From Pseudoxanthomonas japonensis (GTDB lineage Bacteria > Pseudomonadota > Gammaproteobacteria > Xanthomonadales > Xanthomonadaceae): a stretch of 64,000 nucleotides of DNA. Position 1 is the first letter of the stretch; each line of letters starts with the position of its first letter. The stretch is taken from assembly GCF_010093445.1 (NCBI RefSeq), contig NZ_PDWW01000007.1:62001-126000 (forward strand), given 5' to 3'. The notes beneath the pieces were generated by a model that was not told where the DNA came from, ran no database searches, and was given only the letters and a program-made list of their open reading frames with translations. Of this stretch, positions 1-64,000 are shown in pieces. Position numbers and translations under genes: made by a program.

Positions 1-732
1 CGGCAGCTGCAGGCCCATCGCTTCCAGCAGCACCTGGTTGGAATTGGCGGTGCCGTAGAACGTGCAGGTGCCGGCCGCGTGGTAACTCGCGGCCTCGGCT
101 TCCAGCAGTTCCTCGCGGGTGGCTTCGCCGGCGGCGTAGCGTTCGCGTACCGCGGCCTTTTCCTTGTTCGGAATGCCGGGCGTCATCGGGCCGGCCGGCA
201 CGAACACCGCCGGCAGGTGGCCGAACGCCAGTGCACCCATCAGCAGGCCGGGCACGATCTTGTCGCAGACGCCGAGGTACAGCGCGGCGTCGAACATGTC
301 GTGGCTCAGCGAGATCGCCGTGGCCTGCGCGATGACGTCGCGCGAGAACAGCGACAACTCCATGCCCGGGCGGCCCTGCGTCACGCCGTCGCACATCGCC
401 GGCACGCCGCCGGCGACCTGCGCGGTGGCGCCGAGATCGCGCGCGACCTGGCGGATGATCTCCGGGTAATGCTCGAACGGCTGGTGCGCCGACAGCATGT
501 CGTTGTACGCGTTGATGATGCCGAGATTGGGCGTGACGTCGGCGCGCAGCCGGCCCTTGTCGGTCGGACCGCACGCGGCGAAGGCGTGAGCGAGATTGCC
601 GCAGCTCAGGCGCGAGCGCTGCGGACCGTCGCGGTGGACGGCGTCGACGCCATCGAGGTAGGCGCGGCGCAACGGGGCGCTGCGCTGGCGGATGCGTTCG
701 GTGACTTCCTGGATGCGGGGGTGCAGGCTCAT
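1..732 (-). CDS. edd: 6-phosphogluconate dehydratase, N-terminal part (runs off the window)
   Basis: Entner-Doudoroff enzyme that dehydrates 6-phosphogluconate to 2-keto-3-deoxy-6-phosphogluconate in the cytoplasm; member of the IlvD/Edd [4Fe-4S] dehydratase family. The 244 visible codons start at ATG 732 ([14 protein letters not shown]) and include the family signatures [37 protein letters not shown] and [12 protein letters not shown]; the cysteines in the last three are the expected cluster ligands. The reading frame is open to base 1, so the C-terminal part lies outside. glk lies upstream on the same strand with a 233-bp gap, fitting a glucose-catabolism cluster. The choice of Edd over IlvD rests on the Edd-type N-terminus and the glk neighbour. 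Confidence 0.93.
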
Positions 733-965
733 GGGCGTAGGGCTAGGCTGCAGACGCTGTCATTCTGCATGGCGTGGCGATGGGAGCCGTGATGCGCGGT
801 CTTCCTGCAACTCCAGCGCGTGGAGGGGAAGGGCGGTGAACGACGGCGACGGCATGATGCTTTCTACTGCTTTTGCGGCAGGCGCGAAAGCGACCAAAGC
901 CAGACCAGTCAACGGCTTGCGACGCTTCGTGTGTTGCGTTGCAGCGCGTATCTGCGCAAAAAACA

Positions 966-1973
966 CTAGGCGTGCGCGGCGCTTTTCGGTCCGAACCGTT
1001 CGACCGCGTACGCCGCCGCACCGAGCAGGCCGGGACGCGGATGCATGTTCGCCAACGTCGGCACGCGTCCCATCGCGGGCGAAAAGCGGCCCTTGTGTTC
1101 GAAGCGCTGTCGGAAGCCCGAATGCTGCAGCGAGGTCAGCAGTTTCGGCACCAGTCCGCCGGTGAGGAACACGCCATCCCAGGCGCCGGTGGTGAGCACC
1201 AGGTCGCCGGCGATCGCGCCGAACACCGCGCAGAACACGTCCAGCGTGCGCACGCAGCGCGGATCGCCGGCGGCGGCGCGCGCGGTGACGTCCTTCGGTT
1301 CGATCGGGCCGCCCGGATCCTCGCCGGCGATCTCGCTGAGCGCGCGGTACAGGTTCACCAGGCCGGGGCCGCAGATCAGGCGCTCGTTGGAGACGCGGCC
1401 GAACTGCGACGACAGGATGTCGAGGATGCGGATTTCTTCCGGCGTACCGGGCGGAAAGCTCACGTGGCCGCCTTCGGTTTCCAGCGGATACGCACGGCCG
1501 TCGCGGATGATCAGCGCGGCCACGCCCAGGCCCGTGCCCGGGCCGATGACGGCGTACGTACGCGATTCGCTGAGCGGCGCGGGGCGCCACTGCGCACCGC
1601 CGATCGCCACGACATCCTTCGGCGTCAGCAGCGACACCGCCATCGCCTGCGCGGCGAAGTCGTTGACCAGCTTCAGGCCCTGGAATCCCAGCGCCTGCCG
1701 CGTGCGGTTCACCGAAATGACCCACGGGTGGTTGGTGATGCGCGCTTCGTCGCCATCGACGCGGCCGGCGACGGCGAACACGCCGTTCTGCGCCGTCGCG
1801 CCGGTTTCATCCAGGTAGTGCTGTGCGGCGTCCGCGAGCGACGGGAAATCGGCGACCACGAACTCGCGCACGCTGTCGTCCAGCAGCGGCACGGCGGCGG
1901 ACGTATCGGCCAGCGCGAAGCGCGCATTGGTGCCGCCGATGTCGGCGAGAAGGACGCGATCGGCGTTGCTCAT
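966..1973 (-). CDS. glk: Glucokinase
   Basis: Phosphorylates glucose with ATP to glucose-6-phosphate, feeding the Entner-Doudoroff pathway. The protein is 335 aa, the normal length for the proteobacterial Glk family. The N-terminal phosphate-binding motif LLADIGGTNARFAL sits at about residues 8-21. VIGPGTGLGVAAL is in the middle and ETEGGHVSFPP is the conserved glucose/Zn-region motif of this family. The ATG at 1973 places the glycine-rich motif at the correct distance from the N-terminus; the frame stays open upstream, but those codons look non-coding. edd follows downstream on the same strand. The upstream region is shared divergently with the ABC ATPase gene and holds a LacI-type dyad. Confidence 0.93.
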   Translation of the reverse strand: MSNADRVLLADIGGTNARFALADTSAAVPLLDDSVREFVVADFPSLADAAQHYLDETGATAQNGVFAVAGRVDGDEARITNHPWVISVNRTRQALGFQGLKLVNDFAAQAMAVSLLTPKDVVAIGGAQWRPAPLSESRTYAVIGPGTGLGVAALIIRDGRAYPLETEGGHVSFPPGTPEEIRILDILSSQFGRVSNERLICGPGLVNLYRALSEIAGEDPGGPIEPKDVTARAAAGDPRCVRTLDVFCAVFGAIAGDLVLTTGAWDGVFLTGGLVPKLLTSLQHSGFRQRFEHKGRFSPAMGRVPTLANMHPRPGLLGAAAYAVERFGPKSAAHA

Positions 1974-2421
1974 GCGGCGGACATCCTGTCCGGTGCGGGC
2001 CTGTTCGATGCGGGGTGGCTTCCAAAACGTGTCCGCTGCATTCGCCTGGTCGATCCTGTGCTGCAGTGAGAGGGCCACATCGCGTGGGCGGCGCATGATA
2101 GCGCGCACCTGCGCCGACGGCGTGCAAGCCCGCACGCGCGTGCGCCATCCGTATACGTATGCGTCATTCCGGAATAGGTGGCCGCGAGCGCGGTGGAGTG
2201 GACGGTCGTACGGCAGGGCATGGAGGGCATGGCGGGTGCGGGCGTTCCGTGCGGTATCGGTGCACGGTCCGCTTGCGTCGTGAAAACGGTTACATGGCAG
2301 AATAGCGCAGCAGCCCGGGCCACGGAACGGGACGCGGCATGCTCGTCCGCACGGGCATGCCTGCACCCGGGAGGGCCGGGCCGCAGTGAACACACACGGG
2401 CCTGGCCCGACCGGAGCAATG
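1974..2421. promoter_or_regulatory. Divergent intergenic region between glk and the ABC ATPase gene
   Basis: A 448-bp gap between divergently transcribed genes and so the likely site of both promoters. Apart from the LacI-type dyad at 2281-2294 I see short palindromic stretches around 2150-2175 (gtatacgtat) but no clear sigma-70 boxes. No convincing small gene: open frames here are GC-driven shadows. Confidence 0.5.
2281..2294. promoter_or_regulatory. Putative LacI-family operator (TGAAAACGGTTACA)
   Basis: This 14-mer fits the LacI-family half-site pattern TGNAANCG / CGNTTNCA, with a central CG and five of seven positions symmetric. It lies between glk and a sugar-type ABC ATPase gene, about 130 bp before the latter's start codon, where a sugar-responsive repressor would be expected. 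Pattern match only; no cognate regulator is in the window. Confidence 0.4.
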
Positions 2422-3504
2422 ATGGCCAGCGTCAAACTCGACCGCGTGCGCAAGGTGTACGACAACGGCCAGGTGGCCGTGCACGGGGCCAGTTTCGAGA
2501 TCGCCGATGGCGAACTCATGGTGCTGGTTGGTCCGTCGGGCTGCGGCAAGTCGACGCTGCTGCGGATGATCGCGGGGCTGGAAGAGATCAGCGACGGCAA
2601 CCTGCTGATCGGCGAGCGTCGGGTCAACGACGTGGCGCCGAAGGATCGCGACATCGCGATGGTGTTCCAGAGCTATGCGCTGTATCCGCACATGACGGTC
2701 GCGGAGAACCTTGCGTTCGGCCTGAAGCTGCGCGGCGTGGCGCGACCAGAGATCGACCAGCGCGTCAACGCGGCCGCGGAAACGCTGGGCATGACCCACA
2801 TGCTGGGCAAGCTGCCGCGCGAGATGTCCGGTGGACAACGCCAGCGCGTCGCGCTCGGCCGCGCCTTGGTTCGCGAACCGTCGGTGTTCCTGCTCGACGA
2901 ACCGCTGTCGAACCTCGACGCCAAGCTGCGCCATTCCGTGCGCACCGAGATCGGCCGCCTGCATCGCCAGCTTGGCGCCACCATGATCTACGTGACCCAT
3001 GACCAGGTCGAAGCGATGACGCTGGGCCAGCGCATCGTGGTGCTGAAGGATGGCGAGATCCAGCAGATCGACACGCCGATGGCGTTGTACGAGAAACCGG
3101 CCAACCTGTTCGTCGCCGGCTTTCTCGGCAGTCCCGCGATGAACGTCCTCTACGGCACGCTGCGCCAGGAGGAAGGTATGCACCTGGCGCTGGATGGCGG
3201 TGGCCAGATTCCGCTGGGCCAGGCCGCTGTCGCCGATGGCTGGCTGGGGCGGCGCATCGCGCTGGGTATCCGGCCGGAGCACCTGCAGCCGGCGGGCATC
3301 GGCAAGGCCGCGTTCGAAGCGCACGTCGACCTGGTCGAGCCGGTGGGCAACGAAGTCTTCGTCAACCTGCGCTTCGTCGGCCAGCCGCTGGTGGCGCGCA
3401 TGCCGCCGCAGGTACTGCCGGAACCGGGGCAGGGGTTGCGCGTCACCGTCGAGAATGCGGTGCTGCATTGCTTCGACCCGGACAGCGGCCTGCGCCTGGG
3501 CTGA
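2422..3504 (+). CDS. ugpC: Sugar-type ABC transporter ATP-binding protein (UgpC/MalK/MsmK class)
   Basis: Cytoplasmic ATPase that energises carbohydrate or polyol importers. The 360-aa protein has Walker A GPSGCGKST (about residues 36-44), Q-loop VFQSYALYPHM, signature MSGGQRQRVALGRALVR, Walker B VFLLDEPLSNLD and H-loop YVTHDQ. A C-terminal regulatory TOBE/MalK-type domain starts near residue 235 (RPEHLQ). Two adjacent ATGs exist at 2419 and 2422; GGAG at 2413-2416 gives a usable spacing only to 2422, and the ABC domain begins right after it. No permease or binding-protein gene is adjacent, so the substrate is unknown; the symbol reflects family resemblance. It ends at a strong terminator shared with tyrB. 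Confidence 0.85.
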   Translation: MASVKLDRVRKVYDNGQVAVHGASFEIADGELMVLVGPSGCGKSTLLRMIAGLEEISDGNLLIGERRVNDVAPKDRDIAMVFQSYALYPHMTVAENLAFGLKLRGVARPEIDQRVNAAAETLGMTHMLGKLPREMSGGQRQRVALGRALVREPSVFLLDEPLSNLDAKLRHSVRTEIGRLHRQLGATMIYVTHDQVEAMTLGQRIVVLKDGEIQQIDTPMALYEKPANLFVAGFLGSPAMNVLYGTLRQEEGMHLALDGGGQIPLGQAAVADGWLGRRIALGIRPEHLQPAGIGKAAFEAHVDLVEPVGNEVFVNLRFVGQPLVARMPPQVLPEPGQGLRVTVENAVLHCFDPDSGLRLG

Positions 3505-3526
3505 GGCTGCCCAACGCAGCGAAGAA

Positions 3527-3552
3527 AAAAGGGAGGCCATGGCCTCCCTTTT
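3527..3552. terminator. Bidirectional rho-independent terminator
   Basis: A perfect 18-bp palindrome (gggaggccatggcctccc, 3531-3548) is flanked by an A-run on the left and TTTT on the right. It lies between convergent ugpC and tyrB and can terminate both transcripts. Confidence 0.85.
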
Positions 3553-3573
3553 CGTACCTCCTGGCGACGCGGA

Positions 3574-4776
3574 TCAGCCGCGGCTGACCGTGCGTACCGC
3601 GTCGGCCACGTACGCCAGGTTCTGCTGGTTCAGCGCGGCCACGCAGATGCGGCCGGTCCCGACCGCGTAGATGCCGAACTCATCACGCAGCCGGTCCACC
3701 TGCGCCTTGCTCAGGCCGGAGTACGAGAACATGCCGGCCTGCTGCTGGATGAAGCCGAATTCCGGTGCGCCGAGGGCGGCCAGCTTGTCCACCAGCCCGG
3801 CACGCAGGGCGTGGATGCGTTCGCGCATGCCGCCCAGTTCGCTTTCCCACAGGGTGCGCAATTCGCTGCTGCCCAGCACACCAGCCACCAGGGCGGCACC
3901 GTGCGTCGACGGGCTGGAGTAGATGGTGCGGATGATGCGCTTGACCTGCGACTGCACGGCCTTGGTGGCTGCTGCGTCGGGACCGACCACCGAGAGTGCG
4001 CCGATGCGCTCGCCATAAAGCGAGAATGACTTGGAGTACGAGTTGGCGACGATGAAGCTGTCGATGCCGGCCCCGGCGACGATGCGCACGGCGGCGCCGT
4101 CCTCCGCGATGCCCTTGTCGAACCCCTGGTAGGCCATGTCGATGAAGGGGAACAGCCCGCGGTCCTTCATCAGCGCCGCGACCTGCGTCCATTGCTCGAC
4201 CGTCAGGTCGGCGCCGGTGGGGTTGTGGCAGCAGGCGTGCAGCAGCACGACGGTGCCCGGCTTCAGCTGGCCCAGGTCGGCCAGCATGCCGGCGAAGTCC
4301 AGGCCATGCGTGGCGGCATCGAAATAGGTGTAGTCGACGATGTCGAAACCGGCCGCGCCGAACACCGCGCGGTGGTTTTCCCAGCTCGGATTGCTGATCG
4401 CGATGGTGGCGTGAGGCAGCAGCTTCTTGAGCAGGTCTGCGCCGACGCGCAGCGCACCGCTGCCGCCGACGGTCTGGGTGGTGGCCACGCGGCCGGCGGC
4501 GACCAGTTCGGAGTCCTTGCCGAACACCAGCTCGCGGGTGGCCGCGTCATAGGCGGCCAGGCCGTCGATCGGCAGGTAACCGCGCGGTTTGCCGGCGGCG
4601 GCCAGCGCCTGTTCCACCTGGCGGACGCAGTCGAGCAGGGGAATGCGGCCCTGCTCGTCGTAATAGATGCCGACGCCCAGGTTGACCTTCTGGGTGCGGG
4701 GGTCAGCGTTGTAAGCCTCGGTCAGCCCCAGGATGGGGTCGCCGGGCACCAGTTCGACGGATGCAAAAAGAGACAC
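3574..4776 (-). CDS. tyrB: Aromatic-amino-acid / aspartate aminotransferase
   Basis: PLP-dependent class I transaminase that interconverts aromatic amino acids (or aspartate) and their 2-oxo acids with 2-oxoglutarate. The N-terminus has ELVPGDPILGLTEAYNADPR and VNLGVGIYYDE, then LHACCHNPTGADLT (substrate/PLP contact region) and the PLP-lysine motif SYSKSFSLYGERIGAL; the arginine in TGRICVAALN is the usual carboxylate anchor. 400 aa is the family length. I chose the GTG at 4776 because it aligns with the usual first residue (xSLFASVE); the 48 codons upstream resemble nothing and include low-complexity sequence. TyrB versus AspC cannot be separated with certainty from sequence. Confidence 0.88.
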   Translation of the reverse strand: MSLFASVELVPGDPILGLTEAYNADPRTQKVNLGVGIYYDEQGRIPLLDCVRQVEQALAAAGKPRGYLPIDGLAAYDAATRELVFGKDSELVAAGRVATTQTVGGSGALRVGADLLKKLLPHATIAISNPSWENHRAVFGAAGFDIVDYTYFDAATHGLDFAGMLADLGQLKPGTVVLLHACCHNPTGADLTVEQWTQVAALMKDRGLFPFIDMAYQGFDKGIAEDGAAVRIVAGAGIDSFIVANSYSKSFSLYGERIGALSVVGPDAAATKAVQSQVKRIIRTIYSSPSTHGAALVAGVLGSSELRTLWESELGGMRERIHALRAGLVDKLAALGAPEFGFIQQQAGMFSYSGLSKAQVDRLRDEFGIYAVGTGRICVAALNQQNLAYVADAVRTVSRG

Positions 4777-5050
4777 GGAGTGGGGACCGTTGTTAGGTGA
4801 GGGAGGGGGGGAAGCCGCCCGCGATGCTAACAGGCGCGCGCCCGCGCCGTACGCCGCCAGCCCGTCTGCGTACGGCGCCGCCGGGCCCGGGCATACGGTG
4901 CCACGGGCGGCTATACTCATCCGTTGGCGTGCCAGATGGCAGGCCTGATTGCCCTTAAATCAACACGTTGGCAGTCGAAGCTGATCCCATTTCACACTAG
5001 CGGCAGCGCGTCGGACCGGTCCGGTCGCGGTGCCCGGAAGACACCGTCGC

Positions 5051-8000
5051 ATGCGCCTTTCCACCATCAAGCTGTCCGGCTTCAAGTCGTTCGTCGATCC
5101 CACCGTGCTGCACCTGCCGACCAACATGACCGGCGTGGTCGGCCCGAACGGCTGCGGCAAGTCGAACATCATCGACGCCGTGCGCTGGGTGATGGGCGAG
5201 AGTTCGGCCAGCCGCCTGCGCGGCGATTCGCTGACCGACGTGATCTTCTCCGGCTCCGCCGCGCGCAAGCCGGTGTCGCAGGCCTCGGTCGAGCTGATCT
5301 TCGACAACAGCGACCACACCATCAGCGGCGAGTTCGCCGCCTTCAACGAAATCTCGGTCCGGCGCCTGGTCAGCCGCGACGGCCAGAGCAACTACTACCT
5401 CAACGGCACCAAGTGCCGCCGCCGCGACATCACCGACCTGTTCCTCGGCACCGGCCTGGGTCCGCGTAGCTACTCGATCATCGAGCAGGGCATGATCAGC
5501 CAGATCATCGAGGCGCGCCCGGAAGACCTGCGCGTGTACCTGGAGGAGGCCGCCGGCATCTCCAAGTACAAGGAGCGCCGCAAGGAAACCGAAACCCGCA
5601 TCCGCCACACCCGCGAGAACCTCGACCGCCTCAACGACCTGCGCGAGGAGATCGGCAAGCAGCTCGAGCATCTCAAGCGCCAGGCCAAGCAGGCCGAGCA
5701 GTACAAGGCGCTGCAGGAAGAGCGCCGGGTCAAGGACGCCGAGTGGAAGGCGCTGGAGTACCGCGGGCTGGACGGCAAGCTGCAGGGGCTGCGCGAGGCG
5801 TTGTCGCAGGAAGAGACGAAGCTGCAGCAGCTGATCGCCGAGCAGCGCGAGGCCGAGCGCCTGCTGGAAACCGACCGCGTACGCCGCGAGGAAGCCGCCG
5901 ACGGCCTCAACAAGGCGCAGGGCGAGGTCTACCAGGTCGGCAGTACGCTGGCCCGCATCGAACAGCAGATCCAGCATCAGCGCGAACTCGCCGATCGCCT
6001 GAAAAAGGCGCGCGACGAGGCGCACAACGCACTGCAGGAACTCGGCCAGCACATCAGCGGCGACGAGACCCGTCTCAACGTGCTGCGCGAATCGGTGGCC
6101 GACGCCGAACCGCAGCTCGAACAGCTGCGCGAGGAGGACGTGTTCCGCCAGGACGCGCTGCGCGAGGCGGAGGCTGCGCTGGCCGACTGGCAGCAGCGCT
6201 GGGAGGCCCACAGCCGCGACTCCGCCGAGGCCTCGCGCGCCGGCGATGTCGAGCGCACGCGCGTGGACTACCTCGACCGCCAATCGCTGGAAGCCGAGCG
6301 CCGGCGCGAAGCGCTGGCCAATGAGCGCACGGGGCTGGACCTGGACGCGCTGGCGTCCGCGTTCGAGCAGCTGCAGCTGCAGCACGACACCCAGAAGGAA
6401 TCGCTGGAGACGCTGACCGAGCAGGTCGAGGCGCGCAAGCAGGGCGCCGCCGACGTGCAGGAACAGCAGCGCGCCACGCAGACCGAATTGTCCGACGTGC
6501 GCAAGCGTGCGCAGGAAGCCCGTGGTCGCCTGTCGTCGCTGGAAACCCTGCAGCACGCCGCGCTGGGCCAGGAGCAGGGCGCCGCGATGAGCTGGCTGAA
6601 GGCGCGCGGCCTGGACAACGCCTCGCGCGTCGGCGAGAAGCTGACCGTCGAGCCGGGCTGGGAAAATGCCGTCGAAGGCGCGCTCGGCCAGCTGATCGAA
6701 GGCGTGCTGGTCGATGCACCCGAAGCGCTGGTCGATGCGCTGGGCGAACTCGGCGACGGACGCATCGCCCTGGTGTCGGACGACCGCAGTGAGGTGGCGT
6801 TCGCGCCGACCTCGCTCGCGGCGAAGGTGCAGGGCCCGGCGGCGATCCGCCGCCTGCTGGCCCGCTTGCACACGGCCGAGGATCTGAATGAAGCCCGGCG
6901 CCTGCAGTCGCAGCTCGGCGAGGGCGATTTCGTCATCACCCGCAACGGCGAGCGCCTCGGCGCCGGCTGGGTGCGCGTGCTGCGCTCCGGCGCGGCGAAG
7001 CAGGGCGCACTGCTGCGCGAACGCGAGATCCAGTCGCTGCGTGGCGAGATCGAAACGTTGCAGGCGCGCGAAGCCGAACTGGAAGAACGCCTGGCCAGCC
7101 TGCGCGACCAGCTGCTCGCTGCCGAGCAGCAGCGCGAAGACGCCCAGCGCACGCTGTACATGGCGCACCGCGGCGTCTCCGAACTCGCCGGCCAACTGCA
7201 GAGCCAGCAGGGCAAGGTGGAGGCCACCCGGACCCGCCTGGAACGCATCGACGGTGAGATTGCGCAGCTGGTCGAAACGCTGGACGCCAGCCGTGAGCAG
7301 GCCCGCGAAGCCCGCACGAAGCTGGAAGACGCGGTCACCCGCATGGGCGACCTCGAATCCGCCCGCCAGGCGCTGGAAGTCGAGCGCCGCCAGCGGGTCG
7401 ACGCCCGCGATCAGGCCCGCGAAGCCGCCCGCACCTCGCGCGATACCGCGCATGCGCTGGCACTGACGCTGGAATCGCAGCGCACGCAGATCGTCTCGCT
7501 GAGCCAGGCGCTGGACCGCATGGGCGGCCAGCGCGGCCACCTGGATTCACGCCTGGAAGAACTCACCCTGCAGCTGAGCGAAGGCGATTCGCCGGTGCAG
7601 GAACTGGAAGCGCAGCGCCAGGCCGCGCTGGAGCACCGCGTCACCGCCGACCGCCAGCTGGCGGAGGCGCGCTCGTTGCTGGAAGGCATCGACAACGAGT
7701 TGCGCAAGTACGAACAGACCCGCCAGCAGCGCGACGAGCAGGCCGTGGCCCAGCGCGAGCGCATCTCGCAACGCAAGCTCGACCAGCAGGCGCTCGCGTT
7801 GAAGGCCGAGCAGCTGTCCGAGGCCGTCGTCGCCGGCGGCTTCGTGCTGGACGACGTCATCAACACGCTGCCCGAGGTCGCCGACATCCGCGAGTGGGAG
7901 CAGGCCGTCACCCAGATCGACGGCCGCATGCGCCGGCTGGAGCCGGTCAACCTGGCCGCCATCCACGAGTACGGTGAAGCCAGCCAGCGCTCGGAATACC

Positions 8001-8554
8001 TGGATGCGCAGCACGTCGACCTCACCACCGCGCTGGAAACGCTGGAAGAAGCCATCCGCAAGATCGACCGCGAGACCCGCGGCCGCTTCAAGGACACCTT
8101 CGACCGCGTCAACGCCGGCGTGCAGCAGCTGTATCCGCGCCTGTTCGGCGGCGGCCACGCCTACCTGGAACTGACCGGCGAAGACCTGCTCGATACCGGC
8201 GTGGCCATCATGGCGCGCCCGCCGGGCAAGCGCGTGTCCAACATCTCGCTGCTGTCCGGCGGCGAGAAGGCGATGACCGCGGTGGCGCTGGTGTTCGCCA
8301 TCTTCCAGCTCAACCCCGCGCCGTTCTGCCTGCTGGACGAAGTCGACGCGCCGCTTGACGAGGCCAACGTCGGCCGCTTCACCAACATGGTGAAGGAGAT
8401 GAGCGAGAAGGTGCAGTTCCTGTTCGTGTCGCACAACAAGGCCACGATGGAAGCCGCACACCAGCTCAGTGGCGTTACCATGCGGGAACCCGGTGTCAGC
8501 CGGCTGGTGTCGGTGGACCTGGAAGAGGCCGCCCGCCTGGCCGGCGCCGCCTGA
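5051..8554 (+). CDS. smc: Chromosome partition protein SMC
   Basis: Structural-maintenance-of-chromosomes ATPase that condenses and segregates the nucleoid with ScpA/ScpB. 1167 aa with the full architecture: N-terminal head with Walker A VVGPNGCGKSNI (about residues 30-41), a long coiled coil rich in E/Q/R, a hinge at about 500-650 (LIEGVLVDAPEAL), a second coiled coil, and a C-terminal head with signature LLSGGEKAMTAVAL and Walker B FCLLDEVDAPLDEAN. The ATG at 5051 begins the canonical MRLSTIKLSGFKSF; seven in-frame codons upstream are not needed. zipA follows after 36 bp, the order usual in this family. The 274-bp gap upstream separates it from divergent tyrB. Confidence 0.97.
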   Translation: MRLSTIKLSGFKSFVDPTVLHLPTNMTGVVGPNGCGKSNIIDAVRWVMGESSASRLRGDSLTDVIFSGSAARKPVSQASVELIFDNSDHTISGEFAAFNEISVRRLVSRDGQSNYYLNGTKCRRRDITDLFLGTGLGPRSYSIIEQGMISQIIEARPEDLRVYLEEAAGISKYKERRKETETRIRHTRENLDRLNDLREEIGKQLEHLKRQAKQAEQYKALQEERRVKDAEWKALEYRGLDGKLQGLREALSQEETKLQQLIAEQREAERLLETDRVRREEAADGLNKAQGEVYQVGSTLARIEQQIQHQRELADRLKKARDEAHNALQELGQHISGDETRLNVLRESVADAEPQLEQLREEDVFRQDALREAEAALADWQQRWEAHSRDSAEASRAGDVERTRVDYLDRQSLEAERRREALANERTGLDLDALASAFEQLQLQHDTQKESLETLTEQVEARKQGAADVQEQQRATQTELSDVRKRAQEARGRLSSLETLQHAALGQEQGAAMSWLKARGLDNASRVGEKLTVEPGWENAVEGALGQLIEGVLVDAPEALVDALGELGDGRIALVSDDRSEVAFAPTSLAAKVQGPAAIRRLLARLHTAEDLNEARRLQSQLGEGDFVITRNGERLGAGWVRVLRSGAAKQGALLREREIQSLRGEIETLQAREAELEERLASLRDQLLAAEQQREDAQRTLYMAHRGVSELAGQLQSQQGKVEATRTRLERIDGEIAQLVETLDASREQAREARTKLEDAVTRMGDLESARQALEVERRQRVDARDQAREAARTSRDTAHALALTLESQRTQIVSLSQALDRMGGQRGHLDSRLEELTLQLSEGDSPVQELEAQRQAALEHRVTADRQLAEARSLLEGIDNELRKYEQTRQQRDEQAVAQRERISQRKLDQQALALKAEQLSEAVVAGGFVLDDVINTLPEVADIREWEQAVTQIDGRMRRLEPVNLAAIHEYGEASQRSEYLDAQHVDLTTALETLEEAIRKIDRETRGRFKDTFDRVNAGVQQLYPRLFGGGHAYLELTGEDLLDTGVAIMARPPGKRVSNISLLSGGEKAMTAVALVFAIFQLNPAPFCLLDEVDAPLDEANVGRFTNMVKEMSEKVQFLFVSHNKATMEAAHQLSGVTMREPGVSRLVSVDLEEAARLAGAA

Positions 8555-8590
8555 CACCCCCTTACATTCCACCTTGCCGGAGAATTCCCT

Positions 8591-9325
8591 GTGTCCGACA
8601 TGGCCATCCTGCGAATCGGAATCCTCGTCGCCGGCGTCCTGCTGCTGGCGGCGATCTTCCTGTTCGGCCGTCCCAAGAAGCCCAGCCAGGGCCGCCGCAT
8701 CGAGACCACCGAGCGCGACAACGCGCGCGTCGAACCCAGCCTGTCGGGCGACGACGCCAGCGAGCAGGTGCAGGACTACAACGACGAGCGCGTCAGCCAG
8801 CCCGAACTGGGCCTGGCGGGCGGCACGCCGGTCGCGGGCGTGGAGAGCGACCTGGGCAAGCGGCCCAACCAGGACTTCGACAAGATCGTCTCGCTGTATG
8901 TCGCGGCCAAGGCGGGACAGATGCTGCGCGGCGAAGACATCGTCGTCGCGGCCGAGAAGACTGGCCTGACCTTCGGCCACATGAATGTCTTCCACCGGCT
9001 GGTGGAAGGGCATCCGGAACGCGGCCCGGTCTTCAGCATGGCCAACATCATGCAGCCGGGCAGTTTCGACATGGCCAACATCCGCACGCTGGAAACCCCG
9101 GCCATCGCGTTCTTCCTGACGCTGCCGGCGCCGATGACGGCGCTGGAAGCGTGGGAGAAGCTGGTACCCAACGTCGAGCGCATGGCCGAACTGCTGGGCG
9201 GCGTGGTCCTCGACGACAGCCGCAACACCCTCGGCCGCCAGCGCATCCAGCACATCCGCGAGGAATTGCGCGCGTACGACCGGCAGCATGAGGCGCCGCC
9301 GTTGACGAAGGCGCCGCGGTGGTGA
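8591..9325 (+). CDS. zipA: Cell division protein ZipA
   Basis: Inner-membrane protein that tethers FtsZ and stabilises the Z-ring. The 244-aa protein has one N-terminal transmembrane helix (AILRIGILVAGVLLLAAIFL, about residues 5-24), a short charged linker, then the ZipA FtsZ-binding domain from about residue 100 (FDKIVSLYVAAKAG, FGHMNVFHR, VFSMANIMQPGSFD). The start is GTG at 8591 with GGAG 8 nt upstream. It is shorter than E. coli ZipA because the P/Q-rich linker is reduced, as in other xanthomonads. ligA, normally the next gene, is displaced by about 3.9 kb of accessory genes. Confidence 0.93.
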   Translation: MSDMAILRIGILVAGVLLLAAIFLFGRPKKPSQGRRIETTERDNARVEPSLSGDDASEQVQDYNDERVSQPELGLAGGTPVAGVESDLGKRPNQDFDKIVSLYVAAKAGQMLRGEDIVVAAEKTGLTFGHMNVFHRLVEGHPERGPVFSMANIMQPGSFDMANIRTLETPAIAFFLTLPAPMTALEAWEKLVPNVERMAELLGGVVLDDSRNTLGRQRIQHIREELRAYDRQHEAPPLTKAPRW

Positions 9326-9365
9326 TTGATCCAAGGCCGTTGCGCTAAGGCGAGCGTCGAGCGCG

Positions 9366-9800
9366 ATGCAACTGGTCGACATCATCGATGAGGCTTGGGG
9401 ATGGAGCGGTCTCAAACCGGATTCCATCGTCGGTGACAATCCGTTCGGCAACCTGATCGTCAAGGACAAAGAGGGGCGCTACCGGCGTCTCTGTCCGGAA
9501 GACCTGTACTGCAGGATGATCGCGGGCTCCAGAGCGGAGCTCGACATGCTTTCTCGCGATCGGGATTTTCTGCACGACTGGAACATGTCGGAACTGGTGC
9601 GGCAAGCGCGCGAGAAGCTGGGGCCGCTCCGTCCGGGATTCAAATACTGTCTGAAGATTCCTGGTGCGCTGGGTGGCGAGTACGGCGGAGAAAATCTCGC
9701 CACGATGACGCTCGAAGGGCTTGTTTCAGCATCCGGCTCCATTGCCCGACAGATCGATCAACTGCCCAATGGCGCAAGCATCAGCTTGGTGGTGACGTAG
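9366..9800 (+). CDS. DUF1851 / Tdi1-type immunity-like protein
   Basis: 144-aa soluble protein with no signal or membrane segment. The C-terminal half carries the DUF1851 signature: FKYCLKIPGALGGEYGGEN followed by LEGLVSASGSIARQIDQLPN and a terminal hydrophobic strand. Families of this kind include immunity proteins of type VI effectors (Tdi1), but an immunity role is inference from family only; no toxin gene is adjacent. Base composition is visibly less GC-rich than in zipA. First gene of the accessory islet between zipA and ligA. Confidence 0.65.
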   Translation: MQLVDIIDEAWGWSGLKPDSIVGDNPFGNLIVKDKEGRYRRLCPEDLYCRMIAGSRAELDMLSRDRDFLHDWNMSELVRQAREKLGPLRPGFKYCLKIPGALGGEYGGENLATMTLEGLVSASGSIARQIDQLPNGASISLVVT

Positions 9801-9821
9801 CGTATCGGTTGGCTCGACCGA

Positions 9822-9855
9822 GTAGGATGGGTGGAGCCGAAGGCGATACCCATCA
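9822..9855 (+). repeat. Interspersed palindromic repeat, copy A
   Basis: Begins gtaggatgggtggagccg and ends gcgatacccatc. A near-identical inverted copy lies at 10540-10570, so the two copies bracket the secreted-protein gene 9905-10504. Confidence 0.75.
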
Positions 9856-9904
9856 GCGGCGCCTGACCGAGAAGGCCAACTGACACGTTGAAGAGGGATA
9901 TTGC

Positions 9905-10504
9905 ATGCATGCAACCGGTTCGATGGTCGCCCTCCTGCTTGCAATGACGGCAGTCATTCCCAAGGCGTGGGGCGCATCGCCGGATCCCGATTTCACGGCT
10001 TCGCAGGGATGGATCCTGGTGCACCACGGATCCCCGCGCGAAGTACAGAAAGCCATCGCCGAATACGACGAAATAACGCGCGAGATACACCCGGGAGTTT
10101 TCCGGATAGAGCTGCATCCACAGCGGGATGGCAGGGTCGCGGTGTTGCTGCCTGACGGTCTGCCTGCGTACGACCTGGTCAACATGACCGGATGGCTGGA
10201 CACGCCGCCTGAGGAGATCGATGCCTATGGTGCGAACGCATGGATCGTTTCGCCTACGACCGGGACCAAGTACAGCCTCATACCGGAGGTCGCGAACACC
10301 TGGGGCGATACGATGCTGGGTGGAACGCTGGAGGGCGCTTCGATCCGTATCCAGATACCGGAGGGTAGCGTGTCCGAGATTCCGCAACGTGTCCCCTATC
10401 TGCAGGAACCGCGCATCGATCTCCTGTCGGATCCCATCAGGATGAACGTGACGCTCGACACCAATACCCAGTTCGGGAATCCTGGTTTCGTCGTCGACAA
10501 GTGA
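9905..10504 (+). CDS. Secreted protein of unknown function
   Basis: 199 aa. The N-terminus (MHATGSMVALLLAMTAVIPKAWGA) looks like a Sec signal peptide with cleavage after AWGA at about residue 24. The mature part is mixed alpha/beta without cysteines and with several short Pro-rich turns (PDGLPAYDLV, SDPIRMNVTLD). I do not recognise a domain. The gene stands alone between two inverted copies of an interspersed repeat (9822-9855 and 10540-10570), and its codon usage is less GC-biased than the housekeeping genes around it, which together suggest a later insertion. Confidence 0.6.
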   Translation: MHATGSMVALLLAMTAVIPKAWGASPDPDFTASQGWILVHHGSPREVQKAIAEYDEITREIHPGVFRIELHPQRDGRVAVLLPDGLPAYDLVNMTGWLDTPPEEIDAYGANAWIVSPTTGTKYSLIPEVANTWGDTMLGGTLEGASIRIQIPEGSVSEIPQRVPYLQEPRIDLLSDPIRMNVTLDTNTQFGNPGFVVDK

Positions 10505-10539
10505 GCCGTACCCCATCGCCGGCGATATGGATGGCACAT

Positions 10540-10570
10540 GATGGGTATGCCTCGGCTCCACCCATCCTAC
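10540..10570 (-). repeat. Interspersed palindromic repeat, copy B (inverted)
   Basis: gatgggtatgcctcggctcc followed by acccatccta is the reverse complement of copy A at 9822-9855 with a few indels. With copy A it forms an inverted pair around one gene. Confidence 0.75.
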
Positions 10571-10613
10571 GATTGCGTTTCACCTTTTATTGCGCGTCCT
10601 CGGAGGAATGACG

Positions 10614-10961
10614 ATGTCCGGCCACCGCATCTTCACCACCGCGTTCGCCAGCGTGTATCCACTGTACGTACAGAAGGCCGAGCGCAAGGGGCGGACGAAG
10701 GCCGAGGTGGACGACGTCATCCGCTGGCTGACCGGTTACGACCAGACCGGGCTCGAACGCCAGATCGAGGCGAAGAAGGATTTCCAGACCTTCTTCGCCG
10801 AAGCTCCGCAGCTCCATCCGCATGCCTCGCTGATCAAGGGCGTGGTCTGCGGCGTCTGCGTCGAAGACGTGGAGGATCCGCTGATGCAGAAGATCCGCTA
10901 CCTCGACAAGCTGGTGGACGAACTGGCGAAGGGGAAGGCGATGGAGAAGATCCTGCGCTGA
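10614..10961 (+). CDS. DUF2200 family protein
   Basis: 115-aa cytoplasmic protein matching the DUF2200 pattern: [40 protein letters not shown], then [21 protein letters not shown] and [13 protein letters not shown]. The function of the family is unknown to me. The start at 10614 is set by GGAGG at 10602-10606 with a 7-nt spacer; the ATG at 10608 is too close. The PemK/MazF-like gene follows after 13 bp, so the two may be co-transcribed. Confidence 0.82.
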
Positions 10962-10974
10962 CGTCGTACCGGAG

Positions 10975-11385
10975 GTGTCGCCGCTTTACCATGTCGTCAT
11001 GGACAGAGAGCTCGACATAGCCGTGCCGGCGCGTGCCATCCACCGGGGAGACATCTTCTGGGTGGATGCCGATGCTTCACGCGGGTCGATTCCGGGCGTG
11101 CCGCATCCGCATGTCGTGGTGCAGGACGACGTCTTCAATCAATCGCGTATCGGCACGGTCGTGGTCTGTGCCCTCAGCTCCAATCTCCATCGTGTCTCCG
11201 AACCCGGCGTCGTCCTGCTGGATGCGGGGGAGGGTGGGTTGGCCAAGCAGAGCGTGGTGATCGCGTCGCAGGTGTCATCCCTTTACAAGCACCGGCTAGG
11301 AGATCTCATTGGTCGCTTGGACGGCGCGCGTGTGGACCAGATCGTGGCCGCATTGCGGTTCCTGCAAGCCTCCTTCCAGCGCTGA
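10975..11385 (+). CDS. PemK/MazF-family toxin-like protein
   Basis: About 136 aa (128 if translation begins at ATG 10999). The pattern is that of PemK/MazF endoribonucleases: RGDIFWVDAD near the start, then HPHVVVQDDVFNQSRIGTVV, VCALSSNL and the C-terminal KQSVVIASQVSSLYKHRLG with a final helix. Members cleave mRNA when freed from a cognate antitoxin. No antitoxin-sized gene with a DNA-binding N-terminus lies next to it (the upstream neighbour is DUF2200), so it is solitary or its role has changed. GGAGG at 10970-10974 directly abuts the GTG at 10975, leaving the true start uncertain. Confidence 0.75.
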   Translation: MSPLYHVVMDRELDIAVPARAIHRGDIFWVDADASRGSIPGVPHPHVVVQDDVFNQSRIGTVVVCALSSNLHRVSEPGVVLLDAGEGGLAKQSVVIASQVSSLYKHRLGDLIGRLDGARVDQIVAALRFLQASFQR

Positions 11386-11395
11386 CCTTGCGGAC

Positions 11396-11459
11396 GGCGG
11401 GCTTGAGCCCGCCCTACGTACCTGTCGGCTGCGCCACGTAGGGTGGGCCTTGGCCCACC
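11396..11459. repeat. Pair of REP-like palindromes
   Basis: Two GC-rich hairpins, ggcgggcttgagcccgcc (11396-11413) and ggtgggccttggcccacc (11442-11459), separated by 28 bp and both next to a cctacg/cgtagg border in opposite orientation. Typical of a REP/BIME doublet. It may also act as a transcript end after the PemK-like gene. Confidence 0.75.
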
Positions 11460-11485
11460 GCCTCGCGATCCCGCACACTGCCGGC

Positions 11486-11830
11486 ATGCCCCGCAACCTC
11501 CTCTTCATCTGCACCCAGAACCGTCTGCGCAGTCCGACCGCGGAGCAGGTGTTCGCCGAATGGTCGGGCGTGGAGACGGCCTCGGCCGGCTTGGGCAACG
11601 ATGCGGAAGTGCCGGTTTCGCCCGAACTGCTGGCATGGGCGGACACGGTGTTTGTGATGGAGAAGGTGCATCGCAGCCGGCTGTCCGCGAAGTTCAAGCG
11701 CCACCTCAACGGCAAGCGGGTGATCTGCCTGGATATCCCCGATGACTATGACTTCATGGATCCCATGCTCATCAGGCTGCTGAAGCAGAAGGTCGCGCGT
11801 TTTCTTCCCGCCAACGTGGTGACCTCATGA
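11486..11830 (+). CDS. Low-molecular-weight protein-tyrosine-phosphatase-like protein
   Basis: 114 aa. The N-terminal LLFICTQNRLRSPTAEQVF holds a CX5R(S) P-loop (C-TQNRL-R-S) typical of the LMW-PTP/arsenate-reductase fold; the downstream VICLDIPDDYDFMDP supplies acidic residues at the place of the general acid. Shorter than classic LMW-PTPs (about 150 aa), matching a compact bacterial subgroup annotated as protein tyrosine phosphatase. The start ATG 11486 places the P-loop nine residues from the N-terminus. Its last codons overlap the next gene by 4 bp (ATGA), implying translational coupling. Confidence 0.78.
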   Translation: MPRNLLFICTQNRLRSPTAEQVFAEWSGVETASAGLGNDAEVPVSPELLAWADTVFVMEKVHRSRLSAKFKRHLNGKRVICLDIPDDYDFMDPMLIRLLKQKVARFLPANVVTS

Positions 11831-12186
11831 GCCGCCCCCTGCAGACCTGGACCGGCAGCTGCCACTGCGGCGCGATCCGTTTCGAGATCGACACCGACTT
11901 CCCCGAGCTGACGCAGTGTGACTGCTCGATCTGCCGCAAGAAGAACGCGCTGATGGTGAAGGTGCACGAGAGCGCCTTCCGCCTGCTGGCCGGCGCGGAT
12001 GCGCTGGCCGACTACCAGTTCCATACGCATACGGCGCACCACCACTTCTGCAAGCTCTGCGGCATCTACCCGTTCCACCGCAAGCGCGTCACCCCGGACT
12101 ACTACGGCATCAACGTCTACTGCCTGGACGGCTTCGACCCCGCCGGCATCCCGGTGCGGATGACGGTCGGCGCCGGGATGCCGTAA
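11827..12186 (+). CDS. GFA-family (glutathione-dependent formaldehyde-activating-like) zinc protein
   Basis: 119-aa zinc-binding protein of the GFA/CENP-V fold. Cysteine motifs in order: GSCHCGAIRFE (CxC), CDCSICRKKNAL (CxCxxC) and HFCKLCGIYPFH (CxxC), the full metal-ligand set of the family. Founding members condense formaldehyde with glutathione, but most small homologues have no proven substrate. It starts inside the stop of the phosphatase gene (ATGA overlap), so the two are likely made together. Confidence 0.85.
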   Translation: MSRPLQTWTGSCHCGAIRFEIDTDFPELTQCDCSICRKKNALMVKVHESAFRLLAGADALADYQFHTHTAHHHFCKLCGIYPFHRKRVTPDYYGINVYCLDGFDPAGIPVRMTVGAGMP

Positions 12187-12209
12187 CACCGGGCGGATAG
12201 ACTGCGATC

Positions 12210-12752
12210 ATGTGCCGCTTCGTCACCGCCGTCCTTCCCGCCGCCGCGCCGCATGAGGCACTGGACGCGTTGGCGCTAACCTACGGCCGCCGGTTTCTCA
12301 GGCTTTCGAGCCCCTCGATGACGCGGCAGCTCGCACCGGGCGACGCGTACTTCCTGACCACCCTTGGCCATTGCGATTGCGATGAACCGCTCGGTGCGCA
12401 CCGCAGGACGCGGAACGACGACGGGGACATGGCCCGCAAGCTGGCGCGCAAGGGCTGGAACGAAAACAAGATCGCACGCGCGGTGGCGCAGAAGCGGGAA
12501 CAGGCGATGGCCGCGGATGGCGTCCAGCGCCGGCGCGCGGACGATGACTTGACCCGCTGGCTCGGGTTCGTGGATGCCATCCTTGTCTCCGCCCAGGTCG
12601 ACGAACTTGGCCTGCTGCTGCACTTCTACGGTGGCGGCGTCGAGGAGGAAGAGGTGACGGTCCGCGAGCGTCGCCGGGTGGGCCGCGACGAAGACCGTGC
12701 TGCGCTGCTGCACGGCATGGAACACGACGTGCTCTACCTGTTCCACGCCTGA
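12210..12752 (+). CDS. Unknown protein, 180 aa
   Basis: ATG at 12210, 23 bp after the GFA-family gene, same strand. Visible features: an N-terminal segment with MCRFVTAVLP, a CDCDEPLG motif at about residue 55, a highly charged middle (ARKLARKGWNENKIARAVAQ, about residues 75-95) and an acidic/basic C-terminal part with a possible beta strand ELGLLLHFYGG. No signal peptide or transmembrane helix. I recognise no family. It borders the tandem-repeat tract downstream. Confidence 0.6.
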   Translation: MCRFVTAVLPAAAPHEALDALALTYGRRFLRLSSPSMTRQLAPGDAYFLTTLGHCDCDEPLGAHRRTRNDDGDMARKLARKGWNENKIARAVAQKREQAMAADGVQRRRADDDLTRWLGFVDAILVSAQVDELGLLLHFYGGGVEEEEVTVRERRRVGRDEDRAALLHGMEHDVLYLFHA

Positions 12753-12773
12753 CTCTCACATTGCCACCCGAAG

Positions 12774-13110
12774 ATGGAGCAAAAAGCTCCATCGATGGCC
12801 CTCCAAGCTCCGCGCGCAAGGCTCGGAATCCCAACGACCGGGCTGGCAATCCCGGGGATGGCACTTTTTGCTCCATCGGTCGAGCACGAGAACTCCGTCG
12901 ATGGCGCTCCAAGCTCCGTCGATGGAGCAAAAACAGCGACGCCGATGGCTTTCCGAGCCCCATCGGTGGAGCAAAAAGTGCCATCGATGACGTTACGAGC
13001 CCCATCGACCGAGCAGAAGGTGCCATCGATGGAGCACCCGAGCCTTGCGCTTGGGATTCCGAGCCTCGCACCCGGGATTCCGAGCCTTGTGCATGGAGCG
13101 CCGAGCGCCA
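12774..13110. repeat. Degenerate tandem-repeat tract (gatggagcaaaaagtgcca / ggattccgagcct units)
   Basis: About 340 bp made of degenerate repeats: a unit around gagcaaaaagtgccatcgatg recurs in both orientations at about 12776, 12862, 12921, 12968 and 13012, and a 21-bp unit around gggattccgagcctcgcac recurs at about 13065-13095. Period lengths are near multiples of 21, so long frames stay open on both strands (12774-13220 plus; 12734-13111 minus). Fills most of the 464-bp gap between the unknown gene and ligA. I regard it as non-coding or a decayed repetitive ORF. Confidence 0.75.
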
Positions 13111-13207
13111 TCTACCGTCCACCGGCCCGGGTGGGCAGAGCGCTTGAGGTCAGCCACGGCCCCCGGGCGATCAGCGTTGCACCGCCTGTCACAGTCGACA
13201 GCCTTAG

Positions 13208-16584
<3,377 letters not shown>

Positions 16585-16693
16585 AAGCCAGCCAAACATC
16601 GCGTGCGGGCGCTTGCGACTGCAAACGGTTTCGTGAGGTCGTGTTCATTCTCGCTGCGTAGATTGCGAATCAACACCCACGAGGACGCCTGCC

Positions 16694-17449
16694 ATGGAAC
16701 GCCACCTGATCGCTTCGCTGATGCTCGGAACCGTCGCCCTGCTCGGAACGGCCGCCGCGAAGGCCGGGCCGCAATACGACGACCGCTATTACGGCAACGG
16801 ACAGACCGTCCGTTGCGAATCGCCGAGCAACCGCTACCGCGAATGCCCGATGGACACGCGCGGGGGCGTGCAGCTGACGCGCCAGCTGTCGAGCACGCGC
16901 TGCGAGGAGGGCCGCAACTGGGGCCAGGGTCGCAACGGTGTGTGGGTGGATCGTGGCTGCCGTGCCGAATTCACCAGCGGTCGCGGCGGTGGCTGGGGCA
17001 ACGGCGGCGGCTGGTCGGGCAATGGCCAGCGCATCCGTTGCGAATCCGACAACGGCCGTACCCGCACCTGCTCCATTCCCGCGCGCGCCGACGTGCGCCT
17101 GGTCCGCCAGCTTTCGAGCGCGCGCTGCGTCGAGGGCCAGACCTGGGGACAGGATCGCCGCGGACTGTGGGTGACCCAGGGCTGCCGGGGCGAGTTCGAA
17201 GTCTATGGTCGCGGCCATGGCAACGGGTGGGGCAATGGCGGCGGCTGGGGCCACAACGGCAACGGCGGGCGCACGTTCCGCTGCGAATCCGACAATGGCC
17301 GCACGCGTACCTGCGCGGTCGACGGGCGCCGGGTGGAACTGGTCCGCCAGCTGTCGAGCAGCGCCTGTATCGAGGGCCGCACCTGGGGTCGGGACAATCG
17401 CGGCGTGTGGGTGACGTCGGGCTGCCGGGCCGAGTTCCGCACCTGGTGA
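16694..17449 (+). CDS. Secreted protein with three DUF3011 repeats
   Basis: 251 aa. Signal peptide [24 protein letters not shown] (cleavage near residue 24). The mature chain contains three copies of a cysteine-bearing module of about 55 residues, each with RCES...R.R.C, an arginine-rich strand (VQLTRQLSS / VRLVRQLSS / VELVRQLSS), C.EG..WG..R.G.WV and a closing GCR.EF. The modules are joined by glycine/asparagine-rich linkers ([10 protein letters not shown] type). Probably periplasmic or extracellular with disulfides in each module. Function unknown. Confidence 0.85.
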
Positions 17450-17461
17450 GTTCCATGAGGG

Positions 17462-17488
17462 TAACGGCCCGCCGACGGCGGGCCGTTA
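17462..17488. terminator. GC-rich hairpin between the DUF3011 gene and mtnA
   Basis: A perfect 12-bp stem (taacggcccgcc / ggcgggccgtta) with a 3-nt loop and no T-run. It ends 10 nt before the mtnA ATG, so it may be the DUF3011 transcript end, a leader structure of mtnA, or both. Confidence 0.5.
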
Positions 17489-17498
17489 CAATGCGGGC

Positions 17499-18557
17499 AT
17501 GAACGACACCATCGATTACGCCCGCTACGACCGCATCCGTCCGATCCGCTGGACCGGCACCGCCCTGGAGCTGCTGGATCAGCGCAAGCTGCCGTTCGTG
17601 GTGGAGTACCTGGCCTGCACGACCAGCGACGAGGTCGCCGCCGCCATTCACGACCTTGCCGTGCGCGGCGCGCCGGCCATCGGCATCGCCGCCGCGTGGG
17701 GCGTGGTGCTGGCCTCGCGCGAGGTGCTGGCCGCCACGCCGGCCGAGGCACTCGAGAAGCTTGAACCCGCCCTGCAGCGCCTCAACGATGCACGGCCGAC
17801 GGCGGTCAACCTCGCGTGGGCGCTGGCGCGCATGCGCGCCGCGTTGCGTACCGCAGGCAGCGACTGGCGTGGCGTGCTGGAACTGGAAGCCCTGGCGATC
17901 GCCGAGGAAGACCTGGCGGCGAACCGCCACATGGGCGAGCTCGGCGCGGCGTTGATCGGCGAAGGCAGCGGCGTGCTGACCCATTGCAATACCGGCTCGC
18001 TGGCCACCGCCGGCTTCGGCACCGCGCTGGGCGTGATCCGCGCGGGCGTGGCGCAGGGCCGCATCGGCAAGGTGTACGCGGGCGAGACGCGGCCGTGGCA
18101 GCAGGGCGCGCGCCTGACCGCGTGGGAGCTGCAGCAGGACGGCATTCCGGCCACCCTCATCGCCGACTCCGCCGCCTCGCACCTGATGAAGACCGGTGCC
18201 GTGCAGTGGGTGGTCGTCGGTGCGGACCGCATCTGCGCCAACGGCGATACCGCCAACAAGATCGGCACGTACCAGCTGGCCATCGCCGCGCGCCACCACG
18301 GCGCGAAATTCATGGTGGTGGCGCCGTCGTCCACCGTGGACATGGCCACGCCGGACGGCGAGGCGATCCACATCGAGGAACGCGACCCGGCCGAGCTGCT
18401 CGGCATCGGCGGCACCCGCATCGTGGCCGAGGGCGTGGCGGCCTGGAACCCCGTGTTCGACGTCACCCCGGCGTCGCTGATCGACGCCATCGTCACCGAG
18501 AAGGGCGTGATCGAGCAGCCCGACGAAGCACGCATGCGGGCGGCCTTCGGCGGATGA
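17499..18557 (+). CDS. mtnA: Methylthioribose-1-phosphate isomerase
   Basis: Isomerises 5-methylthioribose-1-phosphate to 5-methylthioribulose-1-phosphate in the methionine salvage pathway. 352 aa; eIF2B-like fold. Diagnostic motifs: [13 protein letters not shown] (about residues 52-64), the catalytic cysteine in [29 protein letters not shown], and the catalytic aspartate in [20 protein letters not shown]. No Shine-Dalgarno is apparent before ATG 17499, because a 12-bp hairpin occupies the leader. No other salvage gene is adjacent. Confidence 0.95.
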
Positions 18558-18738
18558 CGCACGTGTCCTTCGCCCGTATCCCGTCGAACACCGACGCAGT
18601 GGGTCGAGGATGCGCGTTGACGGGCATGCAGGTGGCATGTCGGCGCTGAGGCGCCGCCGTCGCAGGCGCCATGCCGCTGCGGAAGGCGACATGGCACGCG
18701 GGTTGCATTCCGGGGAAGGTCCCGTCCAGGAATCGCGC

Positions 18739-19878
18739 ATGCGCGCCCAGACCGTCCACGCTCCGATCTTCGTCCCCGGCCTGCGCCACAGCGTGCGCCT
18801 GTTGCTGTCGCGCCGTTCGACCCGTGCGCTGGACGCCGCGGAACGCGAGGACCTCGCGCGGGCGCAGCTGCGTGCCACGCGCCCGATCGTCAGCGGGGTG
18901 CTGCTGTGCGGTGCGGTGCTGCTGGCGATCATCGCGCTCTTCGAACTGGCGGACGTGACGCCGTCGATCGGCTATCCGGTGTGGGCGCAGCTGCTGGCCT
19001 CGGTCGGCGTCGCGGCCTGCGCCGCCGGCATTGCGCGCCTGGTGCACTGGCAGCACCGGCTGATGCTGATCCTGGCGGGCACGCTGCTGTCCGGCGTCTT
19101 CATGAGCATGCCGCTGCCGGGCGCGACCGGCCAGCTGGCGCTGCGTACCGGCCTGTTCCAGTTGTTGCCGCTCGCGCTGATGGCGCTGATGGTGCGGCCG
19201 GCTTCGCTGCTCGCGCTGGCGCTGCTGATCGTGGTGATGGCGCAGCTGCGCATCGCGCTGTACGGCGCGCCGGGCACGGGCACCGCGCTGTACTGGCTGT
19301 ATACGCTGACGACCATCGGTTTCGGGCTGGTGCTGGCGGGTTACCGGACGGATTTCGCCGTGTCCGCATGGCAGATGCGTCGTCGGCTGGTGCAGCAGGC
19401 GCATACCGACGAACTGACCGGGTTGCTGAACCGCAATGGCTGGAACGAGCGCGCCGTCGCCGCGCACGCGCAGGCGATCGCGGCGGGACGGCCGGTGGCG
19501 GTGGTGGTGCTGGACATCGACTACTTCAAGCGCATCAACGACGACCATGGCCATGACGGCGGCGACGCCGTGCTGCAGCGGCTGGGCGGCATCATGCGCG
19601 CGCGCGTCGGGGCGAACGGATGCGCGGCGCGCATCGGCGGCGAGGAGTTCGCGGTGCTGCTGGACGGTGACGACGCCGGGACGGCACAGGCCTTCGCCGA
19701 GCGCGTGCGGGGGGAGTTCGGCAAGGCGCATGGCGATGTCGTCGCCACGCTCTCGGCCGGTATCGCCGTGCACGCGCCTGGCGAGTCGCTGCGCGAGCAG
19801 ATGCGGCGTGCCGACCGGGCGCTGTACGAGGCGAAGCACGAAGGCCGCAATCGCGTTCATCTTGCGGGCCTTTCCTGA
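18739..19878 (+). CDS. Membrane-bound diguanylate cyclase (GGDEF)
   Basis: Predicted to make cyclic di-GMP from two GTP. 379 aa from ATG 18739, which has AGGA with a 7-nt spacer; the open frame begins further upstream but those codons are arginine runs. The N-terminal half contains about five or six transmembrane helices (for example PIVSGVLLCGAVLLAIIALF, LLPLALMALM). The GGDEF domain spans about residues 215-375: HTDELTGLLNRNGW, LDIDYFKRINDDHGHDGGD and the active-site motif ARIGGEEFAVLL. The RxxD inhibitory site expected just upstream is absent (ANGC at that place), so feedback inhibition by c-di-GMP through that site is unlikely. Confidence 0.9.
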   Translation: MRAQTVHAPIFVPGLRHSVRLLLSRRSTRALDAAEREDLARAQLRATRPIVSGVLLCGAVLLAIIALFELADVTPSIGYPVWAQLLASVGVAACAAGIARLVHWQHRLMLILAGTLLSGVFMSMPLPGATGQLALRTGLFQLLPLALMALMVRPASLLALALLIVVMAQLRIALYGAPGTGTALYWLYTLTTIGFGLVLAGYRTDFAVSAWQMRRRLVQQAHTDELTGLLNRNGWNERAVAAHAQAIAAGRPVAVVVLDIDYFKRINDDHGHDGGDAVLQRLGGIMRARVGANGCAARIGGEEFAVLLDGDDAGTAQAFAERVRGEFGKAHGDVVATLSAGIAVHAPGESLREQMRRADRALYEAKHEGRNRVHLAGLS

Positions 19879-19982
19879 ACGTGTTTTTGTGATTCCAAAT
19901 ACGACGACCCTGCGATAGCATCGTTGCGAACTTCGCGCGGGCATGTCGGTGCCCTTACGCGTCCGCTCGACGCCAGGGGACC

Positions 19983-21785
19983 ATGAACCAAGACCGCACC
20001 CGCACACTGTGGGAAAAATCGCGCCTGCCCCTGCTGGGGTTGGTGATCGTGCTGATCGTGGTGGTTCCCGTGATCCTGTTGCAGGGGCTGTCGCGTGCGA
20101 ACCAGGAGGCGGCCGACGTCGTCATCCACACCCATGAGGTGGAGGCCACCGTGCTCGGGTTGGCGCTGGATGTCCGCGAGATGGAAAGCTCGGCCATGCT
20201 GATCGCCCTCGGCGCGGACCACCCGCTGGCACGCGAGCGACTGGTGGCCGGACGGAAGTCGCTGCCGGCGCGCTTCGAGGAACTGGCGCGGTTGACGGTG
20301 GACAACCCCGAGCAGCTGGTGCGCGTCGGGCGCCTGCGGGAACTGGTGAATGCCAGGATCGAAGTGGTCGACCAGTTGCTGGAGGCGCCGGAGGCCTACA
20401 AGGGCGCCGTGGTGGCGCCGCTGGCCACCCGCTTCCCGATCCGCGGCCTGCTGAACGAGATCCTGGACGACGAGCGCGCCCTGCTCAAGGAGCGCAGCCA
20501 GGACGCCACCGACCAGCGCCGGCGGATGGAGATGATCCGGATGGTCGCGCTGGGGGCGCAGCTGCTGCTGCTGTCGCTGGTGCTGATGGCGCTCGGCCGC
20601 CAGGTGGGGCGCCGGCTGGCGGCCGAGAAGCAGACCGCACAGGCCAGCCAGCGCGCGCTGGTGGTGCTGGATACCGTGCGCGAGCCGATCGTGCTGCTGG
20701 ATGGCGAGCAGCACATCCAGATGCACAACAGCGCCTTCGCCGAGCTGTACGGGATCCGCAAGGACGAGAAGGCCACCAGCCTGGACGAGCTGGGTCTCGC
20801 CTGGCAGGACAAGGTGATGCGCCAACGCCTGGACGACGTGCTGGCGCGCGGGCGCGAGCTGTGGGACTACGAGTTGCAGCAGGAGACCGCCGACGGCCTG
20901 CAGCGCACGGTGCTGATCAACGCGCGCCGCATGCCGCTGCCGGACAGCGACGACCATGCGGTGCTGATGACGGTCAGCGACATCTCGCTGCAGAAGACCG
21001 CGCAGCAGGAGATCGCCGCACTGAACCGCCAGCTGGAAGGCAAGGTGGAGCAGGTGTCGGAAGTGAACCGCGAACTGGAAGCCTTCAGCTATTCGGTCTC
21101 GCACGACCTGCGTGCGCCGCTGCGCCATGTGGCGGGCTTCTCCGACAAGCTCGGTCGCCATCTGGGCGAGGGCATGGACGACAAGAGCCGCCACTACATC
21201 GGCGTGATCGGCGACTCCGCGCGCCGCATGTCGCAGCTGATCGACGACCTGCTGGTGTACTCGCGCCTTGGCCGCAGCGCCCTGCGCCTGCAGGCGGTGG
21301 ACATGCAGTCGCTGGTCGCCGAGGCACGCGCCATGCTGGACGCGAACGAGGCCAGCGACGGCCGCGCGGACCGGGTGGAGTGGCGCATCTCGCCGATGCC
21401 CATCGTGCTGGCCGACGAGAACATGATGCGCCAGGTGTGGAGCAACCTGCTCGGCAACGCGCTGAAGTACAGCAGCCAGCGCGAGCGCTCGGTCGTCGAG
21501 GTCGAGCACCGCCTGCAGGACGACGGCAGCCACCTGTTCAGCGTGCGCGACAACGGCGCCGGCTTCGACATGGCCTACGCCGGCAAGCTGTTCGGTGTGT
21601 TCCAGCGACTGCACAAGGCCAGCGAGTTCAGCGGCACCGGCATCGGCCTGGCCAGCGTGCGGCGCGTGCTGGGCCGCCACGGCGGCCGCATCTGGGCCGA
21701 TGCGGCGCCCGACCAGGGCGCGACCTTCTTCTTCACCCTTCCCGCGGCGCTCGATGCACCGCCCTCCCGAGAGAAAGACGCATGA
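19983..21785 (+). CDS. Membrane sensor histidine kinase (CHASE3-like, PAS, HisKA, HATPase)
   Basis: 600 aa. Two transmembrane helices (LLGLVIVLIVVVPVILL, about residues 16-32, and LGAQLLLLSLVLMAL near 190-205) bracket a helical periplasmic domain resembling CHASE3. A PAS domain follows (about 220-340; PIVLLDGEQHIQMHNSAF), then HisKA with H-box FSYSVSHDLRAPLRHV and a HATPase domain with N-box NLLGNALKYSS, GAGFDMAYAGKLFGVF and GTGIGLASVRRVL. The kinase core is of the phytochrome-like class. Its stop overlaps the next response-regulator gene by 4 bp, so that regulator is the probable partner. Confidence 0.9.
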   Translation: MNQDRTRTLWEKSRLPLLGLVIVLIVVVPVILLQGLSRANQEAADVVIHTHEVEATVLGLALDVREMESSAMLIALGADHPLARERLVAGRKSLPARFEELARLTVDNPEQLVRVGRLRELVNARIEVVDQLLEAPEAYKGAVVAPLATRFPIRGLLNEILDDERALLKERSQDATDQRRRMEMIRMVALGAQLLLLSLVLMALGRQVGRRLAAEKQTAQASQRALVVLDTVREPIVLLDGEQHIQMHNSAFAELYGIRKDEKATSLDELGLAWQDKVMRQRLDDVLARGRELWDYELQQETADGLQRTVLINARRMPLPDSDDHAVLMTVSDISLQKTAQQEIAALNRQLEGKVEQVSEVNRELEAFSYSVSHDLRAPLRHVAGFSDKLGRHLGEGMDDKSRHYIGVIGDSARRMSQLIDDLLVYSRLGRSALRLQAVDMQSLVAEARAMLDANEASDGRADRVEWRISPMPIVLADENMMRQVWSNLLGNALKYSSQRERSVVEVEHRLQDDGSHLFSVRDNGAGFDMAYAGKLFGVFQRLHKASEFSGTGIGLASVRRVLGRHGGRIWADAAPDQGATFFFTLPAALDAPPSREKDA

Positions 21786-22222
21786 GCGACATCCGCACCA
21801 TCCTGTTGGCCGAAGACAGCCTGGCCGACGCCGAAATGGCGATCGATGCGCTGCGCGAGGCCAACCTGGCCAACCCCATCGTGCACGTGGAGGACGGCGT
21901 GGAGGCACTGGATTATCTGTTCCGCCGCGGCGCACACGCCGGCCGCGAGGACGGTATGCCCTCGGTATTGCTGCTGGACATCAAGATGCCGCGCATGGAC
22001 GGCCTCGAGGTGCTGAAGAACATCCGCAACGACGAGAAGCTCAAGCACCTGCCGGTGGTGATCCTCTCGTCCTCGCGCGAGGAAAGCGACCTGGCGCGCA
22101 GCTGGGACCTGGGCGTGAACGCCTACGTGGTCAAGCCGGTGGACATCGACCAGTTCTTCCAGGCGGTCAAGACGCTCGGCACGTTCTGGGCCGTGATCAA
22201 CGAAACACCTGTCAGGGACTGA
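21782..22222 (+). CDS. Single-domain response regulator (Rcp1-like)
   Basis: 146-aa REC domain without an output domain. Acidic pocket LLAEDSLADAEM, phospho-acceptor aspartate in LLLDIKMPRMDGLEVL, switch serine in VVILSSSREESD and lysine in AYVVKPVDIDQF. The extra segment DYLFRRGAHAGREDGMPS is typical of Rcp1-type partners of phytochrome-like kinases. It starts within the stop codon of the kinase gene (ATGA) and is followed after 3 bp by a REC-HK-REC hybrid, so all three are probably one operon and one phosphorelay. Confidence 0.92.
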   Translation: MSDIRTILLAEDSLADAEMAIDALREANLANPIVHVEDGVEALDYLFRRGAHAGREDGMPSVLLLDIKMPRMDGLEVLKNIRNDEKLKHLPVVILSSSREESDLARSWDLGVNAYVVKPVDIDQFFQAVKTLGTFWAVINETPVRD

Positions 22223-22225
22223 GTC

Positions 22226-23731
22226 GTGCCGCATTCCGGAACCCCGCTGGGCCGCGTCCGCCTCCTGCTCGTCGAGGATTCCGAGCTCGATGCGGAACTG
22301 CTGATCGAACAGTTGCTGGAAGCGGGCCTGGACGCGGAGTTCCTGCGCGTGGACGGGGCGGACGAGATGCGCGCCGCGCTGGCCGGCGAGCCGTTCGACC
22401 TGGTGCTGTCGGACATGGAGCTGCCGGGTTTCTCCGGCTACCAGGCGCTGGAGATCCTGCGCCGCCACGACGCGCGCCTGCCGTTCGTGTTCTTCTCCGG
22501 CACCATCGGCGAAGAGGCCGCGGTCAAGGCGCTGCAGGAAGGCGCCAGCGACTACGTGCTGAAGCATTCGCCGGCACGTCTGCCGGCAGCGGTGGCGCGC
22601 GCGATCCGCGAGGCGCGCACCGAGCGCGAGCGCGAGCACGCCGAACGCGAACTGATGCGGTCGCAGCGGCTCGACTGTCTGGCGATGCTGGCCGCGGGCC
22701 TGAGCCACGACTTGCGCAACATCCTGCAGCCGCTGCTGATCGTGCCCGACCTGCTGTCCACCTACAGCGAGGATCCGAAGATCCTGCGCCTGGGCGCGGT
22801 GATTTCCGAAAGCGGCAAGCGTGGCCACGAGATGGCCGATTCGATGCTGTCGTTCGTGCGCGGCTCGCGCAAGGCCAGCGAAACCATCAGCGTGGCCGCG
22901 CTGTTCAGCGCCGTGCAGTTGCTGCTGCAGGGCAGCCTGTCGCGGCAGGTGCGCCTGACGGTCGAACTGCCGCCCGAGGACCTGCTGATCGAGGGCAACT
23001 ACACCGAGTTCCAGCAGTGCCTGATCAACCTGTGCCTCAACGGCATCCAGGCGATGGCCGAGCGCGGCGGGCAACTGACGCTGTCGGCAAGCACGACGGT
23101 GGCGGCCGATGGCCAGCCCTATGTGGTGGTGCGCGTGACCGACGAAGGCAGCGGCATGGACGAAGCCACGCGCCAGCAGCTGTTCACGCCGTTCTTCACC
23201 ACCAAGAGCAGTGGCACCGGCCTGGGCCTGATGTCGTGCAAGCGCATCGTCGAGTCGGTGAAGGGACGCATCGAGGTCAGCAGCACGCTGGGGAAAGGCA
23301 CGTCGTTCGAACTGCACCTGCCCGCGCCCAAGGCCGAGGAATGGACGGGCATCGAAGACGCCGCGTTCGCCGACGGCGCGGGACGCCGGATCCTGCTGGT
23401 CGATGGCGATGCCACGCGCCTGTCGCTGCTCGGCAACGCCCTGGCGGCGCAGGGCTACGATCCCGTCATGGCGCCCGACGGCGCGAACGCGTTGCAGCAG
23501 ATCGCCCGCGACGGCATGCCCGCGCTGGCGATCATCGATGACGACATCCTGTTGCTGTCGGCGGCGGACGTGCTGGCCGTGCTGCAGGAGGCGGGTTTCG
23601 ACGGTCCGGTGGTCCGCTTGCAGGAGCCGGGCAGGCCGCCCGATGGTCGCGAGTGCGCGACGGTGGCCAAGCCGGTGCAGGTCCAGGCGCTGTTCGGCGC
23701 GATCGAACACGCGCTGGGATTGCGCGCCTGA
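22226..23731 (+). CDS. Hybrid histidine kinase REC-HisKA-HATPase-REC
   Basis: 501 aa, soluble. N-terminal REC with LLLVEDSELDAELL and phospho-site LVLSDMELPGFSG (about residue 60); HisKA with LAAGLSHDLRNILQPLL; HATPase with INLCLNGIQAMAE, DEGSGMDEATRQQLFTPFF and GTGLGLMSCKRIVE; C-terminal REC from about residue 385 (RILLVDGDATRLSLLG) in which the acceptor aspartate (AIIDDDILLL) and lysine (TVAKPVQVQALF) are kept. The start is GTG at 22226, 3 bp after the Rcp1-like gene. A kinase with a receiver at each end can take phosphate from the upstream kinase and pass it on. Confidence 0.9.
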   Translation: MPHSGTPLGRVRLLLVEDSELDAELLIEQLLEAGLDAEFLRVDGADEMRAALAGEPFDLVLSDMELPGFSGYQALEILRRHDARLPFVFFSGTIGEEAAVKALQEGASDYVLKHSPARLPAAVARAIREARTEREREHAERELMRSQRLDCLAMLAAGLSHDLRNILQPLLIVPDLLSTYSEDPKILRLGAVISESGKRGHEMADSMLSFVRGSRKASETISVAALFSAVQLLLQGSLSRQVRLTVELPPEDLLIEGNYTEFQQCLINLCLNGIQAMAERGGQLTLSASTTVAADGQPYVVVRVTDEGSGMDEATRQQLFTPFFTTKSSGTGLGLMSCKRIVESVKGRIEVSSTLGKGTSFELHLPAPKAEEWTGIEDAAFADGAGRRILLVDGDATRLSLLGNALAAQGYDPVMAPDGANALQQIARDGMPALAIIDDDILLLSAADVLAVLQEAGFDGPVVRLQEPGRPPDGRECATVAKPVQVQALFGAIEHALGLRA

Positions 23732-23766
23732 CGACCCGGGGGGATCGCTGGCGCGCCGGTGCTCGA

Positions 23767-24084
23767 TCAGACGTGGCCGGCGGGCTTCAGCCGCTGCCAC
23801 ACCGCACGCATGATGGGCTGGGCGCGGTACCAGCCGATCGGCGTGTCCGGGCAGTGCCGCTGCAGCCGGTCGCGCAGTGATGGCGCGATCTCGTCGAACT
23901 CCTGACGGTGGTGCAGCAGGTAGGCGTCGTAGCCGACCTTCAGGCACTGCTCGAGGTCGCCCACCGTGGCACCGACGACCTGGAACGTGTCCTCGTTGAG
24001 TCGCGTCTTCCAGTACGCCAGTTCGGCATCGATATCGACGATCTGCGCGGTCGTGCGAGCGTTGCGCTGCTGCAGGCTGACCAT
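23767..24084 (-). CDS. Small protein, family of three with the two genes at 24215 and 24899
   Basis: 105 aa. ATG 24084 is preceded by GGGGGA, a good ribosome site. Pattern: AQIVDIDAELAYWKTRL, CLKVGYDAYLLHHRQEF, IGWYRAQPIMRAVWQRLKP. No signal, membrane helix or cysteine cluster; predicted mostly helical and acidic. Clearly related to the product of 24215-24652 (VDIQTELHFW, KFAYDIYLLSHRRP, LDWSLASVVIARVWERL). Function unknown. Confidence 0.75.
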   Translation of the reverse strand: MVSLQQRNARTTAQIVDIDAELAYWKTRLNEDTFQVVGATVGDLEQCLKVGYDAYLLHHRQEFDEIAPSLRDRLQRHCPDTPIGWYRAQPIMRAVWQRLKPAGHV

Positions 24085-24214
24085 GGTGAATCCCCCGTGT
24101 CGGTGTGGTGGTGACACGGTGGATGGTTTGTTCGGCGCAGTGATGCTTAAGTGAAATAAAGGGCGTTTTAACCCGCAATTAACCTCGCGGACGCATTTTG
24201 GTTCACCTTTGCCA

Positions 24215-24652
24215 TCACTGCGTGAAAAGCGTGCCTGCGCGACGTCGCATCGCCTCGGCGATCAGGGTGCGCTCGTCCACCGCCGCAGCGGCCGGGGGCG
24301 CGAAAAGGGGAGGATCCTGTTCGAGCGGTGCGTTGAGCCGCTCCCACACCCGTGCGATCACCACCGATGCGAGCGACCAGTCCAGGCGCGCGCCACGCGC
24401 CAGCGCGGCCTCGTAGCGCGCGGGCAGGGCGGGTAGCAGTTCCTGCAGCGGACGGCGGTGCGAGAGCAGGTAGATGTCGTAGGCGAACTTCAGCGTGGGC
24501 ACGTAGTGGCGGAAGGCCAGGCCGGGGCGGTGGAAGGCCTGGCGTGCGTAGGTCGCTTCCCAGAAATGCAGCTCTGTCTGGATATCGACCACGGCACAGG
24601 GCATCGCCGCCTCGTTCCAGGCATGGGCGAGCGGATCGGGCTGGCAGGACAT
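24215..24652 (-). CDS. Small protein, paralogue of the 23767-24084 product
   Basis: 145 aa from ATG 24652, with GGAGGGGA just upstream. The core aligns with its neighbour: VDIQTELHFWEATYA, LKFAYDIYLLSHRRPLQEL, LDWSLASVVIARVWERLN; a C-terminal extension (PPAAAAVDERTLIAEAMRRR) is extra. Same strand and order as the paralogue, 130 bp apart, so each may have its own promoter. Function unknown. Confidence 0.75.
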   Translation of the reverse strand: MSCQPDPLAHAWNEAAMPCAVVDIQTELHFWEATYARQAFHRPGLAFRHYVPTLKFAYDIYLLSHRRPLQELLPALPARYEAALARGARLDWSLASVVIARVWERLNAPLEQDPPLFAPPAAAAVDERTLIAEAMRRRAGTLFTQ

Positions 24653-24898
24653 GGATTCCCCTCCATGGCACAGGGCCTGGCGAGGAGGAAACCCGCGGAG
24701 AACCACGGTCTGCGCTGCGGGCACGCGAAGGGCGCCGGCCGCACGGTGTCGCCGCAGTCGTGACGTGCAACCCTCCCGGAAGAGGCGCGAGGTTCCTGCC
24801 TGGTCGGCGCTTGTCGTTATGGTGGCCCCTGCCTCCATGGACACGCAGGGGCACGGCGCGAGCGGCCAGCCGTTCGTCGTTCCTGCAGCGGCGAGCCC

Positions 24899-25252
24899 TC
24901 AATGCATGCGGGGCTGGATGGCGCCGTGCTCGTCGAGCCAGCGCCAGGCCTCGCGCAGCAGGGTGCGGGCGACCGGCCAGTCGGGACCGGCGTCGCCGCT
25001 CAGGCGTTCCCAGTGGTCTTCCAGTTCGAGTTCCGTATCGAGATCCAGGTCGCCGGCATGGTCGGCGTGCGACGCGGCTGCGAACGCATACGCACGGCAG
25101 GCGTCCTCCCAGGCGACATCCGGATGCAGGCGGCGCCGGCGACCGTAGTCGTGCACCGTAAAGGCAGCGAAGGCATCGCGGGTCGCTACCGGTGCGCGGG
25201 GCGGCAGCTGACGGAGCGTGTCGAGCTGGTCGCGGTAGAGCTGTCGGTCCAT
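24899..25252 (-). CDS. Small protein, probable third member of the same family
   Basis: 117 aa from ATG 25252, set by GGAGG with an 8-nt spacer; an upstream in-frame ATG at 25276 lacks this. The C-terminal PDWPVARTLLREAWRWLDE has the same W-x(2-3)-A-...-W-x-x-L spacing as the other two (LDWSLASVVIARVWERL; IGWYRAQPIMRAVWQRL). The middle is rich in alanine and aspartate (GDLDLDTELELEDHWERL). The relationship is suggestive rather than certain. Function unknown. It lies divergently from the helicase gene. Confidence 0.68.
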   Translation of the reverse strand: MDRQLYRDQLDTLRQLPPRAPVATRDAFAAFTVHDYGRRRRLHPDVAWEDACRAYAFAAASHADHAGDLDLDTELELEDHWERLSGDAGPDWPVARTLLREAWRWLDEHGAIQPRMH

Positions 25253-25432
25253 GGGGGGAGCCTCCGTGGGGGTCATGCCGTGGTATCGCGCCGGGCGTTA
25301 TCGACCAGTGAGAAATCCCTTCGTTGCCTGATCACAAAGCTGAGGTCGCGGTGCGCGATCAGTCGGCAGTCAGTCTCAGCGGTTGAGACGCGCCGCGCGT
25401 CAGATGGCGGTCTGTCGCCCTCAAGGACCGCC

Positions 25433-27853
25433 ATGCCTGCCCAGACCGCCCTGATCCGCCGCCATGCCGACGAGGCTTCCCTGCCGCCGGCGGCCAGCGC
25501 CAACGGCGGTGCGCTGGCCGAACGCCTCGCCGGCAAGTACCGCGATCGCGTGACCGGGCAGTTCGTCATTCCCGCGCGCGAAGGACGCTACGAGGCGCTG
25601 CCCGACGACCTGCCGGCGGCGTTGGCCGGCGCGCTGCGCCAGCGCGGCATCGGGCAGTTGTATTCGCACCAGGCCGAGGCGTGGCGGCAGGCGCAGGCAG
25701 GCGACCATCTGGCCATCGTCACGCCGACCGCCTCCGGCAAGTCGCTGTGCTACACGCTGCCGGTGGTGGCGTCGGCGCTGTCGAAGCGCGGCAAGGCGCT
25801 GTACCTGTTCCCGACCAAGGCGCTGGCGCAGGACCAGGTGGCGGAGTTGCTGGACCTGAGCAGGGCCGGCGACCTGGGCCTGAAGGCCTTCACCTTCGAC
25901 GGCGACACGCCGGGCGATGCGCGGCAGGCGATCCGATTGCATGGCGACATCGTGGTCAGCAACCCGGACATGCTGCACCAGGCCATCCTGCCGCATCACA
26001 CCAAGTGGGCGCAGTTCTTCGAGAACCTGCGCTACGTGGTGATCGACGAAGTGCATACGTATCGCGGCGTGTTCGGCAGCCATGTGGCCAACGTGCTGCG
26101 TCGGCTGAAGCGGGTCTGTGCGTTCTACGGCGCCACGCCGCAGTTCATCGTCTGCTCGGCCACCATCGGCAATCCGCAGGCGCATGCCGAAGCGCTGCTG
26201 GAACTGCCGGTGCATGCGATCACCGAGTCCGGCGCGCCGAGCGGCGAGAAACACGTGCTGCTGTGGAATCCGCCGGTGGTCAATCCGGATCTTGGCCTGC
26301 GCGCCTCGGCGCGGTCGCAGAGCAACCGCATCGCGCGGCTGGCGATCAAGGCGGGGCTGAAGACGCTGGTGTTCGCGCAATCGCGCACGATGGTCGAGGT
26401 GCTGACCAAGTACCTGAAGGACGTATTCGACAGCGATCCGCGACTGCCGGCGCGCATCCGCGCCTACCGTGGCGGCTACCTGCCAACCGAGCGGCGCGAG
26501 GCCGAGCGTGCGATGCGCGACGGGCGCGTGGACGGGATCATTTCGACCTCGGCGCTGGAACTCGGCGTGGACATTGGCAGCCTGGATGCGGTGGTGCTGA
26601 ACGGCTATCCGGGCTCCATCGCGGCGACATGGCAGCGGTTCGGCCGGGCGGGGCGACGGCAGCAGGCGTCGCTGGGCATCCTGGTCGCCAGTTCGCAGCC
26701 GCTGGACCAGTACGTGGTGCGGCATCCGGAGTTCTTCGCCGACAGCCCGCCGGAGCACGCACGCATCGCGCCGGACCAGCCGATGATCCTGCTCGACCAC
26801 GTGCGCTGCGCCGCGTTCGAATTGCCGTTCCTCGCCGGCGAACCGTTCGGCCCGGTCGATCCGACGCCGTTCCTGCAACTGCTCGACGAAGACAGCGTGG
26901 TGCACCGCGAGGGCGACCGCTACGAGTGGATCGCCGACAGCTATCCGGCCAATGCGGTGAGCCTGCGTTCGGTGGCCGATGGCAACTTCGTCGTCGTCGA
27001 CCGCACCGACGGACGGCAGGCGATCATCGCGGAAGTGGACTTCAGCGCCGCGCCGCTGACGCTGTACGAAGGCGCCATCCACATGATCCAGTCCACCCCG
27101 TACCAGGTGGAGCGGCTGGACTGGGAAGGGCGCAAGGCCTACGTCACCCGCACGCACGTGGACTACTACACCGATGCGATCGACTACACCAAGCTGAAGG
27201 TGCTGGAGCGCTTCGACGGCTGCATCGCCGGGCAGGGCACCTGCCACCACGGCGAAGTGCACGTGGTGCGGCGCGTGGCCGGCTACAAGAAGATCCGCTA
27301 CTACACGCACGAAAACATCGGCTACGGTCCGGTGAACCTGCCGGACCAGGAGATGCACACCACCAGCCTGTGGTGGCAGCTGCCACCGGCACTGCTGGAG
27401 TCCGCCTTCGAGTCCCGGCAGGACGCGCTGGATGGCTTCCTCGGCGCGGCGTACGCGCTGCACATCGCCGCCACGGTCGCGGTGATGGCGGAAGGTCGCG
27501 ACCTGCAGAAGGCGGTCGGCGACGGCGACGGTGCGTGGTTCGCCTTGCCGGATACGCAGGGGCGTGGCCAGCTGCGTGGCACCGAGAGCCAGGTGCTGTC
27601 GCCGGTGTCGGGCGAGCGCTTCATTCCCACTGCGTACCTCTACGACAACTATCCCGGCGGCATCGGCCTGAGCGAACCCTTGTGGCGGCGCCAGCGCGAA
27701 CTCGTACAGCGTGCGGTGCAACTGGTGTCCGCATGCGACTGCAAGGCAGGCTGTCCCGCCTGCGTCGGTCCTGTGCTGGCGAACGACGAGGACGCCGACA
27801 CCACGCCGCGTGCGCTGGCGGCGCGCGTGCTGCACCTGCTGGATGCCGCATGA
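25433..27853 (+). CDS. DEAD/DEAH-box helicase with DUF1998 zinc domain (MrfA/YprA/Hrq1-like)
   Basis: 806 aa SF2 helicase. Start ATG 25433 follows AAGGA by 5 nt. Motifs: Q-region LYSHQAEAWRQ, Walker A TPTASGKSLCY (motif I), Walker B VVIDEVHTYRG (DEVH, motif II), motif III CSATIGNP, motif V IISTSALELGVDIG and motif VI WQRFGRAGRRQ. The C-terminal MZB/DUF1998 region ends with cysteines in CDCKAGCPACVGP. This arrangement matches MrfA (YprA), a mitomycin-damage repair helicase of Bacillus, and eukaryotic Hrq1. It overlaps the exonuclease gene by 4 bp, the same pairing as MrfA-MrfB. Confidence 0.88.
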   Translation: MPAQTALIRRHADEASLPPAASANGGALAERLAGKYRDRVTGQFVIPAREGRYEALPDDLPAALAGALRQRGIGQLYSHQAEAWRQAQAGDHLAIVTPTASGKSLCYTLPVVASALSKRGKALYLFPTKALAQDQVAELLDLSRAGDLGLKAFTFDGDTPGDARQAIRLHGDIVVSNPDMLHQAILPHHTKWAQFFENLRYVVIDEVHTYRGVFGSHVANVLRRLKRVCAFYGATPQFIVCSATIGNPQAHAEALLELPVHAITESGAPSGEKHVLLWNPPVVNPDLGLRASARSQSNRIARLAIKAGLKTLVFAQSRTMVEVLTKYLKDVFDSDPRLPARIRAYRGGYLPTERREAERAMRDGRVDGIISTSALELGVDIGSLDAVVLNGYPGSIAATWQRFGRAGRRQQASLGILVASSQPLDQYVVRHPEFFADSPPEHARIAPDQPMILLDHVRCAAFELPFLAGEPFGPVDPTPFLQLLDEDSVVHREGDRYEWIADSYPANAVSLRSVADGNFVVVDRTDGRQAIIAEVDFSAAPLTLYEGAIHMIQSTPYQVERLDWEGRKAYVTRTHVDYYTDAIDYTKLKVLERFDGCIAGQGTCHHGEVHVVRRVAGYKKIRYYTHENIGYGPVNLPDQEMHTTSLWWQLPPALLESAFESRQDALDGFLGAAYALHIAATVAVMAEGRDLQKAVGDGDGAWFALPDTQGRGQLRGTESQVLSPVSGERFIPTAYLYDNYPGGIGLSEPLWRRQRELVQRAVQLVSACDCKAGCPACVGPVLANDEDADTTPRALAARVLHLLDAA

Positions 27854-28716
27854 GCGTCAGCCTGGAAAAACTGCAACGGCTGCGGCGCCAGGTGGGGCAT
27901 GACAGTGCTCCTTTGCGGTCCGCGCCCTTGCCGCCGGTGCACGATCCCTTGCCCGCCTTGCGGCGCATGCTCGGCATCCGTGAGCGCGCACGGCCTGCGC
28001 TGGTCGCGCGCGCCTGCGACCGTGCGCTGCCGGGCGAGGAGATCGCACCGGGTCTGCTTCGCCTCGAACAGGTGCTGCCATTCGACGACGTCGCATCGCA
28101 CATCGACGGCACCTTCGCGCGGACCGGTGCGTTGCCGACGCAGGGCATGCTGTTCTTCGACACCGAAACCACCGGCCTGTCCGGCGGCACCGGCACGCGC
28201 GCTTTCATGGTGGGCGCGTCGGATTTCGTGCCGGACGGCCTGCGTATCCGCCAGTTGCTGATCACCCACCTGTCGGCCGAGCCGGCGATGCTGCGCGAAT
28301 TCTCGCGCTGGCTGTCGGAAGACACCCGGCTGGTCAGCTACAACGGACGTTGTTACGACGCGCCCTTGCTCGCCACCCGCTACCGGTTGGCGCGGCAGGG
28401 CACGCCGCTGGCCGGCATCGAGCATCTCGACCTGCTGTTCCCCACGCGACGGCGCTACCGCGGCGTGTGGGAGAACTGCCGGCTGGCGACCATCGAACGC
28501 AACGCGCTCGGCATCGTGCGCGAGGACGACCTGCCCGGGTCGGAAGCGCCCGGTGCGTGGCTGCAGTACCTGCGTGGCGGCGATGCCGGCCTGCTGCGGC
28601 GCGTGCTGCAGCACAACTTCCAGGACGTGGTGACGCTGGCGCACCTGCTGTTGCACCTGGCGGCGCCGGATGATGCCCGGACCGGGGGGAGCGTAGCCGC
28701 CTGCGATCCGCCTTGA
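27850..28716 (+). CDS. RNase H-like exonuclease (MrfB/YprB-like)
   Basis: 288 aa. A DEDD-type exonuclease core: FFDTETTGLSGGTGTRAFMV (motif I, DxE), LVSYNGRCYDAPLL (motif II) and HNFQDVVTLAHLL (motif III), with RYRGVWENCRLATIERNALG between. The N-terminal part carries a conserved LRRMLGIRER stretch before the catalytic domain. The layout is that of YprB/MrfB, the nuclease partner of MrfA in repair of interstrand crosslink-like damage. ATGA overlap with the helicase gene supports a working pair. Confidence 0.85.
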   Translation: MSVSLEKLQRLRRQVGHDSAPLRSAPLPPVHDPLPALRRMLGIRERARPALVARACDRALPGEEIAPGLLRLEQVLPFDDVASHIDGTFARTGALPTQGMLFFDTETTGLSGGTGTRAFMVGASDFVPDGLRIRQLLITHLSAEPAMLREFSRWLSEDTRLVSYNGRCYDAPLLATRYRLARQGTPLAGIEHLDLLFPTRRRYRGVWENCRLATIERNALGIVREDDLPGSEAPGAWLQYLRGGDAGLLRRVLQHNFQDVVTLAHLLLHLAAPDDARTGGSVAACDPP

Positions 28717-28736
28717 CCTGGCACGGAGGCGGGCGG

Positions 28737-29621
28737 ATGCTGCTGCGTCGGAACCCACGAAGACGCATGACCCGTCTGCCCTGCCACGGGAGTCATCCCT
28801 TGCCTCGTCGCTTCGTCCTCTGCCTGCTGCTCGCAGGCGCATCGTCCACTGCTTTCGCCCAGGACGTCCTGCCGCCCGTCGACCGTTTCCATGTCGGGGC
28901 AGGGCGCTACTGGGCCGACCATGACCTCGACACCCGCTGGGATGCCAGCGACGGCTCGATGGGCACACAGGTCAACTTCCAGCGCGATCTCGGCTTCGTC
29001 GACCGCCAGGATGCGCTGGTGTGGAACATCGGCGGCAGCGTCGGCGAGGAACGGCGGCACGCGTTCGATGCCTTCGGTTACGACTACGACGACGACACTG
29101 CGCGGCTGCTGGACCGCACGCTGCGGATCGGCGACAACGCCTATCCGGTGGACGCCGACCTGGCCGGGCGCATGGACCTGAGGGTCACCGGCGTCTCCTA
29201 CACCTGGTTCTTCCACCAGGACGGGCGGCGCGCTTTCGGCGTTGGCCTGGGCGCGATGCGCTACGAGGTCGACATCGATCTCGATGCCACGGCGACGGTC
29301 GCGGGTTCGCCGGCCGCCTATGCCAATTCGCTGTCGGAGGACGAGTGGGCGCCGATGGTGCGCGCGGACTATGCGCAGGTGCTGTCGCCGCGCTGGCGCT
29401 GGGGCGCATCGCTGGCCTACACGAAGAAGAACGGCGGCAACGTCACCGGCGATGCGCGCGACGTGCAGCTGCGGCTGGAGTACTTCCCGTGGCAGCACGC
29501 CGGGTTCTCGCTGCGCTACAACTACAACGACGTCGACCTGGATTTCGAACGCACGCGCTTCGACGGCAGCCTGAACCTCAACAACCGCGGGCCGCAACTG
29601 CTGGCCATGCTGCGTTTCTGA
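28737..29621 (+). CDS. Outer-membrane beta-barrel-like exported protein
   Basis: 294 aa if started at ATG 28737 (GGAGG, 7-nt spacer); ATG 28767 and TTG 28800 (GGGAG, 7 nt) are alternatives, the last giving the most compact signal peptide. Signal peptide RRFVLCLLLAGASSTAFA-Q. The mature chain alternates aromatic and polar strands (GVSYTWFFHQDG, AFGVGLGAMRYEVDID, PMVRADYAQVL, WGASLAYTKKNGG, FSLRYNYNDVDLDF) and ends in LLAMLRF, a C-terminal phenylalanine as in BamA-dependent barrels. Acidic turns are notable. Specific function not recognised. Confidence 0.75.
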   Translation: MLLRRNPRRRMTRLPCHGSHPLPRRFVLCLLLAGASSTAFAQDVLPPVDRFHVGAGRYWADHDLDTRWDASDGSMGTQVNFQRDLGFVDRQDALVWNIGGSVGEERRHAFDAFGYDYDDDTARLLDRTLRIGDNAYPVDADLAGRMDLRVTGVSYTWFFHQDGRRAFGVGLGAMRYEVDIDLDATATVAGSPAAYANSLSEDEWAPMVRADYAQVLSPRWRWGASLAYTKKNGGNVTGDARDVQLRLEYFPWQHAGFSLRYNYNDVDLDFERTRFDGSLNLNNRGPQLLAMLRF

Positions 29622-29688
29622 ATCCGCGCGCTGTCGGGGCGCCACCGACAGCGGAGTGTGAAGCGCTGCGCATTCCCCGCATCGCGCC

Positions 29689-29715
29689 TCAAGAATGGCC
29701 CGGCACGGCCGACAC
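29689..29715 (+). promoter_or_regulatory. Possible sigma-28 promoter of the HDOD gene
   Basis: TCAAGAAT, an 11-nt spacer, then GCCGACAC: same spacing and a similar -10 to the consensus sigma-28 site of flgM in this window. The -35 half is a weaker match. Predicted transcript start near 29722. Confidence 0.4.
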
Positions 29716-29738
29716 CCTTGCTAGATTCCATGGGTCCG

Positions 29739-29759
29739 TGCCTCCCGGAGCGGGAGGCA
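29739..29759 (+). promoter_or_regulatory. Hairpin that covers the HDOD-gene ribosome site
   Basis: tgcctccc (29739-29746) pairs perfectly with gggaggca (29752-29759) across a 5-nt loop. The right arm is the whole Shine-Dalgarno of the gene starting at 29764, so folding would block initiation. Confidence 0.55.
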
Positions 29760-29763
29760 TGCA

Positions 29764-30915
29764 ATGAACTTGCAAGAAAAAAGGGGACGTGCCTTGCGCA
29801 TTCTGTACGTTGGCGACACCGCCTGCCTGCCTGACGATCTGGCCGACTACATCGGCGACATGGGCGACGAGTGGACCGTCGAAACGGTGGCCGACGGGAA
29901 ATCGGCGATGTTCGCGGTCGCCAACGGGCCCGTCGACGTGGTGATGGTGGGGCCGGCGTTGCCGGACCTGCCGCCGGCCACGCTGCTGGGCCAGATCCGC
30001 ACGCTGCGGTCGGAAACCATCCGCATCGCCTTGCTGGAAGGCAGCGCCGACAGCCTGGCGGCGCCGATCAAGCTGATCGGCGTGGCGCACCGCTTCCTGC
30101 CGTTGCCGCTGACGTCGGAGACGGTGCTGGAGTCGATCCACAGCTTGGAAGAGCTGCGCGACCTGCTGGACAGCCCGCGCCTGCGCCGTGCGATCGGCCG
30201 CGTCGAACATCTGCCGTCGCCGCCGCACCTCTACTTCGCGCTGACGCGCGCGCTGGAAGAGGACGAGGGCACCGCCAACGACATCGCCAAGCTGGTGGCC
30301 GGCGACCCGGCCATCGCCGCCAAGGTGCTGCAGCTGTGCAACTCGGCGTACTTCTCCAATGGCCGTTCCATCACCGACCTGCGGGCGGCGGTGACACGCC
30401 TTGGCCTGGGCACGCTGCGCGATCTGGTGCTCGCCAGCGAGGTGTTCTCGATGAAGACCACCTCCAGCGTCGACCGCGGCGCACTGCAGCAGCGTGCGCT
30501 GCTGGCCTCGCGGCTGGCGGCGAAGATCCTGCCGCGCACGAGTTCCGAACTGGGCGCCACCGCTGCGCTGCTGGCCGACATCGGCCTGCTGCTGCCGGGG
30601 GTGCGCGACGAGCGCGATACGCCGGCCACCGAGGACGACGACCGCCCTGGCCACACCGAGGCGGGCGCCTACCTGCTCGGCCTGTGGGGCCTGCCGATGC
30701 CGATCGTCGAGGCGGTGGCGTTCCACCGCCAGCCGCAGCGGTCCAGCCTGCGCAGCTTCTGGGTGCCGGGTGCCGTGCACGTGGCGGGCGCGCTGGCCAG
30801 CAACGAGCCGGTGGACGAGAGCTACCTGAAGTCGCTGGGCGTGCTGGACCAGTTGCCCAACTGGCGGCAGATGGCCGAAACCATGGTCGAGCGCGCCGAA
30901 GAACAGGCCGCCTGA
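29764..30915 (+). CDS. HDOD-domain protein with a pseudo-receiver domain
   Basis: 383 aa. The N-terminal about 125 residues look like a REC domain (ILYVGDTACLPDDL, VVMVGPALPDLPP, IRIALLEGS), but the phospho-acceptor aspartate is replaced (VMVGPALP instead of the usual xSDxxMP) and the acidic pocket is reduced. The HDOD domain follows at about 140-340: LPSPPHLYFAL, LVAGDPAIAAKVLQLCNSAYF, LGLGTLRDLVLA, ALLADIGLLLPG. HDOD proteins are non-enzymatic relatives of HD phosphodiesterases, tied to motility and c-di-GMP signalling. GGAGG lies 6 nt before ATG 29764 but inside a hairpin. Confidence 0.85.
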   Translation: MNLQEKRGRALRILYVGDTACLPDDLADYIGDMGDEWTVETVADGKSAMFAVANGPVDVVMVGPALPDLPPATLLGQIRTLRSETIRIALLEGSADSLAAPIKLIGVAHRFLPLPLTSETVLESIHSLEELRDLLDSPRLRRAIGRVEHLPSPPHLYFALTRALEEDEGTANDIAKLVAGDPAIAAKVLQLCNSAYFSNGRSITDLRAAVTRLGLGTLRDLVLASEVFSMKTTSSVDRGALQQRALLASRLAAKILPRTSSELGATAALLADIGLLLPGVRDERDTPATEDDDRPGHTEAGAYLLGLWGLPMPIVEAVAFHRQPQRSSLRSFWVPGAVHVAGALASNEPVDESYLKSLGVLDQLPNWRQMAETMVERAEEQAA

Positions 30916-30916
30916 T

Positions 30917-31020
30917 CTGCGTAGCGGCGTAGCCCGGGTAAGCGAAGCGCACCCGGGAGACGTGATGCATCAGCAACCCCGGGTGCGGCCGACGGCCTTA
31001 CCCGGGCTACGGACTAGCCG
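30917..31020. repeat. Interspersed inverted repeat (gtagcccgggtaagcg family)
   Basis: gtagcccgggtaagcgaag at about 30928 and the inverted form ccttacccgggctacgg at about 30998-31014 flank a short spacer. A common type of mobile palindromic repeat. It lies between the HDOD gene and the lexA2 operator. Confidence 0.75.
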
Positions 31021-31061
31021 ATAGCCGGCGGCTCCGCCAGTCTCGCCCTGAGCGACGGAAG

Positions 31062-31079
31062 GGTGTACAAATGTACACC
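31062..31079. promoter_or_regulatory. LexA2 operator (SOS box)
   Basis: ggtgtacaaatgtacacc: perfect 8-bp arms around AA, containing TGTACAAATGTACA, which I recall as the LexA2 target in xanthomonads. It ends one base before the lexA2 ATG, so repressor binding would block this operon from its own leader. Confidence 0.85.
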
Positions 31080-31080
31080 C

Positions 31081-31686
31081 ATGAGTCCCATCGACCTGCC
31101 TCCGCAACGTGCCGCCGTCCTGGCCTTCCTGCGCCGGGAGCTGGCGGCCGGGCGCGCGCCCAGCCTGGCGGACATCGCCGACGCGTTCGGCTTCGCCTCG
31201 CGCAATGCCGCGCAGAAGCACGTGCAGGCGCTGGTCGCCGACGGTCTGCTGGAACAGGCGCCCGGGCAGAAGCGTGGCCTGCGCTTGCCCGGTGGCATGG
31301 CCGACCTGCTGCCGTTGCCGGTGCTGGGACGGGTGGCCGCCGGCCAGCCGATCGGCGCCGACATCGGCCTGGACGAACAGCTGTGGCTGGACCGCCGGCT
31401 GTTCTCGCCGCAGCCGGATTACCTGCTGAAGGTGAAGGGCGATTCGATGGTCGACGACGGCATCATCGATGGCGATCTGGTCGGCGTGCATCGCACCCCG
31501 GACGCGCGAGACGGACAGACGGTGGTGGCGCGCATCGATGGTGAACTGACCATCAAGCGGCTGCAGCGCGAACGCCGCCGCATCCGCCTGCTGCCGCGCA
31601 ATCCGGCGCACGCGCCCATCGACGTGCAGCCGGGGCAGGACTTCGCCATCGAAGGCGTCTACTGCGGCCTGGTGCGGCGCGGCTGA
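31081..31686 (+). CDS. lexA2: LexA repressor (LexA2 of the mutagenesis cassette)
   Basis: SOS repressor that self-cleaves when RecA filaments form. 201 aa. N-terminal winged helix (ADIADAFGFASRNAAQKHVQ), linker with the Ala-Gly cleavage site in LGRVAAGQPIG (about residues 83-84), peptidase domain with the catalytic serine in VKGDSMVDDGIIDGD and lysine in DGQTVVARIDGELTIKRL. ATG 31081 is used; an in-frame GTG at 31063 lies inside the operator. The spacing between the GGAAGGG at about 31057 and the ATG is long, so translation may be weak or leaderless. imuA follows after 1 bp. Confidence 0.93.
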   Translation: MSPIDLPPQRAAVLAFLRRELAAGRAPSLADIADAFGFASRNAAQKHVQALVADGLLEQAPGQKRGLRLPGGMADLLPLPVLGRVAAGQPIGADIGLDEQLWLDRRLFSPQPDYLLKVKGDSMVDDGIIDGDLVGVHRTPDARDGQTVVARIDGELTIKRLQRERRRIRLLPRNPAHAPIDVQPGQDFAIEGVYCGLVRRG

Positions 31687-31687
31687 C

Positions 31688-32314
31688 GTGGGCGCCGTCG
31701 TCGCCCTCGACACGCTGCTGGCCGCGCGCACGCTGTGGCATGCGGGGCGCAGCGCCGCCATCGCCGCCGACGGCGAACCCACCGGCCACGCTGCGCTCGA
31801 TGCGTTGCTGCCGCAGGGCGGCTGGCCACGACGTTCGCTGACCGAACTGCTGCTGCCCGCCGACGGCGTGGGCGAACTGGCGCTGCTGCTGCCCACCCTG
31901 GCGCGGATGACCCAGGCCGGCAGCACGGTGGCAGTGATCGCGCCGCCGTACATTCCGTATGCGCCGGCGTGGCAGGCCGCCGGCGTGGACCTGTCGTTGC
32001 TGGAAATCGTCGACGCCGCGCCACGCGATGCATTGTGGGCGTTCGAGCAATGCCTGCGCAGCGGCGCCTGCGCGGCGGTGCTGGGCTGGCCGGTGCAGGC
32101 CGATGGGCCTGCGCTGCGCCGCCTGCAGGTGGCCGCCGACAGCGGTGAATGCCTGGGCTTCGCATTGCGCGACCGCCGCCATGCCGCCAATCCCTCGGCC
32201 GCCGCGTTGCGGTTGGAAGCCGTCAGCGATGCGCAGGGCGGCAGTACCTGGCAGGTGCGCAAATGCCGCGGTGGGCCGGCGCCCGCGCAGACCTTCGCGC
32301 TGGTCGCGCATTGA
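31688..32314 (+). CDS. imuA: Translesion synthesis accessory protein ImuA
   Basis: 208 aa, RecA-like fold of the ImuA/SulA-like group. LDALLPQGGWPRRSLTELLLP at residues 40-60 is the conserved family opening; STVAVIAPPYIPYAPAWQAAG and VDLSLLEIVDA follow. It is needed with ImuB and DnaE2 for SOS mutagenesis in bacteria that lack umuDC; its exact role is not settled. Position between lexA2 and imuB identifies it. Confidence 0.9.
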   Translation: MGAVVALDTLLAARTLWHAGRSAAIAADGEPTGHAALDALLPQGGWPRRSLTELLLPADGVGELALLLPTLARMTQAGSTVAVIAPPYIPYAPAWQAAGVDLSLLEIVDAAPRDALWAFEQCLRSGACAAVLGWPVQADGPALRRLQVAADSGECLGFALRDRRHAANPSAAALRLEAVSDAQGGSTWQVRKCRGGPAPAQTFALVAH

Positions 32315-32323
32315 GGCCCACCG

Positions 32324-33742
32324 ATGCTCTGGGCCTGTGTACTGCTGCCGCAGCTGGCGCTGGACGCCGTCCTCCGGCGTTTGCCTGATCCCGACGCGCC
32401 GCTGGCGCTGGTCGGTGGTCCGCTGCAATTGCGTACCCTGCATGCGGTGAACGCATCCGCTGCGCAGTCGGGTCTTCGTGCCGGTATGCGCCTGACCGCC
32501 GCGCATGCGCTGCTGCCGGAGTTCGCGATGGTCGAGCACGACCCGTCGGCAGAAGCACGCTGGCAGCGTTTCCTCGCGTCATGGGCGTACCGGCACAGCT
32601 CGCTGGTCAGTGCGCAGTGGCAGGGTTGTCTGGTGCTGGAGGTGCGGGCCAGTTTCCGCCTGCTCGGACCGTGGCCGCGTATCGAGGCGCGGTTGCGCGA
32701 GGAACTCGTCGGGCTCGGTTTCCAGCACCGCATCGCCTTGGCACCCACGCCGCGTGCGGCGCATGTGTTCGCCGGCCTGCGCGATGGGCTGGCGATGATG
32801 CAGGCCGAGGCGATGGCCGATCTGCTGGATCGCGTGCCGGTGCGGCGCGCGCGTCTGCCGGACGACACCGGCGAGCGCCTGCACCGCATGGGCATCCGCG
32901 ACCTGCGCACGTTGCGCGGTCTGCCGCGCGACAGCCTGCGTCGTCGCTTCGGCCTGCCGGTGCTGGAACACCTGGACCGGCTGTACGGGAAGGCCGACGA
33001 TCCGCTCGCGTACTACGCGCCGCCGGACCACTTCGATGCGCGGGTCGAACTCGGCTACGAAGTCGAGAGCCACATGGCGCTGCTGTTCCCGCTGCGCCGG
33101 CTGATCGGCGACCTGTGCACCTACCTGTCCATCCGCGACGGCGGCGTGCAGCGCTTCGTGCTGCGGCTGGAACACGAGGAAGGGCACACGGACGTGGAGG
33201 TCGGCCTGTTGGCCGCCGAGCGTGAACCGGCGATGCTGTTCGAGCTGACCCGCAACCGGCTGGAGCGCGTGCAGATCGACCGGCCGGTGGTCGGCGTGCG
33301 GCTGCTGGCGCGCGAACTGCCGCCGTTCGTGCCGGCCGCGCGCGACCTGTTCGACACGCGCCCGCAACAGCAGCTGCCATGGCCGCAGCTGCGCGAACGG
33401 CTGCGCGCGCGCCTGGGCGACGAAGCCGTGCATCGTGTGGCGCCTGCCGGTGACCCGCGTCCGGAGCGCGCCTGGCGCCGCGTGCAGGGCGATGGCGAAC
33501 GCATGACGCAGGCACCGGTGCGCCCGCCGCGACCGGCCTGGTTGCTGCCGCAGCCGATCCCGCTGCGCGATCCGCATCCGCGCATCGTGTCCGGCCCGGA
33601 GCGGTTGGAGAGCGGCTGGTGGGATGGCGAGGACGCGCGCCGCGACTACTACGTGCTGGAAACCTCGCAGGGCCAACGCGCCTGGGCGTTCGCGCCACCG
33701 GGCGAGCAGGGTGGCTGGATGCTGCACGGGTGGTTCGCGTGA
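32324..33742 (+). CDS. imuB: ImuB, inactive Y-family polymerase homologue
   Basis: 472 aa. DinB/UmuC-like fold ([20 protein letters not shown] at the start, [35 protein letters not shown] helix-hairpin-helix, C-terminal little-finger region). The acidic residues that coordinate metal in Y-family polymerases are missing at the N-terminus (LPQLALD in place of DxD), in line with ImuB acting as a hub that brings DnaE2 to the beta clamp. [11 protein letters not shown] near residue 350 could serve as a clamp-binding stretch. It ends overlapping dnaE2 (GTGA). Confidence 0.92.
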
Positions 33743-36700
33743 GCTGGGACGATGCGGTGGATGGCGTCGACCGCGACACGCCCGGCGGTCGTCCGCCGCG
33801 CGCGTGGGAGGTCGCGCAACGCCTGCGCCTGTCGATGGCGGCGAAAGACGACGGACCGCGCGAGGATGCGTGGCCGGCCTACGCGGAACTGCATTGCCTG
33901 TCGGACTTCTCGTTCCTGCGCGGGGCGGCCAGCGCGGAGGAACTGTTCGAGCGCGCACGTGATCTTGGATACAAGGCGCTGGCGATCACCGACGAATGCT
34001 CGCTGGCCGGCATCGTGCGTGGCTGGGAAGCGGCGCGTGCGACGGAGGTGAAGCTCATCGTCGGCAGTGAGTTCACCCTGGCCTGCGGACTGAAATGCGT
34101 GCTGCTGGTGGAAACCGCAGCAGGCTACACGCGACTCTGCGAACTCATCACCACCGCGCGGCGCGCGGTCGACAAGAAGGGCTACCGGCTGACACGGCAG
34201 GACGTTGAGCGCATCGTGTCGGATGTCGATCCGGCGGTCTGCGGCCTGTTCACCCTGTGGCTTCCGTCGCAGCACATCGACGATGGAGAAGGACGCTGGT
34301 TGCAGTCGGTCTTCGGCGAACGTGCCCATCTGGCGGTGGAGCTGCACCGCGAACAGGACGACGCGGCGCGACTCGCGGGCCTGCTGGACGCGGCTGCACG
34401 TCTGCGGATGACGGCGGTGGCGAGCGGCGACGTGCACATGGACGTGCGCCGCCGTCGCGCCCTGCAGGACACGATGACCGCGATCCGCCACGTCACGCCG
34501 CTGGCCGACTGCGGGGCGCACCTGTTCCGCAATGGCGAACGCCACCTGCGCACGCGGCGGGCGCTGGGCAACATCTATCCGCGTGACCTGCTGGATAACG
34601 CCGCGACCTTGGCGCGACGTTGCCGCTTCGACCTCAAGCGCGACATCCATTACCGGTATCCGGCGGAACTGGTGCCGGAAGGGCATACGCCGACGACGTG
34701 GTTGCGCGAGCTGACCGAGCGCGGCATGCGTGAGCGGTGGCCGGAAGGGACGCCGCCGGTCATCGTGCGGCAGATCGATGGCGAACTCGCGCTGATCGAA
34801 GAACTGCAGTACGAAGCATTTTTCCTGACGGTGGAGGACATCGTCCGTTTCGCCAAGGACCGAAAGATTCTTTGCCAGGGACGTGGTTCGTCGGCGAACT
34901 CCGCGGTGTGCTTCGCGCTTGGCATCACGGTGGTGAATCCGGCCGAGAGCCGGCTGCTGATGGCCCGCTTCCTGTCGAAGGATCGTGGCGAGCCACCCGA
35001 TATCGACGTCGACTTCGAGCACGAGCGTCGCGAGGAAGTGCTGCAGTACGTCTACGGCAAGTACGGTCGACACCGCGCCGCGCTGGCGGCGACCGTGATC
35101 CGCTACCGCGGAAAGAGCGCGGTGCGCGACGTGGCCAAGGCGTTCGGCCTGCCGCCCGACCAGATCGCGCTGCTGGCCGAATGCTATGGCTGGGGCAATG
35201 GCGAGGCGCCGATGGAGCAGCGACTGCGCGAAGCCGGCTTCGATCCGGAAAATCCGTTGATTCGGCGGGTGTTGGCGGTGACCGACCAGTTGCGCGACCA
35301 CCCGCGCCACCTGTCGCAGCACGTGGGCGGCTTCGTGATCGGCGATGCACCGCTGTCGACCGTGGTGCCGGTCGAAAACGCCTCGATGGACGACCGGACC
35401 ATCATCCAATGGGACAAGGACGATCTGGAGACGATGGGTCTGCTCAAGGTCGACTGCCTGGCGCTGGGCATGCTGACGTGCATCCGCAAGGCCGTGGATC
35501 TCGTCGAGCGGCATAGAGGGTTCAAGCTGGATCTGGCCAGACTGCCCAACGGCGACGAGAAAACCTACGAAATGATCCAGGCCGCCGACACCGTCGGCGT
35601 GTTCCAGATCGAGTCGCGCGCACAGATGAGCATGCTGCCGCGATTGAAGCCGAACAAGTATTACGACCTGGTGGTGGAAGTGGCGATCGTGCGCCCTGGT
35701 CCGATCCAGGGTGGCATGGTCCATCCCTACTTGCGCAGGCGGCAAGGCAAGGAAGAGGTGACCTATCCGTCGGAAGAAATCCGCTCGGTGCTGGAGCCTA
35801 CCCTGGGCGTGCCTTTATTCCAGGAGCAGGTAATGGAGCTCCTGATGAAGGCAGCCGACTACACGGATAGCGAGGCGGATGGTCTGCGTCGGTCGATGGC
35901 GGCCTGGGGGCGTGGTGGTGACATGGAGCCGCACCGGATCCGCGTCCGTGAGCGCATGACCAGGAAAAACTATTCGTCGGACTTCATCGACCAGATCTTC
36001 GAGCAGATCAAGGGCTTCGGTTCCTATGGATTTCCACAGAGCCACGCGGCCTCGTTCGCCAAGCTGGTCTACATCAGCTGCTGGCTGAAACGCCACGAGC
36101 CGGCGGCGTTCGCCTGCGCGCTGCTCAATGCGCAACCGATGGGGTTCTATTCCGCCGGCCAGATCGTTCAGGACGCGCGACGCGGCAGGGGCGGGCGCGT
36201 GGGCATCGAGGTGCTCCCGGTCGACGTGACCCGCAGCGAATGGGACAACACGCTGGAGGGAGGGTACGTGCGACGCGGTATCGACGACGGCGGACAGGCG
36301 GCGTTGAGACTCGGCTTCCGCCAGGTCAGCGGGCTGTCGAAGGACGCGGGTGAAGCGATCATGGCCGCGCGTGCGCAACGCGCCTTCACCGACGTGCGCG
36401 ACCTGTGCCTGCGCGCCCGCCTCGACGAGAAGGCGCGTACGGCACTGGCGGAAGCGGGCGCGCTGCAGTCGCTCGCCGGCCATCGCCATGCCGCCCGCTG
36501 GGCGGTCGCCGGCATCGAGCGGCAGCGTCCGCTGCTGCCCGGCAGCCCCGACGAGGACGCGATCGCCTTGCCCGTGCCGACAACGGGCGAGGACGTGACC
36601 TCGGATTACCGCACCACCGGATTGACGCTGGGCGCGCATCCGCTGTCGCTGCTGCGCGAGCGCCTGGGTCGGCAGCGCGTGGTGGACTCCCGCCAGCTGC

Positions 36701-36999
36701 GCGGGCTGCCGCATGGGCGAGGGGCGTTCGTGGCGGGCATCGTCACGCAGCGGCAGCGGCCGGCAACGGCAAAGGGCACGATCTTCGTCACGCTCGAGGA
36801 CGAGCATGGCATGGTCAACGTGGTGGTGTGGTCGCACGTGGCGTTGCGCGACCGCAAGGCGCTGCTCGGTGCGCGGTTGATGGCCGTTCGCGGACGCTGG
36901 GAGCAGGTGGATGGCGTGGAGCACCTGATCGCGCGCCGGCTCGAGGATTTCAGTCACCTGCTGGGCGAGATCCAGCCCGGTTCCCGCGACTTCCACTGA
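33739..36999 (+). CDS. dnaE2: Error-prone DNA polymerase DnaE2 (ImuC)
   Basis: C-family polymerase for SOS-induced translesion synthesis. 1086 aa from GTG 33739, which overlaps the imuB stop (GTGA); the frame is open upstream inside imuB but that is a shadow. PHP domain [20 protein letters not shown] at about residues 50-70; polymerase core [17 protein letters not shown] and [16 protein letters not shown] (catalytic aspartates), then AYGFPQSH-like [20 protein letters not shown]-terminal OB domain ([20 protein letters not shown]). Length and motifs match DnaE2, not the replicative DnaE1 (about 1160-1190 aa). Confidence 0.95.
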
Positions 37000-37003
37000 G
37001 GCG

Positions 37004-37624
37004 ATGATGCGCGCCCTCGCCACCCTGACCGACGACCTGTTCGCGCCCGCGATGGTGCAACTGGTGGACGATGCCGAAGGTGGCGTCCGCTATTGGCCTG
37101 AGGTCATCGATCCGCTGACCGCACGTGCCTGGTTCGACAGGCTGCGCGCAAGCGCGGCGTGGACGCACCTGCAGCGGCCGATGTACGACCGCATCGTCGA
37201 CGTGCCGCGGCTGCTGGCGAACTACGCCGTGGACGCATTGCCGGACGACCTGCCGCTGGCCGCGCTGCTCGCCTGCGTGCAGGCGAAGGCACCGGCGCCA
37301 TACTCGCACATCGGCATGAACCTGTACCGCGACGGCCACGACAGCGTCGCCATGCACGGCGACAAGCTGCATACCGTGGCGGCGCATCATCCGATCACGC
37401 TGGTTTCGCTGGGTGCACCGCGGCGCATGCTGATCCGTGCGCGTGAAGGCAAGCGCGAGACCGTCGCGGTCGACCTCGCATCGGGCAGCGTGCTGTCGAT
37501 GAGCCATGCCTCGCAGCGCACGCATGAGCATGGCATTCCGAAGACCCGTCGATCGCAAGGGCCGCGGATCAGCGTGGTGTTCCGGGTGAGGCCGGCGCCT
37601 TCCTCTTCAAGTCATCCATTGTAG
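37004..37624 (+). CDS. alkB: AlkB-family 2-oxoglutarate/Fe(II) dioxygenase
   Basis: Probable oxidative demethylase of alkylated DNA bases. 206 aa, 4 bp after dnaE2 with GAGG in the overlap of the stop, so likely co-transcribed under LexA2. Motifs: YSHIGMNLYRDGHDSVAMHGD (first iron ligands in HGD), then HASQRTHEHGIPKT (distal histidine) and RISVVFRVR (2-oxoglutarate arginines, RxSxxFR instead of the textbook RxNxTFR). The closest shape is the ALKBH2/3-like bacterial group. Start may be ATG 37004 or 37007. Confidence 0.88.
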   Translation: MMRALATLTDDLFAPAMVQLVDDAEGGVRYWPEVIDPLTARAWFDRLRASAAWTHLQRPMYDRIVDVPRLLANYAVDALPDDLPLAALLACVQAKAPAPYSHIGMNLYRDGHDSVAMHGDKLHTVAAHHPITLVSLGAPRRMLIRAREGKRETVAVDLASGSVLSMSHASQRTHEHGIPKTRRSQGPRISVVFRVRPAPSSSSHPL

Positions 37625-37740
37625 GAGCGACGTAAGTCGCGACCGGAGATGTTTGCAGTCCGGAACTTCTCTGGAACACTGCACGATGACGTGCCATGGC
37701 CGATCAGGCGTGCGGTCGCGACTTACGTCGCTCCTACAGA
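37619..37740. repeat. Inverted pair of REP-type repeats (gtaggagcgacgtaagtcgc)
   Basis: tgtaggagcgacgtaagtcg at 37620 and its inverse cgacttacgtcgctcctaca ending at 37739 face each other across about 70 bp. The left copy overlaps the alkB stop. The same repeat type recurs at 57903-57978. Confidence 0.85.
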
Positions 37741-37746
37741 AAGCCG

Positions 37747-37774
37747 AAAAAAGCGCCGCGAGGGGATCGCGGCG
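37747..37774 (-). terminator. Rho-independent terminator of the flg operon
   Basis: On the minus strand an 8-bp perfect stem (cgccgcga/tcgcggcg, 37754-37774) with a 5-nt loop is followed by a run of six T (37747-37752). It lies about 40 bp past the flgL stop. Confidence 0.85.
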
Positions 37775-37812
37775 TGGAGGGCAAGGACTGCTTGAAATAG
37801 GGGGTGCTGTCG

Positions 37813-39015
37813 TCAGCCCATCAGCTTGAACAGCGACAGCTGCTGCATTTGCATGAAGACCGTCTGCGCGGCCTGCAAGGCGGTGTTTTCCATCTGGTAG
37901 CGGCCGATGGCCTCGGCCCAGTCCAGGTCGCGCAGTCCGGACAGCGTGTCCTTCAGGGTGATGTTGTTGGCTTCGCGCAGCGAGGCGGCGGTCTCGATGG
38001 CCGACAGCTGCGCGCCGCCGCTGGCGCGCGCGTCGATCATCCTGCCCTGTGCGGTGCCGATGTCGCGCATCGCACCCTGCAGGCTGTTCTGCATGGCGGC
38101 GCGCTGTGCGTCCGTCGTCGGACTGGTGTCCAGCGTATCGATCAGCCCCTGCACGGTGGCGAAGATGTCGCGGCTGCCCGACGGACCCAGCGTGAAGCTG
38201 TCACCGTTGGCAGGCTGGCCGTCGATCTTCATCTGCACGCCGGCGAAGGCGATGCTTTCGCCCTTGGCGTACGTTCCCGACGTCACAGGATTGCCGCCCG
38301 CGTCCGTCACCTGGTAGGTGTTGCCGGCGCCGAACGACAGCGTGTACGTGCCGCCGTTCCACACCGTGGAATCGGTGATGCTGAAGCCCATCAGCAGGCC
38401 GGTGCCGGTGTTGCCGCTGGTGGGCGCGCCATCGATGCGACCGTCGCCGGTGCGCAGGCGCAGGAAGACATCGCTGCCGGGCAAGGTGTCGGACACGAAC
38501 ATGTCCGGCGCCACTTCCACCTGCCGCTGCGTCTGGTCGCCGCTGTAGATCACGCCGCCGCCGCTGAGCGCGAACGGCGCGCTGCCGTCGCTGGTGCCGC
38601 CGAACAGGTAGCGGCCGGCGCCGTCGGTGCTGTTGGCCAGGTCGAGCAGGCCGGCATGGATCGCCTTCAGTTCGGTGCTGATCGCGTGCCGGCTGTCGTC
38701 GCCCATGGCGGCGTTGTTGGCCTGGATGACGAGCTCGTTGATGCGCGCCATCGCGTCGCCGACGCGGGTCAATGCGTTTTCCTGCAGGCCCAGACGGTTC
38801 TGCACCGCGTTGGCGTTCTGGCCGAAGCGTTCCAGTTCGGCGACCGCGCGGTCCAGTCCGACGGCGGTGCCGGCGGCGACGGGATCGTCCTTCGCCGTCA
38901 CCAGCCGCTGTCCGCTGGCGAGCTGCTGCTGGGTGTGCGCCAGCTTCGCCTGCTTGGCCAGCATCGTCGAGATCGACTGCTGGTACATCATGTTGGTCGA
39001 GATGCGGTAGTTCAT
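37813..39015 (-). CDS. flgL: Flagellar hook-filament junction protein FlgL
   Basis: Second hook-associated protein joining hook and filament. 400 aa; N-terminal flagellin-like helix (RISTNMMYQQSISTMLAKQA, QQQLASGQRLVTAKDDPVAA) and C-terminal coiled-coil (LSGLRDLDWAEAIGRYQMENT) that pack in the axial structure; the central 150-280 part is the variable exposed domain. ATG 39015 overlaps the flgK stop by 4 bp. Last gene of the flg operon, before a terminator. Confidence 0.93.
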   Translation of the reverse strand: MNYRISTNMMYQQSISTMLAKQAKLAHTQQQLASGQRLVTAKDDPVAAGTAVGLDRAVAELERFGQNANAVQNRLGLQENALTRVGDAMARINELVIQANNAAMGDDSRHAISTELKAIHAGLLDLANSTDGAGRYLFGGTSDGSAPFALSGGGVIYSGDQTQRQVEVAPDMFVSDTLPGSDVFLRLRTGDGRIDGAPTSGNTGTGLLMGFSITDSTVWNGGTYTLSFGAGNTYQVTDAGGNPVTSGTYAKGESIAFAGVQMKIDGQPANGDSFTLGPSGSRDIFATVQGLIDTLDTSPTTDAQRAAMQNSLQGAMRDIGTAQGRMIDARASGGAQLSAIETAASLREANNITLKDTLSGLRDLDWAEAIGRYQMENTALQAAQTVFMQMQQLSLFKLMG

Positions 39016-40895
39016 CGGCGGGTCGCAGCCAGGAGCGATTGGAACAGGGTGTCGGCGGTGGCGATGATCTGCGACGCGGCCTGGTAGGCCTGCTGCAGGC
39101 GCATCAGGTCGGCCGCTTCCTCGTCCAGGTTCACGCCGGAAATCGCATCGCGCGAGGCCTGCGCCTGATCGTGGATGACCTGCTGCGCCTGCGCGGAATA
39201 GTCGGCCTGCCGTGCGGCGGAACCGACCTGCGTGGTCAGGCCGCCGATGGCGCCGTTGAGGGTCAGCGTGCCGCCGTTGAGCACGCGGGCGTCGTCCAGG
39301 TTCGACAGCAGCTTCGCGTTGCCGTTGTCGCTGGAATTCGCGCCTGTCGGGCCCACGCGGAAGCTGTCGCCCGCGGCGGGCGCGCCGTCCAGCACCACGC
39401 TCCAACCGTTGTACGCGACGGTCTGACCCGGCGTGTACGGGAACGGACCGGTGCCGTTGATCGTGTACTGGGTGGCGTCGAGGAAGTCGATGTCCACCGG
39501 GGCCAGCAGGTTGGCGTTGGCGGCATCGGTCACCGTCAGGCCGCTGAGCTTGCCGCTGCCGGTGTTGGCGAGGTCGGTGGTGGTCTTGACCGGCGTCGCC
39601 GCGGCGATGCGTGCGGGATCGGTGATGGCCACGCCGAGGTTGCCGGCCGCGCCCGCGGTGGGTTGCAGCAGGAAGCGGTCGTTGGTGCCCGGCGTGGTGC
39701 CCGGCGCCAGTCGCAGCTCGATGCCATTGACCACCAGCGGATCGGTGGCCGTGCCGGTGCCGGTCATCGGGATGCTGGCGCCGGTATCGGGATTCGTCGC
39801 CACCCAGGCGGCGCCGTCGAAGCGCAGCAGCACGTTCTGCGCATTCAGTGCGCCCACGCTGCCGACCGAGGTCTGCAGCACGGCGTTGCCGCTGTTGCCG
39901 GCGTTGGACGAGATGCGCGGTGCGGGCAGCGAGAAGAAATCCGCGCCCAGCTGGCCGTACTGGTCCATGCCGGCGCGGTGGCCGGCGTTGAACGTCTGCG
40001 CCAGCGAGGTGGCGACGCGGCCGAGTTCCGCCGCGGCCGGGTCCAGCACGGTGGTGCGGAATTCGATCAGGCCGCCGATCTGGCCGCCGAGCGCGCGCTT
40101 GTCCAGCGTGGTGCGCTGGCCGTTGGTTTCCAACGCGACCTGCAGGCGCTCGGGACGGTACGGATCGGGCACGGTCACCAGGGTGCTGGCGGTGGCACCC
40201 ACCACCAGCGGCTGGCCGCCGGCGCTGAAGACGTTGACCAGGCCGCCGTCCTGCACGACCGCGTTGCCGCCGGTGTAGCCCACCAGTTCGCTGATCAACT
40301 GGTCGCGCCGGTCCAGCAGGTCGCCGGAGGGACTGGTGCTGCCGCCGATGCGACCATTGAGCTGTGCGATCTCTTTTGCCAGCCGGTTCACTTCGCCGGT
40401 GGCGGCGGTCAGGCCGGCATTGACCTCGATATCCAGCCCGTCGAGATGCTTGTCGATCTGGTGGAAGCGGGTGACCAGCGCATTGGCCTGCGCCAGCACG
40501 CTTTCGCGGTCCGCCGAGCCGGCGGCATTCGACGACAGCGCGTTGACCGAATCGAAGAAGCTCGACCATGGCGCGCTGATGCCCGTGGCCTTCTCGGAGA
40601 ACAACTGGTCCATGCGCGTGGACAGCGTGGACAGCTGCTGCAGGCGCGCGAGTTCGCCACCGCTGTCGAGCAGGCGCGAGGTGGCCAGCGAGTCGGCCAT
40701 CCGGCGCACGTCGACGATCTGCACGCCGTTGCCCTGGTAGCCGTAGCCGAAGTAGGTGCCGTCGCGCGATTCGAACTCCACGCGCTGTCGCGAGTAGCCC
40801 GGCGTGTTGATGTTGGCGACGTTGTGGCCGACGGTGGACAGGGCGCGCTGGAAAGCGATCAGGGCGCTGCTGCCGGTGGCGAGTAGGTTCGACAT
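39012..40895 (-). CDS. flgK: Flagellar hook-associated protein 1 FlgK
   Basis: First junction protein between hook and filament. 627 aa. N-terminal rod-type motif SSALIAFQRALSTVGHNVAN with the signature NTPGYSRQRVEF; C-terminal INLDEEAADLMRLQQAYQAA-type helix (SGVNLDEEAADLMRLQ, ASQIIATADTLFQSLL). The ATG at 40895 gives the canonical MSNLLATGSSAL. Sits between flgJ and flgL, in the standard order. Confidence 0.95.
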   Translation of the reverse strand: MSNLLATGSSALIAFQRALSTVGHNVANINTPGYSRQRVEFESRDGTYFGYGYQGNGVQIVDVRRMADSLATSRLLDSGGELARLQQLSTLSTRMDQLFSEKATGISAPWSSFFDSVNALSSNAAGSADRESVLAQANALVTRFHQIDKHLDGLDIEVNAGLTAATGEVNRLAKEIAQLNGRIGGSTSPSGDLLDRRDQLISELVGYTGGNAVVQDGGLVNVFSAGGQPLVVGATASTLVTVPDPYRPERLQVALETNGQRTTLDKRALGGQIGGLIEFRTTVLDPAAAELGRVATSLAQTFNAGHRAGMDQYGQLGADFFSLPAPRISSNAGNSGNAVLQTSVGSVGALNAQNVLLRFDGAAWVATNPDTGASIPMTGTGTATDPLVVNGIELRLAPGTTPGTNDRFLLQPTAGAAGNLGVAITDPARIAAATPVKTTTDLANTGSGKLSGLTVTDAANANLLAPVDIDFLDATQYTINGTGPFPYTPGQTVAYNGWSVVLDGAPAAGDSFRVGPTGANSSDNGNAKLLSNLDDARVLNGGTLTLNGAIGGLTTQVGSAARQADYSAQAQQVIHDQAQASRDAISGVNLDEEAADLMRLQQAYQAASQIIATADTLFQSLLAATRR

Positions 40896-40909
40896 GCGTA
40901 TTCCCCAGG

Positions 40910-41974
40910 TCAGCGCCGCAGCGCGTTGCCGATGGCGTTGCCCACGACGCTGCCGACCTTGCCGCCGACGGTGTCGCCGATGGCCGACAGCACCTTGCCC
41001 AGCGTGGGCCCGTTGGCGATGGAGGCGATCTTGTTGGCGTAGGTCGGATCGGTGGCGTAACCGGCACGCTGCAGGCCGCGCGCGAAGCCGGCGATGTCCT
41101 TGCCGGCCGACAGTGCCTGCTGGTAGCGCGGGTTGTTCTTCAGCAGCCGCACGTAGTCGGCGAAGCTCTCGGCAGGCGACGAGTACGCGCGGAAATCCGC
41201 GGTCTCGGTGTGCTTCACGCCGTTGGTGTACTCGTGCGTGGCGGTACGGGCGCGTTCGCCCTTCCAGCCGGTGGCCTTGATGCCGAACAGGTTGTGCGCG
41301 CTGCCGCCGTGGCCGGTCTTGATCTGGCGCTTGCCCCAGCCGGTTTCCAGCGCGGCCTGTGCGACCAGCGCCCGCGGGTCGACGCCCAGTTCCTTCGCCG
41401 CCTGCCTGGCGTGGTCCCAGATCTCGGCGACGAAGCGCTCGGGCGTGTTGCGCGCGTACCTGGACGGATCGGCCGACGCGACCTGTTCGACCTCGTCGCA
41501 CGCCGCGGCATCCGGACGCACGGTGATCGTGTCCAGCGTGATCGTGCCGGGCAGGGCGCTGGTGTCGCGCGCACTGCTGCCAATGCCACGGCCGGCGATG
41601 GCGTCGAGCATGGAATCGGCTTCGCCACCGGGCAGCAGGCGCTTGTAGGCCGACAGCGCAGTGCTGGCAGGCACGGCAGGGGTGTTCGTGTCGGTCGCGC
41701 CCAACTGGCGCGCGATCATCGGCGCCAGGCCCAGCCCGCGGCCCTGCGACATCGCGGTGGCCAGCTGCTGGTCGTACATGTCGCGGAAGACCTGGTTTTC
41801 GCCCGGGAACAGCGAGTCGCCGAAGCCGGCTTCGCGCATGCACTTGATCATCATCTGCGCGAACTGGCCTTCCAGCTTCTTCGCGACGTCGTGGATGCGT
41901 GCGTTGTCCGGCGTGCCGCCGGCGTCGGCCAGCGGCAGGGCAGGATTCAACGTTCCGATGGGCATGCTGGCCAT
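40910..41974 (-). CDS. flgJ: Peptidoglycan hydrolase / rod cap FlgJ
   Basis: Dual protein that caps the growing rod and opens the peptidoglycan layer. 354 aa. The N-terminal rod-scaffold domain (DVAKKLEGQFAQMMIKCMRE, GENQVFRDMYDQQLA, residues about 28-85) and the C-terminal glucosaminidase domain (RFVAEIWDHARQAAKELGVD, AQAALETGWGKRQ with the catalytic glutamate, SAHNLFGIKA). A 60-70 residue linker separates them. The C-terminus ends in a Gly/Ala/Val tail. One base separates it from flgI. Confidence 0.93.
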   Translation of the reverse strand: MASMPIGTLNPALPLADAGGTPDNARIHDVAKKLEGQFAQMMIKCMREAGFGDSLFPGENQVFRDMYDQQLATAMSQGRGLGLAPMIARQLGATDTNTPAVPASTALSAYKRLLPGGEADSMLDAIAGRGIGSSARDTSALPGTITLDTITVRPDAAACDEVEQVASADPSRYARNTPERFVAEIWDHARQAAKELGVDPRALVAQAALETGWGKRQIKTGHGGSAHNLFGIKATGWKGERARTATHEYTNGVKHTETADFRAYSSPAESFADYVRLLKNNPRYQQALSAGKDIAGFARGLQRAGYATDPTYANKIASIANGPTLGKVLSAIGDTVGGKVGSVVGNAIGNALRR

Positions 41975-41975
41975 G

Positions 41976-43160
41976 TCAGATCACCTCGAGCTCCGCGCGC
42001 AAGGCGCCGGCCTGCTTCAGGGCTTCCAGGATTGCGATCAGGTCGCCGGGGGCGGCGCCGACTTCGTTGACGGCGCGGACGATCTCGTCCAGCGAGGTGC
42101 CGCCCTCGAACTTGAACATGCGGCTTCCTTCCTGGCTGACCGAGACGCTGGACTGCGGCGTCACCACGGTCTGTCCGCCGCGCGAGAACTCGTTCGGCTG
42201 GCTGACGTTGGCCGCTTCGGCGATGGTCACCGTCAGCGAACCGTGCGTGACCGCGGCCGGCATCACCTGCACCTGCGCGCCGATGACGACGGTGCCGGTG
42301 CGTGCGTTGACGATAACCTTGGCCGGTGCGCTGCCCGGCGTCAGCTCCAGGTTCTCGACCTGGGCGAGGAAGTTGATGCGGCGGGAGATATCGGCGGGTG
42401 CGCGCACGGCGACGGTCACCGCGTCCAGCGCGTACGCATTGCCGGCGCCGAAGTTCTGTTCCAGCGCCGCGACCATGCGCGACACGGTGGTGAAGTCGGC
42501 GCGATGCAGGTTCAGGGTGATGGTGCCTTCGCCGCTGTCCAGCGCATTCGGGATCGCGCGTTCGACGGTGGCGCCGTTCGGGATGCGGCCCACGCTGGGC
42601 ACATTGACCGACACGCGCGAACCGTCCTTGCCTTGCGCGCCGAAGCCGCCGACCACCAGGTTGCCCTGGGCGATGGCGTAGACCTCGCCGTCGGCGCCGC
42701 GCAGCGGGGCCATCAGCAGGCTGCCGCCGCGCAGCGACGTCGCGTTCCCGATCGACGACACGGTGATGTCGATCGGCTGGCCGGGCTTGGCGAAGGCGGG
42801 CAGGTCGGCGTGGATGGCCACGGCCGCCACGTTCTTCAGCTGCGGATTGACGTTGGCCGGGACGTTGACGCCCAGTTCGCCCAGCATGTTCTTCAGGCTC
42901 TGCACGGTGAAGGGTGCCTGGCTGGTGCGGTCGCCGCTGCCGTCCAGGCCCACGACCAGGCCGTAGCCGACCAGCGGGTTGCTGCGCACGCCGCCGACCT
43001 GGGCCAGGTCCTTGATGCGTTCGGCGCGCGCGGCCGGCGCCAGGCAGATCAGCACCAGGCCGATCCACGCCAGCAGGCCGAGCAGGGTGTAGGTGTCGAT
43101 GCGGCGCGGCTTTTTCGCGGGCGTCGGCGCGGCGTCGTTGGTGTCGTTGGCGGCCATCAC
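41976..43160 (-). CDS. flgI: Flagellar P-ring protein FlgI
   Basis: Forms the periplasmic P ring of the basal body. 394 aa. After a hydrophilic lead of about 25 residues there is a signal peptide ([21 protein letters not shown]), then the mature start [33 protein letters not shown] and [18 protein letters not shown] at the end. ATG 43160 or 43157 both fit. Longer N-terminus than E. coli FlgI. Confidence 0.95.
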
Positions 43161-43167
43161 GCGATGC

Positions 43168-43854
43168 TCAGTTCGGGAAGATCGGGGAATTGAAGAAGCG
43201 GCCCAGCCAGCCCATCGAATTGGACTGCGCGATGGCGCCGCGACCGCCGTAGGCGATGCGTGCGTCGGCGACCTTGCCGGAGGAAATGGTGTTGTCCGGG
43301 TTGATGTCGGCCGGGCGCACGATGCCCTGGATCTGCACCAGCTCGTCGCCCTGGTTCAGGCGCATGTTCTTCTGGCCCTGCACGACCAGGTTGCCGTTGG
43401 GCAGGCGCTGGATCACGGTGACCGTCACGCTGCCCTGCAGGCGGTTGCTTTGCGCGCTGTTGCCGGTGCCGTTGAAGCCGCGGTCGCCGTTGACCGAGGC
43501 GCTGAGGATGTCGCGACCGTTGAGGGTGACCGGTGCGCCGGCGATGTTCGGTGCCGCCAGCGCGATCTCGCTCTTCTTTTCGACCGAGGTGGTGGCCGAG
43601 GTCTGCGCGGCGGTGTTCTCCACCAGGTTGATCGTCAGCAGGTCGCCGACGTCGCGTGCGCGGCGGTCGGCGTAGAGGTTCAGGCCGGGGCCGGCGCGGT
43701 AGATGGAACCGGCGGTGGCCGGCGCCGTGGCCGCGACGACGGGCTGGATCGGCTGCATCGGCGCGTAGGGGCGCACGTCGCCGTAATAGCGCGCACAGCC
43801 CGGCAGCAGCATCAGCGCGCAGGCGAGGGTGGTGGCGGACGTGGAGCGCTTCAT
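43168..43854 (-). CDS. flgH: Flagellar L-ring lipoprotein FlgH
   Basis: Outer-membrane L ring. 228 aa. The lipoprotein signal [13 protein letters not shown] gives lipidation at Cys 20. Family motifs: [35 protein letters not shown] and the C-terminal [20 protein letters not shown]. Directly upstream of flgI (7-bp gap). Confidence 0.95.
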
Positions 43855-43888
43855 GGCGTGTCTCGTGGCGTGACGGAGGGGTGCGGCG

Positions 43889-44674
43889 TCAGACGTTGTT
43901 GTTGAGGTAACCGAGCATGGAGTCGGTGGTGGAGATGGCCTTGGCGTTCATTTCGTAGGCGCGCTGGGTTTCGATCATGCTGACCAGCTCTTCCACCACG
44001 TTGACGTTGGAGCCTTCCAGCGAACCCTGCACGACGCTGCCGAGGCCGTTGAGGCCGGGCGTGCCGTTCTGCGCGGGACCGGACGCGGTGGTCTCGACGT
44101 AGAGGTTCTCGCCCTTGGCCTGCAGGCCGGACGGATTGACGAAGTCGGTGAGCGTCAGCGAGCCGATCTCCAGCGCCTGTGCCTGGCCGGCCATCGTCAC
44201 GCTGACGGTGCCGTCGTTGCCGATGGTCAGCGACTGCGCGCCTTCCGGCACCTGGATGCCGGGTTGCACGGGGTAGCCGCTGTTGGTGACCAGTTCGCCC
44301 TGCGCGTTGATCTGGAACGAGCCATCGCGCGTGTAGGCGGGCGAGCCGTCGGGCAGCAGCACTTCGAAGAAGCCGCGGCCGTTGACCATGACGTCGAGCG
44401 AGCGGCCGGTCTGCTGCGGGTTGCCCTGCTGGAAGTCCTTGGAGGTCGACACGACGCGCACGCCGGTGCCGAGCTGCAGGCCGGATGGCAACTGGGTCTG
44501 CGACGAGGTGGAGCCGCCGGGCTGGCGGACCTGCTGGTACAGGAGGTCTTCGAAGCTGGCGCGGTCGCGCTTGAAGCCGGTGGTGTTGGTGTTCGCCAGG
44601 TTGTTGGAGACCACGGACATGCGCGTCTGTTGCGCATCCAGTCCGGTCTTGGCGACCCAGAGGGCCTGGTTCAT
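43889..44674 (-). CDS. flgG: Flagellar distal-rod protein FlgG
   Basis: Distal rod subunit. 261 aa, the standard length. N-terminus [20 protein letters not shown] and [16 protein letters not shown] (rod/hook family signature), C-terminus [20 protein letters not shown] and [18 protein letters not shown] at 44674; the open frame reaches to 44740 but those 22 codons are arginine-rich and not part of the family. A sigma-54-type site lies about 60-75 bp upstream and a 760-bp palindromic element separates it from flgF. Confidence 0.96.
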
Positions 44675-44735
44675 GGCGGGGTTCCTCGCGGATGGAAGGG
44701 CGGAAGCGCGCGATGCGGTTCCTCGCCTCCTCTCA

Positions 44736-44751
44736 GGCAAGTCCTGTGCCG
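44736..44751 (-). promoter_or_regulatory. flgG: Putative sigma-54 promoter of flgG
   Basis: On the minus strand cGGCACaggacTTGC: GGCAC and TTGC with the proper 5-nt spacer. Predicted start near 44726, about 50 bp before the flgG ATG. It lies between the palindromic element and flgG. Confidence 0.5.
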
Positions 44752-44869
44752 GAACGGGTGTCGTGGTTCTGGCGCTGGTGTTTCGGCCGAAGTGCGACCT
44801 TAATCATGGCCCGTGGCCGGTACCGGCATTTTTCTGACGGGATGCCTGCTCAAGCCCCTCTCCCTGCAC

Positions 44870-45636
44870 CTGAGCCCCTCTCCCTGCGGGAGAGGGGTTG
44901 GGGAGAGGGCCAACGAAGTCCAATGCCCTCGATCCGCCCGTCGTCGGCACCACATCCGCCACGGGCTCTGCTTTTGCTGGCCTTGCGGGAGGCGCCTTCC
45001 ACGTATTGAACATGGCGCCGCTCGCCGCGGGGGCCTTCTTTCTTTGCTTGTGCAAAGAAAGAAGCAAAGAAACACACCCCAGGCGGCACGCCCTCCGCGC
45101 TGCGCGCTCCGGGTTCGCGAGCTGGCCGGGAATTTTCGTAAGGCACATCCATGTGCCATACGAAAACGCCGTCATCCCTGACGGCGCCCTTCGGTTTGTA
45201 CCCGGCCCACTCGCCGTGCCTCATGGGGACCCGGAAAGCGTGAGCAACAGCGAAAGCGGCTCTTGGGCCCCCTGAGGTCCGGCAGTCACGGCGGGTAAAA
45301 CCCCGCAGGGGCGGCGCACAGGACGTGCGCCGTTTTCGGCCAGGGCAGGATGCCCTGTCCGAAAATTCCCGCCGGGACTGCGCACCCGCCGCGCAGCGGC
45401 GGGCGGACCGCCGGGGTGTGCTTTCTTTGCCTACTTTCTTTGCACAAGCAAAGAAAGTAGGGCCCCCGCGGCGAGCGGCACCATGCGTGAGAAAGAAGAT
45501 CCATCCCGCAAGGCCATCGAACTGGAAGGTTCGCCGCGGACGTGATGACCGCCAATGGTGGCCTGGAGACATGGTCTCCGTTGCCCCTCACCCCAACCCC
45601 TCTCCCAGCGGGAGAGGGCTCAAGAATCAAGAAGCA
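44870..45636. repeat. Giant imperfect palindrome (about 760 bp) inserted between flgF and flgG
   Basis: Left and right halves are reverse complements over almost the whole length, with axis near 45250. Examples: ctggccttgcggga at about 44977 and tcccgcaaggcca at about 45507; gccgctcgccgcgggggcc at about 45018 and the inverse ggcccccgcggcgagcggca at about 45461; ttctttgcttgtgcaaagaa near 45040 and ttctttgcacaagcaaagaa near 45438; gggaattttcg at about 45129 and cgaaaattccc at about 45360; gggagaggggttgggg at both outer ends. Frames such as 44850-45572 minus are a by-product. This fills the 962-bp gap. Confidence 0.85.
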
Positions 45637-46389
45637 TCAGCCGCCGAGGCGCAGCAACTGGTTCGACGACTGCGCCATCTCGTCGCCGCTGCGGATCACC
45701 TTCACCTGCATCTCGAACTGACGCTGCAACTGGATCATCTGCACCAGCGCACCGGCCGCATCCACGTTGCTGCCTTCCAGCACGCCCATCGTCAGGCTGT
45801 TGCCGTTGGCCACCGGCAACGCCGGCGCCTGCGGATCCGACGGACGCATCAGGCCATCGCCCCCGCGGGCGAGCTGCGACTGCGCGGCTTCCACGATGCG
45901 CATGCGGCCGACCACGGCCATCGTCTGCGGGCCTTCGCCCTGCGGGATGATCGAGACCGTGCCGTCGGCGCCGATGTCGATCGACTGCGCGGGTGGCACC
46001 GCGATCGGGTTGCCGTTGTCGTCCAGCACCGCGCGACCACCCGCGGTGACCAGCTGGCCGTTCGGGGTGACGCTCAACTCGCCGTTGCGCGTATACGCCG
46101 TACCGCCATCGGCGGCCTGCACGGCCATCCAGCGGTTCGGCTGCAGCGAGATGTCGAGCGAACGCCCGGTGACCATCTGCGAACCGGTGCGGCCATCGAA
46201 ACCGGGATCGATCAGCACCGCGTCGACGCGCGAGGGAAAGCCCTGGCCCTGGATCTTGAACGCCTCGGTGCCGGCCAGTGCGGCCTTGAAGCCCTTGGTG
46301 TCCACGTTGGCCAGGTTGTGCGACACGGTGCCCTGCGCCTGCAGTGAAGCGCGGGCGCCGGTCATCGCGACGTAAAGGGCTTTGTCCAT
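45637..46389 (-). CDS. flgF: Flagellar proximal-rod protein FlgF
   Basis: Proximal rod subunit. 250 aa from ATG 46389 (MDKALYVAMTGARASLQAQG). Rod signature HNLANVDTKGFKAA, C-terminal LEGSNVDAAGALVQMIQLQR and QFEMQVKVIRSGDEMAQSSN. Length is the family's. The stop is immediately followed by the palindromic element, so read-through into flgG must cross it. Upstream is a 113-bp gap to flgE containing another imperfect palindrome. Confidence 0.94.
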   Translation of the reverse strand: MDKALYVAMTGARASLQAQGTVSHNLANVDTKGFKAALAGTEAFKIQGQGFPSRVDAVLIDPGFDGRTGSQMVTGRSLDISLQPNRWMAVQAADGGTAYTRNGELSVTPNGQLVTAGGRAVLDDNGNPIAVPPAQSIDIGADGTVSIIPQGEGPQTMAVVGRMRIVEAAQSQLARGGDGLMRPSDPQAPALPVANGNSLTMGVLEGSNVDAAGALVQMIQLQRQFEMQVKVIRSGDEMAQSSNQLLRLGG

Positions 46390-46408
46390 GAGGCGAGTCC
46401 TGAGTGCA

Positions 46409-46500
46409 GAGAAGTGAGGGGTGAGTAGAGGCGTAGGCGGTGCGGGAGCGGAGAGCATCATTCGCTCCCCGCACTCCTCACTCCTTTCCGATCACTTCTG
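46409..46500. repeat. Imperfect palindrome between flgE and flgF
   Basis: Outer arms gcagagaagtgaggggtgag and ctcactcctttccgatcacttctgc (right) plus inner arms gtgcgggagcg and cgctccccgcac form a hairpin with bulges. Possible repeat or mRNA processing hairpin. Confidence 0.55.
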
Positions 46501-46502
46501 CT

Positions 46503-47723
46503 TTACCTGATGTTGATCACGGCCTGGGTGATCTGGTCCTGCGTGGACAGGGCCTGCGAATTGGCCTGGAAGTTGCGCTGCGCCACGATCATGTTGACCA
46601 GCTGCTCGGTCAGGTCGACGGTCGAGGCTTCCAGCGCGCCGGAGGCCACCTGGCCGAAGTCCGACGTGCCCGGCGCACCGATGCGCGGCTCGCCCGAGGC
46701 GTAGCTGTGCGTCCAGGTGTTGTTGCCCTGCGACACCAGGCCCTGCGGATTGCTGAAGTTGGCCAGCGCGACCTGGCCCAGTGCCTGGTCTTCACCGTTG
46801 GAGTAGCGCGCGTAGACCACGCCGGTCTCGGACACGCTGAATTCGTTGAGCTTGCCGGTGGCGTAGCCGTCCTGGTTCTGGATGCGCTTGGCGAACTGCT
46901 CGCCGTACTGGGTGGTGCCGCTGATGTTCATCGTCATGTTCAGCACGCCGGCACCGGTGCTGGGCGTGAACGGCGCCAGCGCGATCAGGCCATTGGCCGG
47001 CGCGGTCAGCGTGCCGTTGTTGTCGAACTGCACGGTGGTCGGCGCACCCATCGAGGCGCCGTCCACGTACGTGTGCATCTGCCACTCGTTCGGGTTCGGC
47101 GTCTTCACGTAGTAGACGGTCTGCTGGTGGGCCACGCCCAGCGAGTCGTACACGGTGACCGAGGTGGTCTCGTTGTAGCTGGCGCTGTCGGTCGGCGAGA
47201 ACGGCGTGATGGTCGGCTGCGCGGCGTTGCCGGGCAGGGTGACGCCCAGTTCCACGTTGGTGGTCGGCGACGGCGGGCTGTCGGTGGTCAGCAGGCGCAG
47301 GTCGGTCATGTTGCCGGTGTCGAAGCCGACGCCGTCGGCGCGCGGCGGGAACACCTGCAGGCGGTAGCCTTCCGGCGTGGTCACGAAGCCGTTCGGGTCG
47401 CGCTGGAAGTTGCCGGCGCGCGTGTAGACGTTGGTGCCGTTGTTGCTGACCGTGAAGAAGCCTTCCTTGTCGATGGCCATGTCCAGGTAGCGGCCGGTCT
47501 GGTTGATGTCGCCCTGCGAGAACTGCTGGGCCACGTTGGTCAGGCGCACGCCGGCGCCGATGCCGTTGCGCATCAGGCCATAGCCGGTGGACGAGAACAC
47601 CTCGGCGAACTCCGCGCGCGACTCCTTGAAGCCGGTGGTGTTGACGTTGGCGATGTTGTGCGAGGTGACGTTGAGGTCGGCGTTGGCCGCCCTCATGCCG
47701 GACAGCGAGCTGTTGAAAGCCAT
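46503..47723 (-). CDS. flgE: Flagellar hook protein FlgE
   Basis: Main subunit of the hook. 406 aa. N-terminus NSSLSGMRAANADLNVTSHN and IANVNTTGFKESRAEFAEVF; C-terminus LEASTVDLTEQLVNMIVAQR, NFQANSQALSTQDQITQAVI. Asn/Thr/Gly-rich middle with low cysteine content, as in other hooks. Preceded by flgD with a 37-bp gap. Confidence 0.96.
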   Translation of the reverse strand: MAFNSSLSGMRAANADLNVTSHNIANVNTTGFKESRAEFAEVFSSTGYGLMRNGIGAGVRLTNVAQQFSQGDINQTGRYLDMAIDKEGFFTVSNNGTNVYTRAGNFQRDPNGFVTTPEGYRLQVFPPRADGVGFDTGNMTDLRLLTTDSPPSPTTNVELGVTLPGNAAQPTITPFSPTDSASYNETTSVTVYDSLGVAHQQTVYYVKTPNPNEWQMHTYVDGASMGAPTTVQFDNNGTLTAPANGLIALAPFTPSTGAGVLNMTMNISGTTQYGEQFAKRIQNQDGYATGKLNEFSVSETGVVYARYSNGEDQALGQVALANFSNPQGLVSQGNNTWTHSYASGEPRIGAPGTSDFGQVASGALEASTVDLTEQLVNMIVAQRNFQANSQALSTQDQITQAVINIR

Positions 47724-47760
47724 GGAAGACTCCTTGCAGGATGCGGTGGGAGTGAGAGGG

Positions 47761-48441
47761 TCAGGACGCCGACTTGCCGATGCGCAGCACGTAGTCGAGC
47801 GGGGCGGTGCCCAGGCCGGGCAGGTTGAGGTACAGGCCGTCGGAGCCGATGGTCACGCTGTCCACGGTGGCGTCGACGTAGGTGTTGAGTGCGGTGCCGG
47901 TGCCGTCGGTCGCGGTGTGGGTGGCCTTGATCGAGTACTTGCCGGCCTCGGCGCGTTCGCCATTGGCTTTCAGGCCATCCCACGCGAACGCGGTCTCGCC
48001 CTTGCCGGTGGCTTCGACTTCGACGGTATCCACCACGATGCCGCTGGCATCCTTGATCTCGAAGGTCACCTTGCCGGCGCCCGGCGACATCACCAGGCCG
48101 GTCGCGTTGCCGGAGGCGGGCAGGGCGATGGAGTCGGATGGCACCACCACCGAATGCCCGACCAGCGACGCGCCCTTGAGCACCTGGTCGCCGGTCAGCG
48201 CGGCGGTGAAGCCGTTGACGGTGCCGTTGAGGTCGCTGATGCCCTGCACGGTGGAGAACTGCGCCAGCTGCGCGACGAACTCGCTGTTGGACAGCGGTTT
48301 CAGTGGGTCCTGATTGCTGAGCTGCTCGGTCATCAGCCGCATGAAGTCGGCCTGGCCCAGCGTGTCGGCCTTCTTTTTCGGGGTCGCGCCGGTGCCGCTG
48401 GTGTTGAGGGCGGCGAACGGATCGCCATTGACGGTGGTCAT
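47761..48441 (-). CDS. flgD: Flagellar hook-capping scaffold FlgD
   Basis: Hook-cap protein required for FlgE polymerisation and removed when the hook is complete. 226 aa. N-terminus ADTLGQADFMRLMTEQLSNQ and PLKPLSNSEFVAQLAQFST are the export and cap signature; the C-terminal part contains FlgD Ig-like/tudor beta domains (VTFEIKDASGIVVDTVEVEA). ATG 48441. Confidence 0.94.
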   Translation of the reverse strand: MTTVNGDPFAALNTSGTGATPKKKADTLGQADFMRLMTEQLSNQDPLKPLSNSEFVAQLAQFSTVQGISDLNGTVNGFTAALTGDQVLKGASLVGHSVVVPSDSIALPASGNATGLVMSPGAGKVTFEIKDASGIVVDTVEVEATGKGETAFAWDGLKANGERAEAGKYSIKATHTATDGTGTALNTYVDATVDSVTIGSDGLYLNLPGLGTAPLDYVLRIGKSAS

Positions 48442-48469
48442 GCGCGTACTCGGTCAGGGGAGGGACGCA

Positions 48470-48877
48470 TCAGCGGCCCATGGTCAGGGTGGCCAGGGCG
48501 AGTTCCTTGGCGGTGTTCAACACTTCCACGCCGGCCTGGTAGCCGCGCGAGGCTGAGATCAGGTTGACCATCTGCGCGACCGGATCGACATCCGGCGCAT
48601 AGACGTAGCCGTCGCCGTCGGCCATCGGGTGGCCGGGCTCGTAGCGTTTGATCGGCGGTGCTTCGCTCTGGGTGATTTCCTTCACCTGCACCGAGGTCAG
48701 CGAACCGTCGGCACTCAGCTTGCGCGCCTGGAAGATCGGCTCGATCGGCTTGTAGACCGCCTCCGGAGACGACGCGATGGAGTCGGCGTTGGAGAGGTTG
48801 CTGGCGATCGTGTTCAGGCGCACCGACTGCGCCTGCAGCGCGGAACCGGCGACGTCGAAGATGGGCAGGTTGCTCAT
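48470..48877 (-). CDS. flgC: Flagellar proximal-rod protein FlgC
   Basis: Rod subunit, 135 aa. N-terminus PIFDVAGSALQAQSVRLNTI and SNLSNADSIASS, C-terminus DPVAQMVNLISASRGYQAGV and EVLNTAKELALATLTMG. Between flgB and flgD, 11-bp gap from flgB. Confidence 0.95.
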   Translation of the reverse strand: MSNLPIFDVAGSALQAQSVRLNTIASNLSNADSIASSPEAVYKPIEPIFQARKLSADGSLTSVQVKEITQSEAPPIKRYEPGHPMADGDGYVYAPDVDPVAQMVNLISASRGYQAGVEVLNTAKELALATLTMGR

Positions 48878-48888
48878 GGCATGCCTCC

Positions 48889-49275
48889 TTACTGGCCGGT
48901 GATCGCGGTGAGCATGGTGCGCACCTTGGATTCGATGAAGCTGAGCGAGGCGCGGTATTCCAGCGCCGCGCGGCCGTAGGCGGCGCGCTCGGTGTCGGCG
49001 TCGACGGTGTTGCCGTCCAGGCTGGGTTGCACGCCGTCGCGCTCGAAGATGCGCGGCGAGGCGTTGAGCAGCGTCATGTGCTGCTCGTTCGTGCTCTGCA
49101 GCGGTGCGGCCTTGGCGGCGGCCTGTTCCAGTGCGGCCTGGAAGTCCAGGTCCTTCGCCTTGAAGTTGGGCGTGTCGGCGTTGGACAGGTTGCTGGCGAT
49201 CAGCTGCATCCGCTGCTCACGCAACGGCAGTGCCGCGGCGTGGACACCGAGGTAGTTGGAGATGGGATTGGACAT
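48889..49275 (-). CDS. flgB: Flagellar proximal-rod protein FlgB
   Basis: First rod subunit, 128 aa. N-terminus LGVHAAALPLREQRMQLIAS and NLSNADTPNFKAKDLDF; C-terminus EYRASLSFIESKVRTMLTAI. ATG 49275 with GGAG 7 nt before. A consensus sigma-54 site lies about 34-49 bp upstream, so this gene opens the operon flgBCDE(F...). Confidence 0.95.
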   Translation of the reverse strand: MSNPISNYLGVHAAALPLREQRMQLIASNLSNADTPNFKAKDLDFQAALEQAAAKAAPLQSTNEQHMTLLNASPRIFERDGVQPSLDGNTVDADTERAAYGRAALEYRASLSFIESKVRTMLTAITGQ

Positions 49276-49308
49276 GGCACCGCTCCGGCAGACCGTTGCC
49301 GGGGCAGC

Positions 49309-49324
49309 TGCAAGGCGTGTGCCA
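49309..49324 (-). promoter_or_regulatory. flgB: Sigma-54 promoter of flgB operon
   Basis: Minus strand TGGCACacgccTTGCA, full match to the TGGCAC-N5-TTGC consensus. Predicted start about 24 bp before the flgB ATG. Confidence 0.85.
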
Positions 49325-49362
49325 GAACGTGCGGTCTGCCTCGTCCCGGGGATGCCGGTTCC

Positions 49363-49455
49363 TCGTCATCCCAGCGAACGCTGGGATCCATCTTGATGTT
49401 GCCCTGCGCCTTGCCGAGGCCAGAAGCAACATGGGTCCCAGCGTGCGCTGGGACG
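49363..49455. repeat. Interspersed palindromic repeat (cgtcatcccagcgaacgctg family)
   Basis: tcatcccagcgaacgctggg at the left and cccagcgtgcgctgggacga at the right, with tgttgc-type inner sequence, form an imperfect inverted repeat of roughly 30-bp arms. Confidence 0.8.
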
Positions 49456-49495
49456 ACGCTTCCGGCTCTCCAGGCCCCACGTCAGCCCGACTCAG

Positions 49496-49579
49496 CCGTA
49501 GCGTCGAGCTTGCTCGACTGCTTTGCCGGCAGGCCTCCAACCAGGTTCCAACGGCAGCGGAGCAAGCTCCGCTCTACGC
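49496..49579. repeat. REP-type repeat pair
   Basis: cgtagcgtcgagcttgctcg at 49498 and the inverted agcggagcaagctccgctct ending at about 49576. Fills the rest of the 306-bp flgB-cheV gap; no gene seen there. Confidence 0.7.
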
Positions 49580-49581
49580 CA

Positions 49582-50535
49582 TCAGGCCGCCATTCTTGCC
49601 GACACCACCTGGTTCAGCCGGAACAGCACGTGTTCCGCCAGCTCGTGCGGGCTGTACTTGGCCACGAAGGCGTTGGCGCCGACCCGTTCGACCATGGCGT
49701 TGTTGAACACGCCCGACAGCGACGTGTGCAGCAGCACGTACAGGCCGGCAAGCCCCGGATGGCGACGGATTTCCGTCGTCAGCGTGTAGCCGTCCATGGC
49801 CGGCATCTCGATGTCGGAGATGACCATGGCGTAGCGCTCGGCCGGATTCTCGCCGGCCGCGTGCACCTGCAAGAGATGGTCCAGTGCCTGCCGGCCGTCC
49901 GAGAGCAGGGTGGCGGTGACGCCCAGCTGCTCCAGCACGCTGCGGATCTGCGAGCGCGCGACACGGGAGTCGTCCACCACCAGCACCTGCATCGGCGGGG
50001 CATCGGCGGGCAGCGCCATCTCCGGCGCGAGGGTGGCGTCCATGCGCGACTGGCAGATATCGGCCAGCACGCTCTCCACGTCGATCACCTGGATCAGTTC
50101 GCCCTGGAAACGCGTTACCGCGGTCAGGAAGCTGTTTTCCGCACCCAGTTCCGGCGGCGGGTGGATGTCCTCGACCGCGATGTTGACGATGCGCTCCACG
50201 CCGCTGACCAGGAAGCCCTGGACCGAGCGGTTGAACTCGGTGACGACCAGGTAGTTGGGTGCGTTCTCGGGGTTCGGGTCGCGCTCGGGGTGGCGGATGC
50301 TCAGGCCCAGGTCGAGCACCGGCACCGACCGTCCGCGAACGTCGGCCACGCCGACGAATTCGGTGGGCAGGCCGGGCAGCTGGAACAGCGACGGCCGGCG
50401 CAGGACTTCCTGCACCTTGAAGACGTTGACGCCAAAAAGCTGACGCCCACCCAGGCGGAACAGCAGCAGGGCGAGGCGGTTGTGGCCGGCCAGGCGGGTG
50501 CGCTGGTCGATGCGGTTGAGCAGGTCCTGGGTCAT
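49582..50535 (-). CDS. cheV: Chemotaxis protein CheV (CheW-REC)
   Basis: Couples receptors to CheA and can be phosphorylated. 317 aa. The CheW domain (residues about 15-165: LALLLFRLGGRQLFGVNVFK, VADVRGRSVPVLDLG) is followed by a REC domain (VLVVDDSRVARSQI, acceptor Asp in AMVISDIEMPAMDGYTL, Lys in AFVAKYSPHELAEH). Start ATG 50535 gives the expected MTQDLLNRIDQRTRLAGHNR. A sigma-28 site ends only 7 bp before the ATG, so the mRNA appears leaderless. Confidence 0.93.
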   Translation of the reverse strand: MTQDLLNRIDQRTRLAGHNRLALLLFRLGGRQLFGVNVFKVQEVLRRPSLFQLPGLPTEFVGVADVRGRSVPVLDLGLSIRHPERDPNPENAPNYLVVTEFNRSVQGFLVSGVERIVNIAVEDIHPPPELGAENSFLTAVTRFQGELIQVIDVESVLADICQSRMDATLAPEMALPADAPPMQVLVVDDSRVARSQIRSVLEQLGVTATLLSDGRQALDHLLQVHAAGENPAERYAMVISDIEMPAMDGYTLTTEIRRHPGLAGLYVLLHTSLSGVFNNAMVERVGANAFVAKYSPHELAEHVLFRLNQVVSARMAA

Positions 50536-50542
50536 GCACAAC

Positions 50543-50569
50543 TTATCGGCACCCGCGATCTGCGCTTGA
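50543..50569 (-). promoter_or_regulatory. cheV: Sigma-28 promoter of cheV
   Basis: Minus strand TCAAGCGC, 11-nt spacer, GCCGATAA. The -10 half is a perfect consensus. Expected transcript start (about 7 nt on) is at or one base before the cheV ATG. Confidence 0.8.
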
Positions 50570-50576
50570 GGAGAGG

Positions 50577-50776
50577 ATGATTTCCCCTCTCCCCGCGCGC
50601 GGGGAGAGGGTGCCGAAGGCGGGTGAGGGGCGAACGGAGGCAGCGCGCCGGCGGCTCGCGGCGGCGGTCAACATTCGACCCGTAGTCAGCGCGCACCCGC
50701 CCGGGCAGGCCTGCGCAAACAGCGGCCCCTCATCCGCCCTCCGGGCACCTTCTCCCCGCACGCGGGGAGAAGGGAA
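50577..50776. repeat. Interspersed inverted repeat (ctctccccgc...gcggggagagggtg family)
   Basis: Left arm cgcggggagagggtgccgaa (about 50597) with gcgggtgaggg; right arm ggcccctcatccgcc and ccgggcaccttctccccgc (to about 50760) in inverse orientation, each arm ending in its own gggga hairpin. The same element recurs at 53656-53850. Non-coding; occupies the gap between cheV and flgA. Confidence 0.85.
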
Positions 50777-50790
50777 TGTCAGCGGATTTC

Positions 50791-50806
50791 TGGCACACCC
50801 TTTGCA
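50791..50806 (+). promoter_or_regulatory. flgA: Sigma-54 promoter of flgA
   Basis: TGGCACaccctTTGCA, full match to TGGCAC-N5-TTGC. Predicted start near 50817, which fits the ATG at 50840 rather than that at 50819. Confidence 0.85.
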
Positions 50807-50839
50807 CCTTCCCCGCCGATGAACCGACGGAGCCCACCC

Positions 50840-51487
50840 ATGCTGCTGCGCCTGACCACCGCCCTGATCGGAGGCCTGACCGCGTGCGCTGTGCTGGCCG
50901 CGGATTTCCAGCCGGTCGACAGCATCAAGGCCGCCGCCATCGGCGCCCTGCCGGACGGCAGCGAGGCCGAGGCCACGCTCGATTCCGCCCTGCGCCTGCC
51001 CCGATGCAGTGCCGCGCTGGTCGCACGCGTGCAGGGGAGCAACAGTGTCGAAGTCGGTTGCCCCGATGGCTGGCGCCTGTTCGTGCCGGTGCGCGTGCGT
51101 CGCAGCCAGACCGTCCTGGTGCTGGCGCGTGGCATCGCGCCCGGCGAGACCATCACCGCCGACGCCTTCGTCGCCGAACGGAGGGATGCCTCCCGCATCG
51201 TCGGCGCCGCCGTGGCCGACCCCGCGCAGGCCGTGGGCCGCGTCGCCCGGCGCATGCTGCCGGCCGGCGCGGTGCTGGCCTCGACCGATCTGGTCGCCCA
51301 ACGCCTCATCCGCCGCGGCGACAACGTGGCGCTGGTGTCCCGTCGTGGTGGCGTGGAAGTGCGCGTGGCCGGCAAGGCGCTGGCCGATGCCGGCGAGAAC
51401 GAGCGGGTGACCGTCGAGAACCTGTCCTCGCGCCGGGTGGTGCAGGGCATCGTGGGCGCAGCCGGCGACGTCTGGGTGAGCCGATGA
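50840..51487 (+). CDS. flgA: Flagellar P-ring assembly chaperone FlgA
   Basis: Periplasmic chaperone for FlgI polymerisation. 215 aa from ATG 50840, chosen because GGAG lies 7 nt upstream and the sigma-54 start would fall near 50817; ATG 50819 adds seven residues. Signal peptide LLRLTTALIGGLTACAVLAA. SAF/FlgA domain: LARGIAPGETITADAF, GRVARRMLPAGAVLASTDLV, RRGDNVALVSRRGGVEVRVA and ENLSSRRVVQGIVG. Transcribed away from the flg operon. Confidence 0.92.
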   Translation: MLLRLTTALIGGLTACAVLAADFQPVDSIKAAAIGALPDGSEAEATLDSALRLPRCSAALVARVQGSNSVEVGCPDGWRLFVPVRVRRSQTVLVLARGIAPGETITADAFVAERRDASRIVGAAVADPAQAVGRVARRMLPAGAVLASTDLVAQRLIRRGDNVALVSRRGGVEVRVAGKALADAGENERVTVENLSSRRVVQGIVGAAGDVWVSR

Positions 51488-51598
51488 AAAAAATTCCCTG
51501 TTCGCCCTCAAGATGTTCCGCATGGGGCCGATACCGACGATGGGTGGAAGGACATCGGGCGAAACCCGGCCCTTCCTCGGAATTGTGCGATCCGTCAC

Positions 51599-51625
51599 TA
51601 AAGTCCCCCGGGTGGCGGCCGATAA
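51599..51625 (+). promoter_or_regulatory. flgM: Sigma-28 promoter of flgM
   Basis: TAAAGTCC, 11-nt spacer, GCCGATAA: near-perfect match to TAAAGTTT-N11-GCCGATAA. Predicted start about 24 bp before the flgM ATG. Confidence 0.9.
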
Positions 51626-51655
51626 CTCCCATGAACCCTGTTACAGGTCACTGAC

Positions 51656-51964
51656 ATGAACCAGAAAATCGAAGGCACTCCCCCGGCCGCCGTTCGCAGC
51701 ACAGGTCCCATCGGAGGCCGCGTCGCCCCGGCGGGCGCCGACCGTTCCGGTCCGGTGCAGGCTAGTGCGGCCGGCGACAGCCTGCGCCTGACCGGCGAAG
51801 CCACCAGCCTGCAGGCGATGCAGCGCGAACTGGCGACCGCGCCGGCGATCAACGAAGCCCGCGTGGCGGCCGTGCGCGAAGCACTGCAGTCCGGCACGTA
51901 CAGGATCAACGCCGAGGCGATCGCCGACGGCATGCTCGGCCTGGAAGACCAGCTGGGCGGCTGA
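51656..51964 (+). CDS. flgM: Anti-sigma-28 factor FlgM
   Basis: Holds sigma-28 (FliA) inactive until the hook is complete and FlgM is exported. 102 aa. C-terminal sigma-binding region INEARVAAVREALQSGTYRI and NAEAIADGMLGLEDQLG, the FlgM signature; the N-terminal half is disordered and Pro/Gly/Ala-rich. Its own promoter is sigma-28 dependent, so it feeds back on itself. flgN follows after 5 bp. Confidence 0.93.
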   Translation: MNQKIEGTPPAAVRSTGPIGGRVAPAGADRSGPVQASAAGDSLRLTGEATSLQAMQRELATAPAINEARVAAVREALQSGTYRINAEAIADGMLGLEDQLGG

Positions 51965-51969
51965 GCACG

Positions 51970-52314
51970 ATGACGCACGCGTTCCTCCAGCGACTGTCCG
52001 CGGCCCTGGAAGAGGAGCGTCGCGCCATCGTCGAGCACGACGTGGAAGCGCTCGTGCGCTGCACGCAGGACAAACTGGATGCCCTGCGCGCGCTGGAAAG
52101 CGCCGCCGCCGGCTTCGGTTTCCCCGACGACCTGCGCGAAAGCCTGGCCGATCTGGCCGAGAAGAACCACGCCAACGGCATCCTGCTGGCGCGCCGACGC
52201 CGTGAAGTGAACTGGGCGCTGCGCCACCTGGGCCGTACCGAAAGCCACGGCGCCTACGACGCGCAGGGTCAGACCTCGACGACCTCCGCACCGCGTCCGC
52301 TCGCGGTCGCCTGA
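51970..52314 (+). CDS. flgN: Flagellar export chaperone FlgN
   Basis: Chaperone for the hook-associated proteins FlgK and FlgL. 114 aa, mainly helical: FLQRLSAALEEERRAIVEHD, VEALVRCTQDKLDALRALES and ANGILLARRRREVNWALRHL fit the FlgN family. Close behind flgM, the usual order. The C-terminal TSTTSAPRPLAVA tail is variable. 5 bp before the next gene. Confidence 0.85.
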   Translation: MTHAFLQRLSAALEEERRAIVEHDVEALVRCTQDKLDALRALESAAAGFGFPDDLRESLADLAEKNHANGILLARRRREVNWALRHLGRTESHGAYDAQGQTSTTSAPRPLAVA

Positions 52315-52319
52315 GCCCG

Positions 52320-53654
52320 GTGCCGGATCCGAAAACTGCGACCCCGCACCTTGCCGCTCCCGCGGCCGCGCCGGATACTGGCGCCCCATCGCCGCCACCC
52401 GATGCATCCGTGGCCACAGCCCCGCCCCTGAATTCCCCGTCCGCCACGTGCACGGCGGAGGACATCCCCAGCTTCGCCGACCTCAAGGCGCTGGCCGAAC
52501 TGATGGACGACGGCTACCTGCTGCTCCGTGGCGATGGCCGTCCGCTGCATGCCAACGCAGCGGCGCGCGCGCTGGTCAACGACGAGGACGACGCGCTGCC
52601 GGCGCTGTCGGCCCTGTTGCCGGCGGAGGCGATCCGCACCGCACGCGCGACCGGCCGCTGGAACACCGACCTGACCCTGGCCGACGGCGTCGTGCTGCAG
52701 GTGCGCGCGTATTTCCACGACAGTCCGGGCGGTGGCCACTGCATGGTGGTCTTCCACGATGTCAGCGAGGCGCATGCGCGCCAGCAGGAACTGCAGCGCC
52801 GCCATGCCCAGCTGCGCCAGACGCTGGTGCGCCTGGCCGGTGCGCAGGAACAGCTGGTGCAGTCCGAGAAGATGGCCTCCATCGGCCAGCTCGCCGCCGG
52901 CGTCGCGCACGAGATCAACAATCCCATCGGCTACGTGCACTCCAACCTCGGCTCGCTGCAGGAGTACCTGCACAGCCTGTTCTCGCTGATCGAGGTCTAC
53001 GAGCGCGCGCTGCGCCTGCCGGACCCGAAGGTGATGCTGCCGGAGATCGAAGACTTGCGTGCGCGGTCCGACATCGACTTCATCACCGGCGACCTGCCGC
53101 AGCTGATGTCCGAGTCGCGCGAGGGCATCGAGCGCGTCACCGCGATCGTGCGCAACCTGAAGGATTTCTCGTACTCGGGCCGCGACGACAGCTGGAAGTC
53201 CGCCGACCTGCACGCCGGCCTCGATTCCACGATCAACATCATCTGGAACGAGCTGAAGTACAAGGTCACGCTGGAGAAGCACTACGGCAAGCTGCCGCTG
53301 GTGCAGTGCCGGCCGTCCGAGTTGAACCAGGTGTTCATGAATATCCTGCTCAACGCCAGCCACGCCATCGACGAGCGCGGCACGATCACCGTGAGTACGG
53401 GCGTGGAAGGCGACGAGGTCTGGGTCGACATCCAGGACAGCGGCCACGGCATCCCCGACGAGATCCTGCAGCGCATCTTCGACCCGTTCTTCACCACCAA
53501 GCCGGTCGGCAGCGGCACCGGCCTGGGCCTGTCGATCTCCTACGGCATCGTGAAGAAGCACAACGGCCGCATCGAAGCACGCAACGTGCCCGGCGCCGGC
53601 GCCTGTTTCCGGATTACGCTGCCGATCCGGCAGCCGGCCGCAGACGCGGCGTGA
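52320..53654 (+). CDS. Soluble PAS-type sensor histidine kinase
   Basis: 444 aa, start GTG 52320. Pro/Ala-rich lead (1-45), PAS-like region (about 48-150: [20 protein letters not shown]), coiled coil [20 protein letters not shown], HisKA H-box [20 protein letters not shown] and a HATPase domain ([54 protein letters not shown]). No transmembrane helix. Probably co-transcribed with flgM-flgN; no cognate regulator is adjacent. A role in motility control is inferred from context only. Confidence 0.88.
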
Positions 53655-53655
53655 G

Positions 53656-53850
53656 ATTGTTCCCTTCTCCCCGCGTGGCGGGGAGAAGGTGCCCGGAGGG
53701 CGGATGAGGGGCGCGCGCGAGCGACACGCTGCACAAGAATCTGCTTTGCGTATGTTGTTCGTAAGCGACATTGATGCGAACCGGCTCCGTTCGCCCCTCA
53801 CCCGCCTTCGGCACCCTCTCCCCGCTTCGCAGGGAGAGGGGAGGTGTGTC
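53656..53850. repeat. Interspersed inverted repeat, second copy of the cheV-flgA element
   Basis: ttctccccgcgtggcgggga and gaaggtgcccggagggcgga on the left; gcccctcacccgccttcgg and cctctccccgcttcgcaggg on the right, in inverse orientation. The left copy lies just past the kinase stop; the right copy reaches the GIY-YIG gene 3' end. Same family as 50577-50776. No gene in this gap. Confidence 0.85.
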
Positions 53851-54118
53851 AGGACTCGAAGAACGCCAGCTTCTTCGCCCGCGGCAACCGCTTCAGCTGC
53901 GCCTCCGCACGCGATGCCGCGCTGCGGTCCGGATAACCGCGGGTCGCCAGTACGCGTACCGGCGGATTGGCGCGCGTGTACTTCGCGCCGGTGCCGGCGA
54001 CATGCGCGGCGTAGCGTGCGTCCAGGCGATTGGTGATGCCGGCGTAGAAGGCGCCGTTGCGGCATTCCAGCAGGTACAGGCACCATCCGTCCAGCAGCGG
54101 AATGCCGGGCTCAGGCAT
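53849..54118 (-). CDS. GIY-YIG nuclease-family protein
   Basis: 89 aa. [20 protein letters not shown] is the GIY-YIG core (YLL...YAG), followed by [20 protein letters not shown] and the arginine/glutamate [13 protein letters not shown]. Resembles the short YhbQ/UPF0213 group, whose members act on DNA. It overlaps the 3' end of the GGDEF-EAL-REC gene by 8 bp. Confidence 0.9.
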
Positions 54119-55826
54119 GCGCGCGATGGTGCGGCTGGTTCTCGTAGGTGGTGAACGCCTGGCGGATGTGTTCGCGCAGGTCGTCGTCGTTCCACGGCTT
54201 GGTGAGGAAACGGTAGATCTCGCCGCGGTTGATCGCCTCGGTGACGGTGGCCAGGTCGGTATAGCCGGACAGCACCAGCCGGATGGTGTCCGGGTACAGC
54301 AGGCGCACGCGACCGAGGAACTCGGTGCCGCTCATGTCCGACATGCGCTGGTCGGACAGGATGACCTGCACGTCGTTGGTCGCCAGCAGTTCGAACGCGT
54401 CGGTGACGTTGCTGGCGGCGAGGATGCGGTAGCCGTCGCGGCGGAACAGGCGCACCAGCGAGCGCAGGATGTTCTCCTCGTCGTCCAGCAGCAGCAGCGT
54501 GCGGTCGGGTTTGGTGGCGGCGAATGCGTCGGCACGCAGGTAGCGGCGGCGCAGCACCGCGCCGGCGTCTTCGGCCGACATCGGCTCGCCGAACAGGTGG
54601 CCCTGGAACATGTCGCACTGGTTGCGGCGCAGGAAGCCGAGCTGCGTGTCGGTCTCCACGCCGTGCGCGATGACCTTCATGCCCAGCTGGTGGCCCATCG
54701 CGATGATGGCGCAGGTGATGGCGACCTCGCGGTTGCCGGACGGCACGCCCTTCACGAAGTTGCGGTCGATCTTGATCTTGTCCACCGAGAAGCGGACCAG
54801 CGAATCCAGGTTGGAGTCGCCCATGCCGAAATCGTCCAGCGTCAGCCGCACGCCTTCGCGGTGCAGCTGCGCCAGCGTGCGGTGGACCAGGTTCATGTCC
54901 TTGGCCAGCGCGTTCTGGCGGACTTCCAGCACCACCATCTGCGGCGGGATGCCGGCTTCCTGCATCGCTTCCAGCACCTCGGACACGAAGCTGGGGCGCA
55001 GCAGCTGTAGCGTCGACACGTTGACCGCGATCTCGAAATCGTCGAAGCCCCAGTCGCGCCAGACGCGCGCCTGCTTGAACGCGTTGCGCAGCACCCAGTC
55101 GCCGATCTGTACGATGACGCCGAGCTTCTCGGCCACGTGCATGAAGCGCTCCGGCACCAGCAGGCCGAGCGCGGGCGAGTACCAGCGCAGCAGCGTCTCC
55201 ATGCCGACCACGCGGCCGTCGTGCGCGTTGATCTGCGGCTGGTAGAACAGGCGCAACTCGTTGTGGTGGATGGCGTTGACGATCTGCCGGGCGATGATGC
55301 TGTCGCTGCGCGCGGTGATGGCGGCGCCGCGCCGGTACAGGCGCACCAGGTTCATGCCTTCGTGCTTGGCCTGCTCCATGGCGCTCTCCGCGCACTGCAG
55401 CAGGCTGGACGGCGTGTCCGCATGCTCGGGGCACAAGGCCACGCCGAGCGTGCCGGTCAGGAACAGCGTGTACGGCAGTACCGTCATCGGCAGTTCGATC
55501 TGCTCGCGCAGCAGGTCGCCGAAGCGCTCCGGCGGAGGCGTCCCCGGCACGCGCGGCACCGCCACGATGAACTCGTCGCTGCCGTGGCGCCAGGCGCGCG
55601 CTTCCGGCCCCAGCGCCTGCTGCAGGCGGTCGCTGAGGATCGCCAGCGCCTCGTCGCCGACTTCCACGCCCATGTTCTCGTTGATCGAACGGAAATGGTC
55701 GATGTCGATGTAGAGCAGCATCAACGGCGTCCCGTCCGACGTGGCGGCGTCGACCATGCGCTGCAGGTCGGGTTCGCCGGCGCCGAGGCGCGGCAGGCGG
55801 GGCAGGTGGGCGTGTTCTGAATTCAC
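54111..55826 (-). CDS. GGDEF-EAL-REC protein with degenerate catalytic motifs
   Basis: 571 aa from GTG 55826, which overlaps the upstream stop (GTGA). GGDEF-like domain: [21 protein letters not shown] and [12 protein letters not shown] (GSDEF in place of GGDEF). EAL-like domain: [20 protein letters not shown] (ETL in place of EAL), [19 protein letters not shown] (the usual LExTES is LEVRQN), [35 protein letters not shown]-terminal REC domain: [49 protein letters not shown]. Most of the metal-binding residues survive, but the changed motifs make c-di-GMP turnover uncertain; a c-di-GMP or phosphate sensor is possible. Confidence 0.85.
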
Positions 55827-56452
55827 GCGGGATCGGCGGACGCGACGGGCAGGGGCCCATAGGGTAGGCGAAGTCGCCACGATGCGCCTGCGACCGCGGT
55901 CAGCTCGCCGCCCACGGCGCTCGCCAGCGCTTGCAGCAGGGGCAGCTCGGCGATGTCGCCGGTGTGCATCAGCAGGTCGAGCGTGAACGCGCCGGCCGCA
56001 TCGGTGTCGCCGGCCAGCATCATCGCCGGTGCGCGATCCGCCGCCACGGCGGCCCGCAGCAGGACCTGCGCGATGCGGAACGCCACCAGCGCGGTCTCCG
56101 TGTCGGGTGCGTGCGGCAGCGGGGCGAGGGCCAGCGCCGCACCGGGGAAGAGACGTTCATGCTCGGCCCGCAAGGCGGCGTCCAGTCCGATCGAGTCCAG
56201 CTGCGGCGGATGCAGCGTGGCGTGCAGGTCGCGCACGATGGCCACCGCTTCGTCGCTGGCGCGGATGATCTCCAGCAGGTCTTCGGCCCGCAGGTCCGCA
56301 TCGTCTTCCGATTGCACCAGGTGCGCGCCCATCCGGATCGCCGACAGCGCCTGGCCGACCTGGTTGTGCAGGGCGCGGCCGACGCGGTGGCGGTCGGCTT
56401 CCTGCAGGCGGAACAGCTGCAACAGCAACTCGGAGGAAGGCGGCGTCGACAT
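55823..56452 (-). CDS. HisKA_3-type mini histidine kinase without a clear ATP-binding domain
   Basis: 209 aa from ATG 56452 (an in-frame ATG at 56500 adds 16 residues). RLQEADRHRVGRALHNQVGQ with LSAIRMG is a HisKA_3 dimerisation/phosphoacceptor motif (NarX class). The expected HATPase boxes are not visible; the C-terminal part (ALVAFRIAQVLLRAAVAADR, LLQALASAVGGELTA) looks like a degenerated form. Overlaps the GGDEF-EAL-REC gene by 4 bp, so both are made together. Role unknown. Confidence 0.75.
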   Translation of the reverse strand: MSTPPSSELLLQLFRLQEADRHRVGRALHNQVGQALSAIRMGAHLVQSEDDADLRAEDLLEIIRASDEAVAIVRDLHATLHPPQLDSIGLDAALRAEHERLFPGAALALAPLPHAPDTETALVAFRIAQVLLRAAVAADRAPAMMLAGDTDAAGAFTLDLLMHTGDIAELPLLQALASAVGGELTAVAGASWRLRLPYGPLPVASADPA

Positions 56453-56525
56453 GGGCGGAGCGGCAGCGGGAACAGCGGCAGTATGCCAGCGCGCCAGCAC
56501 ATGACGACGCGGCGGCGTCCCGAAT

Positions 56526-56559
56526 GCAACGGGGCGGCCATCGCTGGCCGCCCCGTTGC
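56526..56559. terminator. Strong GC-rich hairpin after the MCP gene
   Basis: 15-bp perfect stem (gcaacggggcggcca / tggccgccccgttgc) with a 4-nt loop, 24 bp beyond the MCP stop. No T-run, so an intrinsic terminator of atypical form or a stabilising hairpin. Confidence 0.6.
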
Positions 56560-56583
56560 GTCGTTACCGGTGGGCCCGGTCGG

Positions 56584-57774
56584 TCAGAACAGCTCGACCG
56601 TACCCGCGCCCATGTTCTGCTGCGCGACGGGCTTGTGCGGCGGACGCTCCCATTCCGTGCGCTGGTCGCGCAGGCGGTTGCCGATCAGGCGCAGCGCGTT
56701 GAGCAGTTCGTTGTCGGTGGCGCCGCCCGAGCGGTGCAGCAGTTCCTGCAGGGCCAGGGCTTCCTTGTTGATCGCGGTCAGGCGGTCCAGGTGCGTGGTC
56801 GCGCTGCCCAGCGACTGGGTAGCGATGTCCTCGAACTGCAGCGAACGGACGGCTTCGGCGACACTGGCGTCGATGGCGTGGCCGCACATCGAGACCTCGC
56901 GCATGCCGTCGCCCAGCGAGGCGTTGATCGCGGCGACCTGGTTCAGCATGCCGGCGGCTTCGCTGCGGGCTTCCCGCGAACGGTCCAGGTCGCGCGAGGC
57001 CATGTTGGACACGGTATCGCGCACCTTGGCGATGGACTCCTTCGAGCTGTGCGCCAGCTTGCGGATCTGTTCGTTGAAGGCGGTGGAGCGCTCGGACAGG
57101 TTGCGCACCTCATCGGCCACCACGGCGAAGCCACGGCCCGCCTCGCCGGCACGGGCCGCTTCGATGGCGGCGTTCAGTGCCAGCAGGTTGGTCTGGTCGG
57201 CGATCGACTTGACGTCCTCGAGCAGCGAGAAGATGCCGTCCAGGTGCTGCGCCATGTCGTCGATGTGGTGCACGGTGGTGCCGCTCTGACCGGCCACCTG
57301 TTCCAGCGCCTCGACCAGCTGCTCCATGCGCTGGCTGGCGTTCTGGGCGAAGCGCGCCACGTCCACGCCGGCCCGGTCGCCTTCGCCGTTGCGGTCGATG
57401 ATGCGGGAGATCGCTGCGCTCTGTTCGCGCGACTTACGGTTCATCGCATCGAAGCTGCCACCCAGGTTGCCGACGGCCTCGCGGATCAGTTCGCGGGCAC
57501 GGTCGATCTCGCTGCGCGAGCCTTCGATCTCGTTGTTGACGAAGCGGCGCAGTTCGGTCAGCAGCGCGTCCTGTTCGCGCACGACGCTGGCGTGCTCGGG
57601 GGAGATCTGGTGCGAATGGGTGACGGTCAGCCAGGCGAAGATCAGCCAAGCCAGGGTCAGCGACGTCAGCAGCGCCCATTGCAGGGCGGTCGGCCAGTCG
57701 AAGCCGACCGACACCGGGAACAGCAGGGTGAGGATGAGGGGTGCCGCCAAACGAACCAGGATGCGCGAATACAT
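56584..57774 (-). CDS. Methyl-accepting chemotaxis protein, small
   Basis: 396 aa. ATG 57774, two hydrophobic segments ([19 protein letters not shown] and [19 protein letters not shown]) with hardly any periplasmic loop, then a cytoplasmic signalling domain: [40 protein letters not shown], ending in [12 protein letters not shown]. The C-terminal ELF-type end and the small sensor suggest a cytoplasmic-stimulus receptor. Preceded by a sigma-28 promoter, so flagellar class III. Confidence 0.92.
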
Positions 57775-57803
57775 GGGTGCTCTCTGCTGAAGCTCACTGA
57801 TGA

Positions 57804-57830
57804 GTATCGGCCGTGCGGATCGGCTCTTTA
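57804..57830 (-). promoter_or_regulatory. Sigma-28 promoter of the MCP gene
   Basis: Minus strand TAAAGAGC, 11-nt spacer, GCCGATAC. Predicted start near 57797, about 23 bp before the ATG at 57774. Confidence 0.8.
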
Positions 57831-57900
57831 GGCGGGAAATCCGGCGGTTTCGGGGTTGCGGGCGATCTGTGACGGAGGTAGCCGCTTCCCGGCCACGCTG

Positions 57901-57980
57901 TTGTGGGAGCGACGTCAGTCGCGATGCTCTTCGTTCAGGCATCGACAGCCCGTCATCGCGACTTACGTCGCTCCCACACC
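57901..57980. repeat. Inverted pair of REP-type repeats (second locus of the 37619 family)
   Basis: gtgggagcgacgtcagtcgc at 57904 and its inverse gcgacttacgtcgctcccac ending at 57977. Same family as 37619-37740. It lies between the MCP gene's promoter and the cheB stop. Confidence 0.85.
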
Positions 57981-58005
57981 CATCCCGCAGCGGGGATTCC
58001 GCTGC

Positions 58006-59073
58006 TCAGGCGATCGCCGCCGCCAGGTCCAGCAGGCGCTGGGCGATGCGTTCCAGCGGCAGCGCTTCCTTGGCCGCACCCAGCCGCATGGCGGCGCCGG
58101 GCATGCCCCAGACCACGCTGCTCGCTTCGTCCTGCACCAGCGTCGGCGCGCCGGCCTGGCTCATTTCCAGCAGGCCGCGCGCGCCGTCGTCGCCCATGCC
58201 GGTGAGGATGGCGCCGACCGCGTTGCCGCCCGCGCTTTGCGCGACCGAGCGGAACAGCACGTCGACCGCCGGCTTGTGACGGTTGACCGCCGGGCCGTCG
58301 TCGATGCGGGCACGCCAGCGGGCGCCGTCGCGGATGATGCGCATGTGCTGGCCGCCGGGCGGCAGGTAGGCGTGGCCCGGCAGGATGGCTTCGCCGTCGC
58401 TGGCCTCGCGCACCGCCATCGCCGAATGCCGGTCCAGCCGTTCGGCGAAGGCGCGGCTGAAACCGGCGGGGATGTGCTGGGTCAGTACGATCGCCGGCGC
58501 GTCGGCCGGCATCTGCTCCAGCACCACGCGCAAGGCTTCGGTACCGCCGGCGGACGCGCCGATGGCGATCAGGCGGTCGGTGGTGCGGAAGCGCAGCGCC
58601 GGCGGGGCCGGCAGCGCGGCATCCAGGTTCACGCGCGGTGCGCCGGTGCGGGCCAATGGTCGCACGCGCGCCTTCGCCGCCGTCTTGACCTTGGCGATGA
58701 TCTCGTCCGAATACGACTGCAACCCGCTGGCGACATCGAGCTTGGGCTTGGAGACGAAGTCCACCGCCCCCAGCGCCAGCGCCTGCAGGGTGGTGTCGGC
58801 GCCGCGCTCGGTCAGCGAGGAGATCATCACCACCGGCATCGGCCGCAGGCGCATGACGTTCTCCAGGAACGCCAGGCCGTCCATGCGCGGCATTTCCACG
58901 TCCAGCGTCATCACGTCAGGGTTCAGGCGCTTGATCTTGTCGCGTGCCAGCAGCGGATCGGCGGCGGAACCGACGACCTCGATGCCGGGGTCGCGGGAGA
59001 GGATTTCGGTCAGGATCTGGCGCACGACCGCCGAGTCGTCGACGATCAGCACACGGCAAGGGGTCGTACTCAT
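58006..59073 (-). CDS. cheB: Chemotaxis protein-glutamate methylesterase CheB
   Basis: Demethylates and deamidates receptors. 355 aa. REC domain with [14 protein letters not shown] and acceptor aspartate in [17 protein letters not shown] (about residue 58); methylesterase domain with [20 protein letters not shown] (catalytic serine), [19 protein letters not shown] (histidine) and [19 protein letters not shown] (aspartate). ATG 59073 overlaps the cheD stop by one base. Confidence 0.95.
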
Positions 59074-59675
59074 CAGAACAGCTCCACGCCCCCGGTGACG
59101 GGAGCCCTGGACAGGCGGGCGCGGGCCGCGGATTCGGCGGCCAGCACTTCGGCATCGTGGGCATGCGGCAGGCGCTGCACGACCGCACGGCCGGTGTCGG
59201 GGAAATACCAGACCTTGCGCGGATGGATGCCGCGCAGGTCTTCGGCCACCACCGGGATGCGCTCGGCGTCCAGGTAGCGGCGGACGAATTCGGCGTTGCG
59301 GGTGCCCACCGGATTGCTGGTGAAACCCTTCAGCACGTTGGCGCCGCCGAACACCTTGGCCTGCAGCCGGCTGCGGGCGGCGCCGCGCTTGAGCAGGTCG
59401 TTGATCAGCAGTTCCATCGCGTAGCTGCCGTAGCGCGCGGGCGCGCCGTCGCCGATGTTGCCGTCGGGCAGCAGGAAGTGGTTCATGCCGCCCAGCTTGA
59501 GCAGCGGATCGCGGATGCACGCGGCCACGCACGAACCGAGTACGGTGACCAGCGCGGTGTGGTCGTCCACCACCAGGTACTGCGTGGGCAGCAGCTTCGC
59601 CGCCTCGGTCTTGAAGCGGATGTCGTGGTAGCGCATCACGCTGCCATCGGCGAAGGCGGCCGCGGCGGCACTCAC
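59073..59675 (-). CDS. cheD: Chemoreceptor glutamine deamidase CheD
   Basis: Converts receptor glutamines to glutamates. 200 aa from GTG 59675, overlapping the cheR stop (GTGA). Motifs: [19 protein letters not shown] with the catalytic cysteine, [11 protein letters not shown] with the histidine, [18 protein letters not shown] and KVFGGANVL. The C-terminal [12 protein letters not shown] is typical of this family. A start at ATG 59636 would omit 13 residues. Confidence 0.94.
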
Positions 59676-60583
59676 GCGGAGGCTCCGGCACGCCGGTACA
59701 GCGTGCGCCCGCAGGGCTGGATGATGTCGGCCGCGTGCAGGTAGTTCTCGGAGTGCCCGGTGTACAGCATGCCGTCGTCGGCCAGGTGCGGCACCAGGCG
59801 GGTCAGGATGCCGCGCTGGGTCGGCTTGTCGAAATAGATCATCACGTTGCGGCAGAACATCGCCACGAACGGACCGGCCACGTCGTAGCGCGGCGCCAGC
59901 AGGTTGAGCGGGCGGAACTCGATCAGCTGCCGCAGTGCCGGATGCACGCGGCACTTGCCTTCGTTGGGGCCGCTGCCGCGCTGGAAGTAGCGCCGCTTCA
60001 GCGCATCGTCCAGGCCGGCGATGCGCTCGATCGGATAGACGCCGCGCTCGCCGGTGGCCAGCACCTGCGTGTCGACGTCGGTGGCCAGGATGCGCACCGG
60101 CGGCGTCAGCGTGCCGTAGGCCTCGCAGGCGGAGATGGCGATCGAGTAGGGTTCCTCGCCGGTCGAGGCGGCGCAGGACCAGATCTTCAGCGGACCGTCG
60201 TGGCGGCGCTTGGCCAGTTCTTCCAGCAGGCGTTCGAAGTGGTGCGGTTCGCGGAAGAACGAGGTGAGGTTGGTGGTCAGCGCGTTGGTGAACGCCTGCC
60301 ATTCGTCGCCGCCTTCGCGTTCCAGCTGATCCAGGTAGTCCTTGAAACTGCGCAGGCCGAGCGCGCGCAGGCGACGCGAGAGCCGGCCGTAGACCATGTC
60401 GCGCTTGCCGTCGGCCAGGGCGATGCCGGCGCGCTGGCGGATCAGCTCGGCGACGCGGCGGAAGTCGCGGTCGTCGAACTCGAAGTCGCGCGCGCCGGAC
60501 GCGGGAACGTCGTCGCGGTCGGGCAGGGCGGGGGTCCGTCGTGTCGTGGTAGCCGGGGCGATGGAGCGGGTACTGACGGACAT
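59672..60583 (-). CDS. cheR: Chemotaxis methyltransferase CheR
   Basis: Methylates receptor glutamates using S-adenosylmethionine. 303 aa from ATG 60583. N-terminal helical part with [20 protein letters not shown] and [23 protein letters not shown] site in [68 protein letters not shown]. Upstream gap of 100 bp to the MCP gene. Confidence 0.94.
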
Positions 60584-60622
60584 GGGCGTCTCGAAAGAGC
60601 GGGTACTGATGGAGTACTCGAC

Positions 60623-60651
60623 CGATGCACCGTCACCAGGACGGTGCATCG
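60623..60651. terminator. 12-bp hairpin between mcp2 and cheR
   Basis: cgatgcaccgtc pairs with gacggtgcatcg across a 5-nt loop. No T-run; possible attenuator or processing signal between the two genes. Confidence 0.5.
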
Positions 60652-60683
60652 ATCATCGGCCGGACGGATGCAAGCCGCGTGCC

Positions 60684-62909
60684 TCAGAACTCCTGCCAGT
60701 CGTCGCCGTCGGCCAGGGCCGGTTCCAGCGCAGCCTTGGCGGGGACGCGTGCAACCGGCTTCGCCGGGGCGGCAGCAGGAGCCGCCTTGGCCGGCTTGGC
60801 GGCGGCCGGTGCGGCATGGGCATGCAGCTTGAACACCGACACCGATTCGCTCAGGGCCTGCGCCTGTTCTTCCATCGAACGGGCAGCGGCGGAGGCCTCT
60901 TCCACCAGCGCGGCGTTCTGCTGCGTGGTTTCGTCCATCTGGGTGATGGTCTGGTTGACCTGCTCGATGCCGGCGCTCTGCTCCTGCGACGCCGCGGAGA
61001 TCTCGGCCATGATGTCGGTCACGCGCTGCACCGATGCCACGATCTCGGCCATGGTCGTGCCGGCCTGGTTCACCAGCTTGGAGCCGTCGGCGACCTTGTC
61101 GACCGAGGTCTCGATGAGGCCCTTGATCTCCTTGGCCGCGTTGGCCGACCGCTGTGCCAGGGTACGCACTTCGGAGGCGACCACGGCGAAGCCGCGACCC
61201 TGTTCGCCGGCACGCGCGGCTTCCACCGCGGCGTTGAGCGCCAGGATGTTGGTCTGGAAGGCGATGCCGTCGATCACCGAGATGATGTCCGCGATCTTCT
61301 TCGACGAATGCTCGATGTCGCGCATCGTCGTCACCACCTTGCCGACCACCTCGCCACCCTGCGACGCCACGCCGGCGGCACCGATCGACAGCTGGTTGGC
61401 CTGGCGGGCGGACTCGGCGTTCTGGCGCACGGTGGAGGTCAGTTCCTCCATCGAGGCGGCGGTTTCTTCCAGGTTGGCGGCCTGCTGCTCGGTACGGCGC
61501 GACAGGTCCGAGTTGCCCGAGGCGATCTCGCCGGCGGCGGTGTTGATGGAGCTGGAAGCGTCCTGGATGCGGCCGACGATGTCGGTCAGCTGCGCCACGG
61601 TGGCGTTGGCGTCGTCGCGCATGGTGGCGAACACGCCATGGAAGTCGCCTTCCATCTGGGCGGTCAGGTCGCCGCGCGCGATCGCCTTCAGCAGCTCGGA
61701 CACCTCGGCCAGGTTCTCGTCGGTCGTCTCCATCAGCTGGTTCAGGCCGTCGATCATGTCGCGGAAGTCGTACTGGTACTTGTCCACGTCGCCGCGCTGG
61801 CTGAAGTCGCCGGAGGAGGCGGCCAGGGCCAGGCGCTTGATCTCGCCGTTGATCGCCGACAGGTTGGTCTTGGTGGCGTGCATGGTTTCGGTGAGGTTGG
61901 CCTTCTCGCCGGGCAGCTCCGGCATGTCCTGGCTCAGGTCGCCCACCGAGTAGCGCTGCATGATCTTCAGCGCATCGCCGATCGCCTGCAGGTGCGAGGC
62001 GACCAGGGCGTTGGTGTCGCGCACCATGCGGCCGTATTCGCCGGGGAACGCGCTGTCGTCCATGCGGTAGCTGATCTGGCCTTCGTCGTGGCGTGCGGCC
62101 ATCTCGCTCTGCGCGGCGATCACCGACTGCACCTGCGTCTGCATGCGCTGCATGGCGGTGAGCAGCTGGCCGACTTCGTCCTGGCGGCTGGTGTCGATCC
62201 TGCCGTCCAGCTTGCCGGCGGACACGTCGTTGGCCACGCGCACGGCTTCGCCGACCGCATTGGCGATGGCGCGGGCGAAGAACCAGGCCAGGGCCAGGCC
62301 GCCGACGATGCCGGCCAGCAGCATGACGATCATCAGGGTGCTGGAGGCGGTGTAGGTGCTGTCGGCGCTCGCGCTGGCCGTCTTGGCCTGCTGGTCGACG
62401 ACATTGATAAGGGCGTTCAGTGCAGCTGTGGCCTTGCGGTGCTGGTCGCGCGTGGCGCCGATGAAGGTGTCCACGGCATCGTCCGGCAGGCCGAGGTCCA
62501 GCATCTCCTGCACTTCGTCGTACGACTGCTGCGCCGCCTTCCATTCCTTGATGAAGGTGTCGTAGGCCTTCTTTTCTTCCGCGCTGGCGACCAGCTTGGC
62601 GTAGTCCTTGATGGACTGTTCAATCTTCTTCTCGGTCGTCGCGGCGAGGGCCTTGGCTTCGGCCTTGACCGCATCGCTGGCACGCACGTGCTGGCGGTAC
62701 GAATTGGTCCGGTACTCGCCCAGCATGCTCTGCAGGTCGCCGGCGGCCTTCACGCTGGGCAGCACGTCGACGGTCAGATCGGTCGTGACGCTATTCAACG
62801 AATTCAGGCCGACGAAGGCGGCGATGCCCTGGACCAGCATCAGGGCCAGCACGACGCCGAAGGCGAGCATCATCTTCGTCGTCAGTTTGAGGTTCTTGAT
62901 CCGCTGCAT
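60684..62909 (-). CDS. Methyl-accepting chemotaxis protein with a four-helix sensor
   Basis: 741 aa. TM1 [20 protein letters not shown] (about residues 9-28), a periplasmic helical bundle to about residue 185, TM2 [20 protein letters not shown], then HAMP and HAMP-like segments and a signalling domain with the hairpin [40 protein letters not shown]. The long Ala/Pro/Lys C-terminal tail ([19 protein letters not shown]) ends in DDWQEF, a WxxF-type pentapeptide that can tether CheR/CheB, whose genes follow. AAAGGA lies upstream of ATG 62909. Confidence 0.93.
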
Positions 62910-62969
62910 GGGATTCTTTTTCCTTTACCGGGGCGCGCGCCGCGCCGCTCTCAGTGGCAACCAGGACAG

Positions 62970-62991
62970 GGCAGGGCGTCGCGCCCTGCCC
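62970..62991 (-). terminator. Hairpin after the OB-fold gene
   Basis: gggcagggcg / cgccctgccc stem with a 2-nt loop, just past the stop of 63002-63406 and 60 bp before mcp2. No T-run, so read-through is possible. Confidence 0.4.
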
Positions 62992-63001
62992 GTGAAGCGG
63001 A

Positions 63002-63406
63002 TCAGCGGATCGTGGCCAGCTTCAGGTTGGACGGCGAGTTCACCACGATCTCGGCGCGCGACTGGTCGCGCTCGATGGTGCCGATCACGCAGACGTCCTT
63101 GCCTTCCAGTTCTTCCGGGGCCGGCTTGAACTTGGCGCGGGCGTCGCCCGGGATGCGCGCGGTGAAGGTGTGGCGCGGGAAGTTGCCGCCCATGTACAGG
63201 AAGGTCGGCGTGCCTTCGGTGTTCTCCGCGAAACGCGCCTTGCCCACCTTGCCGCAGACCGTGCCGGCCTTGCCGGTGAAGCGCGAGGCCATGTCGGCCG
63301 GGATGGCGTTGTCGATCTGCGACTGGCTGCTGGCGGGGGCCGCGGGCATCAGCAGGGCGGCGCCGACGACGGCGATGGACAGGGTCAGGACGGATGCGAT
63401 CTTCAT
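63002..63406 (-). CDS. Small secreted OB-fold-like protein
   Basis: 134 aa from ATG 63406, preceded by GGAG. Signal peptide MKIASVLTLSIAVVGAALLMPAAPASS (cleavage near residue 27). The mature chain SRFTGKAGTVCGKVGKARFA, TFLYMGGNFPRHTFTARIP, KDVCVIGTIERDQSRAEIVV resembles OB-fold proteins of the tRNA/nucleic-acid-binding-like exported group. Two cysteines (VCGKV, DVCVIG) may form a disulfide. It sits directly upstream of mcp2-cheRDB and has a sigma-28 promoter; function unknown. Confidence 0.75.
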   Translation of the reverse strand: MKIASVLTLSIAVVGAALLMPAAPASSQSQIDNAIPADMASRFTGKAGTVCGKVGKARFAENTEGTPTFLYMGGNFPRHTFTARIPGDARAKFKPAPEELEGKDVCVIGTIERDQSRAEIVVNSPSNLKLATIR

Positions 63407-63456
63407 GCCAGTAACTCCGGATGGGCAGGGAAAAGGAGGGAAGGACTCACCGCCTG

Positions 63457-63483
63457 AGATCGGCCCTGCACCATCAAACTTGA
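63457..63483 (-). promoter_or_regulatory. Sigma-28 promoter of the OB-fold gene (and mcp2-cheRDB)
   Basis: Minus strand TCAAGTTT, 11-nt spacer, GCCGATCT. Predicted start near 63450, about 44 bp before the ATG. Confidence 0.75.
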
Positions 63484-63577
63484 GAAGGCCGTCGCATCGG
63501 GCGTTGCGGATGTGCGTGATTGGAACCGGGGTCACACTTCGCATGTCCTGGCCCGTCGCCGGACCGCGGGCCGGGAA

Positions 63578-64000
63578 TCACGCCAGCGCGGCGTCGGCCT
63601 GGCTTTCGCGCATGGCGGCGTAGCCCTGCGCCTGCAGCCAGTCTTCCAGCGGACCGGGCGGCAGCGGCGGCGAGAACAGGTAGCCCTGCAGCACGGGGAA
63701 GCGCTGCTCGGTGAGGAAGCGGTGCTGGGATTCGGTCTCCACGCCTTCGGCCACCACCTTCATGCCCAGGCTTTCGCCGATGCGCAGCACCGAGGACGTC
63801 AGCGTGCGCGCGATGGCGCTCGTGTCGATGTCGCGCACGAAGCTCTGGTCCAGCTTCAGTTCGCTGATCGGCAGGCGATGCAGGTGGCTCAGGCTGGAAT
63901 AGCCGGTGCCGAAGTCGTCCAGCGACAGGCGCACGCCCAGCACGTAGATGGCCTCGATGTTCTCCAGCACGTCCGGGTCCGGATCGAGCATGACGCTCTC
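63578..64000 (-). CDS. EAL-domain protein, C-terminal part (runs off the window)
   Basis: Cyclic-di-GMP phosphodiesterase-type domain; the 5' part lies beyond base 64000 (the last codons read E-S-V-M-L, in frame with the LTES motif). Motifs: LSLDDFGTGYSSLSHLHRLP (both metal aspartates), ELKLDQSFVRDI (lysine), VVAEGVETESQHRFL (catalytic glutamate), QGYLFSPPLPP. These residues are all intact, so it is likely active. Confidence 0.9.
   Translation of the reverse strand, partial: ESVMLDPDPDVLENIEAIYVLGVRLSLDDFGTGYSSLSHLHRLPISELKLDQSFVRDIDTSAIARTLTSSVLRIGESLGMKVVAEGVETESQHRFLTEQRFPVLQGYLFSPPLPPGPLEDWLQAQGYAAMRESQADAALA

Follow-up and report, generated by a model that had tools for sequence, protein, structure and literature searches.

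The described repeats that come closest in layout to the element reported here are the REP sequences, together with their dimers (REPINs) and arrays (BIMEs). The REP families used for comparison are tagged by GTAG or CGTC (PMC3733652). Like these repeats, the element found between flgF and flgG of Pseudoxanthomonas japonensis is palindromic, dispersed and intergenic, and its units occur mostly as inverted dimers, both head to head and tail to tail, and rarely as direct pairs. In contrast to REP sequences of 20 to 40 bp, however, its unit is about 195 bp long and contains several hairpins, no invariant GTAG or CGTC tag was noticed in it, and the units lie away from the two Y1 transposase genes of the P. 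japonensis genome. The R-family repeats of Pseudomonas fluorescens, described as intergenic sequences of 50 to 352 bp, several with inverted-repeat ends (PMC2718517), share the intergenic location and the inverted-repeat ends in a comparison made by description, not by sequence. In Xanthomonas, GGGAATC quadruplex repeats have been reported, and a figure legend of that study lists flgF among the genes associated with repeats (PMC4692102). Repeats of this type occupy the flgF-flgG spacer of three of the Pseudoxanthomonas species examined here (G015, G001 and G022), where GGGAATC-type heptamers are found instead of the palindrome; unlike the unit, to which they are unrelated in sequence, they are simple heptamers.

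The other relevant system is the Rfam family TwoAYGGAY (RF01731), in which a closing stem surrounds two hairpins that bear GGA loops. It is tabled as a probable RNA of gamma-Proteobacteria, Clostridiales and the human gut (PMC2864571), and Gardner and Eldai proposed that TwoAYGGAY, and likewise Bacillaceae-1 in its reverse complement, would bind CsrA (PMC4333381). The same arrangement is present on the bottom strand of our unit, in which stem P3 encloses hairpins H4 and H5. The motif nevertheless corresponds only to the core of a unit of about 195 bp that also has hairpins H1 and H2 and usually occurs in inverted pairs; moreover, the units of our locus score below the Rfam cut-off and their main hairpins covary exclusively by Watson-Crick changes. 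No description of the unit was found in the open-access literature searched, subscription papers and supplements being outside the scope of the search. The composite is REPIN-like in layout, related to TwoAYGGAY in its core and probably maintained as DNA. With a probability of roughly 0.6, we interpret it as an inverted dimer of a dispersed DNA repeat of about 195 bp, made of H1 and a cloverleaf, that would be maintained as DNA, spread in trans, homogenised between copies, able to flip, and a passenger at flgF-flgG.

Anatomy of the flgF-flgG palindrome

The window, i.e., the whole stretch of 64,000 nucleotides that was analysed, carries the element between flgG (43889-44674, minus strand) and flgF (45637-46461, minus strand, conserved start at 46389), whose stop codon borders it. 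The name flgF is that of the preliminary description of this DNA and fits the flg gene order. With the element, the spacer measures about 965 bp. The preliminary description had reported a giant imperfect palindrome with an axis near 45250. The palindrome is real: BLASTN of the stretch 44870-45636 against the window yielded a plus/minus self-match of 44871-45622, the two strands agreeing in 70.7% of 778 columns (E 9.9e-69), with the axis near 45246, and the sequence blocks quoted from it were found. Local alignment of one half to the other gave a score of 217, compared with a mean of 23.7 and a maximum of 56 for 500 random stretches of the window, none of them touching 44000-46500. An earlier set of 200 control stretches had contained a single value of 215, at an unrecorded position that possibly overlapped the element. 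A repeat search resolved the palindrome into nested inverted arms (I1 to I6), the best pair being 45011-45035 and 45461-45485 (96%), and its two arms as a whole are only about 70 to 80% alike. Folded as RNA, its minus strand reached -530 kcal/mol, versus -350 in 20 shuffles (z -22.6); folded as DNA, the first of its two units, unit A, did better than 200 shuffles on both strands (z -10.2 and -10.6).

The element is an inverted dimer of one unit of about 195 bp inside a second, outer hairpin repeat. The outer repeat, of the CCCTCTCCC-GGGAGAGGG type, is present at 44876-44922 on the flgG side and at 45572-45618 on the flgF side, the latter copy being 85% complementary to the former, and about 30 more short copies of it (CCCTCTCCC...GGGAGAGGG type) are found elsewhere in the genome. 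The core composite, which is common to other sites and species, spans 45011-45485 and is delimited by two 25-base terminal inverted arms, the 96% pair at 45011-45035 and 45461-45485. It comprises unit A (45034-45228, plus strand) and, in inverted orientation, unit B (45268-45461, minus strand), which correspond to covariance-model matches at positions 107034-107228 and 107268-107461 of the contig. The two units are separated by a variable, AGCAAC-rich centre spacer of 39 bases (45229-45267). The centre spacer is expanded in genome G027, at the site named S6 below, where a long CAACAG-type repeat separates the two units.

Each unit has H1, of the general form TTTCTTTGC-TTGT-GCAAAGAAA. The bases 3' of H1 are variable (GTAAC, GTAGG or GTGAC), and the layout continues with a single-stranded CAAAGAAA...CACACCCC segment, the GC-rich H2, and P3, the closing stem, which encloses H4, H5 and a small H6. 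In unit A, H1 is located at 45035-45064 (CTTCTTTCTTTGC TTGT GCAAAGAAAGAAG) and H4 at 45133-45166, with the loop CATCCATG on the plus strand and GGA on the opposite strand, and H5 at 45167-45186, all three in plus orientation. The hairpins of unit B are in minus orientation, at 45430-45461 (H1), 45333-45365 (H4) and 45312-45332 (H5). Altogether, 89 GGA hairpins were counted in 43 units; some H5 loops are devoid of GGA (CATCG, which reads CGA). Several units, in seven of the stretches collected, carry a REP-like hairpin of the GCCGAATGGCTGGTCAAG type as an insertion within H1 or next to it, and units with such insertions were left out of the seed alignment of the covariance model.

The preliminary description had regarded the element as non-coding, in agreement with our data. 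The lengths of the cores fall into all three classes modulo 3, a frame without any stop exists in 19 of 49 cores, and six ORFs that were scanned have no match in Pfam or NCBIfam. The possibility of a protein-coding element was thus ruled out by the frame and length pattern of the cores together with the lack of family matches. The string FFACAKK, which that description had linked to proteins called from such repeats in many Xanthomonadaceae genomes, is H1 translated in one frame; no strings of the FFACAKK or hairpin type were found in the open-access literature searched.

Distribution, exchange and orientation of the copies

Among the 38 genomes of the genus that were searched, flgF is present in 28. 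The flgF-flgG spacer contains the core in 15 of them, where it measures 754 to 1022 bp, and the 15 carriers are all the species of one Pseudoxanthomonas clade. The other 13 flgFG genomes examined provide syntenic loci without the element, in which the spacer is 30 to 285 bp long. Related copies occur elsewhere in the same genome, and 86 of the 198 family genomes compared have them as well. A covariance model built from 43 units and used at E 1e-4 per genome gave seven unit matches in the genome of P. japonensis, corresponding to three composites and one further unit. It matched 84 of 149 genomes of the family and, at the level of the class, 66 of 274 genomes (58 of 222 genera); as 9 or 17 candidates were scored per genome, the unit copy numbers are lower bounds. 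A genome-wide search for exact patterns returned 40 stretches, 39 from Pseudoxanthomonas and one from Xanthomonas. Of 73 neighbouring unit pairs no more than 600 bp apart in the loci collected, 63 are inverted, H1 lying on the outside in 46 and on the inside in 17, and 10 are direct. One stretch (L294) harbors several units within 1.7 kb in mostly alternating orientation, as a BIME-like array.

The composite is also present at about six more shared sites. By their flanks, the 56 core copies that reached 150 bp grouped into six clusters, which became seven sites when the two flg sites were split by position. This census, from which copies shorter than 150 bp were dropped, is a lower bound, being based on 41 stretches that cover part of the copies listed; from a further set, copies shorter than 420 bp were dropped. 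Units occupy site S6, next to recQ, in 8 of the 15 clade species. Five others lack the element there, G013 has nothing but a solo outer hairpin, its edges being the same, and a rearrangement in G016 precludes comparison. At site S7, between rnk and tal, units are found in five clade species, a collapsed remnant in P. japonensis itself, and a plain spacer of 113 to 116 bp in nine species. In the two collapse cases, the outer hairpin remains alone (S6 in G013) or the core has been lost between the terminal arms (S7 in P. japonensis); the element may thus collapse at its short palindromes.

The copies evolve in concert. Across 49 cores, identity between copies of the same genome was 0.8985, versus 0.8799 when genome labels were shuffled within sites, a value reached in 0 of 2000 shuffles. 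Copies at the same site were 0.8831 identical, versus 0.8797 with site labels shuffled within genomes (8 of 2000 shuffles reached it). This excess is small but above chance, indicating that some orthology has been retained. The nearest neighbour of a core came from the same genome in 16 cases, from the same site in 12, and from neither in 21. The orientation of the flgFG copy, taken from whichever strand scored higher with the core model, deviates in 5 of the 15 species, which amounts to four changes on a 15-species tree with several weakly supported nodes. Shuffled orientation labels required 4.4 changes on average, and 511 of 1000 shuffles needed as few as observed, showing that orientation at this site (S1) carries no phylogenetic signal. 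Copies therefore seem to recombine and to flip in place. The flips might occur because the palindrome can pair either way round, and ectopic recombination between copies would homogenise older, persisting ones. These fixed loci in one clade would make it possible to trace how long palindromes undergo ectopic conversion and inversion.

Related copies are dispersed, as the earlier suggestion of a mobile, non-autonomous element would have it, but the copies examined sit at old shared sites, and no evidence of recent mobility was found among them. Spread may have taken place in trans, in the manner of a REP dimer or REPIN. The inverted ends, the multiple intergenic copies and the existence of both filled and empty sites would also be expected of a classical MITE, whose terminal inverted repeats are moved by a cut-and-paste transposase and which would have spread independently into hotspots such as flgF-flgG. 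We consider this very unlikely, given that half copies, reversed pairs and unit arrays occur, that no cognate transposase was found, and that no target-site duplication was seen by eye at S6 and S7, where empty and filled alleles could not be aligned up to the junction.

Candidate mobilisers were sought among the neighbours of the repeat. Neither of the two Y1 transposase genes of the P. japonensis genome has a unit within 1.5 kb (0 of 2), and RAYT mobilisation in this genome was therefore rejected. Both of these RAYT-like genes (stretches L234 and L235) are flanked by other short palindromic repeats. In four stretches with widely spaced units, inspection by eye of the few intervening ORFs revealed no mobilising enzyme, and none of the genes there fitted an autonomous partner. 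A phage or plasmid origin was also dismissed: a phage collection gave no match, viral contigs gave no match to one exact pattern, and plasmids gave only short hairpin matches, in six records and over at most 14% of the query.

Base pairing and the relationship to TwoAYGGAY

The predicted structure of the unit is strongly supported by covariation. In the 43 units, 95.0% of cells are paired, versus 82.0% after shuffling, and 292 cells show double changes, versus 91; 0 of 500 shuffles reached either value. Double changes affect 30 of the 48 pairs, and when partners were slid along, at most 52.6% of cells remained paired. The main hairpins covary by Watson-Crick changes only. Thus, the H1, H4 and H5 stems of the 43 units, loop-closing pairs excluded, contain 1221 Watson-Crick, 2 G-U and 8 A-C cells. 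Of 96 matches aligned to the model, the 17 weakest were dropped; counted in the same way, the other 79 contain 2031, 4 and 17, respectively, and 39 of these 79 come from outside the family. SRP RNA, the only control RNA, was likewise found by covariance model; its 24 loci in the class, 6 of 30 having been dropped by length, gave 546 Watson-Crick, 130 G-U (19.2%) and 6 A-C cells. Stem P3 is looser, with 86.4% paired cells (478 Watson-Crick, 4 G-U, 24 A-C and 52 other), and one column of H2 is an invariant G-T. For the entire 48-pair fold, the counts are 1900 Watson-Crick, 58 G-U (3.0%) and 33 A-C in the 43 units, where one invariant column contributes 43 of the G-U cells and a loop-closing pair 8, and 3545, 155 (4.2%) and 62 in all 96 matches; both G-U shares are much lower than that of SRP RNA. 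A first wobble count, made on a 66-pair structure, had given 29 G-U and 54 A-C.

Since the hairpin stems exchange partners almost without G-U, we read the structure as one that is kept, or corrected, as DNA, and the data favour this over maintenance as RNA. It might be selected or maintained as folded DNA, in single-stranded hairpins exposed in replication, recombination or transposition. Quasi-palindrome mutagenesis is an established process in which template switching corrects stems. The element could be a mere by-product of it, quasi-palindromes being converted to perfect short hairpins with neither function nor mobility, and double changes restricted to Watson-Crick pairs are the trace that such correction should leave. 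However, stem correction does not account for the conservation between genera of the loops, of the single-stranded CAAAGAAA...CACACCCC segment and of the junction layout, and the arms of the palindrome are still far from identical, at about 70 to 80%. We thus hold a purely mutational origin to be quite unlikely.

Searches with the Rfam model link the unit to TwoAYGGAY. The two units of a pair identified at the level of the class (L280) exceeded the RF01731 cut-off of 43 bits, with scores of 55.8 and 54.9, in both cases on the opposite strand relative to the model. RF01731 was found in 17 of the 274 genomes of the class, in 13 of them above the cut-off; 11 of the 17 have unit matches and 6 have none at the threshold used. 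At least 16 of the 77 RF01731 rows overlap unit matches among those listed, all on the opposite strand. The window has no RF01731 match up to E 1 and the P. japonensis genome has none at E 0.001. A relationship of the unit to TwoAYGGAY is shown by these overlaps and scores.

The GGA loops raise the question of whether the unit is, or bears the sites of, a CsrA/RsmA-binding RNA. The bottom-strand loops of H4 and H5 would titrate RsmA when transcribed, and an inverted pair would give two GGA hairpins on either strand. The optimal CsrA ligand obtained by SELEX is RUACARGGAUGU. The presence of several GGA hairpin loops is as in CsrA/RsmA-binding RNAs, and the relative of the unit is filed as an RNA in Rfam, RF01731 belonging to clan CL00106, that of RsmW and RsmV. 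In addition, distant units coincide with RF01731, and Bacillaceae-1 scores 26.7 on unit B of the window (cut-off 35). An RNA should nevertheless tolerate G-U pairs, which are almost absent from the hairpin stems as opposed to 19% in SRP RNA. They are also absent from 34 GGA hairpins of 22 RF01731 loci (259 Watson-Crick, 0 G-U, 2 A-C), although these hairpins were picked for at least 6 Watson-Crick pairs out of 8, a rule that favours such pairs. Given also that H5 loops lack GGA in some units and that the element of the window is under the Rfam cut-off, an RsmA-binding role appears unlikely, and we retain maintenance as DNA as the preferred interpretation.

A broader proposal is possible, and we advance it tentatively. 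Instead of being RNAs, TwoAYGGAY and its relatives might represent the folded core of a cloverleaf-forming, inverted-dimer DNA element that is widespread in gammaproteobacteria, recognised as single-stranded DNA by some enzyme and now fixed in Pseudoxanthomonas at palindromic loci that exchange sequence and flip. If so, what is catalogued as a candidate RNA would need to be reinterpreted as belonging to a DNA repeat that moves or recombines, and a simple count of G-U pairs could serve as a general test of whether a family found in RNA searches is a structured RNA or a structured DNA repeat.

The element in the flg operon

The preliminary description had proposed that the element uncouples the early and late halves of the flg operon, and with them flgF from flgG. 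A predicted sigma-54-type promoter motif (CCGGCACAGGACTTGC; 44737-44752, minus strand) precedes flgG. All 15 genomes that carry the element, and 9 of the 13 that lack it, have a corresponding GGCAC-N5-TTGC motif 69 to 127 bases ahead of the last base of the flgG start codon; one of the nine is G026, where it reads GTGC. As the motif is present in the absence of the element, separate transcription of flgF and flgG does not require the latter, and the proposed uncoupling is not supported. The pairing pattern likewise speaks against selection at the RNA level for the long hairpin that had been predicted in any flgF-flgG transcript. The element is most likely a tolerated passenger at this site, lying 3' of flgF and 5' of the putative promoter of flgG itself, and not a regulator. 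The flgF-flgG spacer seems to attract different structured repeats. Elsewhere in the window, the region 49217-49706 beside flgB contains open frames reading SSQRTLG and VIPANAGIH, which we take to resemble another repeat of this bacterial group.
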